This document shows, piece after piece, positions 1-64,000 of a stretch of DNA of 64,000 nt. The position numbers and the translations under genes were made by a program. The notes under the pieces are model-generated. The model did not search any database and was not told where the DNA came from. It worked only from the letters and a program-made list of their open reading frames with translations. Position 1 is the stretch's first letter; every line of letters starts with the position of its first letter. The DNA is from Gemmatimonadaceae bacterium. Lineage in GTDB: Bacteria > Gemmatimonadota > Gemmatimonadetes > Gemmatimonadales > Gemmatimonadaceae. The stretch covers positions 1 to 64,000 of the forward strand of contig JACCRF010000077.1 in the NCBI GenBank assembly GCA_013813715.1, in the 5' to 3' direction.

Positions 1-683
1 TACATCTCGCTCAGCACAGACGATGACATGATCTCGTCCACCGACCCGATCCGGAAGCTACCGTTCATCACCAGCGCGATTCGCTCGACGTAGTTGGCTA
101 CTTCGTTGAGGGCGTGGCTGACCATCAGCACGGTCAGGCCGTCACGCTCGTGCAGCTCTCTCACGAGCCCGAGGATCTGCGTCATCGAAACGAGGTCCAT
201 CCCGGTGGTCGGCTCGTCCAGAATCAGGACGTTGGGATCGCCGACGAGGGCGCGCGCGATGAGCGTCCGCTGCTTCTGCCCGCCCGATAACGCGTTGAGC
301 GGCTGGTCGGCGAGGTCGAGTATTCCGACGTGATCGAGCGCCTTACACGCAAGCTCGCGATCCCGCCCGCCCGGTCTCCTGCCAAGCCCGATGCGGTCGT
401 AGCGACCCATCATGACTACGTCCACGACCTTGAGTGGAAAATTGTAATCCACCTGGTCCCGCTGGGGAACGTAGCCGTAGCGCAGGTCGGGAGCCTGCGT
501 CACTTTCCCCTGCGAGGGCTTGAGGCTCCCGAGGATCGCGCGGAGTATGGTAGTCTTGCCCGACCCGTTCGGGCCTACCATCCCGAGAAAATCACCCTCG
601 GGAATCGTGAACGTCAGATCGGACAGAATCACGCTGCGCCCGTACGCGAGCGTCGCGCGATCGAACGAGACGAGGGGGATCAC
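1..683 (-). CDS. Metal ABC transporter ATP-binding protein (ZnuC-like), 3' end cut by window edge
   Basis: ATPase subunit of a zinc/manganese-type ABC importer; it would power uptake of the metal delivered by the binding protein encoded just upstream. Read on the minus strand from GTG at 683, the product shows Walker A GPNGSGKTT (about residues 37-45), the signature LSGGQKQR (132-139), Walker B VLILDEP (152-158) and the H-loop His in MVSH (about 190). The GTG overlaps the stop of the binding-protein gene as GTGA, which decides the start and suggests translational coupling. About 227 codons are visible; the C-terminus and presumably the permease gene lie beyond position 1. The exact metal is inferred from the family of the neighbour. 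Confidence 0.92.
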   Translation of the reverse strand, partial: MIPLVSFDRATLAYGRSVILSDLTFTIPEGDFLGMVGPNGSGKTTILRAILGSLKPSQGKVTQAPDLRYGYVPQRDQVDYNFPLKVVDVVMMGRYDRIGLGRRPGGRDRELACKALDHVGILDLADQPLNALSGGQKQRTLIARALVGDPNVLILDEPTTGMDLVSMTQILGLVRELHERDGLTVLMVSHALNEVANYVERIALVMNGSFRIGSVDEIMSSSVLSEM

Positions 684-1597
684 CGCAGCGCTGCCGCGAC
701 CTTCTCGATGTCCGACTTCATGAGTGCTACATAGTCGTTCACACCGCGGACGCCGCCAACCGACGGCGGCAGCACGAGGACCTTTGCGCCGGACTTGCTG
801 GCGACGAAGTCAGCAGTCTTCCGGCTGTAGAAGGGTTCCATGATAATGATCTTCGCACCCGTACGCTTCATTGTCTGGATGAGCCCTGCCAGATGCGCCG
901 GCGATGGCGGCACTCCCGGCTTGGGCTCCATGAAGCCGACGATGTTCATTTTCGTGTAATCGGCGAAATACCGCCAACTCGTGTGCCACGCCGCCACCGG
1001 CTTCCCGGCGATCATTGAAAGCGAAGGTCGCCAGCCCCGCTCGGCTGCGTCGAGCCTGGTTTCGAAGGCGCGTTCATTTGCGGCGTATGAAGCCGCGTTC
1101 TTCGGATCGAGCTCGCTGAACTTCTGTTGAAACATGCGCGCGATCCGGCGTCCGTTCTCGGGATGCAGCCAGTAATGGGGATTTCCGAGCGGATGAACGT
1201 CGCCCTGACTTCTGTCGACGTCGCCCGCTGGTATGTCGAGGAGACGAACAGACCTGGACACGTCCACATAGCCCGTCGCGCCCGGCCTGATCCTGGGGTT
1301 GCGCGCCCCGTCGAGGAGAAGAGGCATCCACCCCACCTCCAGTCCAAGGCCCACGAACGCCCAGACATCGGCATTTCGGAGCTGGAGTACAAAGCTCGGC
1401 TTGGCTTCGACGAAGTGGGGATCCTGATAGCCTTCGCTTACGTGGCGCGTCGTAACCTTGTTGCCACCCACTTCGGCGGCGATCGCGGAGAGATCAGGCG
1501 TGCTCGTGACGACCTTCAGCTGTGCCTCCGCTGATGTCGCCGCGAGACCCGCCGCGAAGATCAGCGCAAACGTGGATGAGAAGAACGCTCTGGTCAT
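680..1597 (-). CDS. Metal ABC transporter substrate-binding protein (ZnuA/cluster A-I family)
   Basis: Periplasmic metal-binding protein of the same importer, 305 aa. A signal peptide covers about residues 1-25 and ends in SAEAQ. Candidate ligands of the cluster A-I family are visible at His61 (DPHFVEAKPS), His141 (GNPHYWLHPENG) and His205 (AAWHTSWRYF), with acidic residues near 254-263 (EPFYSRKTAD). The His-rich loop of many ZnuA proteins is absent. An in-frame extension to 1666 exists, but the ATG at 1597 directly precedes the signal peptide and is preferred. Zinc is the most likely metal; manganese cannot be excluded from sequence alone. Confidence 0.9.
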   Translation of the reverse strand: MTRAFFSSTFALIFAAGLAATSAEAQLKVVTSTPDLSAIAAEVGGNKVTTRHVSEGYQDPHFVEAKPSFVLQLRNADVWAFVGLGLEVGWMPLLLDGARNPRIRPGATGYVDVSRSVRLLDIPAGDVDRSQGDVHPLGNPHYWLHPENGRRIARMFQQKFSELDPKNAASYAANERAFETRLDAAERGWRPSLSMIAGKPVAAWHTSWRYFADYTKMNIVGFMEPKPGVPPSPAHLAGLIQTMKRTGAKIIIMEPFYSRKTADFVASKSGAKVLVLPPSVGGVRGVNDYVALMKSDIEKVAAALR

Positions 1598-1631
1598 TGT
1601 ATAACTGCTCCTGGCCCTGCGGCCAAAACGA

Positions 1632-2963
1632 TCAGAAAGGATGTGGACGGTGAGGACCGACGGCAAAAGTGCTCTGCAGGATCAGCCTGTTCAGGGCCTT
1701 GCGGTCGCCGGCCGCGAACTGTCGCTCGAGGCCCAGCACGAGCTTGGAAAACTCGCTCGGGAAGAACTGTAGATACCCTGACGCGGCCTTGAAGCTCCCC
1801 TCGGCCAGCTCCGCATCGGCGAACGGATCCTGCACCCAGTCGTAGCGGGCACCGAGATGCGTGCGGCGAGTCAGTTGATAGCGGGAAAAAACGTAAGCGC
1901 CGTTCGCGTTGCGGCGCGGTCCTGCGTATTCACCGGGAAGCGAGGCGCGGCCGAGCGCGCTGCTCCGCTCGTTGACCTGACGCATCAGCTCCGCCTGCAG
2001 AATGAAGGACTTGTAAAGTCCCTGCTGCAACGGCCTCCACCTGAAGGTGAGGTCAGCTCCGATCAGGCTTTGCCGGGCGTTGACGGCGTTCACCTCGTCA
2101 CTCCGCACGCAGTCCACCGCCGGGTCGCAATCAACCGGCTGCGCCCGGCGTCCGGTGGCGGCGCTCACCGAGAGCTCGAGGTTCGCCGACTCGGAGAGGT
2201 CCAGGTAATTCCGAAGGCGCGCCGAGTAGCCGAGCCCGTTGACCTTCTTGTTGGCTGGCTCTGACGCCAGCAGCCCGGTCCCTTCTTCCTCGCTCTCACC
2301 GAAATGGTCTACGGCCGTCAGAAGAAGCTCCTGATAGAAGCCGAATGGAGCCAGAATCTTGCTGAACCAGACTCCTGTGCCTTTGGATCCTTCGGGCCCA
2401 AGAAAACTCTGAATGGCATGGGGGTATTCAATTGTCTGCAGCTCCGCTCGGTGGGTCGTGTTCTGCTTGCCGAACGGCAAGTGGAAACGGCCTATCCTGG
2501 CGGCGCTCTGCCATGGCAGCGCAGTTGCCGTTATGTACGCTTCCTCGATGGCTATGCCTTCGAGGTCAGAGAGTCCGAGAATGAAGTCGGCCCGGAAGTA
2601 CGGATCAACGGCCGAGCTGAGCGCCAGCTCAACCTCACGAATGTCGAATCGGCGACCGCTCTCCTGCGTGCTGCCCTTCGGCGACAAATCGGCTATAACA
2701 TCGCCGATGACGCTGATGTCGGGTATCAGCCGTGGATTGGTTGGTCCGCCGGTCCCGGTGGGCGTGCTGCCTTCCGATGGCGCTCCTGTCTCCGGGCGCG
2801 CCTGCATCTTCTCCAGCTCGCGCACGAGCGCGATTGAATCGGCGCGGGCGATGCTGTCCGCTCGCGCAACAGAGTCCCGCCTCGGTACCGGCGGGTTCTG
2901 CGACTCGAGCATCGACGGCAGCATCGAGGCGAGCGCGCAAAGGAATAAGTGTATTCGTATCAT
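1632..2963 (-). CDS. Outer-membrane beta-barrel protein, porin-like, in metal-uptake operon
   Basis: 443 aa exported protein. The chosen ATG at 2963 begins a hydrophobic signal (MIRIHLFLCALASMLPSM); upstream in-frame Met codons lack one. Next comes a Pro/Asp/Arg linker with a repeated DSIARADSIA-type segment, then a long stretch of alternating polar and aromatic residues typical of a 16-strand porin. Short strand-like motifs such as YFRADFILGLSDLEG and YLQFFPSEFSKLVLGLERQF are visible. It lies 34 bp upstream of the metal-binding protein on the same strand. A role in passage of the metal across the outer membrane is inferred from position only; phosphate-selective-porin-like folds look similar. 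Confidence 0.75.
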   Translation of the reverse strand: MIRIHLFLCALASMLPSMLESQNPPVPRRDSVARADSIARADSIALVRELEKMQARPETGAPSEGSTPTGTGGPTNPRLIPDISVIGDVIADLSPKGSTQESGRRFDIREVELALSSAVDPYFRADFILGLSDLEGIAIEEAYITATALPWQSAARIGRFHLPFGKQNTTHRAELQTIEYPHAIQSFLGPEGSKGTGVWFSKILAPFGFYQELLLTAVDHFGESEEEGTGLLASEPANKKVNGLGYSARLRNYLDLSESANLELSVSAATGRRAQPVDCDPAVDCVRSDEVNAVNARQSLIGADLTFRWRPLQQGLYKSFILQAELMRQVNERSSALGRASLPGEYAGPRRNANGAYVFSRYQLTRRTHLGARYDWVQDPFADAELAEGSFKAASGYLQFFPSEFSKLVLGLERQFAAGDRKALNRLILQSTFAVGPHRPHPF

Positions 2964-3072
2964 GTGACTTGGCTTGTGGTCTGGTGGAACGGCGCGCGTC
3001 GAGCCAGGGTGGCACTCCGCATCCCATCGTTCCGTGAATTGGCTTCGCACGGCCTTCGCCGAGCGGCTTCAG

Positions 3073-3441
3073 CTAAGCGACGCTGCCGGGAGGGGCGCGA
3101 GCGGGAAGCTGCCAATTCGTCGCGTGACGGACACGAGCGGCCGCGGCAATGCGGGGCGAGGCCACATCGCGGCGAACCTCATAGGTAGTGCGCTCTGCGA
3201 GGTTCGAAGACGAAAGAATGCTCCGCGCGATACAGGCGAAGCAGCTCGAATCATCATGCGCATGATGGAGAACAATGCCAGCGGCCTCGACGTGCGCCTC
3301 CGCCCCCCCACCGCGCCGGCCGTCCAGAAGGGGCGCCAGCGCAAGAGTCATCTGTGCGACGGCAAGGATAAGGATTGCCGGCCGCCAGAGTTTGCGTTGC
3401 TTGATCGCCGAGGAACGAGGCACGCAGGTCATACCCGGCAA
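3073..3441 (-). CDS. Small membrane-anchored His/Cys-containing protein heading the metal operon
   Basis: 122 aa protein with one N-terminal hydrophobic segment (about residues 19-40, PAILILAVAQMTLALAPLL) followed by a short region rich in potential metal ligands: HVEAAG, then LHHAHDDSSCFACIAR, giving His-His-x-His-Asp-Asp and Cys-x-x-Cys. It stands 109 bp upstream of the outer-membrane barrel in the same direction, so it probably opens the metal-uptake transcript. I do not recognise a named family with certainty; it resembles small DUF2946-like proteins in layout. A metal-sensing or metal-relay role is inference. Confidence 0.55.
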   Translation of the reverse strand: MPGMTCVPRSSAIKQRKLWRPAILILAVAQMTLALAPLLDGRRGGGAEAHVEAAGIVLHHAHDDSSCFACIARSILSSSNLAERTTYEVRRDVASPRIAAAARVRHATNWQLPARAPPGSVA

Positions 3442-3504
3442 AGTCTACGCCCGTTCCGGGTCTCTTGCCACCGTGAGATGCAGAAGGGCCCTATTCCCTG
3501 TGTG

Positions 3505-4383
3505 TCAGGAACGCTCGTTTACACCGATATAGCTGCGGAGTCGCTCGAGCATGGCTCGATCGGTGACGTCGGGCTCGAGCTTCGGTGTCTCGATTACTTT
3601 CGCGATGGCTGCGAGCCGCTCGTCGTTCATGATGCGGCGAAATGGGGCCTCGCCGATCGCGCCCTCGCCAATGAGCTCGTGACGGTCGCGCCGTGATCCG
3701 AGAGGGGCCTTCGAATCGTTGAGGTGCATCATGCCCAGCCGGTCCATCCCGATGACGTCATCGAAGCGAGACCATACACCGTCGTAGTCGCCAGCCAGGT
3801 CATAGCCAGCGGCAAACAAGTGCGCCGTATCTACGCAAACTCCTGTGCGCGAGCGGTAGGGCTCCGGAATCAACTCGATGACACGGGCCATTTCATCGAA
3901 CGTGGCGCCGATGACGGTGCCGGCGCCTGCCGTCATCTCCAGAAGCACGCGAACCTTTCCGGGAACGGCTTCGAGTGCCATCCCGATCGCTTCCGCGTTT
4001 CGCATGAGGCCGCTGTCGCGATCGTCCATGTAGTTACCCGGATGGGAGACCAGGAAGTCGAGCCCGAGTGCCTCGCATCGCCTGAGCTCGGCGCGATAGG
4101 AATGCATCGAGCGCTCCCTCAGCAGTAAATCAGGCGATGCGAGGTTGATGAGGTAACTGTCGTGGGCGGATGTAGTGCGAACATCGGTTTCCGCGAGCGC
4201 CGCGGCGAATGCCTTGCACTCGACGACGTCGCATTCGCGGTCGGCCCATCGGTTGGCCGTCTTCGTGAAGATCTGCATCGCCGTCGCGCCGATCGCTTTC
4301 GCCCGTGCGGGAGCCTGCGTGGTTCCGCCGGCGATGGAAATGTGTGCGCCGAGTGGCGCCGGGATTCGGCGCCTACCGGCCAC
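3505..4383 (-). CDS. nfo: Endonuclease IV
   Basis: AP endonuclease that cleaves 5' of abasic sites in base-excision repair. The 292 aa product has the AP-endonuclease-2 TIM-barrel features: LGAHISIAGG at the N-terminus, SHPGNYMDD near the centre, the zinc-ligand block VCVDTAHLFAAGYD and the C-terminal HLNDSKAPLGSRRDRHELIGEG with conserved Asp, His and Glu ligands. Its length matches the family. The start overlaps the end of the upstream EnvC-like gene by 11 bp, placing nfo as the last gene of the ftsE-ftsX-envC string. Confidence 0.96.
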   Translation of the reverse strand: MAGRRRIPAPLGAHISIAGGTTQAPARAKAIGATAMQIFTKTANRWADRECDVVECKAFAAALAETDVRTTSAHDSYLINLASPDLLLRERSMHSYRAELRRCEALGLDFLVSHPGNYMDDRDSGLMRNAEAIGMALEAVPGKVRVLLEMTAGAGTVIGATFDEMARVIELIPEPYRSRTGVCVDTAHLFAAGYDLAGDYDGVWSRFDDVIGMDRLGMMHLNDSKAPLGSRRDRHELIGEGAIGEAPFRRIMNDERLAAIAKVIETPKLEPDVTDRAMLERLRSYIGVNERS

Positions 4384-5551
4384 GCAGCCAGGTGAGTGGG
4401 TCGACGGCCGGTCCTCCGCGCCTGATCTCGAAATGCAGATGCGGCGGCAGCGCAGGATCGGTGGCGCCGATCGACCCCAGGACCTGTCCCTTGGTCACCC
4501 GCGATCCCTTGCCGACTGCCATTCTGCTCAGCGATCCGTACACCGAGTAGTCGCCGCCGCCGTGCTCGAGAATTACCGTGTTGCCGTAAGTCCCCATCAC
4601 GTCCGCAAGTACTACTTGTCCGCTGGAAACCGACTTGACGTCGGCGCCCGACGATGCGGCGATGCCGATGCCGTTCCATCGCGTGGTCGTGTTGTTAGGG
4701 TTCACGACACGTCCGAATCGGTAGATGATGGAGCCCTCGAGTGGCCAGTCGAGGCGTCCCAGGTCGCTCGTGCGTATCGAGCTCGGCGCCGTTGGCGCGG
4801 CATTCGGCCGCGACGCCGCGCGGCGCCTGGCGGCCTCGAACGCGGCGATCACGCTGTTGAGCCGCGCTTCGCTGCGCGCGAGCTGGGCAAGGCGAGTCTT
4901 TGCCTTCTTTGCGTCCTGCTGTACTCTCACCAGACTCTGCTGCCGGGCGCCTTCGAGCGACTCGAGCCGCTCCGCCTCGCGCGACTTCTCGCGCCGATTC
5001 TGCTCGACCCCGTTCTGAAGCGACACGAGTTGCCTGCGCTGCCCGATGATCGAGGAACGGAGCTTGTCGATGCGGCGCACGACGGTGCGATCACGCTGAG
5101 CCAGGATGTGGAGGTACTTGTACCGGGCTACGAGATCGCCGAAAGACTTCGCCGACAGCATGACCTCGAAGGTATAGAGCGGCCCGCGCTTGTAGATCTC
5201 TACGATCCGCTTCCTGAGGACAGCCTGTTTCACCTGCACTTCATCCTGCGCGCGGACGAGGTTCGCGGTCGTATTTTCCACTTCGCCGTTGAGTGTAGTC
5301 AACTGCTGGTCGAGCGAGCGGACCACGCGGACGGTTGCGTTGTGCTGGCGGTTGAGGTTGTCGACCTCTTCCGAGATGTCGTGCGCCCGCGACTGGAGTC
5401 CCTTCATGCGGCGCTGGAGCGCTTCGCGCTCGCGCCTGACGCGCGCGAGCTCATCCTGCTGCGCGCGAATGCGGGCATCACTCTCGACCTGCGCCTGCGC
5501 CACCGGTGCCGCGGTCACCAGCGCGAAGCCGAGCAGCACTGCCGCGCGCAT
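4373..5551 (-). CDS. EnvC-like murein hydrolase activator with degenerate LytM (M23) domain
   Basis: 392 aa exported protein: signal peptide (about 1-20, ending VAQAQ), a long coiled coil (about 22-255, rich in Arg, Glu and Gln), then a LytM/M23 domain (about 285-390). The last M23 motif PHLHFEIR is kept. The first zinc-ligand motif, normally HxGxDI, reads WNGIGIAA, and the usual YxHL motif reads YGSL, so metal binding should be lost as in EnvC. The ATG at 5551 overlaps the ftsX stop as TGATG, which rejects the much longer in-frame extension. EnvC proteins are recruited by FtsEX to activate cell-wall amidases at division; the operon order supports this role here. Confidence 0.9.
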   Translation of the reverse strand: MRAAVLLGFALVTAAPVAQAQVESDARIRAQQDELARVRREREALQRRMKGLQSRAHDISEEVDNLNRQHNATVRVVRSLDQQLTTLNGEVENTTANLVRAQDEVQVKQAVLRKRIVEIYKRGPLYTFEVMLSAKSFGDLVARYKYLHILAQRDRTVVRRIDKLRSSIIGQRRQLVSLQNGVEQNRREKSREAERLESLEGARQQSLVRVQQDAKKAKTRLAQLARSEARLNSVIAAFEAARRRAASRPNAAPTAPSSIRTSDLGRLDWPLEGSIIYRFGRVVNPNNTTTRWNGIGIAASSGADVKSVSSGQVVLADVMGTYGNTVILEHGGGDYSVYGSLSRMAVGKGSRVTKGQVLGSIGATDPALPPHLHFEIRRGGPAVDPLTWLRGR

Positions 5552-6396
5552 CAGATGCGACGCAGGTGGCTCCACACCGATGTTGCGCTGCCGAGCACTC
5601 CGATCAGCGCTCCGCACAGAATTCCGATCGCGACGAAGCGGGGGTCGAAGAACACGAGGTCGAGGAACCTGGTATCGATCGCGCGGTAGGCGGCCCACGT
5701 CATCAGAAGTGCGAGCAATCCGCCGACGATGCCCTTGATAAAGCCGTCGATGAGAAAGGGTGCCCGCACGAAGCCATCCGTGGCGCCGACCAGCCGCATG
5801 ATCGAGATCTCCCTCGCTCGCGCCAGAACCGAGACACGGATGGTCGCGCCGATGATGATGATTGACACGGCGGCGAAAGCCAGCCCCAGGCCAAGGCCAG
5901 TGCCCGCGGCGAGAGTGCGGAGCTGGTACAGCTTTTCCACCCATTCCTCCCCGTAGCGCACGTCGTCCACGAACTGGTACGACTTCACCCGCTCGGCGAC
6001 GTCTCTGACGTTGCCGGGATTTCCGAGTCCGGCGCGGAGGTGGATGTCGAGCGACGCGGGCAGCATCGCCTCCTCGAACACGTCGTTGAACTCGCCAAGG
6101 TCACGCCGCGCACGGGCGAGCGCACCTTCCTGGTCGACATAGTCCACCCTGGCGACTTCCGGGAAGGATCGGATGTCTCCCATCGCGGCGACGATCGCTT
6201 CGGCCGGGGTGCCCTCGGAGACGAACGCCCTTACCTCGACGCGCTCTTCCACGCCGCGCAGCGCCTGCCTGATGTTGACGGCGACGAGAGCGAAAAGTCC
6301 GAACGCGAACAGCGAGAAGGCGATCGTGATGACACCGAGTGCGCTGAGCAGGGGAGCCCTCCGCGACGCGTTGAACGCCTCCCGCACCGCCAGCAT
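5551..6396 (-). CDS. ftsX: Cell division protein FtsX
   Basis: 281 aa permease-like partner of FtsE. One N-terminal transmembrane segment (about 18-40, ALGVITIAFSLFAFGLFALV), a periplasmic domain (about 45-160) and three C-terminal transmembrane segments give the FtsX topology. The C-terminal permease region contains the family block around AREISIMRLVGATDGFVRAPF. It starts one base after the ftsE stop (TAG then ATG) and ends overlapping the EnvC-like gene. FtsX transmits ATP hydrolysis by FtsE to the periplasmic activator. Confidence 0.95.
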   Translation of the reverse strand: MLAVREAFNASRRAPLLSALGVITIAFSLFAFGLFALVAVNIRQALRGVEERVEVRAFVSEGTPAEAIVAAMGDIRSFPEVARVDYVDQEGALARARRDLGEFNDVFEEAMLPASLDIHLRAGLGNPGNVRDVAERVKSYQFVDDVRYGEEWVEKLYQLRTLAAGTGLGLGLAFAAVSIIIIGATIRVSVLARAREISIMRLVGATDGFVRAPFLIDGFIKGIVGGLLALLMTWAAYRAIDTRFLDLVFFDPRFVAIGILCGALIGVLGSATSVWSHLRRI

Positions 6397-7164
6397 CTAG
6401 CGCTTTCCTCTGGGTGGCGCGGGCCAGTTGCCTTCGCTCGGCCCGCCGATTGCCGGCTGTCCGAGCAGCGGCGTGTATCGAGTCTCCGGCGGCGGCGTCT
6501 CATCGGAGTCGAACACCACGCGGCCGTGGTTCAGCTCGATCGTCCGCGCGTCGTCGGCGCGGCGCACCATCTCCAGGTCGTGCGTCGCCATGATCACCGA
6601 AGTTCCCGACGCGTTGATGTCCCGCAGGAGTTGGAACACTCCACGCGTTGCGCGCTCGTCGAGGTTTCCGGTGGGTTCGTCGGCAAGGAGAAAGTAAGGG
6701 TCGTTCACGAGCGCACGAGCGATTGCCACGCGCTGCTGCTCGCCGCCGGAGAGCTGCCGCGGCATCTGCGTTGCCTTTGAGGCGAGGCCAACCTGCGTGA
6801 GCACCCGCGTGACACGTTGCGGGATTGTCGCCGCCGAGGCGCCCGTCACCTCGAGCGCGAACGCTACGTTCTGCTCGGCGGTGCGGTCCTCCAGCAATCG
6901 GAAGTCCTGAAACACGATGCCGAGCTTGCGGCGCAGCTGTGAGATCTCCTTTCGCTTCGCGCTGGCGGAGTGGACGCCATTTACCCACACGTCGCCGTGC
7001 GTCGGCTTCTCCTCCATGTACAGCAGCCTCAGGATTGTCGTCTTCCCCGACCCGCTGGGCCCGATGAGGAAGACGAACTCGCCGCGTTTGATCTGGCAGG
7101 TGACGTGGCTCAGCGCGACGCGGGTGCGCGTGTACTCCTTGGCGACGTCGTGAAGTCGGATCAT
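6397..7164 (-). CDS. ftsE: Cell division ATP-binding protein FtsE
   Basis: 255 aa ABC ATPase with Walker A GPSGSGKTT, Q-loop VFQDFRLLEDRT, signature LSGGEQQR and Walker B FLLADEPTGNLD, the last typical of FtsE and related MacB-type ATPases. A C-terminal tail (about 225-255) is Pro/Arg-rich. It is immediately upstream of ftsX and 6 bp downstream of the cystathionine-lyase-family gene, so it is probably co-transcribed with the upstream metabolic and regulatory genes as well as with ftsX. Confidence 0.95.
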   Translation of the reverse strand: MIRLHDVAKEYTRTRVALSHVTCQIKRGEFVFLIGPSGSGKTTILRLLYMEEKPTHGDVWVNGVHSASAKRKEISQLRRKLGIVFQDFRLLEDRTAEQNVAFALEVTGASAATIPQRVTRVLTQVGLASKATQMPRQLSGGEQQRVAIARALVNDPYFLLADEPTGNLDERATRGVFQLLRDINASGTSVIMATHDLEMVRRADDARTIELNHGRVVFDSDETPPPETRYTPLLGQPAIGGPSEGNWPAPPRGKR

Positions 7165-7170
7165 GCTCTG

Positions 7171-8331
7171 CTACTGCAATGCTTGTTCGATGTCGGCGAT
7201 GATGTCGGCGGCATCCTCGATGCCGATGCTTAGTCGGAGGAATCCGTCAGGAATGCCGATGGCGGCTCGTTCTTCGCTGCTCATGTGTGCGTGCGAGCTG
7301 AACCGGGGCTCGACGACCAGCGTATCCACGCCACCGAGGCTCGCGGCGTGGGCTATCAAACGAAGCTTGCGCAAAAAGCGCTCGGCGGCCGCGCCGCTGC
7401 CGGCAAGCTCGATGGCGAGGAGTCCGCCGAACCCGTCGAGCAGTTTCTTCGCAATTGCGTGATCGGGGTGGTCAGGCAGTCCCGCATAGTGCACCCTGGT
7501 TATCTCCGAGCGCGTCGCGCACCATTTCGCAATGCGCATCGCGTTCTCGCCCGATCGCGTCACCCGCAGCTCGAGCGTCTTCAGTCCGCGTTCGAGGAGC
7601 CAGCAGGCGAATGGGTCGGGGGCCTGTCCCCAGACGATCATCTTTCGCTTCACCTCGTCTATATAGGACGCCGTTCCTGCGACGACGCCACACAGGATGT
7701 CGTGGTGACCGTTCAGGTATTTGGTCGCCGAGTGGATCACGACGTTGGCGCCGTGCGCGATCGGGCGCGAATTGATCGGGCTGGCAAGCGTGGAATCCAC
7801 CACCAGCGCGACGCCCTGGAGCTTGGCAAGAATCGCCAGCTGCGGAATATCGAGAACGCGGCACGTGGGGTTCACCGGCGACTCGACGAAGATTGCGCGG
7901 GTGTTCTGGCGGATCGTCTTGCGCCAGACGCGGCGCTCGTCGGGATTGGCGAAGCTCACCTCGATGCCCATCAACGGGAACTCGTCGGTGAACAGCTTTC
8001 TGGTTCCGCCGTAGATCCACGAGCTCGAAAGGAGGTGATCGCCGGGGCGCAGGAGAGCGAGCAGGGCGCACGCTGTTGCCCCCATGCCGCTCGACAGGAC
8101 GAGAGCCGCCTCCGCACCCTCGAGCAGCGCGATCCGCTTCTGGACCACTTCTTCGTTCGGCGTGTTGCCGTAACGGGTGTAGAGCAGATCGGACGAACCG
8201 ACATCCTGGACGTAGTTCACCGACTGAATCAGCGGCTGGGCGACAGGATCTCCCGGACCCCGGTGCGGCGCGCCGCCGTGGACGGCGATCGTTGCGCGAC
8301 CCGGTGTTGCCGGCTGGTCAGGTTTGGCCAT
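7171..8331 (-). CDS. Cystathionine gamma-synthase/lyase family PLP enzyme
   Basis: 386 aa Cys/Met-metabolism PLP-dependent enzyme. The PLP lysine is Lys204 in HSATKYLNGHHD; other family marks are YTRYGNTPNEEV (about 51-62), LSSGMGATACALLALL (79-94), FVESPVNPTCRVLDI (148-162) and the VVDST Asp (about 179). The ATG at 8331 overlaps the stop of the upstream small gene as TGATG. Substrate choice between gamma-synthase, gamma-lyase and O-acylhomoserine sulfhydrylase cannot be read from these motifs, so no symbol is given. Confidence 0.92.
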   Translation of the reverse strand: MAKPDQPATPGRATIAVHGGAPHRGPGDPVAQPLIQSVNYVQDVGSSDLLYTRYGNTPNEEVVQKRIALLEGAEAALVLSSGMGATACALLALLRPGDHLLSSSWIYGGTRKLFTDEFPLMGIEVSFANPDERRVWRKTIRQNTRAIFVESPVNPTCRVLDIPQLAILAKLQGVALVVDSTLASPINSRPIAHGANVVIHSATKYLNGHHDILCGVVAGTASYIDEVKRKMIVWGQAPDPFACWLLERGLKTLELRVTRSGENAMRIAKWCATRSEITRVHYAGLPDHPDHAIAKKLLDGFGGLLAIELAGSGAAAERFLRKLRLIAHAASLGGVDTLVVEPRFSSHAHMSSEERAAIGIPDGFLRLSIGIEDAADIIADIEQALQ

Positions 8332-8669
8332 CAACCCACGTGCCGGCCCGGCGGAGTATCCATGTCGGGCTTCGCAACCATGACACCTTCGGTGATCGTG
8401 ACGCCGGAGATGTCGCGCAGCACCACGTTTCCTTCCGGAATGCCGTCGTCTATCTCCAGCACTGCCAGGTCCTGCCGGCGGGGCCCGGTCACCCACACGA
8501 GCTCGCCTTCCTGAATAAGCCGGAGGCGGGCTTCTGAGCTCCGCATCCTTACCATCGGCCCGCGCTCGGGATCCCCGCGTCGTGTGGAGATGAAATGAAT
8601 CACGTTGAGCTCAGGGCGATAATTGCTGGAGAGCTTGAGCCTGACGTCGGGAATGATGATTGGCTTCAT
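8331..8669 (-). CDS. Small conserved protein of unknown function
   Basis: 112 aa, predicted soluble and beta-rich, with motifs RMRSSEARLRLIQEGELVWV and VLEIDDGIPEGNVVLRDISG. The second part resembles, in style, a double-psi beta-barrel as found at the end of molybdopterin-dinucleotide enzymes, but this is a weak impression. The start at 8669 overlaps the stop of the STAS/HTH gene as ATGA, and the stop overlaps the next start as TGATG, so it is firmly embedded in the operon. It is real by context; function is unknown. Confidence 0.75.
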   Translation of the reverse strand: MKPIIIPDVRLKLSSNYRPELNVIHFISTRRGDPERGPMVRMRSSEARLRLIQEGELVWVTGPRRQDLAVLEIDDGIPEGNVVLRDISGVTITEGVMVAKPDMDTPPGRHVG

Positions 8670-9289
8670 GACGCTACTACCCCGATGGCGCCCGAGGTGC
8701 CGCGCGTGGCATCGCCGCGCACGCCCCCGGTTCGGACGCCGCTGCGAAGCGGGACGTATCCGCTCTCCTGTCTGATCACGAGACGCCGTCGCCACAGGGT
8801 TTCCAGCGTGCGTTCGGCGTGTTCGGGCAGCATGCCTGTTGCAGTCGCGACGTCGGCGGGTCGCGCGCCGCCCAGTTGTGCGATCGTCTCCCATGCGCGG
8901 CGCTGTTCGCCGTCCACTTTGCCGATGAGCTGGGCGGCGCCGTCGGCGAGCTGGGTCACGAGCGCGAGTCCGTACCGGTCGAGCACCGAGTCGATCGCCT
9001 CCATGTGCGACTCGCTCATGCCGGAGAACACGAAATACACTTCCCGGCGCGGGTCGTCCACGCTGACGTACTGCATCAGCAGCTTGGCCACGATCTCGTC
9101 GGCGCAGGAGTAGTCGAGCAGGCCGACGTGAGAGAAATCGAGAATCGCCAGCGCCTTGTCGCCGATCTCGTCGAGGTGGCGCTCGATGCCGATTCTCACG
9201 GCGGCGCCGGTGGGGCGGGTGACGAGGTTCGAATACAGGTCGCAGACCGTTCGCCTGAGCACGGAGCTCACGTCGATGTGGCTGATCAT
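8666..9289 (-). CDS. STAS-like domain plus C-terminal winged-helix protein
   Basis: 207 aa. The first half holds a STAS-like (DUF4325-style) core, seen in LAILDFSHVGLLDYSCADEI, which resembles anti-sigma antagonist sheets with a central conserved Asp-Phe and a Ser/Asp-rich turn. The second half (about 125-190) looks like a winged helix: ARPADVATATGMLPEHAERT then LWRRRLVIRQESGYVPL. It starts at 9289, overlapping the stop of the HATPase gene as TGATG. With that ATPase it resembles a partner-switching pair in which the antagonist is joined to a possible DNA-binding domain. No function is proven. Confidence 0.75.
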   Translation of the reverse strand: MISHIDVSSVLRRTVCDLYSNLVTRPTGAAVRIGIERHLDEIGDKALAILDFSHVGLLDYSCADEIVAKLLMQYVSVDDPRREVYFVFSGMSESHMEAIDSVLDRYGLALVTQLADGAAQLIGKVDGEQRRAWETIAQLGGARPADVATATGMLPEHAERTLETLWRRRLVIRQESGYVPLRSGVRTGGVRGDATRGTSGAIGVVAS

Positions 9290-10173
9290 CAGCGGTATTT
9301 CTCGGGAATCGTCAACTGAACCTGGGCGCCGGGAAAGTGCGGCAAATTTTCCTGGAGGGGGACGTCTTCGTCCCACACCGGTATCACGGCAATGCGTGCC
9401 GTGCCACTGCGAACACTGAACTTCCCCTCCCACTTCCCGATGAACTTGCGCACGCCTGCGAGTCCTTGCCCGCGGCCCGGATCGCGAAAGCGCGTCGCTC
9501 CACGAATCACCGTCTCTTCGAGCGCCATCCCGTCGTCCCACCGGTCGGTGAGCCGCGGTCCGTGCTCCGATTCCATTGATTTGCGGAACCCCATGCCGGA
9601 GTCGCATACCGCTATCTGCACGACCGCGCGGCCGGGCGCGCGCTGCTGCCACCGATACGCCTGAACGGCTACCCAGCCGCCACAACCGGCGTGCTCGATG
9701 ACGTTCTGGCACACCTCGGACAGCGCCATCGTGAATCGCATCGTGACGCTGGATTCCAGATGCAATTTTTCCTGGAGAATCGCCTGCGCGCGCTGTTGAA
9801 TGTTCTCGACCACCGTGTGAACGTCCTGCGTGTGCGCGACGGGAGTGACTTCCAGCAAGACACTCGACCCCGACGCGGCGCGCGGGCGCGGGGGTCGGCC
9901 CAATATGTCGTAGAAGCCCTCGGCATGCTTGAAGAACTGCGCGCGGGCCCAGTACGATGTCGTCTCGTCGAGCTCGGGAACTGCGAAGGTGGGGCGTTCG
10001 AGGCGAGTCTGCGCCAGGGCGAGCAGGCCGGTCAAGCCGAAAGGCGACGCCCAGCGCGTGCGTCGCGCGTCGACAAGGATCTTCTCGTCGGGGGGTAGCG
10101 GAGCGAGCTGATCGAAGATCTGTTCGAAGGTCTGATCGTCGAGCGATGACGGCACGCTTATGATTGTCGTCAC
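9289..10173 (-). CDS. GHKL ATPase (anti-sigma-factor-like) with N-terminal STAS-like region
   Basis: 294 aa. Residues 1-90 form an alpha/beta region compatible with a STAS-like fold (KILVDARRTRWASPFGLTGL). Residues about 115-260 show HATPase boxes: N-box SEVCQNVIEHAG (152-163), G1 DSGMGF (191-196) and G2 GRGQGLAGVR (233-242). No dimerisation/His phosphotransfer domain is visible, so it is closer to RsbW/SpoIIAB-type switch kinases than to a sensor kinase. The start overlaps the PfkB-type kinase stop as ATGA. The substrate or partner is probably the STAS-like protein encoded next; this is inference from adjacency. Confidence 0.82.
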   Translation of the reverse strand: MTTIISVPSSLDDQTFEQIFDQLAPLPPDEKILVDARRTRWASPFGLTGLLALAQTRLERPTFAVPELDETTSYWARAQFFKHAEGFYDILGRPPRPRAASGSSVLLEVTPVAHTQDVHTVVENIQQRAQAILQEKLHLESSVTMRFTMALSEVCQNVIEHAGCGGWVAVQAYRWQQRAPGRAVVQIAVCDSGMGFRKSMESEHGPRLTDRWDDGMALEETVIRGATRFRDPGRGQGLAGVRKFIGKWEGKFSVRSGTARIAVIPVWDEDVPLQENLPHFPGAQVQLTIPEKYR

Positions 10174-11144
10174 TTGACGCTCAGTTCTCCGCGCAGGTGT
10201 TGGGCGAGCCCGCTGGCTCCTCGATGGTCAACGTTCCGGGCCGCGGCGGCCGCTGCCGCGCGCATCGCCGGCGCAATCGAATCCCCGGCAAGAAGACGCG
10301 AGTAATATGTGGCTCCCCAGACATCTCCGCATCCCGTGGGATCGCCGCCGGAGAGGTCGCGGGCGGGCGCCGCGGGCACGAGCTCGGTTCGCACTGCGCC
10401 GACCGCCCCGCCGAGCAGGTTGCGGTCGAGATCCGAGAGTCGATTGAATCCCGGCGCAGCGAAGTACACGACTCCGCGCGCGCCCATCGTCACGTTGAGC
10501 ACCTTTACGCCCGATGCGGTCGCCATCGCCGCCAGGGCCAGCGGGTCGGGTGCCATCATCGACATCTCGTCCTCGTTCACCTGCAGGACGTCGAAGCATC
10601 GGAACCACGCCGCGGCATTCGGCAGCGGCCGTAGTATGCGCACGCCGTCGGGCTGGCGGGCCAGCAGCAGCGAGTGAAGGTCGCAGTAAATCGGCCCGCC
10701 GAAGTGCGCGCGAATCAGTTGCGCGGTCTCGAGGTCGAGCTCGAAGCCGCTGATAAGATTTATGTAGAGGGCATCGAGATCCGCGAGCAGCGGCTTGAGG
10801 CCGAGCCAACCCCAGGTGGGGATACCGCCGGAGAGCTGCTCGCGGCGCCGCTCGGCGCTTTGATAGTGAATCGTCACGCGGTTGTTGAGGTGGGGGACTT
10901 CGATCGGCTTGGCGTCGGGCGCGATGCGTTCGAGGCCGCCCAGGAAATCGCGCGCCCGTGCCACGAGGTCGTGTCCCACCTTTACGATCGGGACGATCTC
11001 CCACTCGTCGGTGAGCGCGGCGTCGAGCGCGCCGAGCGCGTACGTGATGCCACCCCATTCCTCGACGGGTGCGTCGCGCGGGTCGCGGCCGTGGATGACG
11101 TCCCAGACAAAGCTTCCGATTACTCCGACGCGCCGTTTCAGCAT
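10170..11144 (-). CDS. PfkB/ribokinase-family carbohydrate kinase
   Basis: 324 aa soluble kinase. The C-terminal PfkB signature is GGDPTGCGDVWGATY (about 267-280), with catalytic Asp274 and Gly-Cys-Gly in place of the usual Gly-Ala-Gly. The N-terminus VGVIGSFVWDVIHG fits the first strand of the family. It is the first gene of the coupled string and faces an intergenic region shared with a divergent protease gene, so a promoter should lie between 11145 and 11427. The ATG at 11144 is chosen because the protein alignment begins there; the in-frame extension to 11288 has no family features. The phosphorylated substrate is unknown. Confidence 0.88.
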   Translation of the reverse strand: MLKRRVGVIGSFVWDVIHGRDPRDAPVEEWGGITYALGALDAALTDEWEIVPIVKVGHDLVARARDFLGGLERIAPDAKPIEVPHLNNRVTIHYQSAERRREQLSGGIPTWGWLGLKPLLADLDALYINLISGFELDLETAQLIRAHFGGPIYCDLHSLLLARQPDGVRILRPLPNAAAWFRCFDVLQVNEDEMSMMAPDPLALAAMATASGVKVLNVTMGARGVVYFAAPGFNRLSDLDRNLLGGAVGAVRTELVPAAPARDLSGGDPTGCGDVWGATYYSRLLAGDSIAPAMRAAAAAAARNVDHRGASGLAQHLRGELSVK

Positions 11145-11427
11145 CAGAGAAACTTCGCGTGGCGAGCGCCAAACTCCAACCGGCGGAAACGCGGAGGTCC
11201 GTCTTGACCTGAATCTTGACTCCCCCCGGTCATAAACGCATCGTGGAACGCGCCGAGATGCGCTTGAATATTTCGCATCTGCCATCACCCCCGTTCAGCC
11301 ACGTCGCCGCGCGGCAGCGCTTACCGCAAAGGTGGCGTGACGTCCTGTCGCTCAACCCAGTGAGACCAGACCCGGTGACAACCATCGAGCCGCTGAAACA
11401 GATCATAACCGACCTGGGAGGTTAGCC
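11145..11427. promoter_or_regulatory. Divergent intergenic region between the PfkB-led operon and the protease gene
   Basis: The 283 bp space must hold the promoters of both divergent units. I see the protease ribosome-binding site at 11417-11421, but no convincing -35/-10 pair or operator palindrome by eye. A short ORF across 11216-11425 runs into the ribosome-binding site and is not supported as a gene. Confidence 0.4.
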
Positions 11428-12609
11428 GTGCACGAGGTGACCGCGGAAGAGCAGCAGCGCCTGGAGCGTCTGCTTCGCAAGCACCGAAAGCGTTTGCTCG
11501 CCTATCCCAACGTCCATAGTGTCGACGTCGGACTGGAGTTTTCGGACGGGCGTCCCACCGGGCGATTGGCCCTCCGCGTTCACGTCACCGAAAAGGTCGC
11601 GGAGGCCGCGCTGTCACGGGCCCACCGGGTGCCGGACGAGCTCGACGGCGTTCCGGTCGACGTCATCCAGTTCAATCCGCGTCCGCAGCAGAACCGCAAC
11701 CAGCGACACGACCCCGTGATGGGCGGGGTGCAAATCATGAACACCAGCCGGACCGGGGTGGGAACACTCGGCATGATCGTGCTCGGTCGCGGCAACCTGG
11801 AACCGCTGGGACTCTCGAACCATCATGTGATGGTCCGCACTCCGGCCGTGGCGAGTGATTTGATCTCGCAACCAGGCACTCCTGCGGCAGCGGATATCCT
11901 CGGGACGGTAGCGGCCTGGAACAAGGCACTGGACTGCGCGGTTTGCCGGCTGGGCGCTCGTGCGTGGACGTTCGAGATCTTTGGAGTGGGACCGGCCTCT
12001 GGCACGAGCTCAGCGAGAATCGGCATGAAGGTCATGAAGTCGGGGCTGTCCTCGGGTGTGACATGGGGCATCATCGACGGCGTCGCGTCGGCCGACTTCA
12101 CGGTAGTGCCGGACACCTCCGTTCCGTCGATCGGCGAGATGAGCCTGCCTGGCGACTCCGGCTCGGTGTGGCTGGAGCTGGCCACGAACCGTGTTGTCGG
12201 GCTGCACTTCGCCGGCGAGTCACCAACCGACCCGAACGAACGGGCCAAGGCGAAGCGCATCCAGGCCGTTCTCGACAAGCTCGACGTGATGGTGTTCACA
12301 GGGGCTGCGATTGGGAGCGCGTGGATCGGAGGCTCTTGCCGCGTCACTGCCCGGACACGACCGTTAGCGCGGTGCTTTCTGGCCGTTATCTATCCGAGCG
12401 GGCGACGAAGCTCCGCCAAGGGCCTCGGCGCGAAGGTCGCCGACGGCAACGGGTGGGTGGAATGGACCTGGCGGATCGGCACCCACACGAAGCGCGCGGG
12501 TGCCGGGACCGGGGCCCCGCTTGGCCGACCCCTCACCGCGGTGCTGACACTGGACGGCGTGGGGAGCCAACTTCAGCAGGTGCTCGAAGGAACAACCCGG
12601 ACAGACTGA
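11428..12609 (+). CDS. Trypsin-like serine protease (Nal1-like) with C-terminal Ig-like domain
   Basis: 393 aa. GTG start at 11428 preceded by GGAGG at 11417-11421. A probable chymotrypsin-fold triad is His132 or His133 in LSNHHVM, Asp169 in ALDCAVCRL and Ser244 in LPGDSGSVWLE. The N-terminal 100 residues contain VHSVDVGLEFSDG, a conserved lead-in of Nal1-type proteases that is not a signal peptide, so the enzyme may be cytoplasmic or released otherwise. Residues about 325-393 form a short beta domain (WVEWTWRIGTHTKRAG). It is transcribed divergently from the PfkB operon and converges on the PFK gene. Confidence 0.82.
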   Translation: MHEVTAEEQQRLERLLRKHRKRLLAYPNVHSVDVGLEFSDGRPTGRLALRVHVTEKVAEAALSRAHRVPDELDGVPVDVIQFNPRPQQNRNQRHDPVMGGVQIMNTSRTGVGTLGMIVLGRGNLEPLGLSNHHVMVRTPAVASDLISQPGTPAAADILGTVAAWNKALDCAVCRLGARAWTFEIFGVGPASGTSSARIGMKVMKSGLSSGVTWGIIDGVASADFTVVPDTSVPSIGEMSLPGDSGSVWLELATNRVVGLHFAGESPTDPNERAKAKRIQAVLDKLDVMVFTGAAIGSAWIGGSCRVTARTRPLARCFLAVIYPSGRRSSAKGLGAKVADGNGWVEWTWRIGTHTKRAGAGTGAPLGRPLTAVLTLDGVGSQLQQVLEGTTRTD

Positions 12610-12667
12610 GGCTGTCGGTCCCAGTCGCTTGCGGGCCGACGATTGCCCCTTCTGGAGCATGCGGCCA

Positions 12668-13864
12668 TCAATCGCTAGTCATGATGAACAGCGGTGCGCC
12701 GTCGAACTCGTAGATCGGCCGCAGGCGTTCTTTGTTGTAGTACTTCTTGACGTCGACAATTTTCTTCTCCGACGTCACGCTTGTAATCGGAACGCTGTCG
12801 TAAAAACCGCGGTGGACGCTCACGAGACGGCCGAATTGCTTCTTCAGGATCAGGTCGAGGGCGAGATTGCCGAAGGCCATCGGCACGATCGAGTCAAGTG
12901 CATCCGGATCGCCCGACCGAACCAGATAGCCGAGCCGCTGGCTGACGACGTCGATCCGGCGGCCGCTGTTGTACCTGGGTGAGAACTCCTTGAGTGCCGC
13001 GGCGACCTTGTCACCGATGCCGCCGAGCTTGCGGTGTCCAAACATGTCCGTCTCTTCGGTCTCGAAGCTCATCGCCTGGTGCGTCTTCAGGCGTGCTCCC
13101 TCCGAGACGAGCGCCACCGAGTACTTACTTGGATTCCTGTTGTGGTCGTGGGTCATCAGCTCGGTGAGATGCTCGAAGTCGGCCGCGTACTCGGGGATGA
13201 GGCAGCGGTCGGCTGCGCCGGCCATCGTCGGCAGGAGCGCCGTGAAACCGGCGTACCTGCCGAAGACTTCGATGACGAGAAAGCGCTCGTGTGATCCGGC
13301 CGAGGTGCGCAGGCGGTGCGTGAGCTCGATCGTGCGCGTGACGCAGGTGCTGAAGCCGATGCAGTAGTCGGTGCCGTAAACGTCGTTGTCCATCGTTTTC
13401 GGGATGGCGACGATGTGCACTCCTTCATCGTGCAGGCGTTTGCCGTAGCTGAGCGTGTCGTCGCCTCCAATCGGGATCAGTACGTCAACTCCGATGTGCT
13501 CGAGGTTCACCAGCACATCCTTCGTGACGTCATTGATTGGCTCGTCGTAGCCTGGGAGATGCGCCGGCACGCGCTCGCGTGGCAAGTGGCTTGGCCGCGT
13601 TCGAGAGGTATGGAGGAAAGTGCCCCCCGTGCGGCCGGCGCGATTCACGATTGCCTCCGAGAGCTCCTGCACGCTTTCGGAGTTATCGGCGCCGTTGTCG
13701 CGGTTGTAGTCGACGAGTCCCGCCCAACCGCGTCGAATGCCGACAACGCGGTGCCCTTCGCGCAACGCGCGGATCGTGATTGCCCTGATCGCCGGATTGA
13801 GACCGGGGACGTCGCCGCCGCCAGTGAGAATCGCGATTGTTCGTTTGTTGTTCGGCATACGCAC
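12668..13864 (-). CDS. pfp: 6-phosphofructokinase, predicted PPi-dependent
   Basis: 398 aa PfkA-superfamily enzyme that phosphorylates fructose 6-phosphate. Visible motifs are GGGDVPGLN (15-23), IPIGGDDT (130-137), PKTMDND (155-161) and GRYAGF. At the two positions that separate phosphoryl donors (E. coli Gly104 and Gly124), this protein has Asp136 (GGDD) and Lys156 (PKT), the combination known from pyrophosphate-dependent PFKs. Length also fits the PPi or long clade rather than the 320 aa ATP enzyme. The first ATG at 13864 is used; a second Met is at residue 3. Donor specificity is predicted, not shown. Confidence 0.92.
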   Translation of the reverse strand: MRMPNNKRTIAILTGGGDVPGLNPAIRAITIRALREGHRVVGIRRGWAGLVDYNRDNGADNSESVQELSEAIVNRAGRTGGTFLHTSRTRPSHLPRERVPAHLPGYDEPINDVTKDVLVNLEHIGVDVLIPIGGDDTLSYGKRLHDEGVHIVAIPKTMDNDVYGTDYCIGFSTCVTRTIELTHRLRTSAGSHERFLVIEVFGRYAGFTALLPTMAGAADRCLIPEYAADFEHLTELMTHDHNRNPSKYSVALVSEGARLKTHQAMSFETEETDMFGHRKLGGIGDKVAAALKEFSPRYNSGRRIDVVSQRLGYLVRSGDPDALDSIVPMAFGNLALDLILKKQFGRLVSVHRGFYDSVPITSVTSEKKIVDVKKYYNKERLRPIYEFDGAPLFIMTSD

Positions 13865-13979
13865 AAGCTAGCGGAGACAGCCATACATCAGACAGAGGGA
13901 AAACAGTGATGGGGAGGCACTCCTTGTGGACGTCCATCCCGAGATGGATGATTGAGCGAACAGCCGACGAGCTCGACCA

Positions 13980-14312
13980 ATGAAGACGTGTATTCGCGCA
14001 GATATCATCCCGCTGTTCATCCTGGCCGCCTGTTCCGATGCGCCACCCCGATCGGGTGGCGACGCCGGCGCCGGGATCGAGCAGAAGGAGGTCATCGTCG
14101 GCACCAATCCGATCGGGCCGGAAATTCCTGCGTTCGTCGTCCACTCCGCGCGAGCCAGCGTAGTCGTGTTTCAAACTCGGCACGATGTAAACGAACTGGC
14201 CCTCAGGATCGAAAACATCAGCAACCGGCTGTATGCCGAGTTCCCGAATGCGACCTTCTTCCGGCCCGAGCCGGAACGTACCGTGAGTCTCGCGCTGCTG
14301 GTTCGTTTCTAG
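13980..14312 (+). CDS. Small predicted lipoprotein
   Basis: 110 aa. The N-terminus MKTCIRADIIPLFILAACSD ends in a lipobox (LAAC, Cys18). The rest is a short beta-rich domain (PAFVVHSARASVVVFQTRHD and NISNRLYAEFPNATFF). No family is recognised. It sits between divergent pfp and a convergent pseudogene. There is no strong ribosome-binding site, so its reality rests on the lipobox and length. Confidence 0.5.
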   Translation: MKTCIRADIIPLFILAACSDAPPRSGGDAGAGIEQKEVIVGTNPIGPEIPAFVVHSARASVVVFQTRHDVNELALRIENISNRLYAEFPNATFFRPEPERTVSLALLVRF

Positions 14313-14334
14313 ATTGCTGCTCTGACGTCGGGCG

Positions 14335-15863
14335 CTATTTCCTGGCGGCAGTCTTCTCGCGCAGCTCGGAGCCCCAGTTGTGCACCACGACGGTCTGCGA
14401 CTCAGCGCCGGCGCGCTTGAGCATCAGGAAGCGTCCGTCGGGCGCGACGTCCCAGTTGGGGTGCGATGAGTCGGTGAGGTAGTCACCGGTCAGCACCACC
14501 GATCGCGTGCCAATCGAAAACCCCGAGCCCGTCGTCACGCCGACTTGGACCACCTCGCCGAGCGGGCCGCGGAAATACAGCAATCGGCCAGAGCGTCCCC
14601 AGATCGGTTCGGTGCCGCCATTGTCACTCACCTGAACGCGCGCACCGCTCCCCGGGAACGGCCGGACGTAAATCTCGAACCGGTCGGTCTCGTTGGATTG
14701 GTATGCAAGCCACTTCCCGTCCGGCGACAGACGCGGCAGGCTCTCTGAGTTCGGCCCGGTCACGATCGGAACGACCGTTCTGTCGCCGGTGAGGGGCACG
14801 GCCAGGATGTCGCGCGAGTGCTTCGCGCCGGGTGCCGTGCGGAACACGAGCCACTTCATGTCCGGCGACACGATCGCCTCGAACGGCTCGATCTCGGGTT
14901 GGTAGAGTAACTCGGCCGCTCCGCTTCCGTCGGCTGGCTGACGCCAGATTCCGCTCTTGCCCTCGCGCGTGGAAATGAAGACGACGTATCGGCCGTCGGC
15001 GGTCCATTCCGGCCGAACGTTGACGCCCTCGGTTGTGAGGCGCGTGAACGTGTTGCGGGCGATGTTGTAGATCCAGATGTCGGTCGCGTTCGTGCCGAAC
15101 ACCGTCATGGCCACGCGCCCGCCTTCCGGGGAAAAACGTGGAGTCGAGTAGCTGCCCGGCTCGCGAATGAGCGCGACAGGCGAGGTGCTGCCCGCGCCAG
15201 CCATTACCGGCTGGAACTGTGCCCTCCCGCGCAGATATGCCAGTGTGCCGGACGCCGAGAGCGATGCCTTGGCTCCCGCCGTCTGATCGACAACCACGCC
15301 TTCATCCAGCTGCACCGGATCACCGACCGGCCGGCGCGCCGTGTTGTCGAAGCGCACCGCCATCAGGCCGCCTGACTGGGAGACGTACACGAGCTGGTCA
15401 CCCAGCACTCTCAGCGGCATGGCGACGAGCGCGTCGAACTCAGCGACATTGCCGGTCCCGATAGTCACCACCCCGAGATGGGCTGCCGAGGACGAGCTGT
15501 TTCCGCTGGCGAATGCGATTGCTTTTCCGCCAGGGAGAACAAGCGGCCAGCGCTTACCACTCCAGATCCCGCTAGAGTCGAGGCCGGCGACGAATACCGC
15601 GTTCCGCCGGTAGCCGGTATCGCCCACATGCCATTGAACGAGCCTACGTAGATCGTGTCTGCATCGCTCCAGGCGAGCCCATACGGGACAGCGCCCCCGG
15701 TGGTCGCAACGGTGGCGGCCTCACCGCCGTTCACCGAGACCTTCCTGAGCACGTTGCCCTCTGTGAATGCCAGCCAGCGACCATCCGGTGAGAACGTGAG
15801 GTTGCGCCCGGCAGCGTTCGTGACCTCGCGTGCGGCGAGCTCGTTCACGTGCCGCACGTACAT
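14335..15863 (-). pseudogene. Remnant of a Ser/Thr kinase-TolB propeller protein, kinase domain lost and frameshifted
   Basis: Two minus-strand reading frames together encode one WD40/TolB-like propeller. The upstream frame (15863 to about 15600) reads ELAAREVTNAAGRNLTFSPDG, then RWLAFTEGNVLRKVSVNGGEA and MWAIPATGGT. Propeller sequence continues in a different frame from about 15600 (SGKRWPLVLPGGKAIAF) to the stop at 14335, with further repeats such as FSPEGGRVAM, PEWTADGRYVVF and LSPDGKWLAYQSNE. The join near 15590-15610 needs a one-base shift. In kinase-TolB fusions a kinase domain precedes this propeller, but here the exported hydrolase gene begins on the other strand. A second shift near 15860 is possible. 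A sequencing error cannot be excluded for one shift, but not for the missing kinase. Confidence 0.7.
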
Positions 15864-15977
15864 GCGAAAGCCTTATCCTCCAACCCCGTTCGTCGTGTAG
15901 ATAACGAGGCTTCTGGCGCGGTCGGATTTTTCGGGAGACCCGCTGCCGAGCCCATGAAACGAAAAGGAGACTCGACA

Positions 15978-16919
15978 ATGCGCATCGGTTCCAGGGCATT
16001 CACACTTGCCAACATGGCGGCAGTGCTCGCCGTCGCCACCATGATTTCACTACCCATGCACGCTCCAGCACAGGCCAGGCCCACCGCGCACGGTCCATGG
16101 GGGGGCAGGACGAACGGCGCCGGCCACTACGCAGACGTGAACGGAATAAAGCTCTATTACGAAACCCACGGCACGGGCCGACCGCTGATCCTGCTGCACG
16201 GCGGTCTCGGCGCGATCGAGATGTTCGGGCCAAACCTCCCGGCGCTCGCCAAGGGACGGCGAGTCATTGGCGTTGACTTGCAGGCTCACGGGCGTACGGC
16301 CGACATCGATCGTCCGCTCAGCGTCGAGCTGATGGCCGACGACATCGCCGCCCTCATCATGCACCTGAAGCTCCAACGACCCGACATAATGGGTTACTCA
16401 CTCGGTGGCGGCGTCGGTCTCCAGACGGCCATCCGACACCCGGAGGTGGTGGGCAAGCTCGTGGTGGTCTCAACCGTATTCAAGCGCAGCGGATATTACT
16501 CCGATATCCTCGCTCAGCAGGGGCAGGTGAATGCCGCCGCCGCCGACGCGATGAAGCAGACGCCGATGTATCAGTTGTACAGCAGCATCGCGCCAAGGCC
16601 CCAGGACTGGCCGCGGCTCCTTGGCAAGATTGGCGAAGCGATGAAGAAGGATTTCGACTTCTCGAAAGAGATCGCCGCGATAAAAGCGACCACGCTGATC
16701 GTTGCCGGAGACGCCGATATTTTTCCGCCTGCGCATGCTGTCGAGCTCTTCGGGCTTCTTGGCGGTGGGCAGCGAGATCCGGGGTGGGATGGTGCGGGGC
16801 GTCCGCAGTCGAGGCTAGCGATTCTGCCGGGTCTGACCCATTACAACATCTTCAGCGCTGCGGCGCTGGGTGCTACAGTAATTTCTTTCCTCGACGAACC
16901 CATCCCGGCGGGGCGATGA
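15978..16919 (+). CDS. Exported alpha/beta hydrolase
   Basis: 313 aa. The ATG at 15978 is preceded by AAAAGGAGA (15962-15970), which decides it over an upstream in-frame ATG at 15849. A signal peptide covers about residues 1-34 (ending APAQARP). The fold motifs are LLHGGLG (oxyanion turn), nucleophile elbow GYSLGGG (catalytic Ser), acid in AGDADIF and His in GLTHYN. It resembles epoxide-hydrolase/haloperoxidase-type enzymes; the substrate is unknown. It is divergent from the kinase-propeller remnant and unrelated to it. Confidence 0.88.
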   Translation: MRIGSRAFTLANMAAVLAVATMISLPMHAPAQARPTAHGPWGGRTNGAGHYADVNGIKLYYETHGTGRPLILLHGGLGAIEMFGPNLPALAKGRRVIGVDLQAHGRTADIDRPLSVELMADDIAALIMHLKLQRPDIMGYSLGGGVGLQTAIRHPEVVGKLVVVSTVFKRSGYYSDILAQQGQVNAAAADAMKQTPMYQLYSSIAPRPQDWPRLLGKIGEAMKKDFDFSKEIAAIKATTLIVAGDADIFPPAHAVELFGLLGGGQRDPGWDGAGRPQSRLAILPGLTHYNIFSAAALGATVISFLDEPIPAGR

Positions 16920-17043
16920 CCCGCGGGGTGCCCACGACTTTGCAGTCAACAACGAGTTCCTGGCTCTGTTGCCCTTACGGGCTCCTGATCAACACTCAAC
17001 CACCGGAGCGGCCACGAAGAATAAGGCCACCAACTTCCAAAGA

Positions 17044-17454
17044 ATGTCCCGCATCAAGGCCGCTTTTGGCACACTTGTCGTGGCACAGACCGCGCACTCA
17101 ATCGAGGAGTACGTCGGTCGTCTTTGGGAATCGTTTCCGCCGGCCTTTTTCCTGACGGGCCTGATCTCACGAGATCGGGAGCTAGGGTTCATTGTCATTA
17201 ACGTCGCTCTCGTGGGGTTTGGCTACTGGTGCCTCCTGTGGCCAGTACGGCGGAACTGGCTGGCCGCCGTGCCGCTTGCATGGTTCTGGGTAGTAATCGA
17301 GACAATCAACGGCGTTGGACATCCCGCCTGGAGTCTACGCCAAGGCGAATACGCTCCGGGCCTGTTAACAGCCCCCGTCCTTTTCGTCCTGGCGTTGTAC
17401 CTTGGGTCGCAGTTGCGCAAGAGTCCGCGCCCCGTTTCAGGAGCGGCCAGTTGA
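17044..17454 (+). CDS. HXXEE domain membrane protein
   Basis: 136 aa with the defining motif AHSIEEYVG (His-x-x-Glu-Glu) in the first helix and four hydrophobic segments (about 30-48 weak, 50-68, 75-93, 113-128). The C-terminal conserved block GVGHPAWSLRQGEYAPGLLTAP matches the family pattern of a second His between helices. Function of the family is unknown. The ATG at 17044 is used because the motif lies about 18 residues in; the in-frame ATG at 16969 adds a polar leader. Confidence 0.78.
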   Translation: MSRIKAAFGTLVVAQTAHSIEEYVGRLWESFPPAFFLTGLISRDRELGFIVINVALVGFGYWCLLWPVRRNWLAAVPLAWFWVVIETINGVGHPAWSLRQGEYAPGLLTAPVLFVLALYLGSQLRKSPRPVSGAAS

Positions 17455-17532
17455 GCCGGCGATTTACAGCTGGCCGTTAAACGAGCAGCACCTCTGCGGC
17501 ATCGAACTTGTGTCGGTACCCACGGAGACAAA

Positions 17533-18237
17533 ATGAAAAGGCTGTCGATGGGCATTCTGGGAGTAGTGCTGGTCGCATCCATCGCCGCGTTCGCATCGGG
17601 CGGCTGGGCGGTGGTCACCGTTTCGAAGATTCCGGACGCATGGGTTGCCGGCAAATCGCTGCAGCTCACGTGGCAGGTGCGGCAGCATGGCGTCACGCGG
17701 CTCGACGGCCTTCGACCCACGCTCGAAGCTCGATCCGGTTCCCGGCGAGCCAGTGGAACGACCTGGGCGTTCGACGAAGACGGTCAGAAGGGATATCGCG
17801 GGAGGATCACTTTCCCCGAACCCGGCGAGTGGCAGGTCACGATCCACAGCGGTTTCGGACGGAGTCGAGCGGTTCTGATTCCGTGGCGTGTGGTGGATTC
17901 CGTTTCGCCGGTTCGCGGGACGGTCGAAGAACATCTTCGGAAAATCCGCATTCCCGCGCTACTCGAACCTGAACGCGGCCGCCGGATGTTCGCGGCGGCG
18001 GGATGCGTCACTTGTCACGTACATCGCGACGTAGGCATCAGTGGTGAGGTCGGAGACTTCGGCCCGGACCTGACCGACCGGAGATTCGCGGCGGACTATC
18101 TGGCGCGGTTCTTAGCGGATCCCTCCATCAAGCCACCAACGAACGGCAAACGCATGCCGAGCCTGGGGCTGAGAGAAAAGGACATCGCGCCACTCGTCGC
18201 GTTCATCAACGCCGAGCGCCGGGTGACGAGCCGTTAG
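17533..18237 (+). CDS. FixH/YtkA-like domain fused to cytochrome c
   Basis: 234 aa exported protein. Signal or anchor segment at about 5-27, a beta-sandwich FixH/YtkA-like region at about 30-130 (DAWVAGKSLQLTWQVRQHG, FPEPGEWQVTIHSGFG), then a small class I cytochrome c domain with heme motif CVTCH (about 158-162) and probable axial Met in GKRMPSLGL. Cytochromes of this size carry electrons in the periplasm. It is in tandem with the HXXEE gene but 78 bp away, and converges on the ROK kinase gene with a 12 bp gap. Confidence 0.85.
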   Translation: MKRLSMGILGVVLVASIAAFASGGWAVVTVSKIPDAWVAGKSLQLTWQVRQHGVTRLDGLRPTLEARSGSRRASGTTWAFDEDGQKGYRGRITFPEPGEWQVTIHSGFGRSRAVLIPWRVVDSVSPVRGTVEEHLRKIRIPALLEPERGRRMFAAAGCVTCHVHRDVGISGEVGDFGPDLTDRRFAADYLARFLADPSIKPPTNGKRMPSLGLREKDIAPLVAFINAERRVTSR

Positions 18238-18249
18238 CCCGTCCGGTTC

Positions 18250-19245
18250 TTAGGGGTCACGAAGTGTCTGAGCTCTGAATGTCGCAACGGCGCCAACCAC
18301 CCCCGCCGAAAGGGGAAGCGACCCGGGCACGATCCTGCATGCGTCCACCGCTGACTTGAAGGCTCTTCTCCGCACTTCGGCGCGAAGGGGATCGAATAGC
18401 AGGTCGCCGGCCTGCGTCACTCCACCGGCGATGACGAAGGTGTCGGGATTGAAAATGTTGATAAGATTCGAAACTCCGACGCCGAGGAAGTGCGCCGTGT
18501 CGCGAACGACCTCGAGGGCGACGGCGTCTCCTCGCTTCGAGGCCTCGAAAACTGTCTGTGCGGTGAGCCGGCCAAGATCGCCGTCCACCATCGAATGCAT
18601 GATGGAATCGCCTTCCACGTCGAGCAGCTCCCGCGCGCGTTCGGCGATCGCGGTGCCCGACGCGTAGGCCTCGAGGCAGCCGTAATTGCCGCACTTGCAC
18701 CGGCGGCCGGTAGAGTCGATCGTGGTGTGGCCGATTTCGCCCGCTGCATCGGACGCGCCGTGATAAAGCTTGCCGTCCAGAATGAGACCGCCGCCGATTC
18801 CGGTGCCGATTGTGAGCCCGACGACGTTGCGCCCGCCTTTCGCCGCTCCGCACCACCACTCGCCGAGTGTCGCGCAATTCGCATCGTTGTCGAGCGTAGC
18901 CGGCATGTTGATGCGTTGCGAGACTTCGTCGCGCAACGGAAAATCGTGCCAGCCCAGATTCGGGCTCGTGATCACGACTCCGCGGCTGCGATCCAATGGT
19001 CCCGGGGCACCAATCCCCACACCAAGAAAGTCGGATCGCTCGGCGCCGGTTTCCTGGCGCGTCTGGCCGATGACCTCCTCAACCAGCCCGGCGATCCGGT
19101 CAACGACCGCCGTAGCGCCTTCGCTCGCCTTGGTCAGGACCATGCGCATGGCGATCTCGCGCGTACCATCGGTCGGCATTGCTCCAGCGGCGATGTTCGT
19201 ACCGCCGAGGTCAATCCCAACTATGAACTGTTCTCGTACAGTCAA
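18250..19245 (-). CDS. ROK-family sugar kinase (glucokinase-like)
   Basis: 331 aa. The N-terminal phosphate-binding motif is GIDLGGTNIAAG, the catalytic/DNDAN block LDNDANCATLGE, and the ROK zinc site CKCGNYGCLEAYASG preceded by EIGHTTID. All match ROK glucokinases. It lies 12 bp downstream of the heptosyltransferase gene, which itself is 3 bp from lepA, so these three may share a transcript. Glucose is the likely substrate but other hexoses or ManNAc are used by family members. Confidence 0.92.
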   Translation of the reverse strand: MTVREQFIVGIDLGGTNIAAGAMPTDGTREIAMRMVLTKASEGATAVVDRIAGLVEEVIGQTRQETGAERSDFLGVGIGAPGPLDRSRGVVITSPNLGWHDFPLRDEVSQRINMPATLDNDANCATLGEWWCGAAKGGRNVVGLTIGTGIGGGLILDGKLYHGASDAAGEIGHTTIDSTGRRCKCGNYGCLEAYASGTAIAERARELLDVEGDSIMHSMVDGDLGRLTAQTVFEASKRGDAVALEVVRDTAHFLGVGVSNLINIFNPDTFVIAGGVTQAGDLLFDPLRAEVRRRAFKSAVDACRIVPGSLPLSAGVVGAVATFRAQTLRDP

Positions 19246-19257
19246 TGGTTCCCTCGC

Positions 19258-20298
19258 TTAGCCAAGGATTGTCGCGACATGATCGAAAATTTCGCCGGCC
19301 GAAAGTTCGCGCATACACCTCCAATGTCCAAGCGGACAGCGCTGCGGGCCGTGCCGGTGACACGGACGGCATGCGAGACCGCGATGACCCGCCGCGACGG
19401 AATGTGGAGCGAGCGGGCCAAATCCGAACTCGGGAACGGTCGGCCCGAAGATTGTTACCGTCGGAGTGCCCATCGCTGACGCCAGGTGCTGCGGTGCCGA
19501 ATCGTTCGCGACCAGCACCGCTCCCCTTCGTATCAGCTCCGCCGCGGCGAGCAAGCCGCAGCGGCCGGCAGCGTTGAGACCGCTGCCCGGAGGGAGTTGC
19601 GCGAGAATCGCGTCGCCGCCGGCCGAATCATCAGCGCCTCCGACAATTACCACATCGGCGAGCGGTGCGATGCGCGTGGCGAGCTCCGGGTATAAGGGCC
19701 ACCGCTTCGTGCCCCACACGCTGCCGGGCGCGAGCACCACTAACCTCCGCGAGGAATTCGGCGAATGCTGCGCGAGAAGCGCATCGACGGCGGCGCGATC
19801 GGCGTCCGACGGGTAGAGCCGGGGAGCGACCTGCTGCGGCTCCGGCTGATCGGCGCATTCCTCCATCGAAAGCCACCAGAGTCGCTCGGCGTGATGGCGC
19901 TCCGCACGGTAGGTGACCCGCTTCGTGTAGAGGCTACGACCTTGCGACGTATCGAAGCCGATGCGGTTCGGGATGCGGGCCGCGGTCACCAGCAGCGCGC
20001 TCCGCACCGATCCCTGCGCCATGTATGCGTCCGTGTAGAAGTCGCCAGTGCCAGTCGTGGTGGACAATCCCGCTTGTCGGACGCGCGAGACGGTCCTGGC
20101 GAAGCCCGGCAGCCCCTTGTCCGCTCGCCGTTTGTCGTAAGGAATGGCGTTTCTGATTTCTGGATTGTTGGCGAGAATCGCGGCGCCCTGTGGCGTTGTC
20201 AGCACGTCGACCGGCCCGCGCCGCGCGAGCTCCGCAATGAGGGGAGTCGACAGGATCACATCACCGAGAAAGCTCGTTTGTACAACGAGCGAGGTCAC
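19258..20298 (-). CDS. Heptosyltransferase-family glycosyltransferase (GT9)
   Basis: 346 aa GT9 enzyme expected to add heptose to the lipopolysaccharide core. Visible features are the N-terminal VVQTSFLGDVILSTPL, the central LAPGSVWGTKRWP donor-site motif, VIVGGADD, and the C-terminal ANDSAPQHLASAMGTPTVTIFGPT. The C-terminus has the Cys-rich LACRPCHRHGPQRCPLG typical of heptosyltransferases. It follows lepA by 3 bp on the same strand. Confidence 0.9.
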   Translation of the reverse strand: MTSLVVQTSFLGDVILSTPLIAELARRGPVDVLTTPQGAAILANNPEIRNAIPYDKRRADKGLPGFARTVSRVRQAGLSTTTGTGDFYTDAYMAQGSVRSALLVTAARIPNRIGFDTSQGRSLYTKRVTYRAERHHAERLWWLSMEECADQPEPQQVAPRLYPSDADRAAVDALLAQHSPNSSRRLVVLAPGSVWGTKRWPLYPELATRIAPLADVVIVGGADDSAGGDAILAQLPPGSGLNAAGRCGLLAAAELIRRGAVLVANDSAPQHLASAMGTPTVTIFGPTVPEFGFGPLAPHSVAAGHRGLACRPCHRHGPQRCPLGHWRCMRELSAGEIFDHVATILG

Positions 20299-20301
20299 TC
20301 G

Positions 20302-22098
20302 CTAATCAACCTGGAGCACGGCGAGGAACGCCTCCTGCGGAATCTCGACTGATCCAACCTGCTTCATCCGCTTCTTTCCTTCCTTCTGCTTCTCGAGCAG
20401 CTTGCGCTTTCTCGTGATGTCGCCGCCGTAGCACTTGGCGAGCACGTCTTTGCGCAACGGCTTGACCGTAGTGCGGGCGATGATCTTCTGCCCAATCGCA
20501 GCCTGGATGATGACCTCGAAGAGCTGCCGCGGAATGAGCTCCTTCAGCTTGTCGGCGATCTTGCGGCCCCACTCGTAGGCCTTGTCGCGGTGGATGATTA
20601 CCGAGAACGCGTCGACTGGATCACCGTTGATGAGCATGTCGAGCTTGACCAGGTCGCTGCGGCGATACTCGAGAATCTCATAGTCGAGCGACGCGTATCC
20701 GCGGCTGATCGTCTTGAGACGGTCGAAAAAATCGAGGATGATCTCGCCGAGCGGGAATTCCCAGTCGAACTCCACGCGTGCCTGATCGAGGTAGGTCATG
20801 TTCCTGTAGACGCCGCGCCGCTCGGTTCCGAGCGTCATGATCGGCCCGATGTAGTCGGACGGCGCCATGATCCGCGCTTTGACATACGGCTCCTCGACCC
20901 AGTCGACCACAGTCGAGGACGGCATAAGCGACGGATTCTCAATCAGCTGCATCTCGCCGTCGGTGCGAAATACGCGATACTCGACGCTCGGAACGGTAGT
21001 CACCAAATCGAGCTCGTACTCGCGTTCGAGCCTCTCCTGGACGATCTCCATGTGCAGGAGGCCGAGGAACCCGCAGCGAAAGCCGAAGCCGAGGGCGGTG
21101 GATGTCTCGGGTTCGTACTGAAGCGATGCGTCGTTGAGCTGAAGCTTCTCCAGCGCATCGCGGAGCGTCTCGTACTGCTGGGTATCGGTTGGGTAGAGTC
21201 CTGCGAAGACGAAAGACCGCACGTCACGATATCCCGGCAGCGGCTCGGGAGCTTTGTTGGTCGCGTCGAAGATGGTGTCGCCAGCGCGCGTTTCCTTCAC
21301 CGACCTCACGTTGGCGACTACATAGCCGACCTCGCCTGGTCCGAGTTCGTCCGTTCTCACTTGTCTCAGCTGGTTGTAGCCGACTTCGGCGACCTCGTAC
21401 ACGGAGTCGCTGGCGCCGAAAGTGATCTTCGTTCCGACTTTCATTGTTCCATCCACGACGCGTATGCTCGGAATGGCGCCCCGGTAGCGGTCGTAGTATG
21501 AATCGTAGATCAGTGCGCGCAGCGGACCATTCGCATTGCCCTGTGGCGGCGGCACCTTTCGGATCACTTCCTCGAGCAGCTCGATGATCCCGATTCCTTC
21601 CTTTGCGCTGACGAGGAGAATCTCGTCCGGGTCAACGCCGAGGAGGTCGTGCACCTCCTGTTTGCGCTTTTCGGGATCGGCGCTGGGCAGGTCGATCTTG
21701 TTGAGGACCGGAACGATCTCGAGGCCTGCGTCGAGCGCAAGAAAGAGATTGGATAGCGTCTGCGCCTGAATCCCCTGCGACGCATCAACGACGAGAATTG
21801 CGCCCTCACACGCGGCGAGCGAGCGCGAGACTTCGTAGGTGAAGTCGACGTGTCCCGGCGTGTCGATGAGATTCAGCTCGTATGAGCTCTTGTCGAGGGC
21901 CTGGTAGGTCATCCGGACGGCATTGAGCTTGATCGTGATGCCGCGCTCGCGCTCGAGGTCGAGCGTGTCGAGCACCTGGGCTTTCATCTCGCGTTTCTGC
22001 AGCATGCCCGTCGCTTCGATCAGCCGGTCGGCGAGTGTCGACTTGCCATGATCGATGTGCGCCACGATGCAGAAATTGCGGATGTGATCGAGATTCAA
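20302..22098 (-). CDS. lepA: Elongation factor 4 (LepA)
   Basis: 598 aa translational GTPase that acts on stalled or mis-translocated ribosomes. G1 is AHIDHGKST (about 13-21), G3 DTPGHVDF, G4 NKID. The LepA-specific C-terminal domain ends with [20 protein letters not shown] and [19 protein letters not shown]. Length is typical. The upstream 307 bp hold its promoter. Confidence 0.98.
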
Positions 22099-22405
22099 AT
22101 GCGTTATGGCGAGTGATCCCGGTGCATCCGGGAACGACCGTCAAATATAGCGGATGGGGAGCGATGTCCTCGCAGGCGTCGTCGCGTTCGTACTGGTACA
22201 GTTTGAATCACATCGAGTCAGTCTATCTGTTCCGAATCGGCAGCGCGATCTGAGGCAGTTGCCGACGCCTGCTCCGCTCACTCGTTTGTCCATGTACGAA
22301 TCCCGGGTCATGACTTCGACGGGCAGCGTGAGCGTTGACCGTCTTGATCATGAGTCGAGACGACCGTCCCATGGTGGATACTCAACTATTGCGCGATGCT
22401 CGCGG
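22099..22405. other. Intergenic region upstream of lepA without recognised gene
   Basis: Short plus-strand ORFs here have no signal, motif or codon pattern of a gene. The stretch separates lepA from the end of a lipoprotein gene on the same strand and probably contains the lepA promoter; I could not pick a convincing promoter or terminator by eye. Confidence 0.5.
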
Positions 22406-22906
22406 CTAGCGTGAGCCCCTATTCAGGCGATCACGGTGGTAGACATCCGTAACCGCTACATACCCGGCACCCGGGTTTACCGAGTACCGAAGCGTCAGCT
22501 GCGTGTCCGTGAGCTCAACCTTGGGATCGGTCGGCGGTCCTTCGATGGGCAGGCCCATCGGTCCGGCGCGGAAATATGTCCCGCTCAAGTAATCCCAGCT
22601 CCTGACCGAATCCTGCGAGAAGCGGAGTATGTCGTTGGTGAGGACGTAGGAGCCGTACTCGCGCGATATGCTTCCGACAGAATCGGCCGGTAGCTGAGCG
22701 TAGATGCCGCGGAAAGAGCCCGTGCGTACGTAATGCCCGTCAACGGTGAACTCGAGCGTCCGGGAATATTGCCCCATCGGGCTCAACGGCTCCGTCGCAC
22801 GAACCCAGCGACCGGCGAGCGTTTGCGAAGACGGTGCGAGGACGTCCGGCTGGCACGCGATGCCCGCCATGAGTAGCAGAGTGAGGCCTGGCAAAACAGA
22901 AGGCAT
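22406..22906 (-). CDS. Predicted lipoprotein, lipocalin-like beta protein
   Basis: 166 aa. The signal MPSVLPGLTLLLMAGIACQP ends in Cys18 with a slightly unusual lipobox (GIAC). The mature part has repeated beta-strand motifs: AGRWVRATEPL, RTLEFTVDGHYVRTG, YGSYVLTNDILRFSQD, which resemble lipocalin-like or DUF-type small beta-barrels that begin with a GxW. It lies 13 bp downstream of the DUF4384-type gene and may be cotranscribed with it. Confidence 0.7.
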   Translation of the reverse strand: MPSVLPGLTLLLMAGIACQPDVLAPSSQTLAGRWVRATEPLSPMGQYSRTLEFTVDGHYVRTGSFRGIYAQLPADSVGSISREYGSYVLTNDILRFSQDSVRSWDYLSGTYFRAGPMGLPIEGPPTDPKVELTDTQLTLRYSVNPGAGYVAVTDVYHRDRLNRGSR

Positions 22907-22919
22907 GTGTCCTCGATCG

Positions 22920-24146
22920 TTACTGCTTCTCCGGTGGCGGAGCGTTCTGCCTCACCTGCGGCCGCTCGACGCTTCTCTCAATCCGCTGCGGTGCCGCCTG
23001 AGCACGCGGCTCATTCCGCACTTCCACACGCGCGGGCGTCGGCGGCACGTAGCGGGGTTCCGACCGTGGTTCGGGCCGGACGTAAACGCGGGGCTCCGAC
23101 GGCATCGGACGCGACGGCTCGGCTCGGGGCTCCGGACGAACGTTGATCCGCGGCTGCGTCTCCATCCGCGGCCACTCCTTGCCATGCGCGCGAGCACGCA
23201 CCTCAGCGGCACGTCGTTCAGTAGCCGCACGCTCGGCGCGGTCGTTGGAAGGGAACCTTCCCTCTACCGGCACGGGCTCGAGCGGAACACTCGGAACCAC
23301 CGGGTCGCGCACGAGCGGCTTCGGGCGCATGCCAAGGCGAGGCCTCGGACCTGACGGACTGCCAGGCGTCTGCGGCCGGCCGATGATGACCGGACCGCCG
23401 TATGCGTTACCGTAGTAACCCGGCCAGTAGTGTCCGCTGCCGTAGTATCCCGGCCCGTAGTACGCCACGCCGTACGACTGGCAATAGTAATTGTGCCGAA
23501 TCCCGAAGGCGGAGACGCACAGGTCGTAGTAGTCCGATCCGTAATAACCGGCGTAGCGGTTCGCATAACGGCTGCGGTCGCGGTCGGAGTAGAGCTCATA
23601 CGCCACGTAATCGAGCGAGAAGTCGGCGTAAGTCGAGAGAGTGCGCGCGATGAAGTTGTTGACGATCGCGAAGGGATCGCCGTACCGCGACGTCGCGAGC
23701 CGCGCGGTGTTCCATTGCGAGCCAGTCGAGTAGTAGCGGAAGTCGAACCTCTCGTACGAGGCGATCGCAAATACGAAGCCCATTCCACGCGACTCGGTCA
23801 GGTGGAAGGCGCGATCCCCACTGTAGGGAATCTGATCGTTCACGAGCCGCGCCTGGTCGTATTGACGCTGCTCTGTGGGACGCCTGGGATAGAGCACACG
23901 GAGCTCGCCATCGGTCGTCACGCGCACCACCGTGACATACGCACCGTGCTCCGAGGCGAAATAGGGGCGGATCCGGTCGCCAAATTCGTACGTTGCCTGA
24001 TCGAGCCAGAGGTCCACTGCGGGGGCAGCTTGCCGCTCACGTACGATGTCCCGAACGGCCGACCGATCGTAATCCTGGGCTCCCGCAACTCCGGCGAGCA
24101 TGCTCACGAGCGCGCCCGACAGGGTTAACCCTCGCACGATTCTCAT
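22920..24146 (-). CDS. Exported DUF4384-type protein with Tyr/Gly-rich and Pro/Arg-rich tails
   Basis: 408 aa. Signal peptide to about residue 23 (LAGVAGAQ). Residues about 40-180 match the DUF4384 layout: VDLWLDQATYEFGDRIRPYF, then AYVTVVRVTTDGELRVLYP. Next is a Tyr/Gly-rich segment (about 195-250, many YYG and GYYG words) with two Cys, and finally a long Pro/Arg/Glu low-complexity tail (about 255-408). The tail suggests an extended surface or peptidoglycan-contact region. Function of DUF4384 proteins is unknown. It is divergent from mfd with only 55 bp between. Confidence 0.78.
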   Translation of the reverse strand: MRIVRGLTLSGALVSMLAGVAGAQDYDRSAVRDIVRERQAAPAVDLWLDQATYEFGDRIRPYFASEHGAYVTVVRVTTDGELRVLYPRRPTEQRQYDQARLVNDQIPYSGDRAFHLTESRGMGFVFAIASYERFDFRYYSTGSQWNTARLATSRYGDPFAIVNNFIARTLSTYADFSLDYVAYELYSDRDRSRYANRYAGYYGSDYYDLCVSAFGIRHNYYCQSYGVAYYGPGYYGSGHYWPGYYGNAYGGPVIIGRPQTPGSPSGPRPRLGMRPKPLVRDPVVPSVPLEPVPVEGRFPSNDRAERAATERRAAEVRARAHGKEWPRMETQPRINVRPEPRAEPSRPMPSEPRVYVRPEPRSEPRYVPPTPARVEVRNEPRAQAAPQRIERSVERPQVRQNAPPPEKQ

Positions 24147-24201
24147 TTGTGTCTCCGGATGACGGCCAGGTCGCTACCCCGCGGCCCTTCGTTACTATAG
24201 C

Positions 24202-27200
24202 TTGCGCGCAGTGTCCCTGCCAGCTCTTCTGGAGGCGATTGAGGCGGTACCCGAGTTTGCCGAGCTCGTCGCTTCTTTGCCTCCGCTCAATATCCGTTTA
24301 CACGCCTCCGGGCTTCCAGGTTCCAGCGACGCCGTCGCCGTAGCTGGGCTGACGCGCGCGACATCCGGCCGGTTTTTCGTCGTGATCGCCGAGAGTGTCG
24401 CAGGCGCCGAGCGGTGGCTCGCCGATCTCGAGTCGCTCGGCGACGCTGGCTTCGTCGCGTTCTACCCGCCGCGCGAAGGTTTCGGCGAGGCAGAGCCGCA
24501 CGCCGAGGTGGCCGGCGAGCGCGTCGAGACCCTCGAGCGGCTCGGCCGTGGCGAGATTCGCGTTCTCCTCACAACGGCGCGGGCGCTCCTCGAGCGCACG
24601 CAGCTCCCGCGGGCGCTCGCGTCGACGCGTCTCGAGCTGAGAAAGGGCGACACCCGGCGCCCGGAAGATCTCGCGGCGCATCTCGAGTCGATCGGATTCG
24701 ATCGCGTACCAATGGTTGACGACGTTGCGCAATTCAGCGTGCGGGGCGGCATCTTCGACGTCTACAGCTTCGGGATGGCCGATCCGGTGCGTCTGGAGTT
24801 CTGGGGCGACGAAGTCTCGGAGCTGAGGCATTTCGACCTCATCACCCAGCGGTCTACGCGAGACGCCGATCTCGCGCTGGTGCTGCCGGTGGATGGACAG
24901 CTTACGGGCATCGCGGACGAGACCGAGCGGGTGTCGATCACCGCCCTATTTCCGCCTGACACAATCGTCGTGATTCCCGAGGACAGCCACGTCGGGCCGG
25001 AGCTGCAACGGACGTGGGACGAGGCGCAACACCATATCGACCTCGCTCGCCGTCGCGGCGAGGACACGCCTGGACGCAGCGAGCTGTACGAAACGCCCGA
25101 GGGAACTCTCCGCACCATTGCCTCGCTCGGAATCATCGAAATCAGCGGCGCGCTGAACGGCAGAGAGACACGGCAAACGATCGTCAAAACAACGGACGCA
25201 AGCGGTAACGACACGCATATCCCTCAGAACGGCGCAGAGCCCCTGCGATTCCAGTTTCCGATTGTTCCTCCGGAACCAATCCAGCGCGACATGAATCGCC
25301 TGCGCGAGGTCGCGTCTGATGGAATCCCTACGATCATTCTTTGCGACAACGCCGGACAGGCCGAGCGGCTCGACGAGCTCCTCACCGAAGGCGGCCGGCC
25401 GGTTAGCGCTGCGCTCGCCATCGGAGTGCTTCACGGTGGCTTCGTCATTCCGCCCTGGGGATATCAATCGCGCGGGCTTCGCGTCCTCACCGACCACGAA
25501 ATTTTTCGCCGCGAACGCCGCATCCGTCGCGCGCGGCGGTATGCCGCCGGCACATCGATCGAAACACTCACGGCGCTCACGCCAGGCGACTACGTCGTGC
25601 ATCTGGAGCACGGCGTCGGCATCTACCGGGGAATCGAGAAGATCTTCGTGCGCGAGAGCACCGTAGAGGCTGCCGTCATCGAGTACGAGGGCGGCTCGCG
25701 CCTCAATGTCCCACTGTATCGCATCGACCAGATAGAGCGCTTCCGCTCGGCAGCCGATATCTCCGCGGAAAGCCCGCCGCCGCGGCTCCACACCCTCGGC
25801 GGCAAGCGGTGGGCGCAGCAGCGCGATCGCACCCGGACGGCGATCAGGGAGATGACGGTGGAGCTGCTGGATTTGTACGCGCGCCGCAAAGTTGCGTCGC
25901 GGGCGCCGCACGTGCCGGACACTCCATGGCAGCGTCAGCTCGAGTCGTCCTTTCTGTTCGAGGACACGCCCGACCAGCGCACCGCGACCTCCGATGTCAA
26001 ATCGGATATGGAGCGTCCGCGGCCGATGGACCGGCTGCTCGTCGGCGACGTCGGTTACGGAAAGACGGAGATCGCCGTACGCGCGGCATTCAAGGCGGTG
26101 CAATCCGAGCGGCAGGTCGCCGTCCTCGTGCCGACGACGATTCTCGCCGAGCAGCACGCGCGCACGTTCGGCGACAGGCTGGCCGATTTTCCGGTGACGG
26201 TGCGCACGATGAGCCGGTTCGAGACGCCGAAGCAGCAGGCCGACGTTATCAACGACCTGTCGTCGGGCAAGATCGACATCGTGATCGGCACTCACCGTAT
26301 CCTGAGCCCCGACGTCAGCTTCAAGAACCTCGGAGTGATCATCGTGGACGAGGAGCACAGGTTCGGGGTGAAGCACAAGGAGCGGCTGAAACAGCTCAAG
26401 CTCGACACCGACGTGCTCACGCTCACCGCGACGCCGATTCCGCGGACGCTCCATCTGTCGCTCGCCGGCCTGCGCGACATGACGCTGATGCAGACTCCGC
26501 CTCGCGACCGGTCGCCGGTGCTGACGTTCGTCGAACCGTGGGACGACGAGCTGATCGAGGAGGGAATCACCCGGGAACTCGACCGCGGAGGCCAGGTCTT
26601 TTTCGTCCACAACCGCATCGACACGATCGAGGCGATCGCCGACCACATCCGCCGCATCGTGCCGCGCGCCCGGATCGACGTCGGCCACGGGCAGTTGCGC
26701 GAGCGCGGCCTGGAGGACGTAATGCGGCGATTCGTGGATGGAGAAACCGATGTGCTCGTCTCGACGATGATCGTCGAATCGGGCCTCGACGTGCCAAACG
26801 CGAACACGATGTTCGTCAACCGCGCCGACCACTTTGGGCTCGCGCAGCTCTATCAGCTTCGCGGCCGTGTTGGGCGATCTCACCGGCGCGCCAACTGCTA
26901 TCTCCTCGTTCCCGAGACGGACCTCGACGAGGAGGCCAACCGCCGCCTGAAGATTCTCGAGCACCACACCGAGCTCGGCGCCGGCTACCGCATCGCGCTG
27001 AAGGACCTGGAGCTGCGGGGCGCGGGCAATTTGCTCGGCCCGGAACAGTCGGGATTCGTGCAGGCGGTTGGATTCGACATGTACCTGCGCATGCTGGACG
27101 AGACCGTACGGCGGCTGATGGCCGGCGATACCGCGCCCAAGCTCCAGCCAGCCGACGTCTCGGTTGACACGCCGTCATACCTCCCCGACGACTACGTCAC

Positions 27201-27582
27201 CAGCCAGGACGCCAAGCTGGACGTCTACCGGCGCCTGACTCACATGATGGATACCGCGGAAATCGACGGGCTGCGCGCCGAGGTGCGCGACCGGTTCGGG
27301 CCTCTGCCGGCACCTGCTGCGACTTTTTTCGCTGTGGCCCAGCTCCGTCTGCTGGGCGGTGCCGCCCAGATCGAGTCCATGCTGCTGCGCGGCAATGACG
27401 CACGTATTACCTTTCGCGAGCACGCGGTGCCCAGCATGAAAGGGATCTCGGCGGCATTTCATGAGGTACAGTTCCAGGCGGAGGTGCGGCGCGCGCATCC
27501 GCTGTCGCTAAAACTGACCCGGCTGGGCGGCGCGGAGCTGCTCGATGGCCTGGTTCGCGCCCTCGCGAAGCTGCGCAACTGA
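24202..27582 (+). CDS. mfd: Transcription-repair coupling factor Mfd
   Basis: 1126 aa SF2 translocase that removes RNA polymerase stalled at lesions and recruits UvrA. In order: UvrB-like N-terminal region (about 10-350), CarD/RID RNA-polymerase-binding domain (about 470-540, LTPGDYVVHLEHGVGIYRG), helicase domains (about 590-950) with Walker A GDVGYGKTE, DEEH box in IIVDEEHRFG, TATPIPRTLH and QLRGRVGRSHRRA, then the TRCF C-terminal domain (about 1000-1095). The start is TTG at 24202; GTG at 24211 is an alternative three codons later. Confidence 0.97.
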   Translation: MRAVSLPALLEAIEAVPEFAELVASLPPLNIRLHASGLPGSSDAVAVAGLTRATSGRFFVVIAESVAGAERWLADLESLGDAGFVAFYPPREGFGEAEPHAEVAGERVETLERLGRGEIRVLLTTARALLERTQLPRALASTRLELRKGDTRRPEDLAAHLESIGFDRVPMVDDVAQFSVRGGIFDVYSFGMADPVRLEFWGDEVSELRHFDLITQRSTRDADLALVLPVDGQLTGIADETERVSITALFPPDTIVVIPEDSHVGPELQRTWDEAQHHIDLARRRGEDTPGRSELYETPEGTLRTIASLGIIEISGALNGRETRQTIVKTTDASGNDTHIPQNGAEPLRFQFPIVPPEPIQRDMNRLREVASDGIPTIILCDNAGQAERLDELLTEGGRPVSAALAIGVLHGGFVIPPWGYQSRGLRVLTDHEIFRRERRIRRARRYAAGTSIETLTALTPGDYVVHLEHGVGIYRGIEKIFVRESTVEAAVIEYEGGSRLNVPLYRIDQIERFRSAADISAESPPPRLHTLGGKRWAQQRDRTRTAIREMTVELLDLYARRKVASRAPHVPDTPWQRQLESSFLFEDTPDQRTATSDVKSDMERPRPMDRLLVGDVGYGKTEIAVRAAFKAVQSERQVAVLVPTTILAEQHARTFGDRLADFPVTVRTMSRFETPKQQADVINDLSSGKIDIVIGTHRILSPDVSFKNLGVIIVDEEHRFGVKHKERLKQLKLDTDVLTLTATPIPRTLHLSLAGLRDMTLMQTPPRDRSPVLTFVEPWDDELIEEGITRELDRGGQVFFVHNRIDTIEAIADHIRRIVPRARIDVGHGQLRERGLEDVMRRFVDGETDVLVSTMIVESGLDVPNANTMFVNRADHFGLAQLYQLRGRVGRSHRRANCYLLVPETDLDEEANRRLKILEHHTELGAGYRIALKDLELRGAGNLLGPEQSGFVQAVGFDMYLRMLDETVRRLMAGDTAPKLQPADVSVDTPSYLPDDYVTSQDAKLDVYRRLTHMMDTAEIDGLRAEVRDRFGPLPAPAATFFAVAQLRLLGGAAQIESMLLRGNDARITFREHAVPSMKGISAAFHEVQFQAEVRRAHPLSLKLTRLGGAELLDGLVRALAKLRN

Positions 27583-27618
27583 GCTGTCGCTCGAACTCAC
27601 ACTGACACTTCCGACAAC

Positions 27619-29046
27619 ATGAAGAAAACGCTCATCGCCGCCGTTGCGGCTCTACTCGTATCGACCGGCTGCGATTCACTCAAGGATGCAATGTCGGCGC
27701 ACGTTGATGTCGTCGCCAAGGCGGGTGACAGCGAACTGACCATCACGCGCATGGCGAATCTGATCGGCGCATCGAAAGCCCCGATCCGCAAGGACGTGGC
27801 GAGCGCAGTGGTCGACACGTGGGTGAACTATCATCTCGCGGCGCAAGCGGCGGTGAACAACGACTCCCTAACCGACATAAAGGAGATCGACGAGGCGATG
27901 TGGGCGATGCTCGCAAACGTCAAGGCGAAGAAGTGGTACGACCAGGTCTCGAAGACATGGAAGGCCCCCGATAGCTCGACGGCCGAGGCCGCATACAACA
28001 GCGGCAACATGCTCGCGGCGAGCCACATCCTGCTGCTTACGCCCGATTCGTCGCCCGCGGCAAAGGCGGTTGTGAAGAAGAAGATCGACGCGCTGCGGGC
28101 CCAGGTCACGACCGCGAATTTCGCGGGGATGGCGCAACGCAACAGCCAGGATCCGCAGTCGGCGGTGCGAGGCGGAAAGCTGGGCGTCTTCCAGCGCGGC
28201 GCGATGGTTCCGCCGTTCGAACAAGGCATCCTCGCCGTGAAACCCGGCGAGATCTCGCCTGTCATTCAGACTCAGTACGGCTATCACTTCATCTACCGCC
28301 CGAGGTTTCCCGAGATCCGCGCGGAGTACCTGCAGGCGATGCAGGCCGGTGGCATGCAGGCGGCGGAGAGCACGTATCTCGCCGGCATCGAATCTTCCTC
28401 GAAGCTCGAGGTGAAGCAGGGCACCGCGGCCACCGTTCGCGCCGTTGTCGAGAACCCTGACGCGCATCGTGCCGACAAGACCGTCCTCGCCACGTCATCC
28501 ATCGGCAAGTTCACGGCGTCGGACCTGGCGCGGTGGATGGAGACGTTTCCTCCGCAGGCCGGAATCGTCGAGCAGGTTAAATCCGCTCCCGATTCGCTCA
28601 TGTCCGTATTCGTCAAGAACTTCGTGCGTAACGAGCTGGTGCTGCATTCCGCCGACAGCGCGAAGCTCGGGCCCGATGCGAAGCAGCTCGCCGACATCCG
28701 CAAGATGTTCGGCGCATCGCTCGTGACCGCGTGGACCGCGCTCAACGTCGATCCGAAGGGGCTTCAAACAGCCGCGTCGTCCAAGGCCGACCGTGCGAAG
28801 CTCGCCGCGCAGCGCGTCGAGGAATACGTCACCAAGCTGCTCTCCCAGCAGGCCCAGTTCGTGGAAATCACTCAGCCGCTGGAGAACGTGTTGCGTGAGA
28901 AGTACGACCACGACATCAATTCGGAGGCGATTGACCGTGTCCTTCTGGAAGCGGCCAAGGTGCGGCTGGCGACCGATTCCACATCTGCGGCGGGGCAACC
29001 CAAGTCGGTGGTTCCGGTGCCGAACACGGACACGACGAGGCGCTGA
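27619..29046 (+). CDS. Lipoprotein parvulin-type peptidyl-prolyl isomerase (PrsA/SurA-like)
   Basis: 475 aa. A lipobox at VSTGC puts the lipidated Cys at residue 18. A SurA_N-like helical region (about 28-120) precedes one parvulin domain (about 130-235), seen in LAASHILLLTPDSSP, FAGMAQRNSQDPQSAVRGG and LGVFQRGAMVPPFEQGI. A long helical C-terminal extension (about 300-475) follows. It probably assists folding of exported proteins at a membrane face. It is followed at 34 bp by a second chaperone of the same family, and mfd precedes it by 36 bp. Confidence 0.9.
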   Translation: MKKTLIAAVAALLVSTGCDSLKDAMSAHVDVVAKAGDSELTITRMANLIGASKAPIRKDVASAVVDTWVNYHLAAQAAVNNDSLTDIKEIDEAMWAMLANVKAKKWYDQVSKTWKAPDSSTAEAAYNSGNMLAASHILLLTPDSSPAAKAVVKKKIDALRAQVTTANFAGMAQRNSQDPQSAVRGGKLGVFQRGAMVPPFEQGILAVKPGEISPVIQTQYGYHFIYRPRFPEIRAEYLQAMQAGGMQAAESTYLAGIESSSKLEVKQGTAATVRAVVENPDAHRADKTVLATSSIGKFTASDLARWMETFPPQAGIVEQVKSAPDSLMSVFVKNFVRNELVLHSADSAKLGPDAKQLADIRKMFGASLVTAWTALNVDPKGLQTAASSKADRAKLAAQRVEEYVTKLLSQQAQFVEITQPLENVLREKYDHDINSEAIDRVLLEAAKVRLATDSTSAAGQPKSVVPVPNTDTTRR

Positions 29047-29080
29047 AGAACGATCGCCAATGCCGAGGGTATGAGAGTCG

Positions 29081-30412
29081 ATGCGTAAGGGACTGATTCT
29101 TTCGATGCTGGCCCTGCCGCTTGCTGTTGCGGCGCAGGCGCCAGCACCTCCGACGGTGGCGATAGCGAGCCCGGCGCGAACCACGATCCCGGTTGATCGG
29201 GTTGTAGCGGTGGTCGGAACCCAGGTGATTCTGTGGAGCGATGTAATGAGCTCCGTCAACCAGCAGCGAGCGGCGGGTTTTCGTCTGCCCCCGGACTCTG
29301 CGGGGCAGGCGGCTGTTGCGCGCGACGCGCTGAATCAGCTCGTGGATGAGGAGATCCTCGTCCAGAAGGCACACGAGCTGAAGATCGAGGTGACGCCGGA
29401 CGAGGTTAATCGCTCGGTCGACGACCAGATCAAGCGAGTAAGGCAGGGCTTCCAGACGGACGATGAGTATAAGGCGGAGCTCACGAACGCCGGCTTCGGA
29501 ACTCCGGAAGAGTACAAGCGAACGCTGTACGAGCAGTTCTACCGCCGCGCGCTTCAGCAGCGGGTGTTCGAGGAGCTTCGGAAAACAGCGGTGGGGCGGA
29601 ACGTGAGTGACGCGGAGGTTGAGGACGCCTTCCAGAAGAACAAGGAGGTCCTCCAGCGACAGCCGGCGACCGTTACGTTCAGGCAGATCGTAGTCAGCCC
29701 GAAGGCCACGGCCGATGCGAAACAGCGCGCCCGTGCGAAAGCGGACTCGCTGCTCGTCGAGGTAAGAAGGGGTGGAGACTTCGAGCAGGTTGCGAAGCGT
29801 GAATCCATGGATCCGGCCTCGAAGCAGACTGGCGGAGACCTCGGCTGGAATCGACGCGGCGCGATGGTGCCGGAGTTCGAGCGCGTGATGTTCGCGTTGA
29901 ACCCAGGTCAGATCGGCCCGGTGGTGGAGACCGCGTTCGGGTACCACATCATTCGAGTTGACCGCGTTCAGGCCGCCGAGGTCAAGGCGCATCACATCCT
30001 GATCAGCCCGGTGATCGATTCGGCGGACATGGCCGCGGCAAGGAAGGAAGCCGACAGCGTAGCCGCGCAGCTTCGGCGTGGGGTGGCTTTCGATTCGCTC
30101 GTCGCGAAGCACCACGATCCGGCGGAAGAGAAAGGCATCCTTCAGCCGTTCCAGCGCGACTCGCTGCCGGCATCGTATGCTACCGCTGTAACGGGAAAGA
30201 AGAGCGGCGACGTCACCGATCCGTTCGAGCTCGCCACTCCGCGCGGCGCCTCGAAATACGCAGTACTCCAGCTTGTGAGCGTGAACGAAGCGGGTCAGTT
30301 CGTCGAGGCCGAGGTGAGGGAGCGCATCAGGCAGCAGCTCGTCGCCGAGCGTGCCACGCGTTCGCTGCTCGATGACCTCCGCAAGCGGACGTTCGTAGCT
30401 CTGCGATTGTAG
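29081..30412 (+). CDS. surA: Periplasmic chaperone SurA-like
   Basis: 443 aa with a signal peptide (to about residue 19). SurA_N helices at about 35-170 begin with VDRVVAVVGTQVILWSDV. The first parvulin domain (about 195-290) includes VTFRQIVVSP and GGDLGWNRRGAMVPEFE; the second (about 300-400) is recognisable at VKAHHILISPVI but lacks the GGDLGW-type core. SurA delivers outer-membrane proteins to the BAM machinery. It is in tandem with the lipoprotein PPIase and 3 bp from pdxA, echoing the surA-pdxA order known in proteobacteria. Confidence 0.92.
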   Translation: MRKGLILSMLALPLAVAAQAPAPPTVAIASPARTTIPVDRVVAVVGTQVILWSDVMSSVNQQRAAGFRLPPDSAGQAAVARDALNQLVDEEILVQKAHELKIEVTPDEVNRSVDDQIKRVRQGFQTDDEYKAELTNAGFGTPEEYKRTLYEQFYRRALQQRVFEELRKTAVGRNVSDAEVEDAFQKNKEVLQRQPATVTFRQIVVSPKATADAKQRARAKADSLLVEVRRGGDFEQVAKRESMDPASKQTGGDLGWNRRGAMVPEFERVMFALNPGQIGPVVETAFGYHIIRVDRVQAAEVKAHHILISPVIDSADMAAARKEADSVAAQLRRGVAFDSLVAKHHDPAEEKGILQPFQRDSLPASYATAVTGKKSGDVTDPFELATPRGASKYAVLQLVSVNEAGQFVEAEVRERIRQQLVAERATRSLLDDLRKRTFVALRL

Positions 30413-30415
30413 CGA

Positions 30416-31393
30416 GTGTCGCCGCGCATCGCCGTGACCGTGGGCGATCCCCGCGGCATCGGACCGGAGGTCATCGGACGTGCGCTCGCCGACTCAAGGG
30501 TTGGCGAGCGCTCTGACTTTGTAGTGGTCGGACCGGAGAACTGCGGAGTTGAAGTGGATGAGCCTGTCGGCGAGTGGGATCCTGCGGGAGAGGCGCGGCT
30601 CGCCGGCAGGCTCAGCGGACTCGCGATCGTGCGCGCGGTCGCGATGGCGATGCGAGGGGAGGTCGAGGGCCTGGTAACCGGCCCAATCGACAAACGCGCG
30701 TTGCTCGACGGCGGCTACGACTTTCCGGGCCACACCGAGATGCTGGCGACGCTAACAGGGTGCCGCGTCGCGATGATGCTGGCTGCAGTGCGCGAGCCAA
30801 GTGAGGCGGCGCCGAATCAGCTCCGCGTAGTTCTCGCGACGACGCATCTGCCGCTGCGTCAGGTGCCTGCAGCCCTGACCGAAGATGTGATCGTGTCTGC
30901 GGCGGAGATCACCAGGGAATATCTGACTCGCTGGTTCGGCATCGAAGCACCTCGTATCGCTCTGTGTGCGCTCAATCCGCACGCCGGCGATGGCGGCCGG
31001 TTCGGGACGGAGGACGACGAGCTGCTGCGACCAGCCGCGCTGCGCGCGGGGATCGAGGGCCCGTTCCCGGCCGACACTGTTTTCGTTCGCGCGATGCGGG
31101 GTGCCTTCGACGCCGTGATCGCTCCGTATCACGACATCGGCATGACGGCCATAAAGGTCGCATCCTTCGGGGCAGCGGTGAATGTGACACTCGGCCTGCC
31201 TTTCCCCCGCACATCGCCTGACCACGGAACCGCGCTGGACATCGCTGGCCGCGGAATGGCCGACCCGTCGAGCTTTATCGCGGCGCTGCTTCTGTGCCGG
31301 CGGATTGTGGCTCTCGCTCCCCCTCACGCCGGTCGCCCGCCGAGTGAAGGTCCACCGCAAGCGACTCGATCCTCCGGCCGTCCATCGTTCTGA
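30416..31393 (+). CDS. pdxA: 4-hydroxythreonine-4-phosphate dehydrogenase PdxA
   Basis: 325 aa NAD-dependent enzyme of pyridoxal 5'-phosphate synthesis. GTG start at 30416. Marks are TVGDPRGIGPEV at the N-terminus, the metal-site His residues in ATTHLPL, APYHDIGMTAIK and TSPDHGTALDIAG, and the LNPHAGDGG block. The last about 25 residues (Pro/Ser/Arg-rich) are not family-like; they overlap the CorC-type gene on the other strand by 119 bp, so the coding extension may result from loss of an earlier stop. Confidence 0.93.
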   Translation: MSPRIAVTVGDPRGIGPEVIGRALADSRVGERSDFVVVGPENCGVEVDEPVGEWDPAGEARLAGRLSGLAIVRAVAMAMRGEVEGLVTGPIDKRALLDGGYDFPGHTEMLATLTGCRVAMMLAAVREPSEAAPNQLRVVLATTHLPLRQVPAALTEDVIVSAAEITREYLTRWFGIEAPRIALCALNPHAGDGGRFGTEDDELLRPAALRAGIEGPFPADTVFVRAMRGAFDAVIAPYHDIGMTAIKVASFGAAVNVTLGLPFPRTSPDHGTALDIAGRGMADPSSFIAALLLCRRIVALAPPHAGRPPSEGPPQATRSSGRPSF

Positions 31394-32669
31394 CGGTGAA
31401 TATCGCGCCGCCAGCGAACACGCGGTCGCCCTGCGCGGGCACTCTCCCGAGCACGCCGAAGACGTAACCGCCGATCGTCTTCGCGTCCTCGTCGGGGACG
31501 CTCAGGGCGAAGTGATCGTTCAACTCGCCAATGTTGGTGCTGCCGTTGACTAGCGTCTCGCCGGCACGCGTCTGCACCGGCTCCGCTTCGTCCTCGGGAG
31601 TATCGTACTCGTCGAGAATCTGTCCGACGATCTCCTCGAGGAGATCCTCCATCGTGACGATGCCGGCCGTGCCGCCATACTCATCGAGGACGATCGCCAT
31701 GTGCTCCTTGAGCCGCTTGAAGTCTGCGAGAACCTCCTCGACCTCGCGCGATCCGGGAATCACATGCACCGAACGCATCAGCGAGCGCAGCGCGAATCCA
31801 CGCGATTCCCCCTCGTGCGCTTCCCGGTCGCCCTGAGCCGCGGGAATAAGGATCTTGAGCAGGTCCTTGGAGAGGATCAGGCCGATGATGTCGTCTATCG
31901 ACTCGTCGTAAATCGGGTACCGGGAGAAGCCGCTCTCCTCGACGATGCGAAGCACGTCGTGCAGCGTCGCGTCCACGCCGATCGCGACGATCTCGGTCCG
32001 CGGCGTCATCACTTCTCGCGCGTTCTTCTCGGAGAACTCGAAAACGGCCTCGATAAGGTCGGCGTCGCCCTGCGGGATCGATCCGCCTTCCTGCGCCTGT
32101 TCGACAAGGAGCCGGAGCTCCTCCGGTGAGTGGACGCTTTCCTCCTGGGTGGCGGCGGGCTGGCCGAGGATGCGGAGGAAGCCGTTGGCAGAATTGTGAA
32201 CGATCCAGAGGAAAGGGCTCATCACCCACGCGAAGAGCATCAGCGGTGGGGCGAGGATGCGGGCGAACCTCTCCGGGTTGTCGTGGGCGAGCGATTTGGG
32301 GACGAGCTCGCCGAGGACCACGTGCAGGTACGAGAGAACGGCGAAGGCGGCGATCCCCGAAAGCGTGAGTGCGAGGGTGCCGGTCCAGTCGATCGGCGCG
32401 TCCCCGAACATGCCGGAGAACGCGATCACCAGCGGCTGCGCGGCAATCCATCCGAGCCCGAGGCTGGAGAGAGTAACGCCAAGCTGGCTGGCCGAAAGTA
32501 CCCGGGAGATATTTGAGGTGGCCTTGAGCGCGATCCGCGCAAGTTTGTCGCCCGTGCGGATCATCGCCTCGAGGCGAGTGCGTCTTGACCTGACGATGGC
32601 GAACTCGGCCGCAACAAAGAATCCGTTGAGGATCACGAGCGCGAGGATGGCGGACAACTTGAGAATCAC
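31275..32669 (-). CDS. CNNM/CBS-domain transporter-associated protein (HlyC/CorC family)
   Basis: 464 aa. N-terminal CNNM (DUF21) membrane region (about 1-185) with [16 protein letters not shown] and [16 protein letters not shown], then paired CBS domains (about 215-340; [46 protein letters not shown]) and a CorC_HlyC domain (about 355-440; INLGELNDHF-type motif is NIGELNDHF). Family members are implicated in Mg2+ or Co2+ export. The C-terminal 30 residues are low complexity and overlap pdxA convergently. Confidence 0.93.
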
Positions 32670-32729
32670 CTCCGAAAATTATCACAATCGCCGTTGCCGG
32701 GGTGCCTCAAGCGCGTCGCGTGCGATTAC

Positions 32730-33623
32730 ATGAGCGGCCTTCCCCACAGCCATGCCGATCACGCGCCAGTGCGCAGCCTTCGCATCGCGCTCGCGCTCAC
32801 GGCGGCCCTGCTGGTGGTCGAGGTCATCGGCGGAATCGTCTCCAATTCGCTGGCGCTGCTCGCGGACGCAGGCCACATGCTCACCGATGTGGCGGCGCTC
32901 GCCTTCTCGCTGTTCGTCGCATGGTTCAGCCGCCAGCCAGGAACGCCGCAAAAGAGCTTCGGCTACCTGCGATGGGAGATACTGGCGGCGTTCCTGAATG
33001 GAGCCGCCCTGCTGCTCATTTCGGCTTGGATCGTCGTCGAGGCAGTGGTGCGGGTTCGGTCTCCGGAGCCGGTTGCCGGTGGTCTGATGCTGGGTGTCGC
33101 CGTTGCCGGACTGCTGGTAAATGTGATAAGCGCCAGGATTCTGCATCCCACTTCGCGCGCGAACATGAACGTCCGCGGCGCGTATCTGCATGTGGTAGGC
33201 GATCTGCTGGCGTCGGTTGGAACGGTTGTCGCCGCGGTCCTGATACAAATGACCGGGTGGCTGCTCGCCGACCCCTTGGCATCATTCCTCACCACAGCCC
33301 TGATCATGCGCGGAGCGTGGCGGCTCGTGCGCGAGTCTGTGGACATCCTCCTGGAGTCGGCGCCCCCACACATAGAACTGGGAGCCGTGCGACTCCAGCT
33401 CGAGGCCATTCCCGGGGTCGAATCGGTGCACGACCTTCACGTGTGGTCGGTGACCCCGCGGATGGTGGCGATGAGCGCGCACGCGATCGTGCGCGATGCG
33501 GCCTCGCAGCAGCATGTGCTGGAGCATGTCCACGATGCGATGGCGTTGTTCGGCATAAGCCACGTCACGGTGCAGCTCGAGCAGAGCGAAATGCACGAGA
33601 GGGAATCACACCTTCACGCGTGA
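32730..33623 (+). CDS. Cation diffusion facilitator (CzcD/ZnT-type)
   Basis: 297 aa. After an N-terminal HSHADH segment come six hydrophobic helices (about 17-215) with the zinc-site motifs LLADAGHMLTDVAAL in TM2 and YLHVVGDLLASVG in TM5, each giving the His-x3-Asp pair of ZnT-type members. A cytoplasmic domain (about 220-297) includes GVESVHDLHVWSVTP. Expected role is efflux of Zn2+ or related ions. The ATG at 32730 is chosen for the family-like His-rich N-terminus; an in-frame ATG at 32694 adds 12 residues. It is divergent from the CNNM gene by 60 bp. Confidence 0.92.
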   Translation: MSGLPHSHADHAPVRSLRIALALTAALLVVEVIGGIVSNSLALLADAGHMLTDVAALAFSLFVAWFSRQPGTPQKSFGYLRWEILAAFLNGAALLLISAWIVVEAVVRVRSPEPVAGGLMLGVAVAGLLVNVISARILHPTSRANMNVRGAYLHVVGDLLASVGTVVAAVLIQMTGWLLADPLASFLTTALIMRGAWRLVRESVDILLESAPPHIELGAVRLQLEAIPGVESVHDLHVWSVTPRMVAMSAHAIVRDAASQQHVLEHVHDAMALFGISHVTVQLEQSEMHERESHLHA

Positions 33624-33717
33624 TGGAATCACTCGATGGTCGCCTGTCAACGCGCACTTGGGCAGTTGGCGCCCTGCGACTGCACTTAGGCAACCGAACC
33701 GGATAGCTTTGGATGCC

Positions 33718-35565
33718 ATGCCAGACCCGCAGGATATCCGCAACATCGCCATCATCGCGCACGTCGATCACGGCAAGACGACCCTCGTAGACAAGATGCT
33801 CCGGCAGGCAGGAGCTTTTCGCGAAAACCAGGTCGTGATGGAGCGTGTAATGGACTCCAACCCGCTCGAGCGGGAGCGCGGCATCACGATTCTCGCGAAG
33901 AACACGTCGGTCCGCTGGCGCGGGACGAAGATCAACATCGTCGACACCCCGGGCCACTCGGATTTCGGCGGTGAGGTGGAACGCACGCTACGGATGGTGA
34001 ACGGCGTGCTGCTCGTGGTTGATGCGTTCGATGGGCCGATGCCCCAGACGCGCTTCGTGCTCAGGAAGGCATTGGCGCTTGGCCGGACGCCGATCGTGGT
34101 CATCAACAAGATCGATCGACCCGGCTCAGATCCGATGCGTGTACACGACGAGGTGCTCGACCTCTTCATCGAGCTCGAGGCGGACGAGGCGCAGCTCGAC
34201 GCGCCGGTAGTGTACGCATCGGCGCGCGAGGGTGTGGCGACGATGGACCTCGATACGACTCCGGTTGATCTGGTGCCGCTGTTCGAGGCGATCGTCGAGC
34301 ACGTTCCGGCCCCGCCGCGCGATTCGAAATCGCCGTTCCAGATGCTGGTGTCCACGATCGACTACTCGCCGTACCTGGGGCGGCTCGGTATCGGGCGGAT
34401 CGAACGCGGCAAGGTGCGTGTAGGCCAGCAGGTGACGCTGCTTCCACTGGACGAAACCGCGAAGGTGGAACAGGCGAAGGTGACGAAGCTATTCGGGTAT
34501 GAAGGGCTCGAGCGCGTCGAGCTCGAGGAGGCGTCCGCCGGCGAAATCGTAGCCTTGGCCGGTCTCGAGGGAGTCGAGATCGGTCTCACCGTCACCGACG
34601 TCGAGCACCCCGAGCGGCTGGCGGGCATCTCCGTCGAAGAGCCGACGATATCGGTGGATTTTCTCGTCAACAACTCGCCCTTCTCGGGGAGGGAAGCGAA
34701 GTTCGTCACATCGCGCCAGATCAGGGAGCGCCTGTACCGCGAGCTCGAGCGAAATGTGGCTTTGCGGGTCGAGGACACGCCCTCCACCGATACATGGACC
34801 GTCTCCGGGCGCGGCGAACTGCATCTCACGATCCTGATGGAGACGATGCGGCGCGAGGGTTACGAGTTCCAGGTGTCCCGCCCGCGGGTGATCACGCGCG
34901 CCGGGTCGAACGGCGAGCGCCTCGAGCCGTACGAGGAGCTGGCGATCGACGTCTCCGAGGAATTCCTGGGCGCCGTCATCGAGAAGCTCGGGCCGCGGCG
35001 TGCCGAGATGATCGAGATGAAGAATCCCGGGCAGGGAATGGTACGTCTTCTTTACAGGATTCCCGCTCGCGGACTTTTCGGTTACCGGTCAGAATTCATG
35101 ACCGATACGCGCGGAACGGGGATCATGCACCACCGCTTTCTGGACTATGGGGCATGGTCGGGGCCGCTGGCGGGACGTACAAGGGGCACACTTGTCTCAA
35201 TGGAACCCGGTGTGATTGTTGCATTCGCACTCGCCAATCTGTCCGAGCGGGCAACGTTGTTCGTGGCGCCGGGTGACAAGGTGTATGAGGGCATGCTGGT
35301 CGGGGAGAATTCGCGGCCCGGGGACATGGACGTGAACCCGACGAAGGAGAAGAAGCTGACCAACATGCGGAGCAAGTCGAGCGACGAAAACATCCAGCTC
35401 GAGGCACCGCGGGAATTGACGTTGGAAGGCGCGTTGGAGTATATCGAGGAGGACGAGCTGATCGAAGTGACTCCGCAGGCGATACGCCTGCGGAAGCGGT
35501 TCCTCAGCGCGAACGATCGAAAGAAGCTGTCGCGCGAAGCCAAACGTGAGCGCGCGCTTCTCTAA
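33718..35565 (+). CDS. typA: Ribosome-associated GTPase TypA/BipA
   Basis: 615 aa. G1 is AHVDHGKTT, switch [19 protein letters not shown]4 [10 protein letters not shown]. The C-terminal BipA-specific portion contains [21 protein letters not shown] and the [14 protein letters not shown] block. It acts on 50S assembly and stress translation. ATG at 33718 is preferred over 33658 because [12 protein letters not shown] matches the family N-terminus. Confidence 0.97.
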
Positions 35566-35584
35566 CCAGGAGGAAAGTGATTGT

Positions 35585-35983
35585 ATGTTGGACACGTTCG
35601 AGTCGCCGGCTGGCGGTTACTTCGAGGAAGGCGACGCGAGGATGTGGTACGCGGTAGAAGCTGACGACGCTGCGGCGGGTCCGACGGGCAGTGACGATCC
35701 GGAAGACGAGATCATCGTGGACGGGGATTCCGAAAAGGACGATGTCGATGACGACCTCGACGAGCTTGGGCTGGACGACGAGGACGATGACGATGACGAC
35801 GATGATCTGGATGATGATGACGATCTGGACGACGATGATGATGACGATGATGATGACGACGATGATGATGACGACGACGACGACGATCTGGATGACGACC
35901 TCGTTGACCTGGACGATGAGTACGACACAGAGGACGATGACAAGCACAAGGGTCCCGGCCACATGAGGCGTTATCAGGACTGA
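35585..35983 (+). CDS. Extremely Asp-rich low-complexity protein
   Basis: About 132 aa downstream of typA. A strong AGGAGG lies at 35568-35573. The ATG at 35585 is 11 bases beyond it; TTG at 35581 has better spacing and is a possible start. The N-terminal 45 residues are ordinary (MLDTFESPAGGYFEEGDARM, then WYAVEADDAAAGPTG). About 70 residues of nearly pure Asp with sparse Leu, Glu and Val follow, ending in a basic tail (KHKGPGHMRRYQD). The DNA is a GAY-triplet tract prone to slippage. No function is recognised; cation binding or nucleic-acid mimicry are possibilities only. Confidence 0.72.
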   Translation: MLDTFESPAGGYFEEGDARMWYAVEADDAAAGPTGSDDPEDEIIVDGDSEKDDVDDDLDELGLDDEDDDDDDDDLDDDDDLDDDDDDDDDDDDDDDDDDDDLDDDLVDLDDEYDTEDDDKHKGPGHMRRYQD

Positions 35984-36010
35984 CCCGGTTCAGTTCGAGT
36001 ACAGCACGAG

Positions 36011-36038
36011 AATCGCCGCCGGGATTCCGGCGGCGATT
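36011..36038 (+). terminator. Hairpin terminator after the Asp-rich gene
   Basis: A perfect 12 bp stem (36011-36022 with 36027-36038, AATCGCCGCCGG and its complement) closes a 4 nt loop GATT, 27 bp after the Asp-rich stop. The following bases are only weakly T-rich (TCGCAATCTTT), so it may act as an imperfect intrinsic terminator. Confidence 0.65.
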
Positions 36039-36082
36039 TCGCAATCTTTCCAGTTCCAGCCCGAGGCTTGAAACTTCACTCC

Positions 36083-36649
36083 ATGAAACTTTTTCTCATC
36101 GCGGCGATGGTCATCGCTGCCGTCGGGACTGCGGATCGCGCAGCGGGGCAGGGGCAGGACCAGTACGCATTCGGGCTGTCGGGCGGCGCTGCAATCGCGA
36201 CGGCAGACCTGCACGACCACCACGACAGCGGCTTCAACGGGACGCTGAGTTTCGGCATCGGCGGTGTGGATTCGCCCGTAGGGATCCGCTTTGACGGGAT
36301 GTACAACAGGTTCGGCGATCGAGAGGGCGTTGCGGGGACGCTCGACCAGGGCGAGGCGCGGATAGCCGGGCTCACCGGCAACCTCGTCTTCAACGTCTAC
36401 GGCACCCACAGTCGTGTTTACGGGATCACGGGCGTCGGCGGCTACTCGTATAGCCCGACCGGAGCGGGGACGAAAGGCACCAACGATTTCGGAGTGAACG
36501 CCGGGCTCGGGCTATGGCTGCCGTTCGTGAACGGGTTTGTGGAGGCGCGCTTCCACCACTTCTACAGGGCGCTTCCTGACGCCGCGACCGGGACGAAGGG
36601 GAAGAAGTCGGCGCGGTTTTATCCGATCACATTCGGGATACTTTACTAG
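36083..36649 (+). CDS. Small outer-membrane beta-barrel protein
   Basis: 188 aa. Signal peptide to about residue 22. Mature part has repeated beta hairpins of OmpA/OprF-like 8-strand barrels: FGLSGGAAIATADLHDHHDS, TLSFGIGGVDSPVGIRFDGM, VYGITGVGGYSYSPTG, VNAGLGLWLPFVNGFVEARF, and an aromatic end ITFGILY. ATG at 36083 is chosen; an in-frame ATG lies 5 codons upstream. Role unknown. Confidence 0.75.
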   Translation: MKLFLIAAMVIAAVGTADRAAGQGQDQYAFGLSGGAAIATADLHDHHDSGFNGTLSFGIGGVDSPVGIRFDGMYNRFGDREGVAGTLDQGEARIAGLTGNLVFNVYGTHSRVYGITGVGGYSYSPTGAGTKGTNDFGVNAGLGLWLPFVNGFVEARFHHFYRALPDAATGTKGKKSARFYPITFGILY

Positions 36650-36728
36650 GGGTAATTTCGTTTGCCTCAGCCAGCGGCGCCGGATAGGTTTAGAGACTCT
36701 TGCCGCGCGTGAACATCGAGGCGGAAAA

Positions 36729-36802
<74 letters not shown>

Positions 36803-36925
36803 TCAACTACAACTCGTTGCCCTGCTTGAAGCTACGTCCGCACCGCGCGCCCGTGGGAAGCGGGGCTATCTTCGCTGCCCGCCCCTGCCAGTCTTCAATG
36901 CTAACACCACTTCAGTTACGCTCCA

Positions 36926-37318
36926 CTAGGCCATGTAGAACTCCCATGCGATTCCGTCGGGGTCCTTGAACGCGACATACCGCTTACCGAGTGTCTCGTC
37001 GAGCTTGGCTCCGGTATTGTCCACCCCCGCGGCGGTAAGCTCCGCCGCGACCCTCTCCAGTTCAGCTTCATCTGCACAGGCGAGCGCAACATGGTCCAGG
37101 CCGACTCGGTGGGGATTAAACCTGCCCCCGGCAGACGTCTCAGCCATGGGGCCGCGCACACCAATCGCAGTGCTGCCGGCGAGGAAGAGGAAAATCTCCG
37201 GAGCTTCCAGGATGACTTGGAAACCGAGAGTCTCCGAATAGAACTGCTTCGAACGCTCCAAATCAGAGGACCGAAGTGAAACGTGGTGGACGCCTGATGT
37301 CTTGATACCGATGCTCAT
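36926..37318 (-). CDS. VOC-superfamily (glyoxalase-like) protein
   Basis: 130 aa with the beta-alpha-beta3 VOC repeat twice: VHHVSLRSSDLERSKQFYSE and LDHVALACADEAELERVAAE. Possible metal ligands are His12, the His of LDHVAL, and Glu in the closing EFYMA. The KDPDGIAWEFY block is typical of glyoxalase/bleomycin-resistance members. Substrate unknown. It lies between tRNA-Ile and the first partial tRNA copy. Confidence 0.9.
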   Translation of the reverse strand: MSIGIKTSGVHHVSLRSSDLERSKQFYSETLGFQVILEAPEIFLFLAGSTAIGVRGPMAETSAGGRFNPHRVGLDHVALACADEAELERVAAELTAAGVDNTGAKLDETLGKRYVAFKDPDGIAWEFYMA

Positions 37319-37370
37319 GTTCGTTTTCTCCCTGAGTTACATGGTGTCACTACTTTAGCATAATTGCGCG

Positions 37371-37403
37371 AGGTCGAGTTTCAACTTCTCGATGACCTTT
37401 AGT
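37371..37403 (+). repeat. Decayed copy 1 of tRNA-Ile 3' region
   Basis: The words GCGCGAGGT, TTTCAACTTCTCGATGACC match tRNA-Ile positions 36765-36800 (GCGTGAGGT, GTTCAACTCCTCGATGGCC) with several substitutions and one missing base. It covers the variable loop, T arm and part of the acceptor strand. Confidence 0.6.
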
Positions 37404-37417
37404 CCCCCAGACCATTG

Positions 37418-37447
37418 GCCCCGTAAGCGTTTGAGCGCTCCCGGGGC
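37418..37447 (+). terminator. Hairpin just after tRNA copy 1
   Basis: GCCCCG (37418-37423) pairs with CGGGGC (37442-37447), with an inner AGCG/CGCT stem and a TTTGAG loop, followed by TTTCTCATT. It looks like an intrinsic terminator, as is common behind tRNA genes. Confidence 0.5.
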
Positions 37448-37868
37448 TTTCTCATTAGCGCCCGAACACTGGATTGTGTCACGTGCTCCCATCCTGAAAT
37501 TAAAGCTGCACCGACCGCGGCCTTGCAGACAATACCAGATACCTCATACCATCATCGGGATCGGCCTGAGAGGCATGTCTATTCGCGGGCCGCAAAGTGA
37601 GCGTACGCTTTACCCAATTTCAGGAAGCAGCCCTCGAAGACCTGCTCGGCGTGCGAGCAGACCCTGAGGAGACATTTGAGGCTGTCAAGAACAGCGTGAC
37701 GATTGCCGAAATTCGCAGGGCTTTGCACGCCTGCGATGCGTTACAACCAGTTTCTCGGCCCCCAGTGCTGGCTTGCCGGAGGCCAGGTTCTCCGGTGGGG
37801 ATGCGCGCTTGGGCGAAGTCCGACGGGCCAGGAGGAGATTTTGACTTCTTTCCGTTTCCCTCAGAAAT

Positions 37869-37919
37869 GCCTGATAAGGTGAGATCCGAGGCTCAACTCC
37901 TCGATGGCCTATCAACTAC
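37869..37919 (+). repeat. Near-identical copy 2 of tRNA-Ile 3' half and flank
   Basis: From GCCTGATAAG through GGCC and the flank ATCAACTAC, this matches 36759-36810 with one deleted base and about three substitutions. It includes the anticodon GAT and extends 8-9 bases past the tRNA, but there is no 5' half, so it cannot be a working tRNA. Confidence 0.8.
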
Positions 37920-37961
37920 GATCCCGCTTCAAGCTATGGCTTTGGCAGGAGCGGTACCGGC

Positions 37962-39353
37962 GTGAGCGTCCGCCGAATTCTTTCGTCCTTCTGGATGCCG
38001 GCCCTCCTCTGGGCGGCAGGGCTTGCTTGCTACCATTTCCTGATGGCAGCGCTCAAGCCTGCCACGGGCGAGATCCTGCCCGAAACGTTTCCACTGTACG
38101 CCGAGATATTACCGGTCGCTGATGCATGGGTTGCCGCGCCTGTCTTGGTGTTCGTCACGTGGATGCTGCTGCTGCGGTGGTTCAACGGCCATTCGGGACA
38201 CGATCCGATCCCGATTCCAATCGTGCTCCTTTTCGTGCTGGCGATGAACGTCTCGATGGCAGTCACCCGCGACGGATTCTTCGCGCTGGCCGCACCGTTC
38301 ACGCGGATCACCACGGAATACTTCGGTGACATCGGCAAGGTCAACGACGTGGGCGATTTCCTGCGCAATTATTCCCAGCTTTCGCCGACATTGTCACTGC
38401 ACTCGGGAACGCATCCGCCAGGGCCCGTCCTGTACCTGTGGCTGGCCACGAAGCTTGTCGCGACGGGCACTCTGCGAAAGCTCTGGCTCGCGGTCGCGGC
38501 CGCGCTAGTCGGGACTTCCCTTGCGTCGGTGCCGTTTTACAAGCTCGCGCGCCACCTGTACGGCGAAAAGGTCGGAAGATATGCGCTCGGCATGTACGTC
38601 GTGACGCCGAGCCTGGTGGTGTTCGGCGCGACATCGATGGACGGCGTGTTCCTCCTTTTTCCGATGATTGCCGTGTACTACTTCCACAAGAGCTGGAAAG
38701 AAGCCCCGATCCGGTACTCGATCTACACCGGGCTCGCGCTGGCCGCGGGAATGATGTTCACGTTTGCAACGGTGTGCGTCGGATTTGTCTTCACGATCGA
38801 AGCGATTCTTTCACTTCGCAGGTCCCCGCTGTCGAAACGCATCTGGAAAAACCTCGTGTACGCGGGGGTCACCTTCGTCGCTGCGTATTGGCTGCTCTTC
38901 TACGCGACGGGGTACAACCTGATCGACGTGTTGCGCACGGCCATGCGGACGGCCTCGATGCTGACGGGCTCGATGTACTCCGACATCCTGCACTACTTCA
39001 ACGTCAGCGTCGCCAACCTCGCGGCGTTTCTGATCGGCGCAGGGATCATCGCGGTCGCGCTCTGGTGGCGCGAGGTATGGAAGGCATGGGACGACTGGCG
39101 GGGGCGGAGAGAGCCCGATCTCATCGCTGGCGGTTTTGCCGCGGCGATCGTCGTGTTGACGTTCTCGACATTGTTCTCGACCGAGACCGAGCGGGTGCTG
39201 ATGTTCCTGATCCCGTTCGTGCTGCTCCCGGCCGCCCGGAACCTGAACACCTATATGACTGCCCGACCAAACTCGAACGCATGGTACGGCGTCATCGTCC
39301 TGTTGTTCGTTCAGACGCTCGCTACGCAGCTCGCGCTTTACACTGGTTGGTGA
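37962..39353 (+). CDS. GT39-like membrane glycosyltransferase
   Basis: 463 aa integral membrane protein with about 10 hydrophobic segments and a lumenal loop SGTHPPGPVLYLWLATK (about 146-162), the HPPGP signature of dolichyl/undecaprenyl-phosphate sugar transferases of the GT39/GT83 kind. GTG start at 37962. Such enzymes add sugars from a lipid carrier to proteins or glycans at the outer face of the inner membrane. It is the first coding gene after the tRNA fragments and is convergent with the CHAT gene. Confidence 0.82.
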   Translation: MSVRRILSSFWMPALLWAAGLACYHFLMAALKPATGEILPETFPLYAEILPVADAWVAAPVLVFVTWMLLLRWFNGHSGHDPIPIPIVLLFVLAMNVSMAVTRDGFFALAAPFTRITTEYFGDIGKVNDVGDFLRNYSQLSPTLSLHSGTHPPGPVLYLWLATKLVATGTLRKLWLAVAAALVGTSLASVPFYKLARHLYGEKVGRYALGMYVVTPSLVVFGATSMDGVFLLFPMIAVYYFHKSWKEAPIRYSIYTGLALAAGMMFTFATVCVGFVFTIEAILSLRRSPLSKRIWKNLVYAGVTFVAAYWLLFYATGYNLIDVLRTAMRTASMLTGSMYSDILHYFNVSVANLAAFLIGAGIIAVALWWREVWKAWDDWRGRREPDLIAGGFAAAIVVLTFSTLFSTETERVLMFLIPFVLLPAARNLNTYMTARPNSNAWYGVIVLLFVQTLATQLALYTGW

Positions 39354-39392
39354 AGGGAAGGCCGCAGGTCGCGGGGAATGGCAGATTCGGGC

Positions 39393-41675
39393 TCAGAGCG
39401 GCTGAACCTCGCCACGCGCCGCGAATACGTCGATGACCACATCCAGCTTGTCCCTCTCCTCGAGCGCGAACGTCGTCTTTCGGTAGGTGCACGCTTCGTC
39501 GAAGGTCTTGTTGCGTTCGCAGACGTAGGTGGCTTCTACGAGCGCGATGTCACCCTGCGCGACCAACTTCACCAGCTCGTCGGCATCGGTCATTGTCCAC
39601 CCCTCACCAAACTTGCTCGTCCGAATGCGGCCCTCGCGCTTACCCCAATACTCCTGCTGCGCTTTGTCAGTCAGCCAGTACCCGACGAACGTGTGGCCGT
39701 CGATGAGAACGATCACGGGGTGGATGCCGACGTACTCCGCGCAAGCCGCGATCAGAAGCGCGAGATCGTGGCAGGTGCCAAGCTTGTGTTCGACGACCTC
39801 TGTGTGAGTACGGACTATCTGCCCCGCCGGGCGCTTGGAAACCGAATCGAAGACGGGGCTGCCAGGAGGAGAGATGTAGGTAATCCCGATTGAATCGTCG
39901 CGCAGCGTCTGGAAGATCGCCTTCATCTGCGTTGACACGTACTCGGGTTCAGGACTCTGGTAGCCATTGAAGGTGTCGTTCGGGTGACCGAGAGTACGCA
40001 GGACCTTCTTGGCGTAATCGAAGACTTTGAGCACGCCCTCATCGAACGGATTGACAAACGCCGGGATGAACGCCCAGGTATCCTCCTGATCGAGCCACTC
40101 TTTGGCGCCCATCCATAGTGCCGTCCGAGTTTGTCCGGAGATGGTCGTGCCATCGGGCGAGGTCAGGGTCGCGGTGAAGCTGACTCGACGGCGACCGGCT
40201 TCACGATCGATAAGCTCGTGCAAAGACGGAAAGTGAATGTCGGTGGTGTTGACAGGCACGGCGCCTTTCTTGAGCTGCACCGTCTGGCGAAAGGTGGAAA
40301 TGTTCGAGCCCGTGTCGCACTCGATGCAGAGGTGCACTTGCTGCTCGCTCGGTGACTCGATGCTGATGTGCTCGATCGGGTGCAGCCCATTAACAAGCAG
40401 AGCGGGGTTGATCGACTGTCGTGGCCTGAACTCCAGGTGAAGGCCTTGCTGCGCGGGACTCACCGGCACGGACACGATCGCCGGAGAGTCCTGGACCAAC
40501 GCAGCGGGCGCTGGAACAGCTTCCTCTGGCGGGTGACCTGGCGTCGGTGTGGTCATCTTGCGGCCGCCCGCCCTTTTGGACGTGCCGGTTCTTTTCTTCG
40601 CGGCGACCTTTTTGACCGATTCAACGGCCACATCGGCGCCAGCAAAAGGACGCCACGACACCCACTCAGGTGACGGGAGCCAGAGCACCGGGACATCCAC
40701 TGGCAGCCGGGCAGTTCCGATCGTTCGCGCGAAAGAGCGAACCGCCAGGAGCGGCGACCTCCCCTCGAGCAGGCGCTGGTAGAAGTAGAACGTGAAATCG
40801 GCCGCGACGTCATCGTTAACCATGGCTGGCCAGCCGATCGCGACGACTTTCAGAGAACGCGCGATTTGTTCGCATCCGCGAAGTCCGGCGTGACAGGCAT
40901 TCACGACCACCATCCGCAGATGCCGGTTCTTGCTCAGCGCCTCGTTAACGTCATCGAGCGGTACCGCGTCGATCGGGCGGCTGGACGTTGTAGCGGACGG
41001 GCGGCGCGACGAAGACCTCTTAGGGGACGCGCCAGTAGTCGGGACGGCCAACTGGCCGCTCTCGAGGACGAGCGACGGCGGCGAAAGATGCAGCACGCCG
41101 ATGCCGTCTGTCGCGCAGGCCTCGAGAAACTGCGCGCGTGTGGCATCGGCGAGCATCTGTAGTTGCAGATGGCGGCTGTCCACTTTGCGCGGAAACTCCT
41201 GCAGCTCGCGTATGACACCAGGGAGCGGGTACCCGGTGAGGTTTGTCCAACCCGCCAACAGCATCCGGAGCGAAGCGGCGGCCGCAGGGTGGGACTCCCC
41301 GTTGAGCTGACACACGCGGACTACGGACACCCGTCCCGCGGCGTTTCCCGTCGGCAGGAGGATCTCCTCCCAGGGCAGGCTCGAAAGTCGGACGTCTTCC
41401 GCGTGAACGCACAGAACCGAGTCGCCGTCCAGATCGGATGTCCATTGTTGAAACCAAGGGGCGAATCCGGGCGGATCGAAGTCCTCGGCGTATCGGCGAA
41501 GGACGCGGGCGCGCAGCGCAGCGTCCGAGTACTCGTGCTCCTTGATGTCGGCCTGAAGCTTCTCCGCCACACCTACAGCGGGTCCGTCGAATGTCTGACG
41601 AGATCCGTTCGAACTGACCGTGAATACAACGTTCTCTGCAGGCGAAAGGGACAAGTTCAGCGTCACCGTGCTCAT
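39393..41675 (-). CDS. CHAT-like domain fused to a transglutaminase-like domain
   Basis: 760 aa. Residues about 85-335 fit a CHAT (caspase/separase-like) domain: LSSLPWEEILL (98-107), VLHLSPPS (194-201), VVVNACHAGL (256-265, candidate nucleophile Cys261), and VNDDVAADFTFYFYQRLLEG (286-305). The normal second-His motif (HxxGHG) reads HLSPPS, so the catalytic His appears replaced by Pro. A Lys/Arg/Pro linker (about 355-395) leads to a beta-rich region (about 405-545). Residues about 560-760 contain a transglutaminase-like core: Cys635 in GTCHDLALLIAACAE, His661 in IDGHTFVGYWL, and an acidic residue near VEAT (about 714), like the leading domain of some DUF4011-type helicases. No partner gene is adjacent. 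Defence or signalled proteolysis is inference. Confidence 0.78.
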   Translation of the reverse strand: MSTVTLNLSLSPAENVVFTVSSNGSRQTFDGPAVGVAEKLQADIKEHEYSDAALRARVLRRYAEDFDPPGFAPWFQQWTSDLDGDSVLCVHAEDVRLSSLPWEEILLPTGNAAGRVSVVRVCQLNGESHPAAAASLRMLLAGWTNLTGYPLPGVIRELQEFPRKVDSRHLQLQMLADATRAQFLEACATDGIGVLHLSPPSLVLESGQLAVPTTGASPKRSSSRRPSATTSSRPIDAVPLDDVNEALSKNRHLRMVVVNACHAGLRGCEQIARSLKVVAIGWPAMVNDDVAADFTFYFYQRLLEGRSPLLAVRSFARTIGTARLPVDVPVLWLPSPEWVSWRPFAGADVAVESVKKVAAKKRTGTSKRAGGRKMTTPTPGHPPEEAVPAPAALVQDSPAIVSVPVSPAQQGLHLEFRPRQSINPALLVNGLHPIEHISIESPSEQQVHLCIECDTGSNISTFRQTVQLKKGAVPVNTTDIHFPSLHELIDREAGRRRVSFTATLTSPDGTTISGQTRTALWMGAKEWLDQEDTWAFIPAFVNPFDEGVLKVFDYAKKVLRTLGHPNDTFNGYQSPEPEYVSTQMKAIFQTLRDDSIGITYISPPGSPVFDSVSKRPAGQIVRTHTEVVEHKLGTCHDLALLIAACAEYVGIHPVIVLIDGHTFVGYWLTDKAQQEYWGKREGRIRTSKFGEGWTMTDADELVKLVAQGDIALVEATYVCERNKTFDEACTYRKTTFALEERDKLDVVIDVFAARGEVQPL

Positions 41676-41940
41676 TGCCCGGCGCCTCGCGCTGACTCAA
41701 GTCGCGGGCTTTTCGCCCACTCGAGTTCCCTGGTCACTGGCCCTCCGCCGAAAAATTAAGACTGGCCTGCCCTGCGGTCTGAGCTATCATCTATCTCGGA
41801 ATGCATGCGCACAAGGAGTTCCTCCCCATCGCGGTGCCGACGACGGACGCAAGACCCCCTACGAGAAAATTGACGAGACTGCTTCCGGGGTCGAGTTGGA
41901 GCCGGCAGCTCGTCCAGTGCGGCGTGAGCCGGCATTACGG

Positions 41941-42319
41941 ATGCTCAGCTCACTGGCCTCCGTCGGAGTGGCGTTTTTCCCGAAATGTCCGATCTGTTGG
42001 GCCGCTTGTCTGAGTGTTCGGAATTGCGGGTCTGAATCACATTCCCTACTCACCGTGGCTGCAACCGTTACTCGTCGCGGTGATGTTGATCAACCTTGTC
42101 AGCGTGTGGCTCCGCGGGCGTGCAACGGGTCGAATGAGTGCGTTTTGTCTCGTCAGCGCCGGTGCTCTTGCCATCCTTGTCTCCATGCGGCTGGGCCGGG
42201 AAAACGCGGCCGCCTGGGGAGTCGCCTTGACTCTTGCAGGTTCGTTGTTGAACGCGCTGGGCGCCACGAACGGCCGGGGAATGCACCTCCCGCCATTGAG
42301 AGGTGCGCCCCTCCGATGA
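41941..42319 (+). pseudogene. Frameshifted small membrane protein with CPxC motif
   Basis: In one frame from 41941 the product reads MLSSLASVGVAFFPKCPICW and then AACLS. From about 42012 a different frame continues VFGIAGLNHIPYSPWLQPLL and on through two further hydrophobic helices to 42319. Joined with one restored base near 42009-42018, this gives a 120-130 aa protein with a Cys-Pro-Ile-Cys motif and three membrane segments, reminiscent of MerC-like small proteins. A natural frameshift or a sequencing error would both explain it. Confidence 0.6.
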
Positions 42320-42361
42320 TTCCCCGAGACCGACACCGCTGGTCTCGGCCCGCTAGCGACC

Positions 42362-43402
42362 CTACTCCGACATCTGCACCCTGAGCGGTTCAGTAAGCTC
42401 GGCCGTGATTCTTCCGCCGTCGGGCACACACTGGGCGTAGCTACCGCTCCGACCAGCCATCACCGCACCGGTTATCGCCCCGCCGGCAGCTCCAATAACA
42501 GTCGCTTTGGCATCTCTGCCCAGCACTTGCCCGAGAACGGCACCGACTCCGGCACCCGCGGCGATTTTTCCTGCCTTTCCGCCGCGCGACCCGGTGCGAA
42601 CCTTTTTCACTTCCGCGTACGTCACACGCGAGCTCACTGGATAAGTTCGCCCATTGAAGGTAAGGGACTCGATGCGCATGCCGATCTCCGATTTCCCGTT
42701 CCTTCCCGTGACTCCTGCAAGCGAAAGCACCTCGCCTCGAGCGGCGGCTCCACCGGGAATCACCGTACCGTTCGCGCGGATGACCGAAGCGGCGAGCGTG
42801 GCGTCGAACCCGTCGCCGACGTTGCTGGCATTGGTGCAGATCCGCTGGTCTGCCTGCAGTTCCAGCTGAGACCCGGCGGGAACGATCAGCCACATTCGGC
42901 TCGGTGCGCTCTCGCGCGCTGGCGCCCGCCCGGGTTCTGTTGTGACCGAAGCTGTCGACACTGATGTTGCCGACGCTACCGACGCGTTGCGTACTGTGCG
43001 CGCGCGTTGCGCTGTCCGCGAAACCCGCTGGCGGCGAGCTCGCTGACTTACGGTGCGATTGCTCTGCACCTGCCGGCGAGCGCGCCGCGGCGGTGCCTCC
43101 CGGTCGGCGGCACGGTTACGAACCGTCGCCACGCGGTCGGGCTCCGATGACGTGGGAGCTGGAGCGGCGGGAGCATTTTCAACCGTTGTTGCAACGACAC
43201 CGCCGGAATTGACAGTCGAAGTCGTGTCGCCAAGCGTCGTGGACAAGGCGGTATCCTGATTTGCGCCAAGTACCTGAAGCGCCAGCGTGCTGTCCTGGGC
43301 GAGCGCGTCGGCAACGGGCGCGACGTCGTTGCCGCACGCGGCCGAAGCGCCCGCCAGCGCGAGGCCGGCGAAAAGAGCAATAGTGCGCGTTGATCTATTC
43401 AT
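42362..43402 (-). CDS. Lipoprotein with Ala/Arg-rich linker and C-terminal glycine zipper
   Basis: 346 aa. ATG at 43402 begins a signal with lipobox GASAAC (Cys about 22). Residues about 50-170 are low complexity (Ala, Thr, Ser, Arg; repeated RARRQ-type words). Residues about 175-290 form a beta domain (RMWLIVPAGSQLELQADQRI, GRTYPVSSRVTYAEV). A glycine-zipper helix pair follows (about 300-330; AAGAGVGAVLGQVLG, AAGGAITGAVMAGRSG). Layout resembles SlyB/YMGG-type envelope lipoproteins. Function unknown. Confidence 0.72.
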   Translation of the reverse strand: MNRSTRTIALFAGLALAGASAACGNDVAPVADALAQDSTLALQVLGANQDTALSTTLGDTTSTVNSGGVVATTVENAPAAPAPTSSEPDRVATVRNRAADREAPPRRARRQVQSNRTVSQRARRQRVSRTAQRARTVRNASVASATSVSTASVTTEPGRAPARESAPSRMWLIVPAGSQLELQADQRICTNASNVGDGFDATLAASVIRANGTVIPGGAAARGEVLSLAGVTGRNGKSEIGMRIESLTFNGRTYPVSSRVTYAEVKKVRTGSRGGKAGKIAAGAGVGAVLGQVLGRDAKATVIGAAGGAITGAVMAGRSGSYAQCVPDGGRITAELTEPLRVQMSE

Positions 43403-43563
43403 CAGCGGGTACCGTTGAACGAGGAATTGTGGGGGCCGCAGCGGCGACTGCAGCGCCGGGTGCGGGAGCGATTTCGTTGCGGAACCAGAGTGAACGGCCG
43501 TCAGACGGCTCGCACTGATCAATACCCCCGGCAGGTTGGAAGGTGCCGTGGGTTTCGGGGATT

Positions 43564-44688
43564 CTATCTTCCCAGGCCCGCGTGCGATTTGTGTAGCATG
43601 GCGTGAATCGTCCCGTCGTCCACGCGCTCGAGGAATTGCGTGACAGCCGCGCGGTCACCGTGCAACAGCTGCGGCTGCACGCGTTCGAACGTAGCCCTCA
43701 CTTTCGCCGGATCACACGTGCGTGACTCCGCTCGAATGCGCTCGGCCAGCGCCTCCGGGTCGTTCTCGTACACGACGAAGTTGGGAGACAGCTTCGGCTC
43801 GCGCGGCCCATGCACGTTCTCGCTGATCCAGTGTGACGAGGCCCAGTAGATGTCGGGCATGAAAATCCGGCTGCCGCACGCCTGGAGCTCACAGATCGGA
43901 AGTCCGAAGCTCTCCACGGATGAAAGGAAGTACATGGAGCTGCGGCGATAGATGGCGCGTATCTCATCCACGCTGTAACGGCCGTCGAGCACGACGTAGT
44001 CCGCTCCGGCGCGACGCAGCGCCTCGATCTGAATTTCGCGGTACGCGAGATAGTGCGGGCGGTCCTGAGCGAAATCGACGAGGACGGAAAACCTGCCCTG
44101 CTGATCCGGGTAGAGCGATCCGTCATCGAGATCGAGGCCGATATGTGAGTATGGTAGCGGTCCCGGGGGCAGTCGGAGCTCCCGATCCACCGACGCCATC
44201 AGATACCAGTCGTACCGCTCGAGTCCGAAGGCCCCTCGGTCGAAGATGCGCGTGGCATCTCTGCCGAGTCGCGTCTTTTCTCCGCGGAGGAGGAACCGCG
44301 CCCAGCTGTCCAGGGTCGGCAGGAAATGCAGGTCGTAGTTGACGATCGGCACTTCGGGCAGCCGCTCCCGCAGAAGCTCGACGTTGGGGAATGCGCTCTT
44401 GGCGAAGCTGCCGGGCACGTTGACGACGACGACAATGAGATCGACGTCGCCGAGCCTTTCGAAGAATTCGTCGAACGCGCGTCGGCTGGGAATGAGGCGG
44501 AGCGTGGAGCCGGCGATCGAGCGAAGAGACGTCGGATCTATCGAGCGGCGGAGCGCGAGGTGATCGAGCCCGTCGTAATGCATCACCGGCTCTGCGCCGC
44601 ACGCTTTCAACATGCGGGCGAGGCCTTCCGCCATCGGACGTACGAAGCTCGGCCGGTTGTTGGCGAGGATCGCTACCTTCACTGTCAT
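43564..44688 (-). CDS. Glycosyltransferase-like protein (GT4/GT-B)
   Basis: 374 aa, GT-B-like. N-terminal Rossmann half (VKVAILANNRPSFVRPMAEG), middle VPIVNYDLHFLPTLDSW, and C-terminal nucleotide-sugar half with AIYRRSSMYFLSSVESFGLPI, a GT4-style E-x-FG-LP-ICE motif. The start at 44688 (MTVKVAIL) is preferred; in-frame Met codons at 44718 and 44736 add polar leaders. Its acceptor is unknown. Confidence 0.75.
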   Translation of the reverse strand: MTVKVAILANNRPSFVRPMAEGLARMLKACGAEPVMHYDGLDHLALRRSIDPTSLRSIAGSTLRLIPSRRAFDEFFERLGDVDLIVVVVNVPGSFAKSAFPNVELLRERLPEVPIVNYDLHFLPTLDSWARFLLRGEKTRLGRDATRIFDRGAFGLERYDWYLMASVDRELRLPPGPLPYSHIGLDLDDGSLYPDQQGRFSVLVDFAQDRPHYLAYREIQIEALRRAGADYVVLDGRYSVDEIRAIYRRSSMYFLSSVESFGLPICELQACGSRIFMPDIYWASSHWISENVHGPREPKLSPNFVVYENDPEALAERIRAESRTCDPAKVRATFERVQPQLLHGDRAAVTQFLERVDDGTIHAMLHKSHAGLGR

Positions 44689-44895
44689 TCCGTTTGAATT
44701 GTCGCTAGTTGATGTCATCGGGCGGCGCATTCCCACGCACGGACATCCGGGCGCAAACGCCGCTCACCCCCCGCATCCTCGGCGGCAGCGTCAGCGCGGG
44801 GTTGTGTTCCGTTACTCCGACATAGGCCAGCGCGGGCCAGCGCGCCACCGAAGGAGCAAGTGCCGTCAATCCCCGCGCGTCCGCCGAGGAAGTCG

Positions 44896-45681
44896 CTACA
44901 TCTGCTCGAAATTCGTGCCCTCGCAACACCCGACCCAGCAACTGATCCATACGCCGCGGCTATGGGCGAAGCCGCCGGGCGCGAGTCCGTCCGGCGGAAC
45001 GAGCGAAACCCGCGAAACCAGGCTGGCCAGCCTCACGTTCCCCTCGCGGGCACTGCGCTCAGACCGATAGAACGGAGTGTGCGCGCACTTCGGCATCTCG
45101 TAAAGGTGCACCGCCGAATATCTCCTTACCTTGGCGCCCCGTTCCGCTGCGCAAAAACCGGCAGTTGTCGCCACGGAGAGTCCCGTCGCTTCTCCGGTGA
45201 CTCGCGAAATGCGGAAAAACCCAATTCGCCTTTGGCCTCTTGGCGTCAACCCCGCCCATAAATAGGCGGTGTCGTTCGCCGCCAGCCTGTACGAGCCGTA
45301 CGGGCTCGCGCTGAGGTTGGTGATGACCGCCACGATGTAGCCCGGCCCGGCGCGAAGCGCGCCGTGGACCGAAACATGATGCGCCCTGCGTTCCGGAACG
45401 ATGCGCAGGTGAACGGAATCCGCACCGCCGCATTCGCTCGTGTCGTGACAGCGCACCCACCCATCGAAAATGCTGTCGCGATGCCCAGGCGTGAAATCCA
45501 ACCGTGCAAGGAAGTTCCTGGTCGAATCGCGATTCGCACCCGGGAAATCCGTCAGCCCGGGGGGAGGGCTGTAGTACTCTGGTTGATGAATCGGGCGGCA
45601 GCTTCCGAGCCCCAGGATCAGAGCAATGCTTAAGCTGGCCAACGGAAATCGGGTAAAACTAAGAAGCCTGATTCGCAGCAT
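44896..45681 (-). CDS. Predicted lipoprotein of unknown function
   Basis: 261 aa. Signal with lipobox GLGSC (Cys28). Beta-rich mature part (DSIFDGWVRCHDTSECGGAD, RIVPERRAHHVSVHGALRAG, GYIVAVITNLSASPYGSYRL). The last 40 residues are Cys- and Trp-containing (WISCWVGCCEGTNFEQM) and look less gene-like, so a downstream frameshift is possible. No family recognised. Confidence 0.55.
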   Translation of the reverse strand: MLRIRLLSFTRFPLASLSIALILGLGSCRPIHQPEYYSPPPGLTDFPGANRDSTRNFLARLDFTPGHRDSIFDGWVRCHDTSECGGADSVHLRIVPERRAHHVSVHGALRAGPGYIVAVITNLSASPYGSYRLAANDTAYLWAGLTPRGQRRIGFFRISRVTGEATGLSVATTAGFCAAERGAKVRRYSAVHLYEMPKCAHTPFYRSERSAREGNVRLASLVSRVSLVPPDGLAPGGFAHSRGVWISCWVGCCEGTNFEQM

Positions 45682-45799
45682 CCTGCCCTCCTTGATTGGG
45701 TTTCCGCGCTGGCGACCGGTGACGGCGCCCGGGGCGCTACCGTCTACCGTTCGGCGCTACATAGCATGATGTCTCGTGAAGGATGGTGAAGCTGAGCCT

Positions 45800-48607
45800 C
45801 TACTGCCTGATGCGCAAACTGTTGAGCTGGGCGATGATGAAGGGGTCTCCCCGGCCCCAAAGCTGAATCGCGGCGGCTGCCCAGGTTTGCGCGGTGCCCG
45901 TTTGCCCCGCCGCCGCGGCGAGCTCCGACCTGAGGATCATGACACGCACCAGCGAGGCTATGAGGGTCCGCTGTCCCAACATGCTTGGGGGTGCCTTCGT
46001 CATTCCGCGGAGCGAGTTGTCGAGGAGTCGAGCGGCCCCCACTGTGTCACCAAGCGCTGCGCGCAGCCACGCGTGCTGGAATGTCACGTCCATCGTAATC
46101 TGCCCCGGTGCCCGATCTGCGCGGAGAACGTCGACTGCATCGAGAAGAGTGCGCGCGGTTCTCACATTGTTCCTGGCGTAGGCTTCGATAACGCGCGCGA
46201 GAGGGTCGCCGGTGGGGCCGAGGGCAGCAGCTGGACCGGGGCCGATGGCGGATACTGCGAGCGCAAAGGGCCGCGCGAAGATGGCGCGCCGCATCCCTTG
46301 CACCTTGTTGGGAGGGACGAGGGCCGAAATGCGCTCCTCGAGCCGGCCAGTCACCCCAACAATGCTGTCCCGAGGACCGCCGAATGCCGCGTAGTTCGTA
46401 AGGGCGATAGCGTCTCGCGCGATCTCCACCGGCAGTGTCTCAACTCCACCGGGAAGCATTACCGGATAATGCCCGGCGTTTCGGCGCTCCATTGCTATCA
46501 CGTTATTTACGCGACCCCGCAGCGCAGCCAACAGCCACCGATAGTCGAGCGCAGATCGCGTCGCTTCATCGTCTAATCCCCTCGGCTCAGGGATCGAAAG
46601 AATTGAGTCAGCAAGGACGCCCGCACTATCGAAGCGATTCAAGCGCAAAAGCACGCGCACGTGGGAATGCCCAAGCCTGACCTTGCGGAGGAACGACTCG
46701 GCGTCCGTGCCCGGGCTCATTTTCGCAAGACGACGCGCCGTCGTCAGCTGCGATAGCGCGGAATCATCCTGACCCTCCAATTCGCCTGCATTCTCGAGAA
46801 TCCCTGCGAGCATTTCGTGCGAGTCTGGATCTGCGGGCGCCGCCCGAATCCAATCCTCGGCGGTGGCGCGGAGGCGCTGCTGATTTCTAGCGATCGCGGC
46901 ATCGATAGCGCGTGGATCGCCCAGGCGTACCATCGGGCCCGCCGATGTTATCGGATAGGGAACGTACGCCACGGTGTCACCCTGAAGGGTAGGCAGGGCG
47001 TACATCGACGAGTTGGTGCTTCCCGCGAGCGTTCCACGCCGCATGATCCGGGCATCGACGGAGAGGACGCGCTCCAGCCGCGGAGCGATCACCGCGTATG
47101 CTGACGCCTCGGACTTGTGGCGGTCCAGCAATGCGACGTAAAGAGAGTCGATGAGATGAAAACTGGCCCTGAAGCGGTAGCCCGAGGGAGTCGCCGCATC
47201 GGGGATGACCACCGGATCGCCGCGAAGGCAGTCGGCCAGAGCGAGCGGGGGTGTGGAATCGCGAGGGTCAAAGCGCCGAACGACAGGAACGAGCTGTCCA
47301 AAGCGCGAGCACGCTTCGGCGAAGTCATCGTTTGCAAGGGCTGCCAGTGCGCCCGCCCGCAGCGCGTCAGCGGAATCGAGCGCGTCGACACGGTCGCCCG
47401 CTTTCAACACCAGCGGTTTCCATTCAGTGGCCGGCCTTCCCTTGAGCATCAGCACCTGCGCAAGCCAGAGCTGGGCCCTTGGATCATCTGCATTCTTCGA
47501 GACCGCCGCCCGCAGCGCACTCTCGGCCTCTTCGAACTCCCAGCTTGCCAGCGCCCGTTGTGCACGTCCGACATGATCCCGGCGGGCCATCAAACCGGTG
47601 AGGCTGATTCCGGCGATCACCGCGAGAAGGATCGTTCCAGCGATCACTCGCGCGTACGTAGTCCGGCGAGACTCAAGGTGGCGCCGAACGCGGTGCACGC
47701 TCTCGGACGTAACTCCTCCCGCGAGAGCGCGACCGAACTCCTCGGCGGTCTGCCACCTGTCAGCCGGAGCCCGGCTCAATGCTTTTCCCACCGCGTCCTC
47801 GACATGCGGCGGAACGCCCTCTCGCGTTTCGCTGAGTGGCGGCGGTGGCGAAGCGAACCGCCTGGACATCACTGCCTGTGGAGTCGCACCGACGAACGGC
47901 GGCATCCCCGCGATCATCTCATATAGAACGCAGCCGAGCGAGTAGATGTCGCTCCGCGCGTCAAGGTCGCCGTCCGCGAGGGCCTGTTCCGGACTCATGT
48001 ACGCCGGTGTCCCGACCGCGACGCCAGTTGACGTGAGCCGCTCATCCGACGAAGCGATTAGCGCGCGGGCGATTCCGAAATCCAGGACGTAGACGCCATC
48101 CGCTGCGATCAGAATGTTGCCCGGCTTGAGATCGCGGTGAACTATCCCGTGCTGATGTGCGTAGGTTGTCGGAGCGATCACCTGCGTGGCGATCGACACC
48201 GCCTCTTCCACCGGAAGCTGCTTCACGCGATCGAGCCGATGACGCAGGGACTCGCCGTCGATGTAAGTCATCACGTAGAAGGGAAGCTCATCGGCGACGC
48301 CCGAGTCCAGCACCCTGGGAATCCGCGGGTGATCGAGCTCGGACGCAAACGCGATCTCACGCAGAAACCGCTCGACGACCACCGCGCTGCCCAACTCGGC
48401 GCGCAGGATCTTAACCGCGACCTTCGCCTGCGTTGTTCTGTCGGTGCAGAGGTAAACGGTGGCCATGCCCCCGCGACCGAGCTCGCTCTCGACCGCGTAG
48501 CGATCCGCGATTACCTCTTGAGGAATCGCATCTTCAGGCCTTCTGCCGCCGATGCCCAACCCGGGTACCTCCAGGACAGCTACGAGCCTGGTGCAGGCCA
48601 GGCGCAC
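45800..48607 (-). CDS. Ser/Thr protein kinase with transmembrane segment and TPR-like C-terminus
   Basis: 935 aa. Hanks-type kinase domain (about 33-300): GRGGMATVYL P-loop, AVKIL Lys, HRDLKPGN catalytic loop, DFGIA, SPEQALADGDLDARSDIYSLG. One hydrophobic segment (about 330-352, VIAGTILLAVIAGISLTGLM) follows. The C-terminal 550 residues are helical with repeated Ala/Leu-rich TPR-like units (ALRAAVSKNADDPRAQLWLA, LLRLNRFDSAGVLADSIL). Signals through phosphorylation; the ligand is unknown. It lies 90 bp downstream of a second kinase in the same direction. Confidence 0.9.
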   Translation of the reverse strand: MRLACTRLVAVLEVPGLGIGGRRPEDAIPQEVIADRYAVESELGRGGMATVYLCTDRTTQAKVAVKILRAELGSAVVVERFLREIAFASELDHPRIPRVLDSGVADELPFYVMTYIDGESLRHRLDRVKQLPVEEAVSIATQVIAPTTYAHQHGIVHRDLKPGNILIAADGVYVLDFGIARALIASSDERLTSTGVAVGTPAYMSPEQALADGDLDARSDIYSLGCVLYEMIAGMPPFVGATPQAVMSRRFASPPPPLSETREGVPPHVEDAVGKALSRAPADRWQTAEEFGRALAGGVTSESVHRVRRHLESRRTTYARVIAGTILLAVIAGISLTGLMARRDHVGRAQRALASWEFEEAESALRAAVSKNADDPRAQLWLAQVLMLKGRPATEWKPLVLKAGDRVDALDSADALRAGALAALANDDFAEACSRFGQLVPVVRRFDPRDSTPPLALADCLRGDPVVIPDAATPSGYRFRASFHLIDSLYVALLDRHKSEASAYAVIAPRLERVLSVDARIMRRGTLAGSTNSSMYALPTLQGDTVAYVPYPITSAGPMVRLGDPRAIDAAIARNQQRLRATAEDWIRAAPADPDSHEMLAGILENAGELEGQDDSALSQLTTARRLAKMSPGTDAESFLRKVRLGHSHVRVLLRLNRFDSAGVLADSILSIPEPRGLDDEATRSALDYRWLLAALRGRVNNVIAMERRNAGHYPVMLPGGVETLPVEIARDAIALTNYAAFGGPRDSIVGVTGRLEERISALVPPNKVQGMRRAIFARPFALAVSAIGPGPAAALGPTGDPLARVIEAYARNNVRTARTLLDAVDVLRADRAPGQITMDVTFQHAWLRAALGDTVGAARLLDNSLRGMTKAPPSMLGQRTLIASLVRVMILRSELAAAAGQTGTAQTWAAAAIQLWGRGDPFIIAQLNSLRIRQ

Positions 48608-48697
48608 AATACAGCGCTACATACTATCCGCCACGCGTAGAAAGTCGCAACAACGAAGGTCTGGTGCTGACCATCAGCTGAGTTCAGGTACCGCCGA

Positions 48698-51196
48698 TCA
48701 GCGCTGCCGCCGCCGCGCCCATTCGAGAAGATTCATCCGACTCAATATCCGATCGTAGCGGGGATTCGATCGCAACGGATCATACTTTCGGTCTGAGACG
48801 ACGGCGGCAGAAGTCACAAGCGAGATGTCGTGCTCATCCACCGCCTTCTCCAGCAGCGTAAGCGCGCGCTCGTGATCCTTGACACCGATGTAGGCAAGTG
48901 CGAGCGCAACCGGCGACACGCGCTCGGACGATCGCCTAGCCTCGAGCCTGGCGATTATGGTGCGGGCCTTGTCCACGTCACCGCTCACGCCGTAGACATG
49001 GGCAAGTGTCCCCTCCCGAAGCGCAAGCTCAGGTTCCAGCCTCACCGATGCTTCCGTCTCGGCTATTGCCAGAGCGTACTCGCCTTTGCGCAGGTATGCA
49101 TTGCCGAGCACTGCGTGGTGCAGGCCGAGCGCCGGCGTCAGCTCGATGCCTTTTTTCAGCACCGTGATCGCTTCGTCAATGTTGCCGGCCAGAATCAGGC
49201 CGTAGCCCAGGGCGCTCGCGTTGATTGGAGCCAGCGGGTCGAGCTCAACCGCCATCCTGGTGAGTGCGAGCGCTGAATCCGTGCGGCCGGTGTGATAAAG
49301 AACCTCGCCATACCACTGATGTGCCGTCGGATAACCGGGCTCCAGCTGAATCGCCTTGCGGTACGCGGCCTCGGCTTCGCCGAATCTCCAGTCGTGAACC
49401 GCGGCAAGTCCCCGTGCGGTGTACGCCTCCGCAAGTCCCGGATCGAGCGATAACGCGCGATCAGCGGCGGTTCGGGTAAGCTCCAGCACGTTCGGTGGAG
49501 GATCGTCGGTGTATTCGGGCAGCAGGGCATACGCGATCGCCAACGCTGCATGGGCGCGAGCGAAGCGAGCGTCAGCCACGATCGCCGAATCGAAGTACGT
49601 GATCGCGCGGCGGAGGTTATCCGCGCCCCGCGTATTCCAGAAGTAGCGCCCGCGCAGGTACAGGTCGAACGCCGCAAGGTTCTTCGTGCCACGCGACTCG
49701 GAAGAGAATGTCCGCGCCTGCATTCCCAGCCTCGGTTTGAGAGCACCAGCGATCGAACGCGCAATGTCGTCCTGAACGACGAACACATCGCTCGACTGTC
49801 GCTCGTACGCTTCCGACCAGAGCGCGAGTCCATCGGAAACGTTGGTGAGTTGAGCCGCGACGCGCAGGCGGTCGCCCGACCGGCGCACTGTTCCCTCGAG
49901 CACGGCCTGCACCCTCAATTGCCGTCCAATCTCCCGCACGTCGGCGCGCCGGCCCTTGAAAGCGTATGCCGACGTCCGCGACGCCACGCGCAGCCCGGGC
50001 AGCTTGCCGAGCGCGTTGGCGAGCTCGTCTGTCATTCCGTCGCTGAAGTACTCGTCCGCCTTGTCACCGCCGACGTTCACCAGCGGCAGCACCGCCACCG
50101 AGCTGAGCTCCGACGATTTCGCGGGCGCCTCGGATCCGCGTCGCGCCGCGATCGTGTACGCGGCCGCGAGCAGCGCGGCGATACCGACCACGCCGGCCAG
50201 CAACGCGATACGTCCACGCTTCGGTGCGGCAGGCATTCCGGGTGGCGAGGGGGCACTCTGCACGGGCACGTCTGGCGATGTCGTTACTCCGAGTGCGTCG
50301 AGATCGTGCAGAATCTCCGCCGCCGTCTGTGGCCGGTCGGCCGGTCGCTTCTCGAGGCAACGCATCACGATAACCGCAAGCGCGCGGGGAATTCCCGCGC
50401 GGCGCCGGTCGATCGGCTCGGGCGTCTGAATGGCGTGAGCGGCGAGCGTCGCCTGCGGTGTCCGCCCCTCAAAGGGCGGGGCACCCGTCAAGACCTCGTA
50501 CGCCAGCGCCCCGAATGCGTAGATGTCCGCTCGATGGTCGATCGTCGGATCGGCCGCCGCCTGCTCGGGCGACATGTACGCCGGCGTCCCGACTGTTACC
50601 CCGGTCGACGTAAGGCTGGCCTCGCTCCCCTCGATCGCTGCGCTCAAGGCCTTGGCGACGCCGAAGTCGGTGACGAGCGCAAACTCATCGGCGAGCAACA
50701 CGTTGTCCGGCTTGATGTCGCGGTGCACGACGCCGTGCTTGTGCGCGTAGGAGATAGCCGATGCCACCTGCCGAAGTGTTCGAACCGCTTCAGATATCGG
50801 AAGCTCTCCCTGTCGCGCGATCCGCGCGCGCAGCGATTCTCCCTCGATGAAAGGCATCGTGAAATACGGGATGCCCGCGAACTCTCCCGACGCGAGAAGG
50901 GGAACGATGTGCGGGTGCTGGAGCTTCGCCGCGAGCTGAATCTCGAGACGAAATCGCTCGGTCTTCACCTCGGCAGCGACCTGCGCCGACAGCACCTTCA
51001 CCGCGACGAGCCGGTTGAGCGCGCGATCGTGCGCGACGAACACCCGGCTCATGCCTCCGCCGGGCAGCTCCCGCTGAAAGGCGTATGAGTCGCCGAGCGC
51101 GTCGTTCAGGGTCTCGAGAAGATCGGCCAGCAGATACTCCGGGCGAATGCTCGCCCCAAGATAGCGCGTGGCGGCGCGTGGCGGGCCGGGTTGCAA
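48698..51196 (-). CDS. Ser/Thr protein kinase with FlgO/TolB-like and TPR C-terminal region
   Basis: About 832 aa if started at the TTG at 51196; the start is uncertain because the frame stays open to 51385 without a better codon. Kinase domain (about 30-300): PGGGMSRVFVAHD, AVKVL, HRDIKPDN, DFGVAKAL, SPEQAAADPTIDHRADIYAFG. A transmembrane segment (about 335-357, IALLAGVVGIAALLAAAYTI) precedes a FlgO/adenylate-cyclase-associated TolB-N-like domain (about 370-510; VAVLPLVNVGGDKADEYFSD) and TPRs (about 530-800; ALSLDPGLAEAYTARGLAAV, EPGYPTAHQWYGEVLYHTGR). It is divergent from the DUF4242 gene. Confidence 0.88.
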   Translation of the reverse strand: MQPGPPRAATRYLGASIRPEYLLADLLETLNDALGDSYAFQRELPGGGMSRVFVAHDRALNRLVAVKVLSAQVAAEVKTERFRLEIQLAAKLQHPHIVPLLASGEFAGIPYFTMPFIEGESLRARIARQGELPISEAVRTLRQVASAISYAHKHGVVHRDIKPDNVLLADEFALVTDFGVAKALSAAIEGSEASLTSTGVTVGTPAYMSPEQAAADPTIDHRADIYAFGALAYEVLTGAPPFEGRTPQATLAAHAIQTPEPIDRRRAGIPRALAVIVMRCLEKRPADRPQTAAEILHDLDALGVTTSPDVPVQSAPSPPGMPAAPKRGRIALLAGVVGIAALLAAAYTIAARRGSEAPAKSSELSSVAVLPLVNVGGDKADEYFSDGMTDELANALGKLPGLRVASRTSAYAFKGRRADVREIGRQLRVQAVLEGTVRRSGDRLRVAAQLTNVSDGLALWSEAYERQSSDVFVVQDDIARSIAGALKPRLGMQARTFSSESRGTKNLAAFDLYLRGRYFWNTRGADNLRRAITYFDSAIVADARFARAHAALAIAYALLPEYTDDPPPNVLELTRTAADRALSLDPGLAEAYTARGLAAVHDWRFGEAEAAYRKAIQLEPGYPTAHQWYGEVLYHTGRTDSALALTRMAVELDPLAPINASALGYGLILAGNIDEAITVLKKGIELTPALGLHHAVLGNAYLRKGEYALAIAETEASVRLEPELALREGTLAHVYGVSGDVDKARTIIARLEARRSSERVSPVALALAYIGVKDHERALTLLEKAVDEHDISLVTSAAVVSDRKYDPLRSNPRYDRILSRMNLLEWARRRQR

Positions 51197-51287
51197 GGCC
51201 TGTACTCGCGGACCGCTTGTGGAGGGCCCGAACCAGTCACACTTTTTCGATGGGCACGATCCCGTAATCCTATACGATGAGGACGCA

Positions 51288-51581
51288 ATGCCGAAGTTTC
51301 TAATCGAGCGGGAAATTCCCGGAGCCGGAAAACTCTCTGCCGACGAGCTCAAGGGGATCGCCGAAAGGTCGAACGCGGTGATCAAGGAGTTGAACGAACA
51401 GGGTCATCCAATTCAATGGGTGCAGAGCTTCGTCAGCGCGGACCGGATCACTTGCGTGTACAACGCGCCCGACGAACAAACGCTTCGCGACCACGCGGTT
51501 CGCGGACCTTTTCCGGCAAATGCGATAACGCAGGTCAGCGAGGTGATCGATCCGATCACCGGTGAGGGTCGGTCGAGCTAG
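51288..51581 (+). CDS. DUF4242 protein (SCO4226-like)
   Basis: 97 aa ferredoxin-like small protein: MPKFLIEREIPGAGKLSADE then IQWVQSFVSADRITCVYNA and ITQVSEVIDPITGEG. These are the conserved blocks of DUF4242, one member of which is a nickel-binding protein. ATG at 51288. Function here is unknown. Confidence 0.85.
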   Translation: MPKFLIEREIPGAGKLSADELKGIAERSNAVIKELNEQGHPIQWVQSFVSADRITCVYNAPDEQTLRDHAVRGPFPANAITQVSEVIDPITGEGRSS

Positions 51582-51619
51582 CGGATCGCCCGAGGCGCCG
51601 GCTCAAAAGGAGGGGCGGG

Positions 51620-53530
51620 ATGGGTCCTGGTGCGGAGTTGCATCTGGAGCAGCGGCTCGCGAGCCTCGAAGCATCGATCGCGACGCTCGCCGCTAGAGTC
51701 GACAAGCTCGACGACACTCGGCAAGCGCCTCGGAACGATCGCGACGTTGAGCCGCTGTACAGACGTCACGATTCTTCGCGCGCGGGATCCGCGGAAATGC
51801 CGGGGCCTGCGGGCCCGGCGGCCGCCTCACCTCTCGGCGGCAGCCTCCGCCCGACGCCTCGAGCGGCCCCATGGTTCACAACGAAAAGCGCCGAGTGGTG
51901 GCTCGGAAGACTCGGCGTAGTCTTCACGTCTCTCGCGCTGGTTTTTCTCTATCAGTACGCGGTCGAGCGCAACTGGATTACGCCCGCAGTCCGCATCACC
52001 ACCGGAGTGTTCGTAGGCGCGGCATTTCTTTATGCGGGCGCGCGCATCGGAACCAGCGATGCCGAGCGGTCCGGCGGTGATGACGTTGGACTTCGGGAGC
52101 TTCTCCTCGCAGGCGGACTCGCCGCGTGGTACATAACCGCGTACGCAGCGGCCGTGTTTTACCAGCTCATCTCGCTGCCAACGGCGCGCTTTGTCTTCTT
52201 CGCTCTGAGCATTGCATCAGCGTGGCTCGCGCTGCGTGAACGGCGCTCGCTCTTCGGGGTGGTTTCGGTCGCGACCGGATTCGCCGCGCCGTTCCTGTTG
52301 CGCTCAGCCACGGACTCGCTTGCCGCCTTCTCCCTTTACGTCGCGGCACTAACCGGCGTCGGTCTCGTTCTCTATCTGATGCGCGGATGGCAGTCGGTGC
52401 TCTGGGTGACGTTTGCCGGTGCATGGTGGACGACGGCATTCGCGGCTGGCCATTCGTTGGGCCGACAGTCTGTGCCGCTGGCGCTGCTGACTGTCGCTAT
52501 CACTGCTGCGTTCGTCCGGGTGCCGGCGATGCGCCGCCGGTTGCTCGCTACGGGAGCGGATCGCTACGTCCCCGCGCCGCCGTCGCGATTCAGCGATACC
52601 GTGCGAACAATCGCTAACGCCTTCGCGCGCATCGCCGGCGGTGATATCGGCGAACCTGACTCGCCGGCCCTGTGGACCATGCCGATAGCGAGCCCGCTCT
52701 TCATGCTGCTGGTATTGTCCCAGGTCTGGCCAGCAGTTCCGGACGCGGTTTGGGGAGCGATCGCGCTGATCGCCGGCTACGCAGCCTTTTATCTGAGCCG
52801 GGTTTCGAGGCGGGACGATTCGGAGGTAATCCACGTCGCGGTCACTGCGGCCGCGATATGGACTCTCGCCGGGCTCTGGTGGCTGAGCTCGACTCTTGGT
52901 GATCTGACGGGACTTGATGGTGCGTCTATCGCGCTTGCGATGACCGCGCTCCACGCCGGGGCGACGCTGAGTTTCGCGCCGACCGCTTCGCTCACTGCTC
53001 CCCGTGCCGCTGCGATGGCAGCGGCCGGCGTGGCGCTGGCAGTCGTGTTCGCCGCCGAGGCGGCAGCCGATGCGCGTCCTGCGATTCCCTGGGAGCAGAC
53101 GGCAGCCGAGCTCGTCGTGCTCGCCGTTGCGGCGATGATCTGGAAACGCCTTCGCGACAGCACATCCCACCGATGGCTCGCCGTATTCTTCGGCGTCGGC
53201 GCGTACATCGCGCTGCTGATCATCGCGGAGCGCGTCCTGGGCGACATATGGCCTCCGCTTGTCACCACGAGCTACGCGATTGCCGGCGCCGTTCTCCTGA
53301 TTGCGAGCAAGCGCGTGGCCGACGGGCGGATTCTGCGGAAGCTCGGCGGAGGCACAATGTTGCTCGTCGCGGCGCGCCTTTTCCTGGTGGATCTCGCCGG
53401 AGTCGAGACGATCTGGCGCGTGCTGCTGTTCATGGTGTGCGGACTGCTGTTCCTTTACACCAGCTACCGCCTCAAGCCTCCGCGAGAAACGATACCGGCC
53501 GCACCGCCGGCTGACCGCTGGGCGGAATGA
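51620..53530 (+). CDS. DUF2339 multi-pass membrane protein
   Basis: 636 aa. A strong AAGGAGG at 51607-51613 precedes the ATG at 51620. An N-terminal coiled-coil (about 6-35, EQRLASLEASIATLAARVDK) is followed by a short Pro-rich part and about 18 hydrophobic segments, starting at WWLGRLGVVFTSLALVFLYQ. This is the DUF2339 layout; function is unknown. Its stop overlaps the methyltransferase start as ATGA. Confidence 0.86.
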   Translation: MGPGAELHLEQRLASLEASIATLAARVDKLDDTRQAPRNDRDVEPLYRRHDSSRAGSAEMPGPAGPAAASPLGGSLRPTPRAAPWFTTKSAEWWLGRLGVVFTSLALVFLYQYAVERNWITPAVRITTGVFVGAAFLYAGARIGTSDAERSGGDDVGLRELLLAGGLAAWYITAYAAAVFYQLISLPTARFVFFALSIASAWLALRERRSLFGVVSVATGFAAPFLLRSATDSLAAFSLYVAALTGVGLVLYLMRGWQSVLWVTFAGAWWTTAFAAGHSLGRQSVPLALLTVAITAAFVRVPAMRRRLLATGADRYVPAPPSRFSDTVRTIANAFARIAGGDIGEPDSPALWTMPIASPLFMLLVLSQVWPAVPDAVWGAIALIAGYAAFYLSRVSRRDDSEVIHVAVTAAAIWTLAGLWWLSSTLGDLTGLDGASIALAMTALHAGATLSFAPTASLTAPRAAAMAAAGVALAVVFAAEAAADARPAIPWEQTAAELVVLAVAAMIWKRLRDSTSHRWLAVFFGVGAYIALLIIAERVLGDIWPPLVTTSYAIAGAVLLIASKRVADGRILRKLGGGTMLLVAARLFLVDLAGVETIWRVLLFMVCGLLFLYTSYRLKPPRETIPAAPPADRWAE

Positions 53531-54258
53531 GCTCCGATGAGCCGCGTTTCTCCTATGACGAAATAGCCGACGCGTACGCGACCGCCGTCGATACGGCGCC
53601 CTTTAACGCGTTGTACGAGCGGCCCGCGATGCTCGCCTTGCTTCCTCCGGTGGCAGGAGCACGGATTCTCGATGCCGGGTGCGGATCGGGCTGGTACGCG
53701 GAACAGCTCGCGGGGCGGGGTGCTCGCGTGAGCGGAATTGACGCCAGCGAGAGGATGGTCGAGTATGCGCGTCAGCGGCTGTCACGCGCATCGTACCCGG
53801 ACGGCGCCAAGCCGCAGGTACGAGTTGCCGATCTCTCGGCGCCGCTGGAATTCGCTGCGAGCGAGACCTTCGACGGGATCGTGAGTCCGCTTGTTCTGCA
53901 CTATCTGCGCGACTGGCGGCCGACATTTCGCGAGTTTGGCCGCGTGCTCAAGCCGGGGGGCTGGCTCCTGTTCTCGACGCATCACCCGGGAACGGAGGCC
54001 CAGCGATTTGCGACGGCGCGCTACTTTGAGATAGAGCATGTCGAGGACGAATGGGGATTCATCGGCAGAGTGGAGTTCTACCGGCGGCCATTAATGGAAA
54101 TCGCCGAATCGCTCGCGGATTCCGGGTTCATGATCGAGCGCATCGTCGAGCCAGTGCCGACAGAGGAATTCAGGCGGGAGAAGCCCGATTCATATCACCG
54201 GCTTCTGCGGCAGCCGGAGTTTCTGATCGTGCTCGCGCGAAGGAAGGACAACCGCTAA
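53527..54258 (+). CDS. Class I SAM-dependent methyltransferase
   Basis: 243 aa. Motif I ILDAGCGSGWYAEQLA, motif II-like VSGIDASERMVEYAR and post-motif LKPGGWLLFSTHHP give a Rossmann methyltransferase of the UbiE/biotin-synthesis-methyltransferase type. ATGA overlap with the DUF2339 gene indicates cotranscription. The substrate is not evident. Confidence 0.88.
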   Translation: MSSDEPRFSYDEIADAYATAVDTAPFNALYERPAMLALLPPVAGARILDAGCGSGWYAEQLAGRGARVSGIDASERMVEYARQRLSRASYPDGAKPQVRVADLSAPLEFAASETFDGIVSPLVLHYLRDWRPTFREFGRVLKPGGWLLFSTHHPGTEAQRFATARYFEIEHVEDEWGFIGRVEFYRRPLMEIAESLADSGFMIERIVEPVPTEEFRREKPDSYHRLLRQPEFLIVLARRKDNR

Positions 54259-54270
54259 GGCAACAGCTTT

Positions 54271-54451
54271 ACCGCAGAGAACGCAGGGCAACGCAGAGCG
54301 CAGGGGAACGGCGCCCGGCTTTGGGGTTTGTCGCTTCTCTTGAGCGACTGGTTGCTCGCGCGGGGCCGAACCCGATCCTCGGCGCCGTCGTTATCATTAC
54401 AAGCAGTGTGGTCTTCTCTGCGATCCCTGTGAACCCGGCGTTCTCTGCGGT
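54271..54451. repeat. Intergenic element bounded by 14 bp inverted repeat
   Basis: ACCGCAGAGAACGC (54271-54284) pairs with GCGTTCTCTGCGGT (54438-54451) exactly; inside, related GCAGAG words recur (54290-54303 and complement at 54416-54428). It fills the space between two convergent genes. Confidence 0.65.
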
Positions 54452-54462
54452 TGGCTTATTGC

Positions 54463-56154
54463 CTACTGCCGGCAGGGGCCCAGCGGATCCGGTTTCGGCT
54501 TGTCGACTCTCACTCTCGTATCCCGATTCGCGACTGCGATTGCGACATCGCGAACGAAGGCGGCGACGCGCGCCAGTCCTTCGTAATTGATGTACTGCGG
54601 CTCATCGGTCACCTGGTGGTAGTCGATGTGATAGCCGCGCGAGAAATACGTTATCGGAATCCCGGCTCGCGCATACATGTAGTGATCGCTCCGGCAGTAG
54701 CGGTTGAGCGGATGCCGCGGCGCGTCGAACGAGTAGTCTATCAGCCATGGCTCCGCGCGGAGCGCGTTCACCGAGTCGACGACATTGCCGAGCTCGGTTG
54801 AAAGGCGCCGCGATCCGATGACCTGAAGATTTCGCGGTCCGCCGCGTGCAAGGTCGATCGCCGTCCCGCGTCCCACCATGTCCATGTTGAGCTGGGCGAT
54901 TATGGAGTCGCGCGGAATCGTCGGCTGGTCATTGAACCATGCGGAGCCGAGCAGGCCCGCCTCCTCGCCCGTGTGCCAGACGAAGAGGATGGAGCGGCGA
55001 GGTCTCCCGTCCGCCGCGAGCGATTCAGCGATCTCGAGCGCGGCGACGGATCCCGAACCGTCGTCGTCGGCGCCATTGTTGATCGAATCGCGTCGCGGCG
55101 GGTTGATGAGTCTCAGACTGTCGAGAACCGCCCTGATCCTCTCGCGCTCAACCCCGGTCGGCTGCCTCGCGGCGGTCTGGGCGCCTTCCGGCCGCATCAC
55201 GCGATTGAACGCACGGAGCGAGTCGTGATCCACCGCGCGCGCGGCGATGCCGTTGTGGTCGCTATGTGCGCCCACCGCGACGACCTGACCCTTCAGTCGC
55301 GGATCGGACCCACGTAACAGGGCGACGACATTGCGCGCCGGAGCTTCCGTCGGACGGTCATCGAACGCGATATGCAGACTCACGTTGCGGCCGGTTGCGC
55401 CAGGACGCAGCGAAGCGAGCGGCGAGCCGAGTACGGATTCTGCCGCGCGCGTCGAGAGCAGAATGGTCGTTGGCCGCGCGGGTCCGCCGGCAGGGCGGGG
55501 CAGTCCGGCCGAGCGTGACGTGAGGCCGGCAGCGGCGGCCGGGGTTACGATCTCCAGTGCGGCGACCGCGATCGCGGCCGCGTTGGGAAAGCGTGAGATA
55601 GCGGTTGCGGCGGGAGTCGAGTACACGCCGGTCGGCATTCCATCAGCGCCGAGCGGTGCATCGAGCACGACCATGCGTCCCTCGACCTGCGCGGGAGCGA
55701 GCGACACCGTCGTGTCTCCGGCTCGGCCGCCGTAGACGCTCCCCAAGCTCTTAGCGCTGAGCCCGAGCCCGGCACGGAGCGATGACGTTGGCCGCACCGG
55801 CGCGAAGTCGGTGAAGATCGCGAGCCTCCGCCCGTGCACCGATATGGTCGAAGTCGAATCCGTTGCACGGCGCACGACCGGGACCGTCTGGAAGTACGTG
55901 CCCTTCTCGCCGGCCGGCTCGAGGCCGATTCTTCTCGCCTCGCGCGCGAGGTAGCTCGTCATCGCGTAGTTGCCGGTGTATCCGGCCTGTCTGCCGCGCA
56001 TCGAGTCGTGGGCGACGAGAAAAATGCGGCTGCGCACGTCGGCCACGTTGATTGCCGCTGAAGTGGGTGATGGCGCGGCCGCGCCGCGAACAAACGGCGC
56101 GCAGGCAGTGATGACGGCGGGGGCCGCAAGTGACAGTGCGAAGCGGAAGATCAT
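54463..56154 (-). CDS. M28-family zinc aminopeptidase, lipoprotein
   Basis: 563 aa. Signal with lipobox ITAC (Cys18). A PA-like inserted region (about 110-250) precedes the M28 domain (about 275-545): GAHSDHNG (first zinc His), NNGADDDGSGS (bridging Asp), HTGEEAGLLGS (catalytic Glu pair), NMDMVGRG and DYHQVTDEPQYINYEGL (last His). All expected ligands are present, so an active peptidase is likely. It is divergent from the DASS transporter. Confidence 0.93.
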   Translation of the reverse strand: MIFRFALSLAAPAVITACAPFVRGAAAPSPTSAAINVADVRSRIFLVAHDSMRGRQAGYTGNYAMTSYLAREARRIGLEPAGEKGTYFQTVPVVRRATDSTSTISVHGRRLAIFTDFAPVRPTSSLRAGLGLSAKSLGSVYGGRAGDTTVSLAPAQVEGRMVVLDAPLGADGMPTGVYSTPAATAISRFPNAAAIAVAALEIVTPAAAAGLTSRSAGLPRPAGGPARPTTILLSTRAAESVLGSPLASLRPGATGRNVSLHIAFDDRPTEAPARNVVALLRGSDPRLKGQVVAVGAHSDHNGIAARAVDHDSLRAFNRVMRPEGAQTAARQPTGVERERIRAVLDSLRLINPPRRDSINNGADDDGSGSVAALEIAESLAADGRPRRSILFVWHTGEEAGLLGSAWFNDQPTIPRDSIIAQLNMDMVGRGTAIDLARGGPRNLQVIGSRRLSTELGNVVDSVNALRAEPWLIDYSFDAPRHPLNRYCRSDHYMYARAGIPITYFSRGYHIDYHQVTDEPQYINYEGLARVAAFVRDVAIAVANRDTRVRVDKPKPDPLGPCRQ

Positions 56155-56184
56155 CTGGAACGAGGAAAGGTCAACATAGAACGA

Positions 56185-56288
56185 CAGAGATGCGAGAGGC
56201 CAGAAGTATAGGTGCGAGTTTCGAGGGAACCGCGTGGGTTGTATCCTCGTAACTCCAAACTATGCTCCTCTGGCAACTCGCATCTCTG
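56185..56288. repeat. 104 bp nested inverted repeat between divergent genes
   Basis: CAGAGATGCGAG (56185-56196) pairs with CTCGCATCTCTG (56277-56288) exactly, GCCAGA (56199-56204) with TCTGGC (56269-56274), and an inner GAGTTTCGAGG pairs with CCTCGTAACTC with one mismatch. Confidence 0.65.
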
Positions 56289-56360
56289 CTTTTCTTAGTT
56301 GACCTGACCCGCTTGTGGCCCGCTTGACCGGCTCCATGCGCAGTCGTAATGTGCCGCCCC

Positions 56361-57851
56361 ATGGACGCCCCCGCACTCGATCAACCGGGACCTTTGCTCT
56401 CGCGGCTTGGATTCGTGGCGGCGCCGGTGCTGTTCCTCGCGATTCTCGCGCTGCCGTTCCCCTCGCTCAGCCCCGAGGCGCATCGCCTCGCGGCCATCAT
56501 GTCGGCCGTCGTCGTACTGTGGATTTCCGAAGCGCTGCCGATGCCCGTGACGGCCCTGATCGGCGCCGCGGCATGCGTGGTAATGCGTGTCGCCCCGGCG
56601 AAGGAAGTGTTCGCGCCGTTCGCCGATCCGTTGATGTTCCTCTTCATCGGATCGTTCATCCTGGCCCGGGCGATCATGCTGCACGGGCTCGACCGCCGGC
56701 TTGCGTTCGGCGTGCTGTCCCTCGAGTGGGTCGGCTCGAGCCCCACCCGAATCCTCTTCGCGTTCGGAGCAGTCACGGCGTTCATCTCGGCGTGGATCTC
56801 GAACACCGCCACCACTGCCATGATGTTCGCTATCGGTCTGGCGATACTCAGGTTCATGTCCGACGGAGAGAAAGCGGCGGGCCGAACGCTGAGTCCGGCG
56901 TACATGACGGCGCTCATGCTGATGACGTCTTTCGCGGCGTCCATAGGCGGGCTCGCCACGCCGATCGGCACACCGCCGAACGTCATCGGACTCGGCTTCC
57001 TGCGCCAGCTTGTCGGAGTCGAGTTCCCGTTCTTCAAGTGGATGATGCTGGGTGTGCCTGTCGTGCTGATCCTTTTCGTGGTTCTCTTCATGACACTTCG
57101 CGGCGCGGCGCGCAATGTGTCGGCCGCCAGCAAAGCAACCGAGCGCGCACTTGACACGGTGAGCGATGCCCGCGGCCGGTGGACGACCGGCGAGATCTCC
57201 ACCGTGATCGCATTCGGAATCACCGTCGCACTGTGGATCGTGCCGGGGATAATTGCGCTCGTCTACGGAGACGCGAGCGCGCAGTACAAGGCGGTCTCGT
57301 CGCGGGTTCCGGAGGGGGTCGCCGCCCTTGTCGGCGGGTCGCTCCTGTTTGTGCTGCCGGGAAACCAGGGCGGACGCGCCATCGGGTGGGACGAAGCCGT
57401 GAAAATCGACTGGGGAATCGTGCTCCTCTACGGCGGTGGCTTTGCGCTCGGCGTGCTTTCATTCCAGACGGGACTCGCCGAGACGATGGGCCGGGGACTG
57501 ATCGGGATTATTCCCGACAACACCGGCATAGGCCTGCTAATCGCATCCACTCTCATGGCGGCGATGCTGTCGGAAGTCACCTCCAATACTGCATCGGCGA
57601 ACATGGTGGTTCCGGTGGTGATCTCCATCGCCCGCGCAGCGGGTGCGGACCCACTCGAGCCGGCACTCGGCGCGACGATGGGCGCGAGCATGGGATTCAT
57701 GCTACCCGTCTCGACGCCGTGCAACGCGATTGTTTACGGGTCGGGATACATCCCGCTATACCGCATGATTCGGTATGGCATAGTTCTCGACATCGCAGGC
57801 GTAGTCGTAATCGTTGCGCTCATCAGGATCATCGTTCCGCTGATTCGGTAG
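56361..57851 (+). CDS. DASS-family (SLC13) anion/dicarboxylate:sodium symporter
   Basis: About 496 aa from ATG 56361 (an in-frame ATG lies at 56349). Twelve or so hydrophobic segments. The two family signature loops are SNTATTAMM and its repeat SNTASANMVVP, with GLATPIGTPPN and SMGFMLPVSTPCNAI as the second set. These form the Na+ and substrate sites in VcINDY-type transporters. Substrate is probably a dicarboxylate or sulfate. The stop is followed at once by the MFS gene. Confidence 0.92.
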   Translation: MDAPALDQPGPLLSRLGFVAAPVLFLAILALPFPSLSPEAHRLAAIMSAVVVLWISEALPMPVTALIGAAACVVMRVAPAKEVFAPFADPLMFLFIGSFILARAIMLHGLDRRLAFGVLSLEWVGSSPTRILFAFGAVTAFISAWISNTATTAMMFAIGLAILRFMSDGEKAAGRTLSPAYMTALMLMTSFAASIGGLATPIGTPPNVIGLGFLRQLVGVEFPFFKWMMLGVPVVLILFVVLFMTLRGAARNVSAASKATERALDTVSDARGRWTTGEISTVIAFGITVALWIVPGIIALVYGDASAQYKAVSSRVPEGVAALVGGSLLFVLPGNQGGRAIGWDEAVKIDWGIVLLYGGGFALGVLSFQTGLAETMGRGLIGIIPDNTGIGLLIASTLMAAMLSEVTSNTASANMVVPVVISIARAAGADPLEPALGATMGASMGFMLPVSTPCNAIVYGSGYIPLYRMIRYGIVLDIAGVVVIVALIRIIVPLIR

Positions 57852-59084
57852 ATGGTTGCGGGCTCTTCGATGAATATCTGGAGGAGCCTTCGCGGCCTCC
57901 CCCGGGACATCTGGGTGCTCGCCGGCGCGACACTGGTCAATCGCGCGGGAACGATGGTGCTCCCGTTCCTCGTGCTTTATCTGACGCGTGAGCTGGGGTT
58001 CACGCCGGCGCACGCCGGGCTCGCGCTCGCTGTGTATGGAGCGGGTGCGATAATCGTTGCGCCGATCGCCGGCCGACTGTCCGACCGCATCGGGCCGCTC
58101 CCGATCATGCAGGCTTCGCTGGTCGGGAACGGTCTCCTGCTGCTGATCTTTCCTTTCGTCGAGACCTTTGCGGGAGTGATCGGGCTCACGCTGGCGTGGG
58201 CGCTGGTGAGCGAGTCATTCCGGCCCGCAAACCTCGCAATCGTCGCCGACCTCGTGCCGCCGGAACAACGAAAGCCGGCGTTTGCGCTGAGTCGTCTGGC
58301 GATTAACCTGGGGATGAGCGTCGGTCCGGCGGTGGCGGGATTTCTCGCCGCGCAATCGTTTCGCTGGATCTTCGTGGTGGACGCGATCACAACAATCGCC
58401 GCCGGGCTCGTTCTCATCGCCATTCCGCTCAGCGCCGCGGGGCGCAGATACGGCGGGAGCGAGCGACCGGATGCAGCTCCGCGTGCTCCGAGCGGCCTGC
58501 CGGCCGCTCTCGAGGACAAGCGACTTCTGCTTTTTCTGATGGCGCTCTTCCTGACTGGAATCGTGTTCTTCCAGCACGAGGGAGCGCTGCCGCTGTTCCT
58601 CGTCGAAGACCTGCGGCTTTCGCCGGCGTTCTATGGAATGTTGTTCACGATCAACACGCTGATGATCGTATTCATGGAGGTTCCGCTGAATGCGGCGACG
58701 AGCCACTGGCCACACCGATGGGGCCTGTCGTTGGGCGCGATGCTGTTCGCCGCCGGGTCTGGGATTTTCGTGTTTGCCTCCGGGCCGGGGTTGATCGTCG
58801 CCGGTATCGTCATCTGGACGTTTGGAGAGATGATGCTCTTTCCGCAGGCGGCAGCCTACGTCGCGGATATTGCGCCGGCGCACCGTCGTGGAGAGTACAT
58901 GGGGGCATACTCGCTCGCGTTCAGCCTCGCCTTCGCCGTAGCTCCGTGGGCCGGCACCGCTGCCTTCGCCGAGTTCGGGTCCACCTGGTTATGGGCTGGC
59001 GTGTTCATTGTCGGTTCGGCCTCTGCGGCGATGATGCTCTACGTCTCGAGCGACGAAGTCAAGCCCGCGGCAGCCCTGGGCTAG
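57852..59084 (+). CDS. MFS transporter
   Basis: 410 aa with 12 hydrophobic segments. The A-motif-like loop after TM2 reads PIAGRLSDRIGPLPI, and TM5 region NLGMSVGPAVAGFLA fits drug-efflux MFS families. Its ATG follows the DASS stop without a gap (TAG then ATG), so the two are one transcript. Substrate unknown. Confidence 0.9.
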   Translation: MVAGSSMNIWRSLRGLPRDIWVLAGATLVNRAGTMVLPFLVLYLTRELGFTPAHAGLALAVYGAGAIIVAPIAGRLSDRIGPLPIMQASLVGNGLLLLIFPFVETFAGVIGLTLAWALVSESFRPANLAIVADLVPPEQRKPAFALSRLAINLGMSVGPAVAGFLAAQSFRWIFVVDAITTIAAGLVLIAIPLSAAGRRYGGSERPDAAPRAPSGLPAALEDKRLLLFLMALFLTGIVFFQHEGALPLFLVEDLRLSPAFYGMLFTINTLMIVFMEVPLNAATSHWPHRWGLSLGAMLFAAGSGIFVFASGPGLIVAGIVIWTFGEMMLFPQAAAYVADIAPAHRRGEYMGAYSLAFSLAFAVAPWAGTAAFAEFGSTWLWAGVFIVGSASAAMMLYVSSDEVKPAAALG

Positions 59085-59088
59085 TTTG

Positions 59089-59248
59089 TGCCACAGATGC
59101 ACAGATGGGCGACGATGCGCGCAGATGGAAAGCGAAAGGCACAACTACTGATTGAGGGGGGAACGGTAGACAACGCGTCCCGCCGTTCCCCTCAATCATT
59201 TGCGGTTCCGTTCTCCTCTGTGACATCCGGTCCATCTGTGAAATCTGG
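59089..59248. repeat. Nested inverted-repeat element between convergent genes
   Basis: Outer arms are CCACAGATGCACAGATGGGC (59091-59110) and its imperfect complement around 59231-59248 (TCCATCTGTGAAATCTGGG). An inner hairpin pairs TGATTGAGGGGGGAACGG (59149-59166) with CCGTTCCCCTCAATCA (59183-59198), with two extra G. It may act as a two-way terminator. Confidence 0.7.
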
Positions 59249-59313
59249 GTTAACGCTTTTCTGACGCTGCCGCGTTCCGATACGCCAGGACGCCTCAGCC
59301 CATCGTCAGGCGA

Positions 59314-59739
59314 CTACTTGCCGCACTGAGCCGTCACGCGACCGGCTTGCGCGGGCATCCAGATCGCGAGTGCCGATGCCTTGCTCGTCGCCGACTTCAC
59401 GCCGATCGCCTCTCCGATGACCTTCACGGTCGCATTCGAATCCTCGACGGGGTTAGCGATGATCGCATTGGCGCCCTGTTCGGCGGCCCGCTTCCTGATC
59501 TGAGCCACGATCTGTCCGTCGGAGGTATACACCGAGTTTCCTTCCGCCTCGATGAACGCGAGCTCGTGGTAGTCGTTTGGCACTTCGGCGCGGCTCTTGT
59601 AGACGACGACTGCTTCATCGCACGTCGGTGCCCGGGCGACGCGAGGGTTCACGTCGGTGGTCTGGGTACGGACGCCGCATCCCGCGGCTCCTGCGGCGAG
59701 GGCGACAAGCAGTGCGCCGCGAAGGGTTGTCTGGATCAT
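59314..59739 (-). CDS. Small lipoprotein (YbjQ/DUF4156-like)
   Basis: 141 aa. ATG at 59739 begins a signal with lipobox AAGC (Cys about 21). Mature part has PTCDEAVVVYKSRAEVPND and YHELAFIEAEGNSV, then IRKRAAEQGANAIIANPV, reminiscent of small envelope proteins of the DUF4156/YbjQ-like type. Function unknown. Confidence 0.75.
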   Translation of the reverse strand: MIQTTLRGALLVALAAGAAGCGVRTQTTDVNPRVARAPTCDEAVVVYKSRAEVPNDYHELAFIEAEGNSVYTSDGQIVAQIRKRAAEQGANAIIANPVEDSNATVKVIGEAIGVKSATSKASALAIWMPAQAGRVTAQCGK

Positions 59740-59805
59740 GATGACCTCTCTGTGATGGGGGCTTTCCTCACGAACAAACATCAACTGATTTCAACAGTGA
59801 ATCCT

Positions 59806-59870
59806 TTTGTAGTTGCCATTTCTAGGGCTATCTGTGCTCATCCGAGCCCATCCGGGCATCTGTGGTTGGC
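59806..59870. repeat. Short intergenic repeat of ATCTGTG/CATCTGTGG words
   Basis: CTATCTGTGCTCATCCGAG and CCATCCGGGCATCTGTGG repeat the same octamers seen at 59089-59248, here without a large hairpin. It lies upstream of a lipoprotein gene. Confidence 0.45.
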
Positions 59871-59971
59871 GTTCCAGCACCCCAGAATGCGACGGGCCTA
59901 AATTGTAGGATTGCAAGGCCGGGGCCAGATCAGCTGCCAGCGGGCAGCCGGCAACCGGTTATTATTCCCCC

Positions 59972-60400
59972 GTGCAACGTCACCACGCTTGGCGGAGCCT
60001 CTCGCTCATTGGCGGTCTCGCGCTCTTACTGCTGCCGCTTCTCACGGCATCCTGCGGGCGGGAGCCCACCGACCCCGCCCGCTCCAACCTGAATGGCGTG
60101 TGGAAGTCATTCGACGGTCACTTCAATCTTTACAATATCGAACTCGTGCTCGTGCAGCCGGCGCCGGGCCTCGTCACCGGCATATGGACGTCGCAAGGGC
60201 GGGTGGACAAGAGCTGCCCTCCCAGCCCGCTGTGCCGGGACACGAGCACCGTCATCGGCAGAAGCGAAGTCGCCCAGGTTGTCCTCGACCTGCAGGGTAT
60301 GGGGCCGTTCGTCGGCCAGCTCGTTCAGAAGGACACCCTCAGGGGAGCCATTCGCCTGGAGGGAAGAAACTTTCACCTGAAATTCGGGAGATATCCCTAG
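59972..60400 (+). CDS. Small predicted lipoprotein
   Basis: 142 aa from GTG at 59972. Signal with lipobox LTASC (Cys28). Beta-rich mature part begins NLNGVWKSFDGHFNLYNIEL, a GxW start typical of lipocalin-like small proteins, with two more Cys in KSCPPSPLCRD. It lies 28 bp upstream of the UPF0182 gene on the same strand. Confidence 0.72.
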   Translation: MQRHHAWRSLSLIGGLALLLLPLLTASCGREPTDPARSNLNGVWKSFDGHFNLYNIELVLVQPAPGLVTGIWTSQGRVDKSCPPSPLCRDTSTVIGRSEVAQVVLDLQGMGPFVGQLVQKDTLRGAIRLEGRNFHLKFGRYP

Positions 60401-60428
60401 TGTCGATCAGTCTTTTGCGAGCGAACAG

Positions 60429-63185
60429 TTGACGACGCCGGTGCGGCGCATCAGGGTGGCCTGGATCGTCGGTGCTGCGTTCCTGATCTTCACCGCGATC
60501 CCGGCTGCGGTCGGTTTCGTCACCGACTGGTTCTGGTTTCAGGAAGTTGGATACCAGACGGTGTTCACGACGCAACTCGCAACGAAGGTATCTCTGTTTC
60601 TTGCGGTGGCGCTGGTTGCGTACTTCTTCCTCGCGCTCAATGCCCGCATCGCAGGACGGGGCAGCTCCCGCGCGCCTGTGCTGTGGCGGATGAGTCCGGA
60701 GCTTCCCCCGGTGGATGTCGCCGCCGGTCTCACGCGCCTTGCCGCGCCAATCGTCGTCGTGCTCGCACTGATGTTCGGCCTCGCCGCCGGCGGCGACTGG
60801 ATGGATGTACTCCAATTCATGAATCGGAGCGCATTCGGTCTCGCGGATCCGGTCTTCGGACGCGACGTCGGCCATTACGTATTCGCGCTGCCAGCGATCG
60901 CTTCGCTGATCGGCACACTGCGGGGCCTTGTGATCGTGGCACTCCTGCTATCGCTCGGCCTGCACCTCATTCGTGGTCGCGTGACGCTGCCTCCGCAGCG
61001 GGTCGGACTCGAGCCGCCGGCCGACAAACACATTGCCTCGCTACTGGTGACATTCCTGATTCTCACCGCACTCCAGATCTGGTTCGTGCGCATGCCCGGT
61101 CTCCTGTACTCCACGACCGGGCCGCTCATCGGGGCGAGCTATGCTGACCTGAACGCCCGCTATCCGGCCCTTCACCTGATCGCGGCGACCGCACTCATCG
61201 GGGTGGCGCTCATCATCTACGGAATGCTGCGGCGCAAGATCGTGTGGTTCACGTTGATCTCGGCGGGCGCATACGTCGCCGTAACGGTCGTCGCGGGCGG
61301 GTTGTATCCGTGGGCAATCCAGCGGTTCGTGGTCGCCCCGACCGAACTTACTCGCGAGTCGACTCAGCTTCTCAGCCACATCCGCGCGACGCGCACTGCA
61401 TGGGGTCTGGACAAGGTGGAGACGCGCGACCTGAGCGGCGATGCGCGGCTCACGCTTCAGGACGTTCGAGCCAACGCGCCCACGATCGAGAACGTGCGCC
61501 TGTGGGACCGCGATCCGCTGCGCCAGACGTTCGGGCAGCTTCAGGAGATCAGGACGTACTACGATTTCGTCTCGGTGGACGATGACCGCTATCTGATTGA
61601 CGGCCGTTACCGCCAGGTGATGCTTTCGCCGCGCGAGCTCAATCCGGAATCGCTGCCGACGCGGACGTTCATCAATCAGCACCTTACATTCACGCACGGC
61701 ATGGGGCTGACCCTGGCGCCCGTCAACGAAGTCACGTCCGAAGGTCTGCCAGTGCTGTTCATCAAGGACCTTCCCCCCGTTTCGAGCGTCTCGCTCAAGG
61801 TCACGCGGCCACAGATCTACTTCGGCGAGCTGACCGACGAGCATGTGTTCGTGAACACGCGGCGGGCGGAGTTCGACTACCCGTCCGGGGACGCGAACAT
61901 TACGACCCGCTACAACGGATCGGGTGGCGTGCGCGTCGGCTCCTTCTTCAAGCGGGGCCTGTTCGCGATGCGCTTCGGCGCGCTGAACATCCTCTTGTCG
62001 GGCGATATCAACAGCGATAGCCGCGTGCTGTACAACAGGGACATTATGCGGCGCGCGCGCCTCGCGCTGCCGTTCCTCACGTTCGATGAAGACCCGTACA
62101 TGGTCGTCGCGGACAATGGAGAGCTCAAGTGGATTCTCGACGGCTACACTTCCACCAGCCGGTACCCGTACTCGGCGCGGCTTTCCGACGGCACGAACTA
62201 CATGCGCAACAGTGTCAAGGTTGTCGTCGATGCATATAACGGGGCGGTGACGGCGTTCATCGTCGATGCCGCCGACCCGCTGGCGCGGACCTACGCGAAG
62301 ATTTTTCCTGGCACGCTGAAGCCGCTTTCAGAGATGCCATCGGACATCCGCACGCATATGAGGTATCCGAACGACCTCTTCCGCGTGCAGACCGCGCTCT
62401 ACGCCACGTTCCACATGGACGCCGCGGACGCCTTCTACCACCGCGAGGATCAGTGGCAGACGCCGGTCGTGGACGCGAAGAGTGAAAACCAGAGCCAGTT
62501 TCTGCGCCACATCGTGATGCGCCTCCCCGACGAGCAGCAGGCCGAATTCATCTTCATGGCGCCGTTCACGCCGAAGGGAAAGGACAACCTCGCGTCGTGG
62601 ATGGTCGCGCGAAACGACGGCGCGAATTACGGTAAGCTGCGCGTCTACCGATTCCCGAAGCAGAGTCTGGTGTACGGGCCGCGGCAGATAACTTCGCGAA
62701 TCGACCAGGACACCGACATCGCGCGCGAGTTGACGCTGTGGGACCAGCGCGGGTCGGAAGTGATTCGCGGCGAGCTGCTGGTAATACCGATCGAGAAATC
62801 ACTCATCTACGTCCAGCCCATCTATCTGCGCGCGGAAGGCGGCCGCATTCCTGAGCTGAAGAGGGTGGTTGTAGCGTATCAGAACAGGGTGGTGATGGCG
62901 GAGACTCTCGAGGCCGGCCTCGCCCAGGTATTTGGCGGCGAAGTTGGCCGTTCAGCGCAGCGCGACTCGGCCGTGGCTGGTGCGGTGCCCGTCGCGCCCA
63001 CCGATACCAGTGCGGCGGTGACGAAGGCGTCCGGCGGAGTCGGCTCGACGCTCGCAGCCGAGGCGCGCGCGCACTACGACCGCGCGATAGCGGCGCAGAG
63101 AAGCGGAGACTGGGCGGCGTACGGGCGGGAGATTCGGGAGCTTGGCGAGGTGCTGCGGCAGCTCAGTGGGGGGGCGAGCCGGTAG
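60429..63185 (+). CDS. UPF0182 family membrane protein
   Basis: 918 aa from TTG at 60429. Seven or so N-terminal transmembrane segments (about 10-300; WIVGAAFLIFTAIPAAVGFV first) and a large extracytoplasmic domain with AFGLADPVFGRDVGHYVFAL, RFGALNILLSGDINSDSRVL and LTLWDQRGSEVIRGELLVIP, all marks of UPF0182. A short coiled tail ends the protein. Function unknown. Confidence 0.93.
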   Translation: MTTPVRRIRVAWIVGAAFLIFTAIPAAVGFVTDWFWFQEVGYQTVFTTQLATKVSLFLAVALVAYFFLALNARIAGRGSSRAPVLWRMSPELPPVDVAAGLTRLAAPIVVVLALMFGLAAGGDWMDVLQFMNRSAFGLADPVFGRDVGHYVFALPAIASLIGTLRGLVIVALLLSLGLHLIRGRVTLPPQRVGLEPPADKHIASLLVTFLILTALQIWFVRMPGLLYSTTGPLIGASYADLNARYPALHLIAATALIGVALIIYGMLRRKIVWFTLISAGAYVAVTVVAGGLYPWAIQRFVVAPTELTRESTQLLSHIRATRTAWGLDKVETRDLSGDARLTLQDVRANAPTIENVRLWDRDPLRQTFGQLQEIRTYYDFVSVDDDRYLIDGRYRQVMLSPRELNPESLPTRTFINQHLTFTHGMGLTLAPVNEVTSEGLPVLFIKDLPPVSSVSLKVTRPQIYFGELTDEHVFVNTRRAEFDYPSGDANITTRYNGSGGVRVGSFFKRGLFAMRFGALNILLSGDINSDSRVLYNRDIMRRARLALPFLTFDEDPYMVVADNGELKWILDGYTSTSRYPYSARLSDGTNYMRNSVKVVVDAYNGAVTAFIVDAADPLARTYAKIFPGTLKPLSEMPSDIRTHMRYPNDLFRVQTALYATFHMDAADAFYHREDQWQTPVVDAKSENQSQFLRHIVMRLPDEQQAEFIFMAPFTPKGKDNLASWMVARNDGANYGKLRVYRFPKQSLVYGPRQITSRIDQDTDIARELTLWDQRGSEVIRGELLVIPIEKSLIYVQPIYLRAEGGRIPELKRVVVAYQNRVVMAETLEAGLAQVFGGEVGRSAQRDSAVAGAVPVAPTDTSAAVTKASGGVGSTLAAEARAHYDRAIAAQRSGDWAAYGREIRELGEVLRQLSGGASR

Positions 63186-63250
63186 AGAAATGCCGAAGGT
63201 CAAAGGAGAAAAGCTGACCTTCCGGCCGCTGGCAGGTAGGCCTTTCTCCC

Positions 63251-64000
63251 TTAGATCTTCAGGAAGATCCTGCGCCGGTACATCACCGCCAGGATCGCGA
63301 ACCAGAACAGCACCGTCGTCAGCGCAAACGCGAGCGAGGCGTTACGGGGCTCGAGCCAGGAAGCGAAGACTTCCTTGTAGAAAACGGTCTGCACTGCGGT
63401 CGGCGCTCCCTCGTACTCGACCTTCCATAGTGTGTAGATGATTCTCGCGAGCACACCCGATCCCACGAATGCGACGATCGGATTCACGCCGTAGATCACG
63501 AACGGCTTTGTCCACCAGCGGATGTCGTGCTCCTCGATGATCCACATGATGGTCGCCAGTGATGCGCACGCCATTCCCGCTGTGAAGAGAACGTAAGAGC
63601 TGGTCCAGATGTTCTTGTTGATCGGGAACGACCAATGCCACATGAGGCCGGCGACAATCGCCAGACATCCAACGGCGAGCAGTCCCGCGATCCGCTCGAC
63701 GAGCGGCCGGCCCCGTTCGGCGATCCATCGGCCGGCGATCACACCGAGGATCGCCGTGCCGATCGCCGGGATGGTAGACAGGATGCCTTCGGGGTCGTAG
63801 GTAACGCTGCCGGTCCAGATGTGCTTCGTGCCGAGTATGGCGCGGTCGATGTGAGCGGCCAGCGTCTGGCTCTTGTCATCGAGCAGCAGAGCTCCGATGT
63901 CCTTGCCGGGAATCGGAATGAGCGTCATTGCGAACCAGTATCCATATAGTAGTGCCGCGAGGATGATCACTTGCTGCTTGAGCGTCGTCCGCAGGGTTAG
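63251..64000 (-). CDS. NagX/DUF5009-type acyltransferase-like membrane protein, N-terminus beyond window
   Basis: The frame stays open to the window edge ([11 protein letters not shown] before the first visible in-frame GTG at 63970), so only the C-terminal about 250 residues are seen. Several hydrophobic segments and the conserved block [20 protein letters not shown], then [20 protein letters not shown], match the heparan-alpha-glucosaminide N-acetyltransferase-like/NagX family. Confidence 0.85.

Follow-up and report, generated by a model that had tools for sequence, protein, structure and literature searches.

A pseudo-CHAT domain fused to a transglutaminase-like domain in a Gemmatimonadaceae bacterium, and candidate membrane-acting partners at related loci

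Introduction

Bacterial gasdermin systems combine a gasdermin (bGSDM) with a caspase-like (CHAT) or other protease, and a CHAT protease gene near the gasdermin gene is an arrangement known for bGSDMs (reviewed in PMC9612521). Caspases are also paired with alpha/beta-hydrolases in NTP-dependent conflict systems, in which transglutaminase-like (TGL) peptidase domains are rare occupants of the same slot (PMC7159879). The CHAT domains of Craspase/Csx29 (8eey) and SAVED-CHAT (8tl0) have an intact His-Cys pair and are accompanied by TPR or SAVED sensors. A TGL module leads the 1900-aa helicase ProA, an anti-phage protein of the DUF4011/DUF3320 type; no paper describing ProA was found in the literature searched. 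Enzymes of the TGL fold may be amidases, deamidases, cross-linkers or inactive.

The gene described here lies in a 64,000-nucleotide stretch of Gemmatimonadaceae DNA, the whole of which we call the window. Its product has the CHAT fold in common with Csx29 and SAVED-CHAT, but lacks the catalytic His and both kinds of sensor. With ProA it shares the first 312 positions and a Cys-His-Glu set; the module here is C-terminal to the CHAT domain, however, and there is no helicase or nuclease part. Relatives of the gene, like the NTP-dependent conflict systems, pair a caspase-fold protein with an alpha/beta-hydrolase. Unlike those systems, their caspase-fold half is inactive and fused to TGL, the two genes form a stand-alone unit, and the CHAT-TGL neighbours examined included no recognisable VMAP, vWA or MoxR gene. 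The likeness to bacterial gasdermin systems lies in the CHAT fold and in two close orthologues (loci L038 and L039) that are co-operonic with a gasdermin-like gene; the differences are the lost CHAT His, the added TGL domain and, in the window copy, the lack of a gasdermin.

Results

The CHAT-TGL gene occupies positions 39393..41675 of the minus strand as an intact ORF of 760 codons, with an ATG start and a stop at 39393, and the 3.7-Mb genome has no second copy. A preliminary description made from the sequence had read the ORF, its strand, its length and the key residues (760 aa, Cys261, HLSPPS, Cys635, His661) correctly. An AlphaFold model built with 37 homologues had a mean pLDDT of 80 and, together with profile matches, divided the protein into four parts. 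Residues 1-345 (40641..41675, minus strand) form a CHAT pseudo-protease domain of the separase/Craspase type, delimited by Pfam PF12770 and structural alignment, and are followed by a low-confidence linker (residues 346-411, 40443..40640; pLDDT mostly below 50). Residues 412-530 (40086..40442) make up a domain of mostly predicted beta-strands that is common to ProA, the match to the ProA profile NF058533 beginning at residue 425. The TGL domain, with Cys635, His661 and Glu714, comprises residues 531-760 (39396..40085) and was delimited by model layout, conservation and family profile matches. PADLOC returned no match for the window protein. Judged from its sequence, the gene couples a broken CHAT domain to an intact domain of predicted cysteine-peptidase type.

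Pfam placed residues 144-318 in the CHAT family (E=1e-8; 35.4 bits against a gathering score of 24), the sole CHAT match in the window genome. In the AlphaFold model, residues 1-342 aligned with Csx29 (8eey_B; VIA-align Z=21.2, 284 aligned, rmsd 3.2), residues 131-344 with the SAVED-CHAT protease 8tl0 (Z 20.7) and residues 1-345 with separase (about Z=20). Because the Csx29 and separase alignments span them, residues 1-345 represent a complete CHAT/separase-type region. The family profile also matched the solved structure 8tl0 by sequence (E=1.9e-9), with HFIGHG of 8tl0 aligned to HlaGvd of the family (catalytic GHG opposite G[VF]D) and NAC aligned to nly (catalytic Cys opposite Tyr). From this alignment, the His position in the window protein is Pro200 and the Cys position is Cys261. 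The catalytic His of the [G]HG motif is thus absent, the sequence reading HLSPPS instead (residues 196-201; Pro200 codon at 41076..41078, minus strand, register from the 8tl0 alignment). The catalytic Cys is present in NACHAG (VVVNACHAGL; Cys261 codon at 40893..40895, minus strand, placed by the family alignment). The preliminary description had called a CHAT region with its His lost and its Cys kept, and the profile match, the Csx29 alignment and the motifs all agree with that call.

The His was gone in 41 of 41 aligned fused proteins, the window's included, and six split CHAT ORFs also lacked it (H[VI]TG[VI]D, the HVTGVD type). The position is Pro in the window protein, L038 and L039, and Phe, Val, Leu, Ile, Met or Cys in the other 38 aligned fused copies. 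Tabulation of the residues at Pro199/Pro200 found Pro-Pro in both close orthologues (SPPS, SPPA), which makes it a conserved feature. The CHAT Cys is kept in 7 of the 41 aligned members, in two groups on the tree, and lost in 34.

Residues 425-760 matched positions 3-312 of the 1903 in NCBIfam NF058533 (anti-phage ProA) at E=1.5e-46; the score was 158.6 bits against a cut-off of 1500, the helicase part being absent. Among 28 sequences of the CHAT-TGL, helicase-TGL and TIR-TGL types, Cys635, His661 and Glu714 were invariant, and nine columns in all, including Cys, His, Glu, Gln and Arg, were invariant across the three architectures. Across the CHAT-TGL family, the TGL Cys and His are invariant and the Glu nearly so. 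DUF553 was matched by 21 of the 28 members and Transglut_core by 15 (best members, E=9.5e-6 and E=1.3e-4, respectively); the window protein itself fell below the DUF553 cut-off (E=0.071, 13 bits vs 20.5). In the model, Cys635 lies at the start of a helix, His661 at the start of a strand and Glu714 after a strand, within a block of pLDDT 94-97. The only solved TGL member matched by Foldseek was PNGase 2f4o (rank 50, E=5e-3), VIA-align barely covered the TGL part, and the TGL profile had no match among PDB sequences. The predicted TGL fold therefore rests on profiles and on the layout of residues and secondary structure, not on fold search.

To place the gene in a family, a five-member alignment was scanned against 84,980 species genomes, yielding 80 loci; a single-protein query of the same genome contigs gave no matches, unlike the alignment scan. 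These loci being the top matches from a motif scan, with near-copies among them, counts from them are no census. Of the 80, 40 were CHAT-TGL fusions and six, in Bradyrhizobium, had only TGL; the rest were helicase-TGL proteins, several of them short or truncated at a contig end. Fusions occurred in Planctomycetota, Gemmatimonadota, Acidobacteriota, Pseudomonadota, Verrucomicrobiota and Myxococcota. In the six Bradyrhizobium loci (L040, L041, L042, L043, L045 and L048), a separate upstream CHAT ORF overlaps the TGL gene, which is followed by an alpha/beta-hydrolase gene; overlapping genes in one operon are an independent sign that the two halves act together. Whether fused or encoded by two overlapping genes, CHAT and TGL thus occur together at 46 further loci among the best 80 matches, and the new arrangement suggested earlier is not singular. 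The window protein grouped with L039 (Thermoanaerobaculia, Acidobacteriota) and L038 (Planctomycetota) with 100% support, and was identical to L039 at 46% of CHAT, 67% of beta-domain and 69% of TGL positions. Two scans of viral contigs found neither CHAT-TGL nor the upstream gene X described below. Plasmids held no full-length CHAT-TGL, and the TGL matches listed from them were mostly annotated as DUF4011 or DUF3320 helicases which, with the NF058533 match, upholds the link to DUF4011-type helicases noticed at the outset.

Among the 43 relatives with a readable neighbour, 38 had a gene for a lipase-like alpha/beta-hydrolase of the DUF7379 type immediately alongside and in the same orientation (tallied by domain start), the two genes often overlapping by 4 bp. 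Conserved in the hydrolase are HGTFS, an Asp, a His and the nucleophile elbow HSRGG, whose Ser is invariant. L087 (9224-12003), one of the five exceptions, has an SGHG/DAC caspase and a PGAP1-like alpha/beta-hydrolase downstream of its pseudo-CHAT-TGL gene. In the wider flanks of hydrolase-type loci, 81 neighbours showed no enrichment for defence and were mostly ordinary metabolic genes; we therefore dropped defence-island context as support for these loci.

The two orthologues closest to the window, L038 and L039, are further exceptions, with gene X upstream of CHAT-TGL in place of the hydrolase. The two X proteins are 43% identical, and at L039 X overlaps the CHAT-TGL start as TGATG. A seven-member X profile had a sole match in the PDB, the gasdermin 7n50 (E=0.008). 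The PADLOC bGSDM model matched X of L038 (E=1.1e-4) and had no match in the other six X proteins scanned. Alignment by hhalign with four canonical bGSDMs of the window's phylum gave 95.9% probability over 197 columns, against 0.06-0.3% for unrelated and reversed controls. The AlphaFold model of X, built from two sequences, reached a pLDDT of 30, and the identity of X rests on the profiles. By these profiles we conclude that X is a divergent gasdermin, of a branch that the bGSDM model of PADLOC largely fails to recognise. Within the window clade, the linkage to gasdermin is based on the two loci; of the 29 other genomes with CHAT-TGL that were searched, none has X, and within the window's phylum just 3 of 395 genomes have it.

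X has other neighbours elsewhere. On the Gemmatirosa kalamazoonensis plasmid CP007129 (genome G033, contig C3; L036, 7401-9698), it adjoins a fusion of a TIR-like domain to TGL that has no CHAT, which makes TGL the obvious candidate activator there. On an Embleya plasmid (L126, 4104-7723), X stands next to a CHAT gene, and on a Mesorhizobium plasmid (L127, 6986-13347) it lies ~2.5 kb from one. In G368 (L123, 7965-8792), a subtilase gene lies a few kb from X, and a nucleotidyltransferase-like gene is also close to it. At L039 (3385-6548), genes for a response regulator-TCAD9 and a response regulator-CHAT protein stand just upstream of the gasdermin and CHAT-TGL. The protease of the latter is intact, with AGHG and SCC motifs, and the TCAD9 and response-regulator proteins make this a conflict-system setting.

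Two profiles found neither X nor a canonical bGSDM in the window genome, and no hydrolase was adjacent to or near the window gene. A weak, sub-cut-off DUF7379 match on another contig was not taken as a partner. The assembly has 183 contigs and is 96.6% complete, which makes absence of a partner likely, not certain; the window copy is likely an orphan, with no partner beside it. The preliminary remark that there is no obvious partner thus describes the window copy and fails for its relatives, which have a hydrolase (38/43) or a divergent gasdermin (L038, L039). The convergent neighbour (37962..39353, plus strand) encodes a PMT_2-type mannosyltransferase (Pfam E=1.7e-11), with no evidence of a functional link to the CHAT-TGL gene.

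Both genes were absent from the other 18 genomes of the same genus, in keeping with the earlier label of an accessory segment. The segment is bordered by tRNA-Ile(GAT) (36729..36802, plus strand), and a 41-nt direct repeat of the tRNA 3' end (37879..37919, plus strand; 93%, a copy of 36770-36810) forms an attachment-site-like scar, so that its tRNA-adjacent position was also correctly noted. The two repeat copies are 1109 bp apart, the second ~1.1 kb downstream of the tRNA. This repeat and the absence from congeners would fit acquisition by horizontal transfer at a tRNA site. Just before the tRNA, positions 35585-35983 encode a small protein in which a long stretch is rich in aspartate (poly-Asp).

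Discussion

We propose, tentatively, that CHAT-TGL could be the regulatory or processing half of a small membrane-attack cassette, the partner of the window copy having been lost or being encoded elsewhere. The pseudo-CHAT half would serve as a docking or sensing scaffold, and the TGL half would be an active cysteine peptidase (or amidase) that frees the partner from inhibition, by analogy with the CHAT, trypsin-like and other proteases that activate known bacterial gasdermins. Once freed, the lipase-like hydrolase or gasdermin would damage the membrane, and the cell would then be killed or arrested, plausibly in phage defence. The defence connection made in the preliminary description holds insofar as the TGL module is shared with anti-phage ProA; it is indirect, the hydrolase-type loci being flanked mostly by metabolic genes.

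On sequence grounds, TGL is likely the active peptidase of CHAT-TGL. It is favoured as activator at the Gemmatirosa locus and at L038, since no other adjacent protease was recognised at either; at L039, the nearby intact CHAT protease could be the activator. That a TGL-fold cysteine peptidase, not a caspase-like protease, activates the divergent gasdermins and the lipase-like executioners of the sister clade, with pseudo-CHAT as a docking or sensing scaffold and the same module gating ProA, may be so, but we hold this fuller proposal to be doubtful.

The module might instead be a shared sensing or adaptor unit, its Cys-His-Glu set used for ligand binding or self-processing and not as the key enzyme. 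Its outputs would be a helicase-nuclease in ProA, TIR in Gemmatirosa, and pseudo-CHAT with a hydrolase or gasdermin in CHAT-TGL. The varied placement of the module fits such a role: it is N-terminal in ProA-type helicases, C-terminal in CHAT and TIR proteins and stand-alone in Bradyrhizobium, and several helicase matches from the same bacterial family begin no earlier than profile position 334-352 and so are without it. Nine invariant columns, the Cys, His, Glu, Gln and Arg among them, nevertheless exceed what a mere scaffold would be expected to keep, and we consider the adaptor role rather unlikely.

The preliminary description saw TGL as a terminal toxic effector, acting on host or phage proteins under pseudo-CHAT control. 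In favour of this are the inactive CHAT domain, the complete TGL residue set and the lack of a partner for the window copy. A dedicated lipase-like gene in 38 of 43 relatives and a gasdermin in the close orthologues are, however, more natural effectors. We find TGL less likely as terminal effector than as activator or processor of such membrane-acting partners, and improbable as an effector in its own right.

We give little credence to the view that the window copy is an orphan decaying after horizontal transfer, with no present function. The partnerless genome, the 18 congeners without the gene and the tRNA scar alongside would all be expected of such a remnant, but the ORF is intact over 760 codons, the invariant TGL residues are kept, and identity to L039 remains at 69% in TGL and 67% in the beta domain. 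Protease activity persisting in the CHAT half of the window clade, through Cys261 and a displaced base, is highly improbable: although the three clade members all keep Cys261 (NAC[HFE]AG), as does one other clade, each of the three has Pro where the catalytic His should be and no replacement His is conserved there.

A cassette in which TGL acts on a membrane-damaging partner remains the interpretation we prefer. The operon class of pseudo-CHAT, TGL and lipase-like hydrolase, spread over six phyla, was not found in the papers searched, and a search of the open-access literature gave no paper that links a bacterial TGL peptidase to a gasdermin, or that describes CHAT, TGL and a hydrolase together. 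The window clade also exposes the divergent gasdermin branch, and one enzyme module proves common to an anti-phage helicase, TIR proteins and pseudo-caspases. These loci make it directly testable whether a TGL peptidase can replace caspases in pyroptosis-like death.
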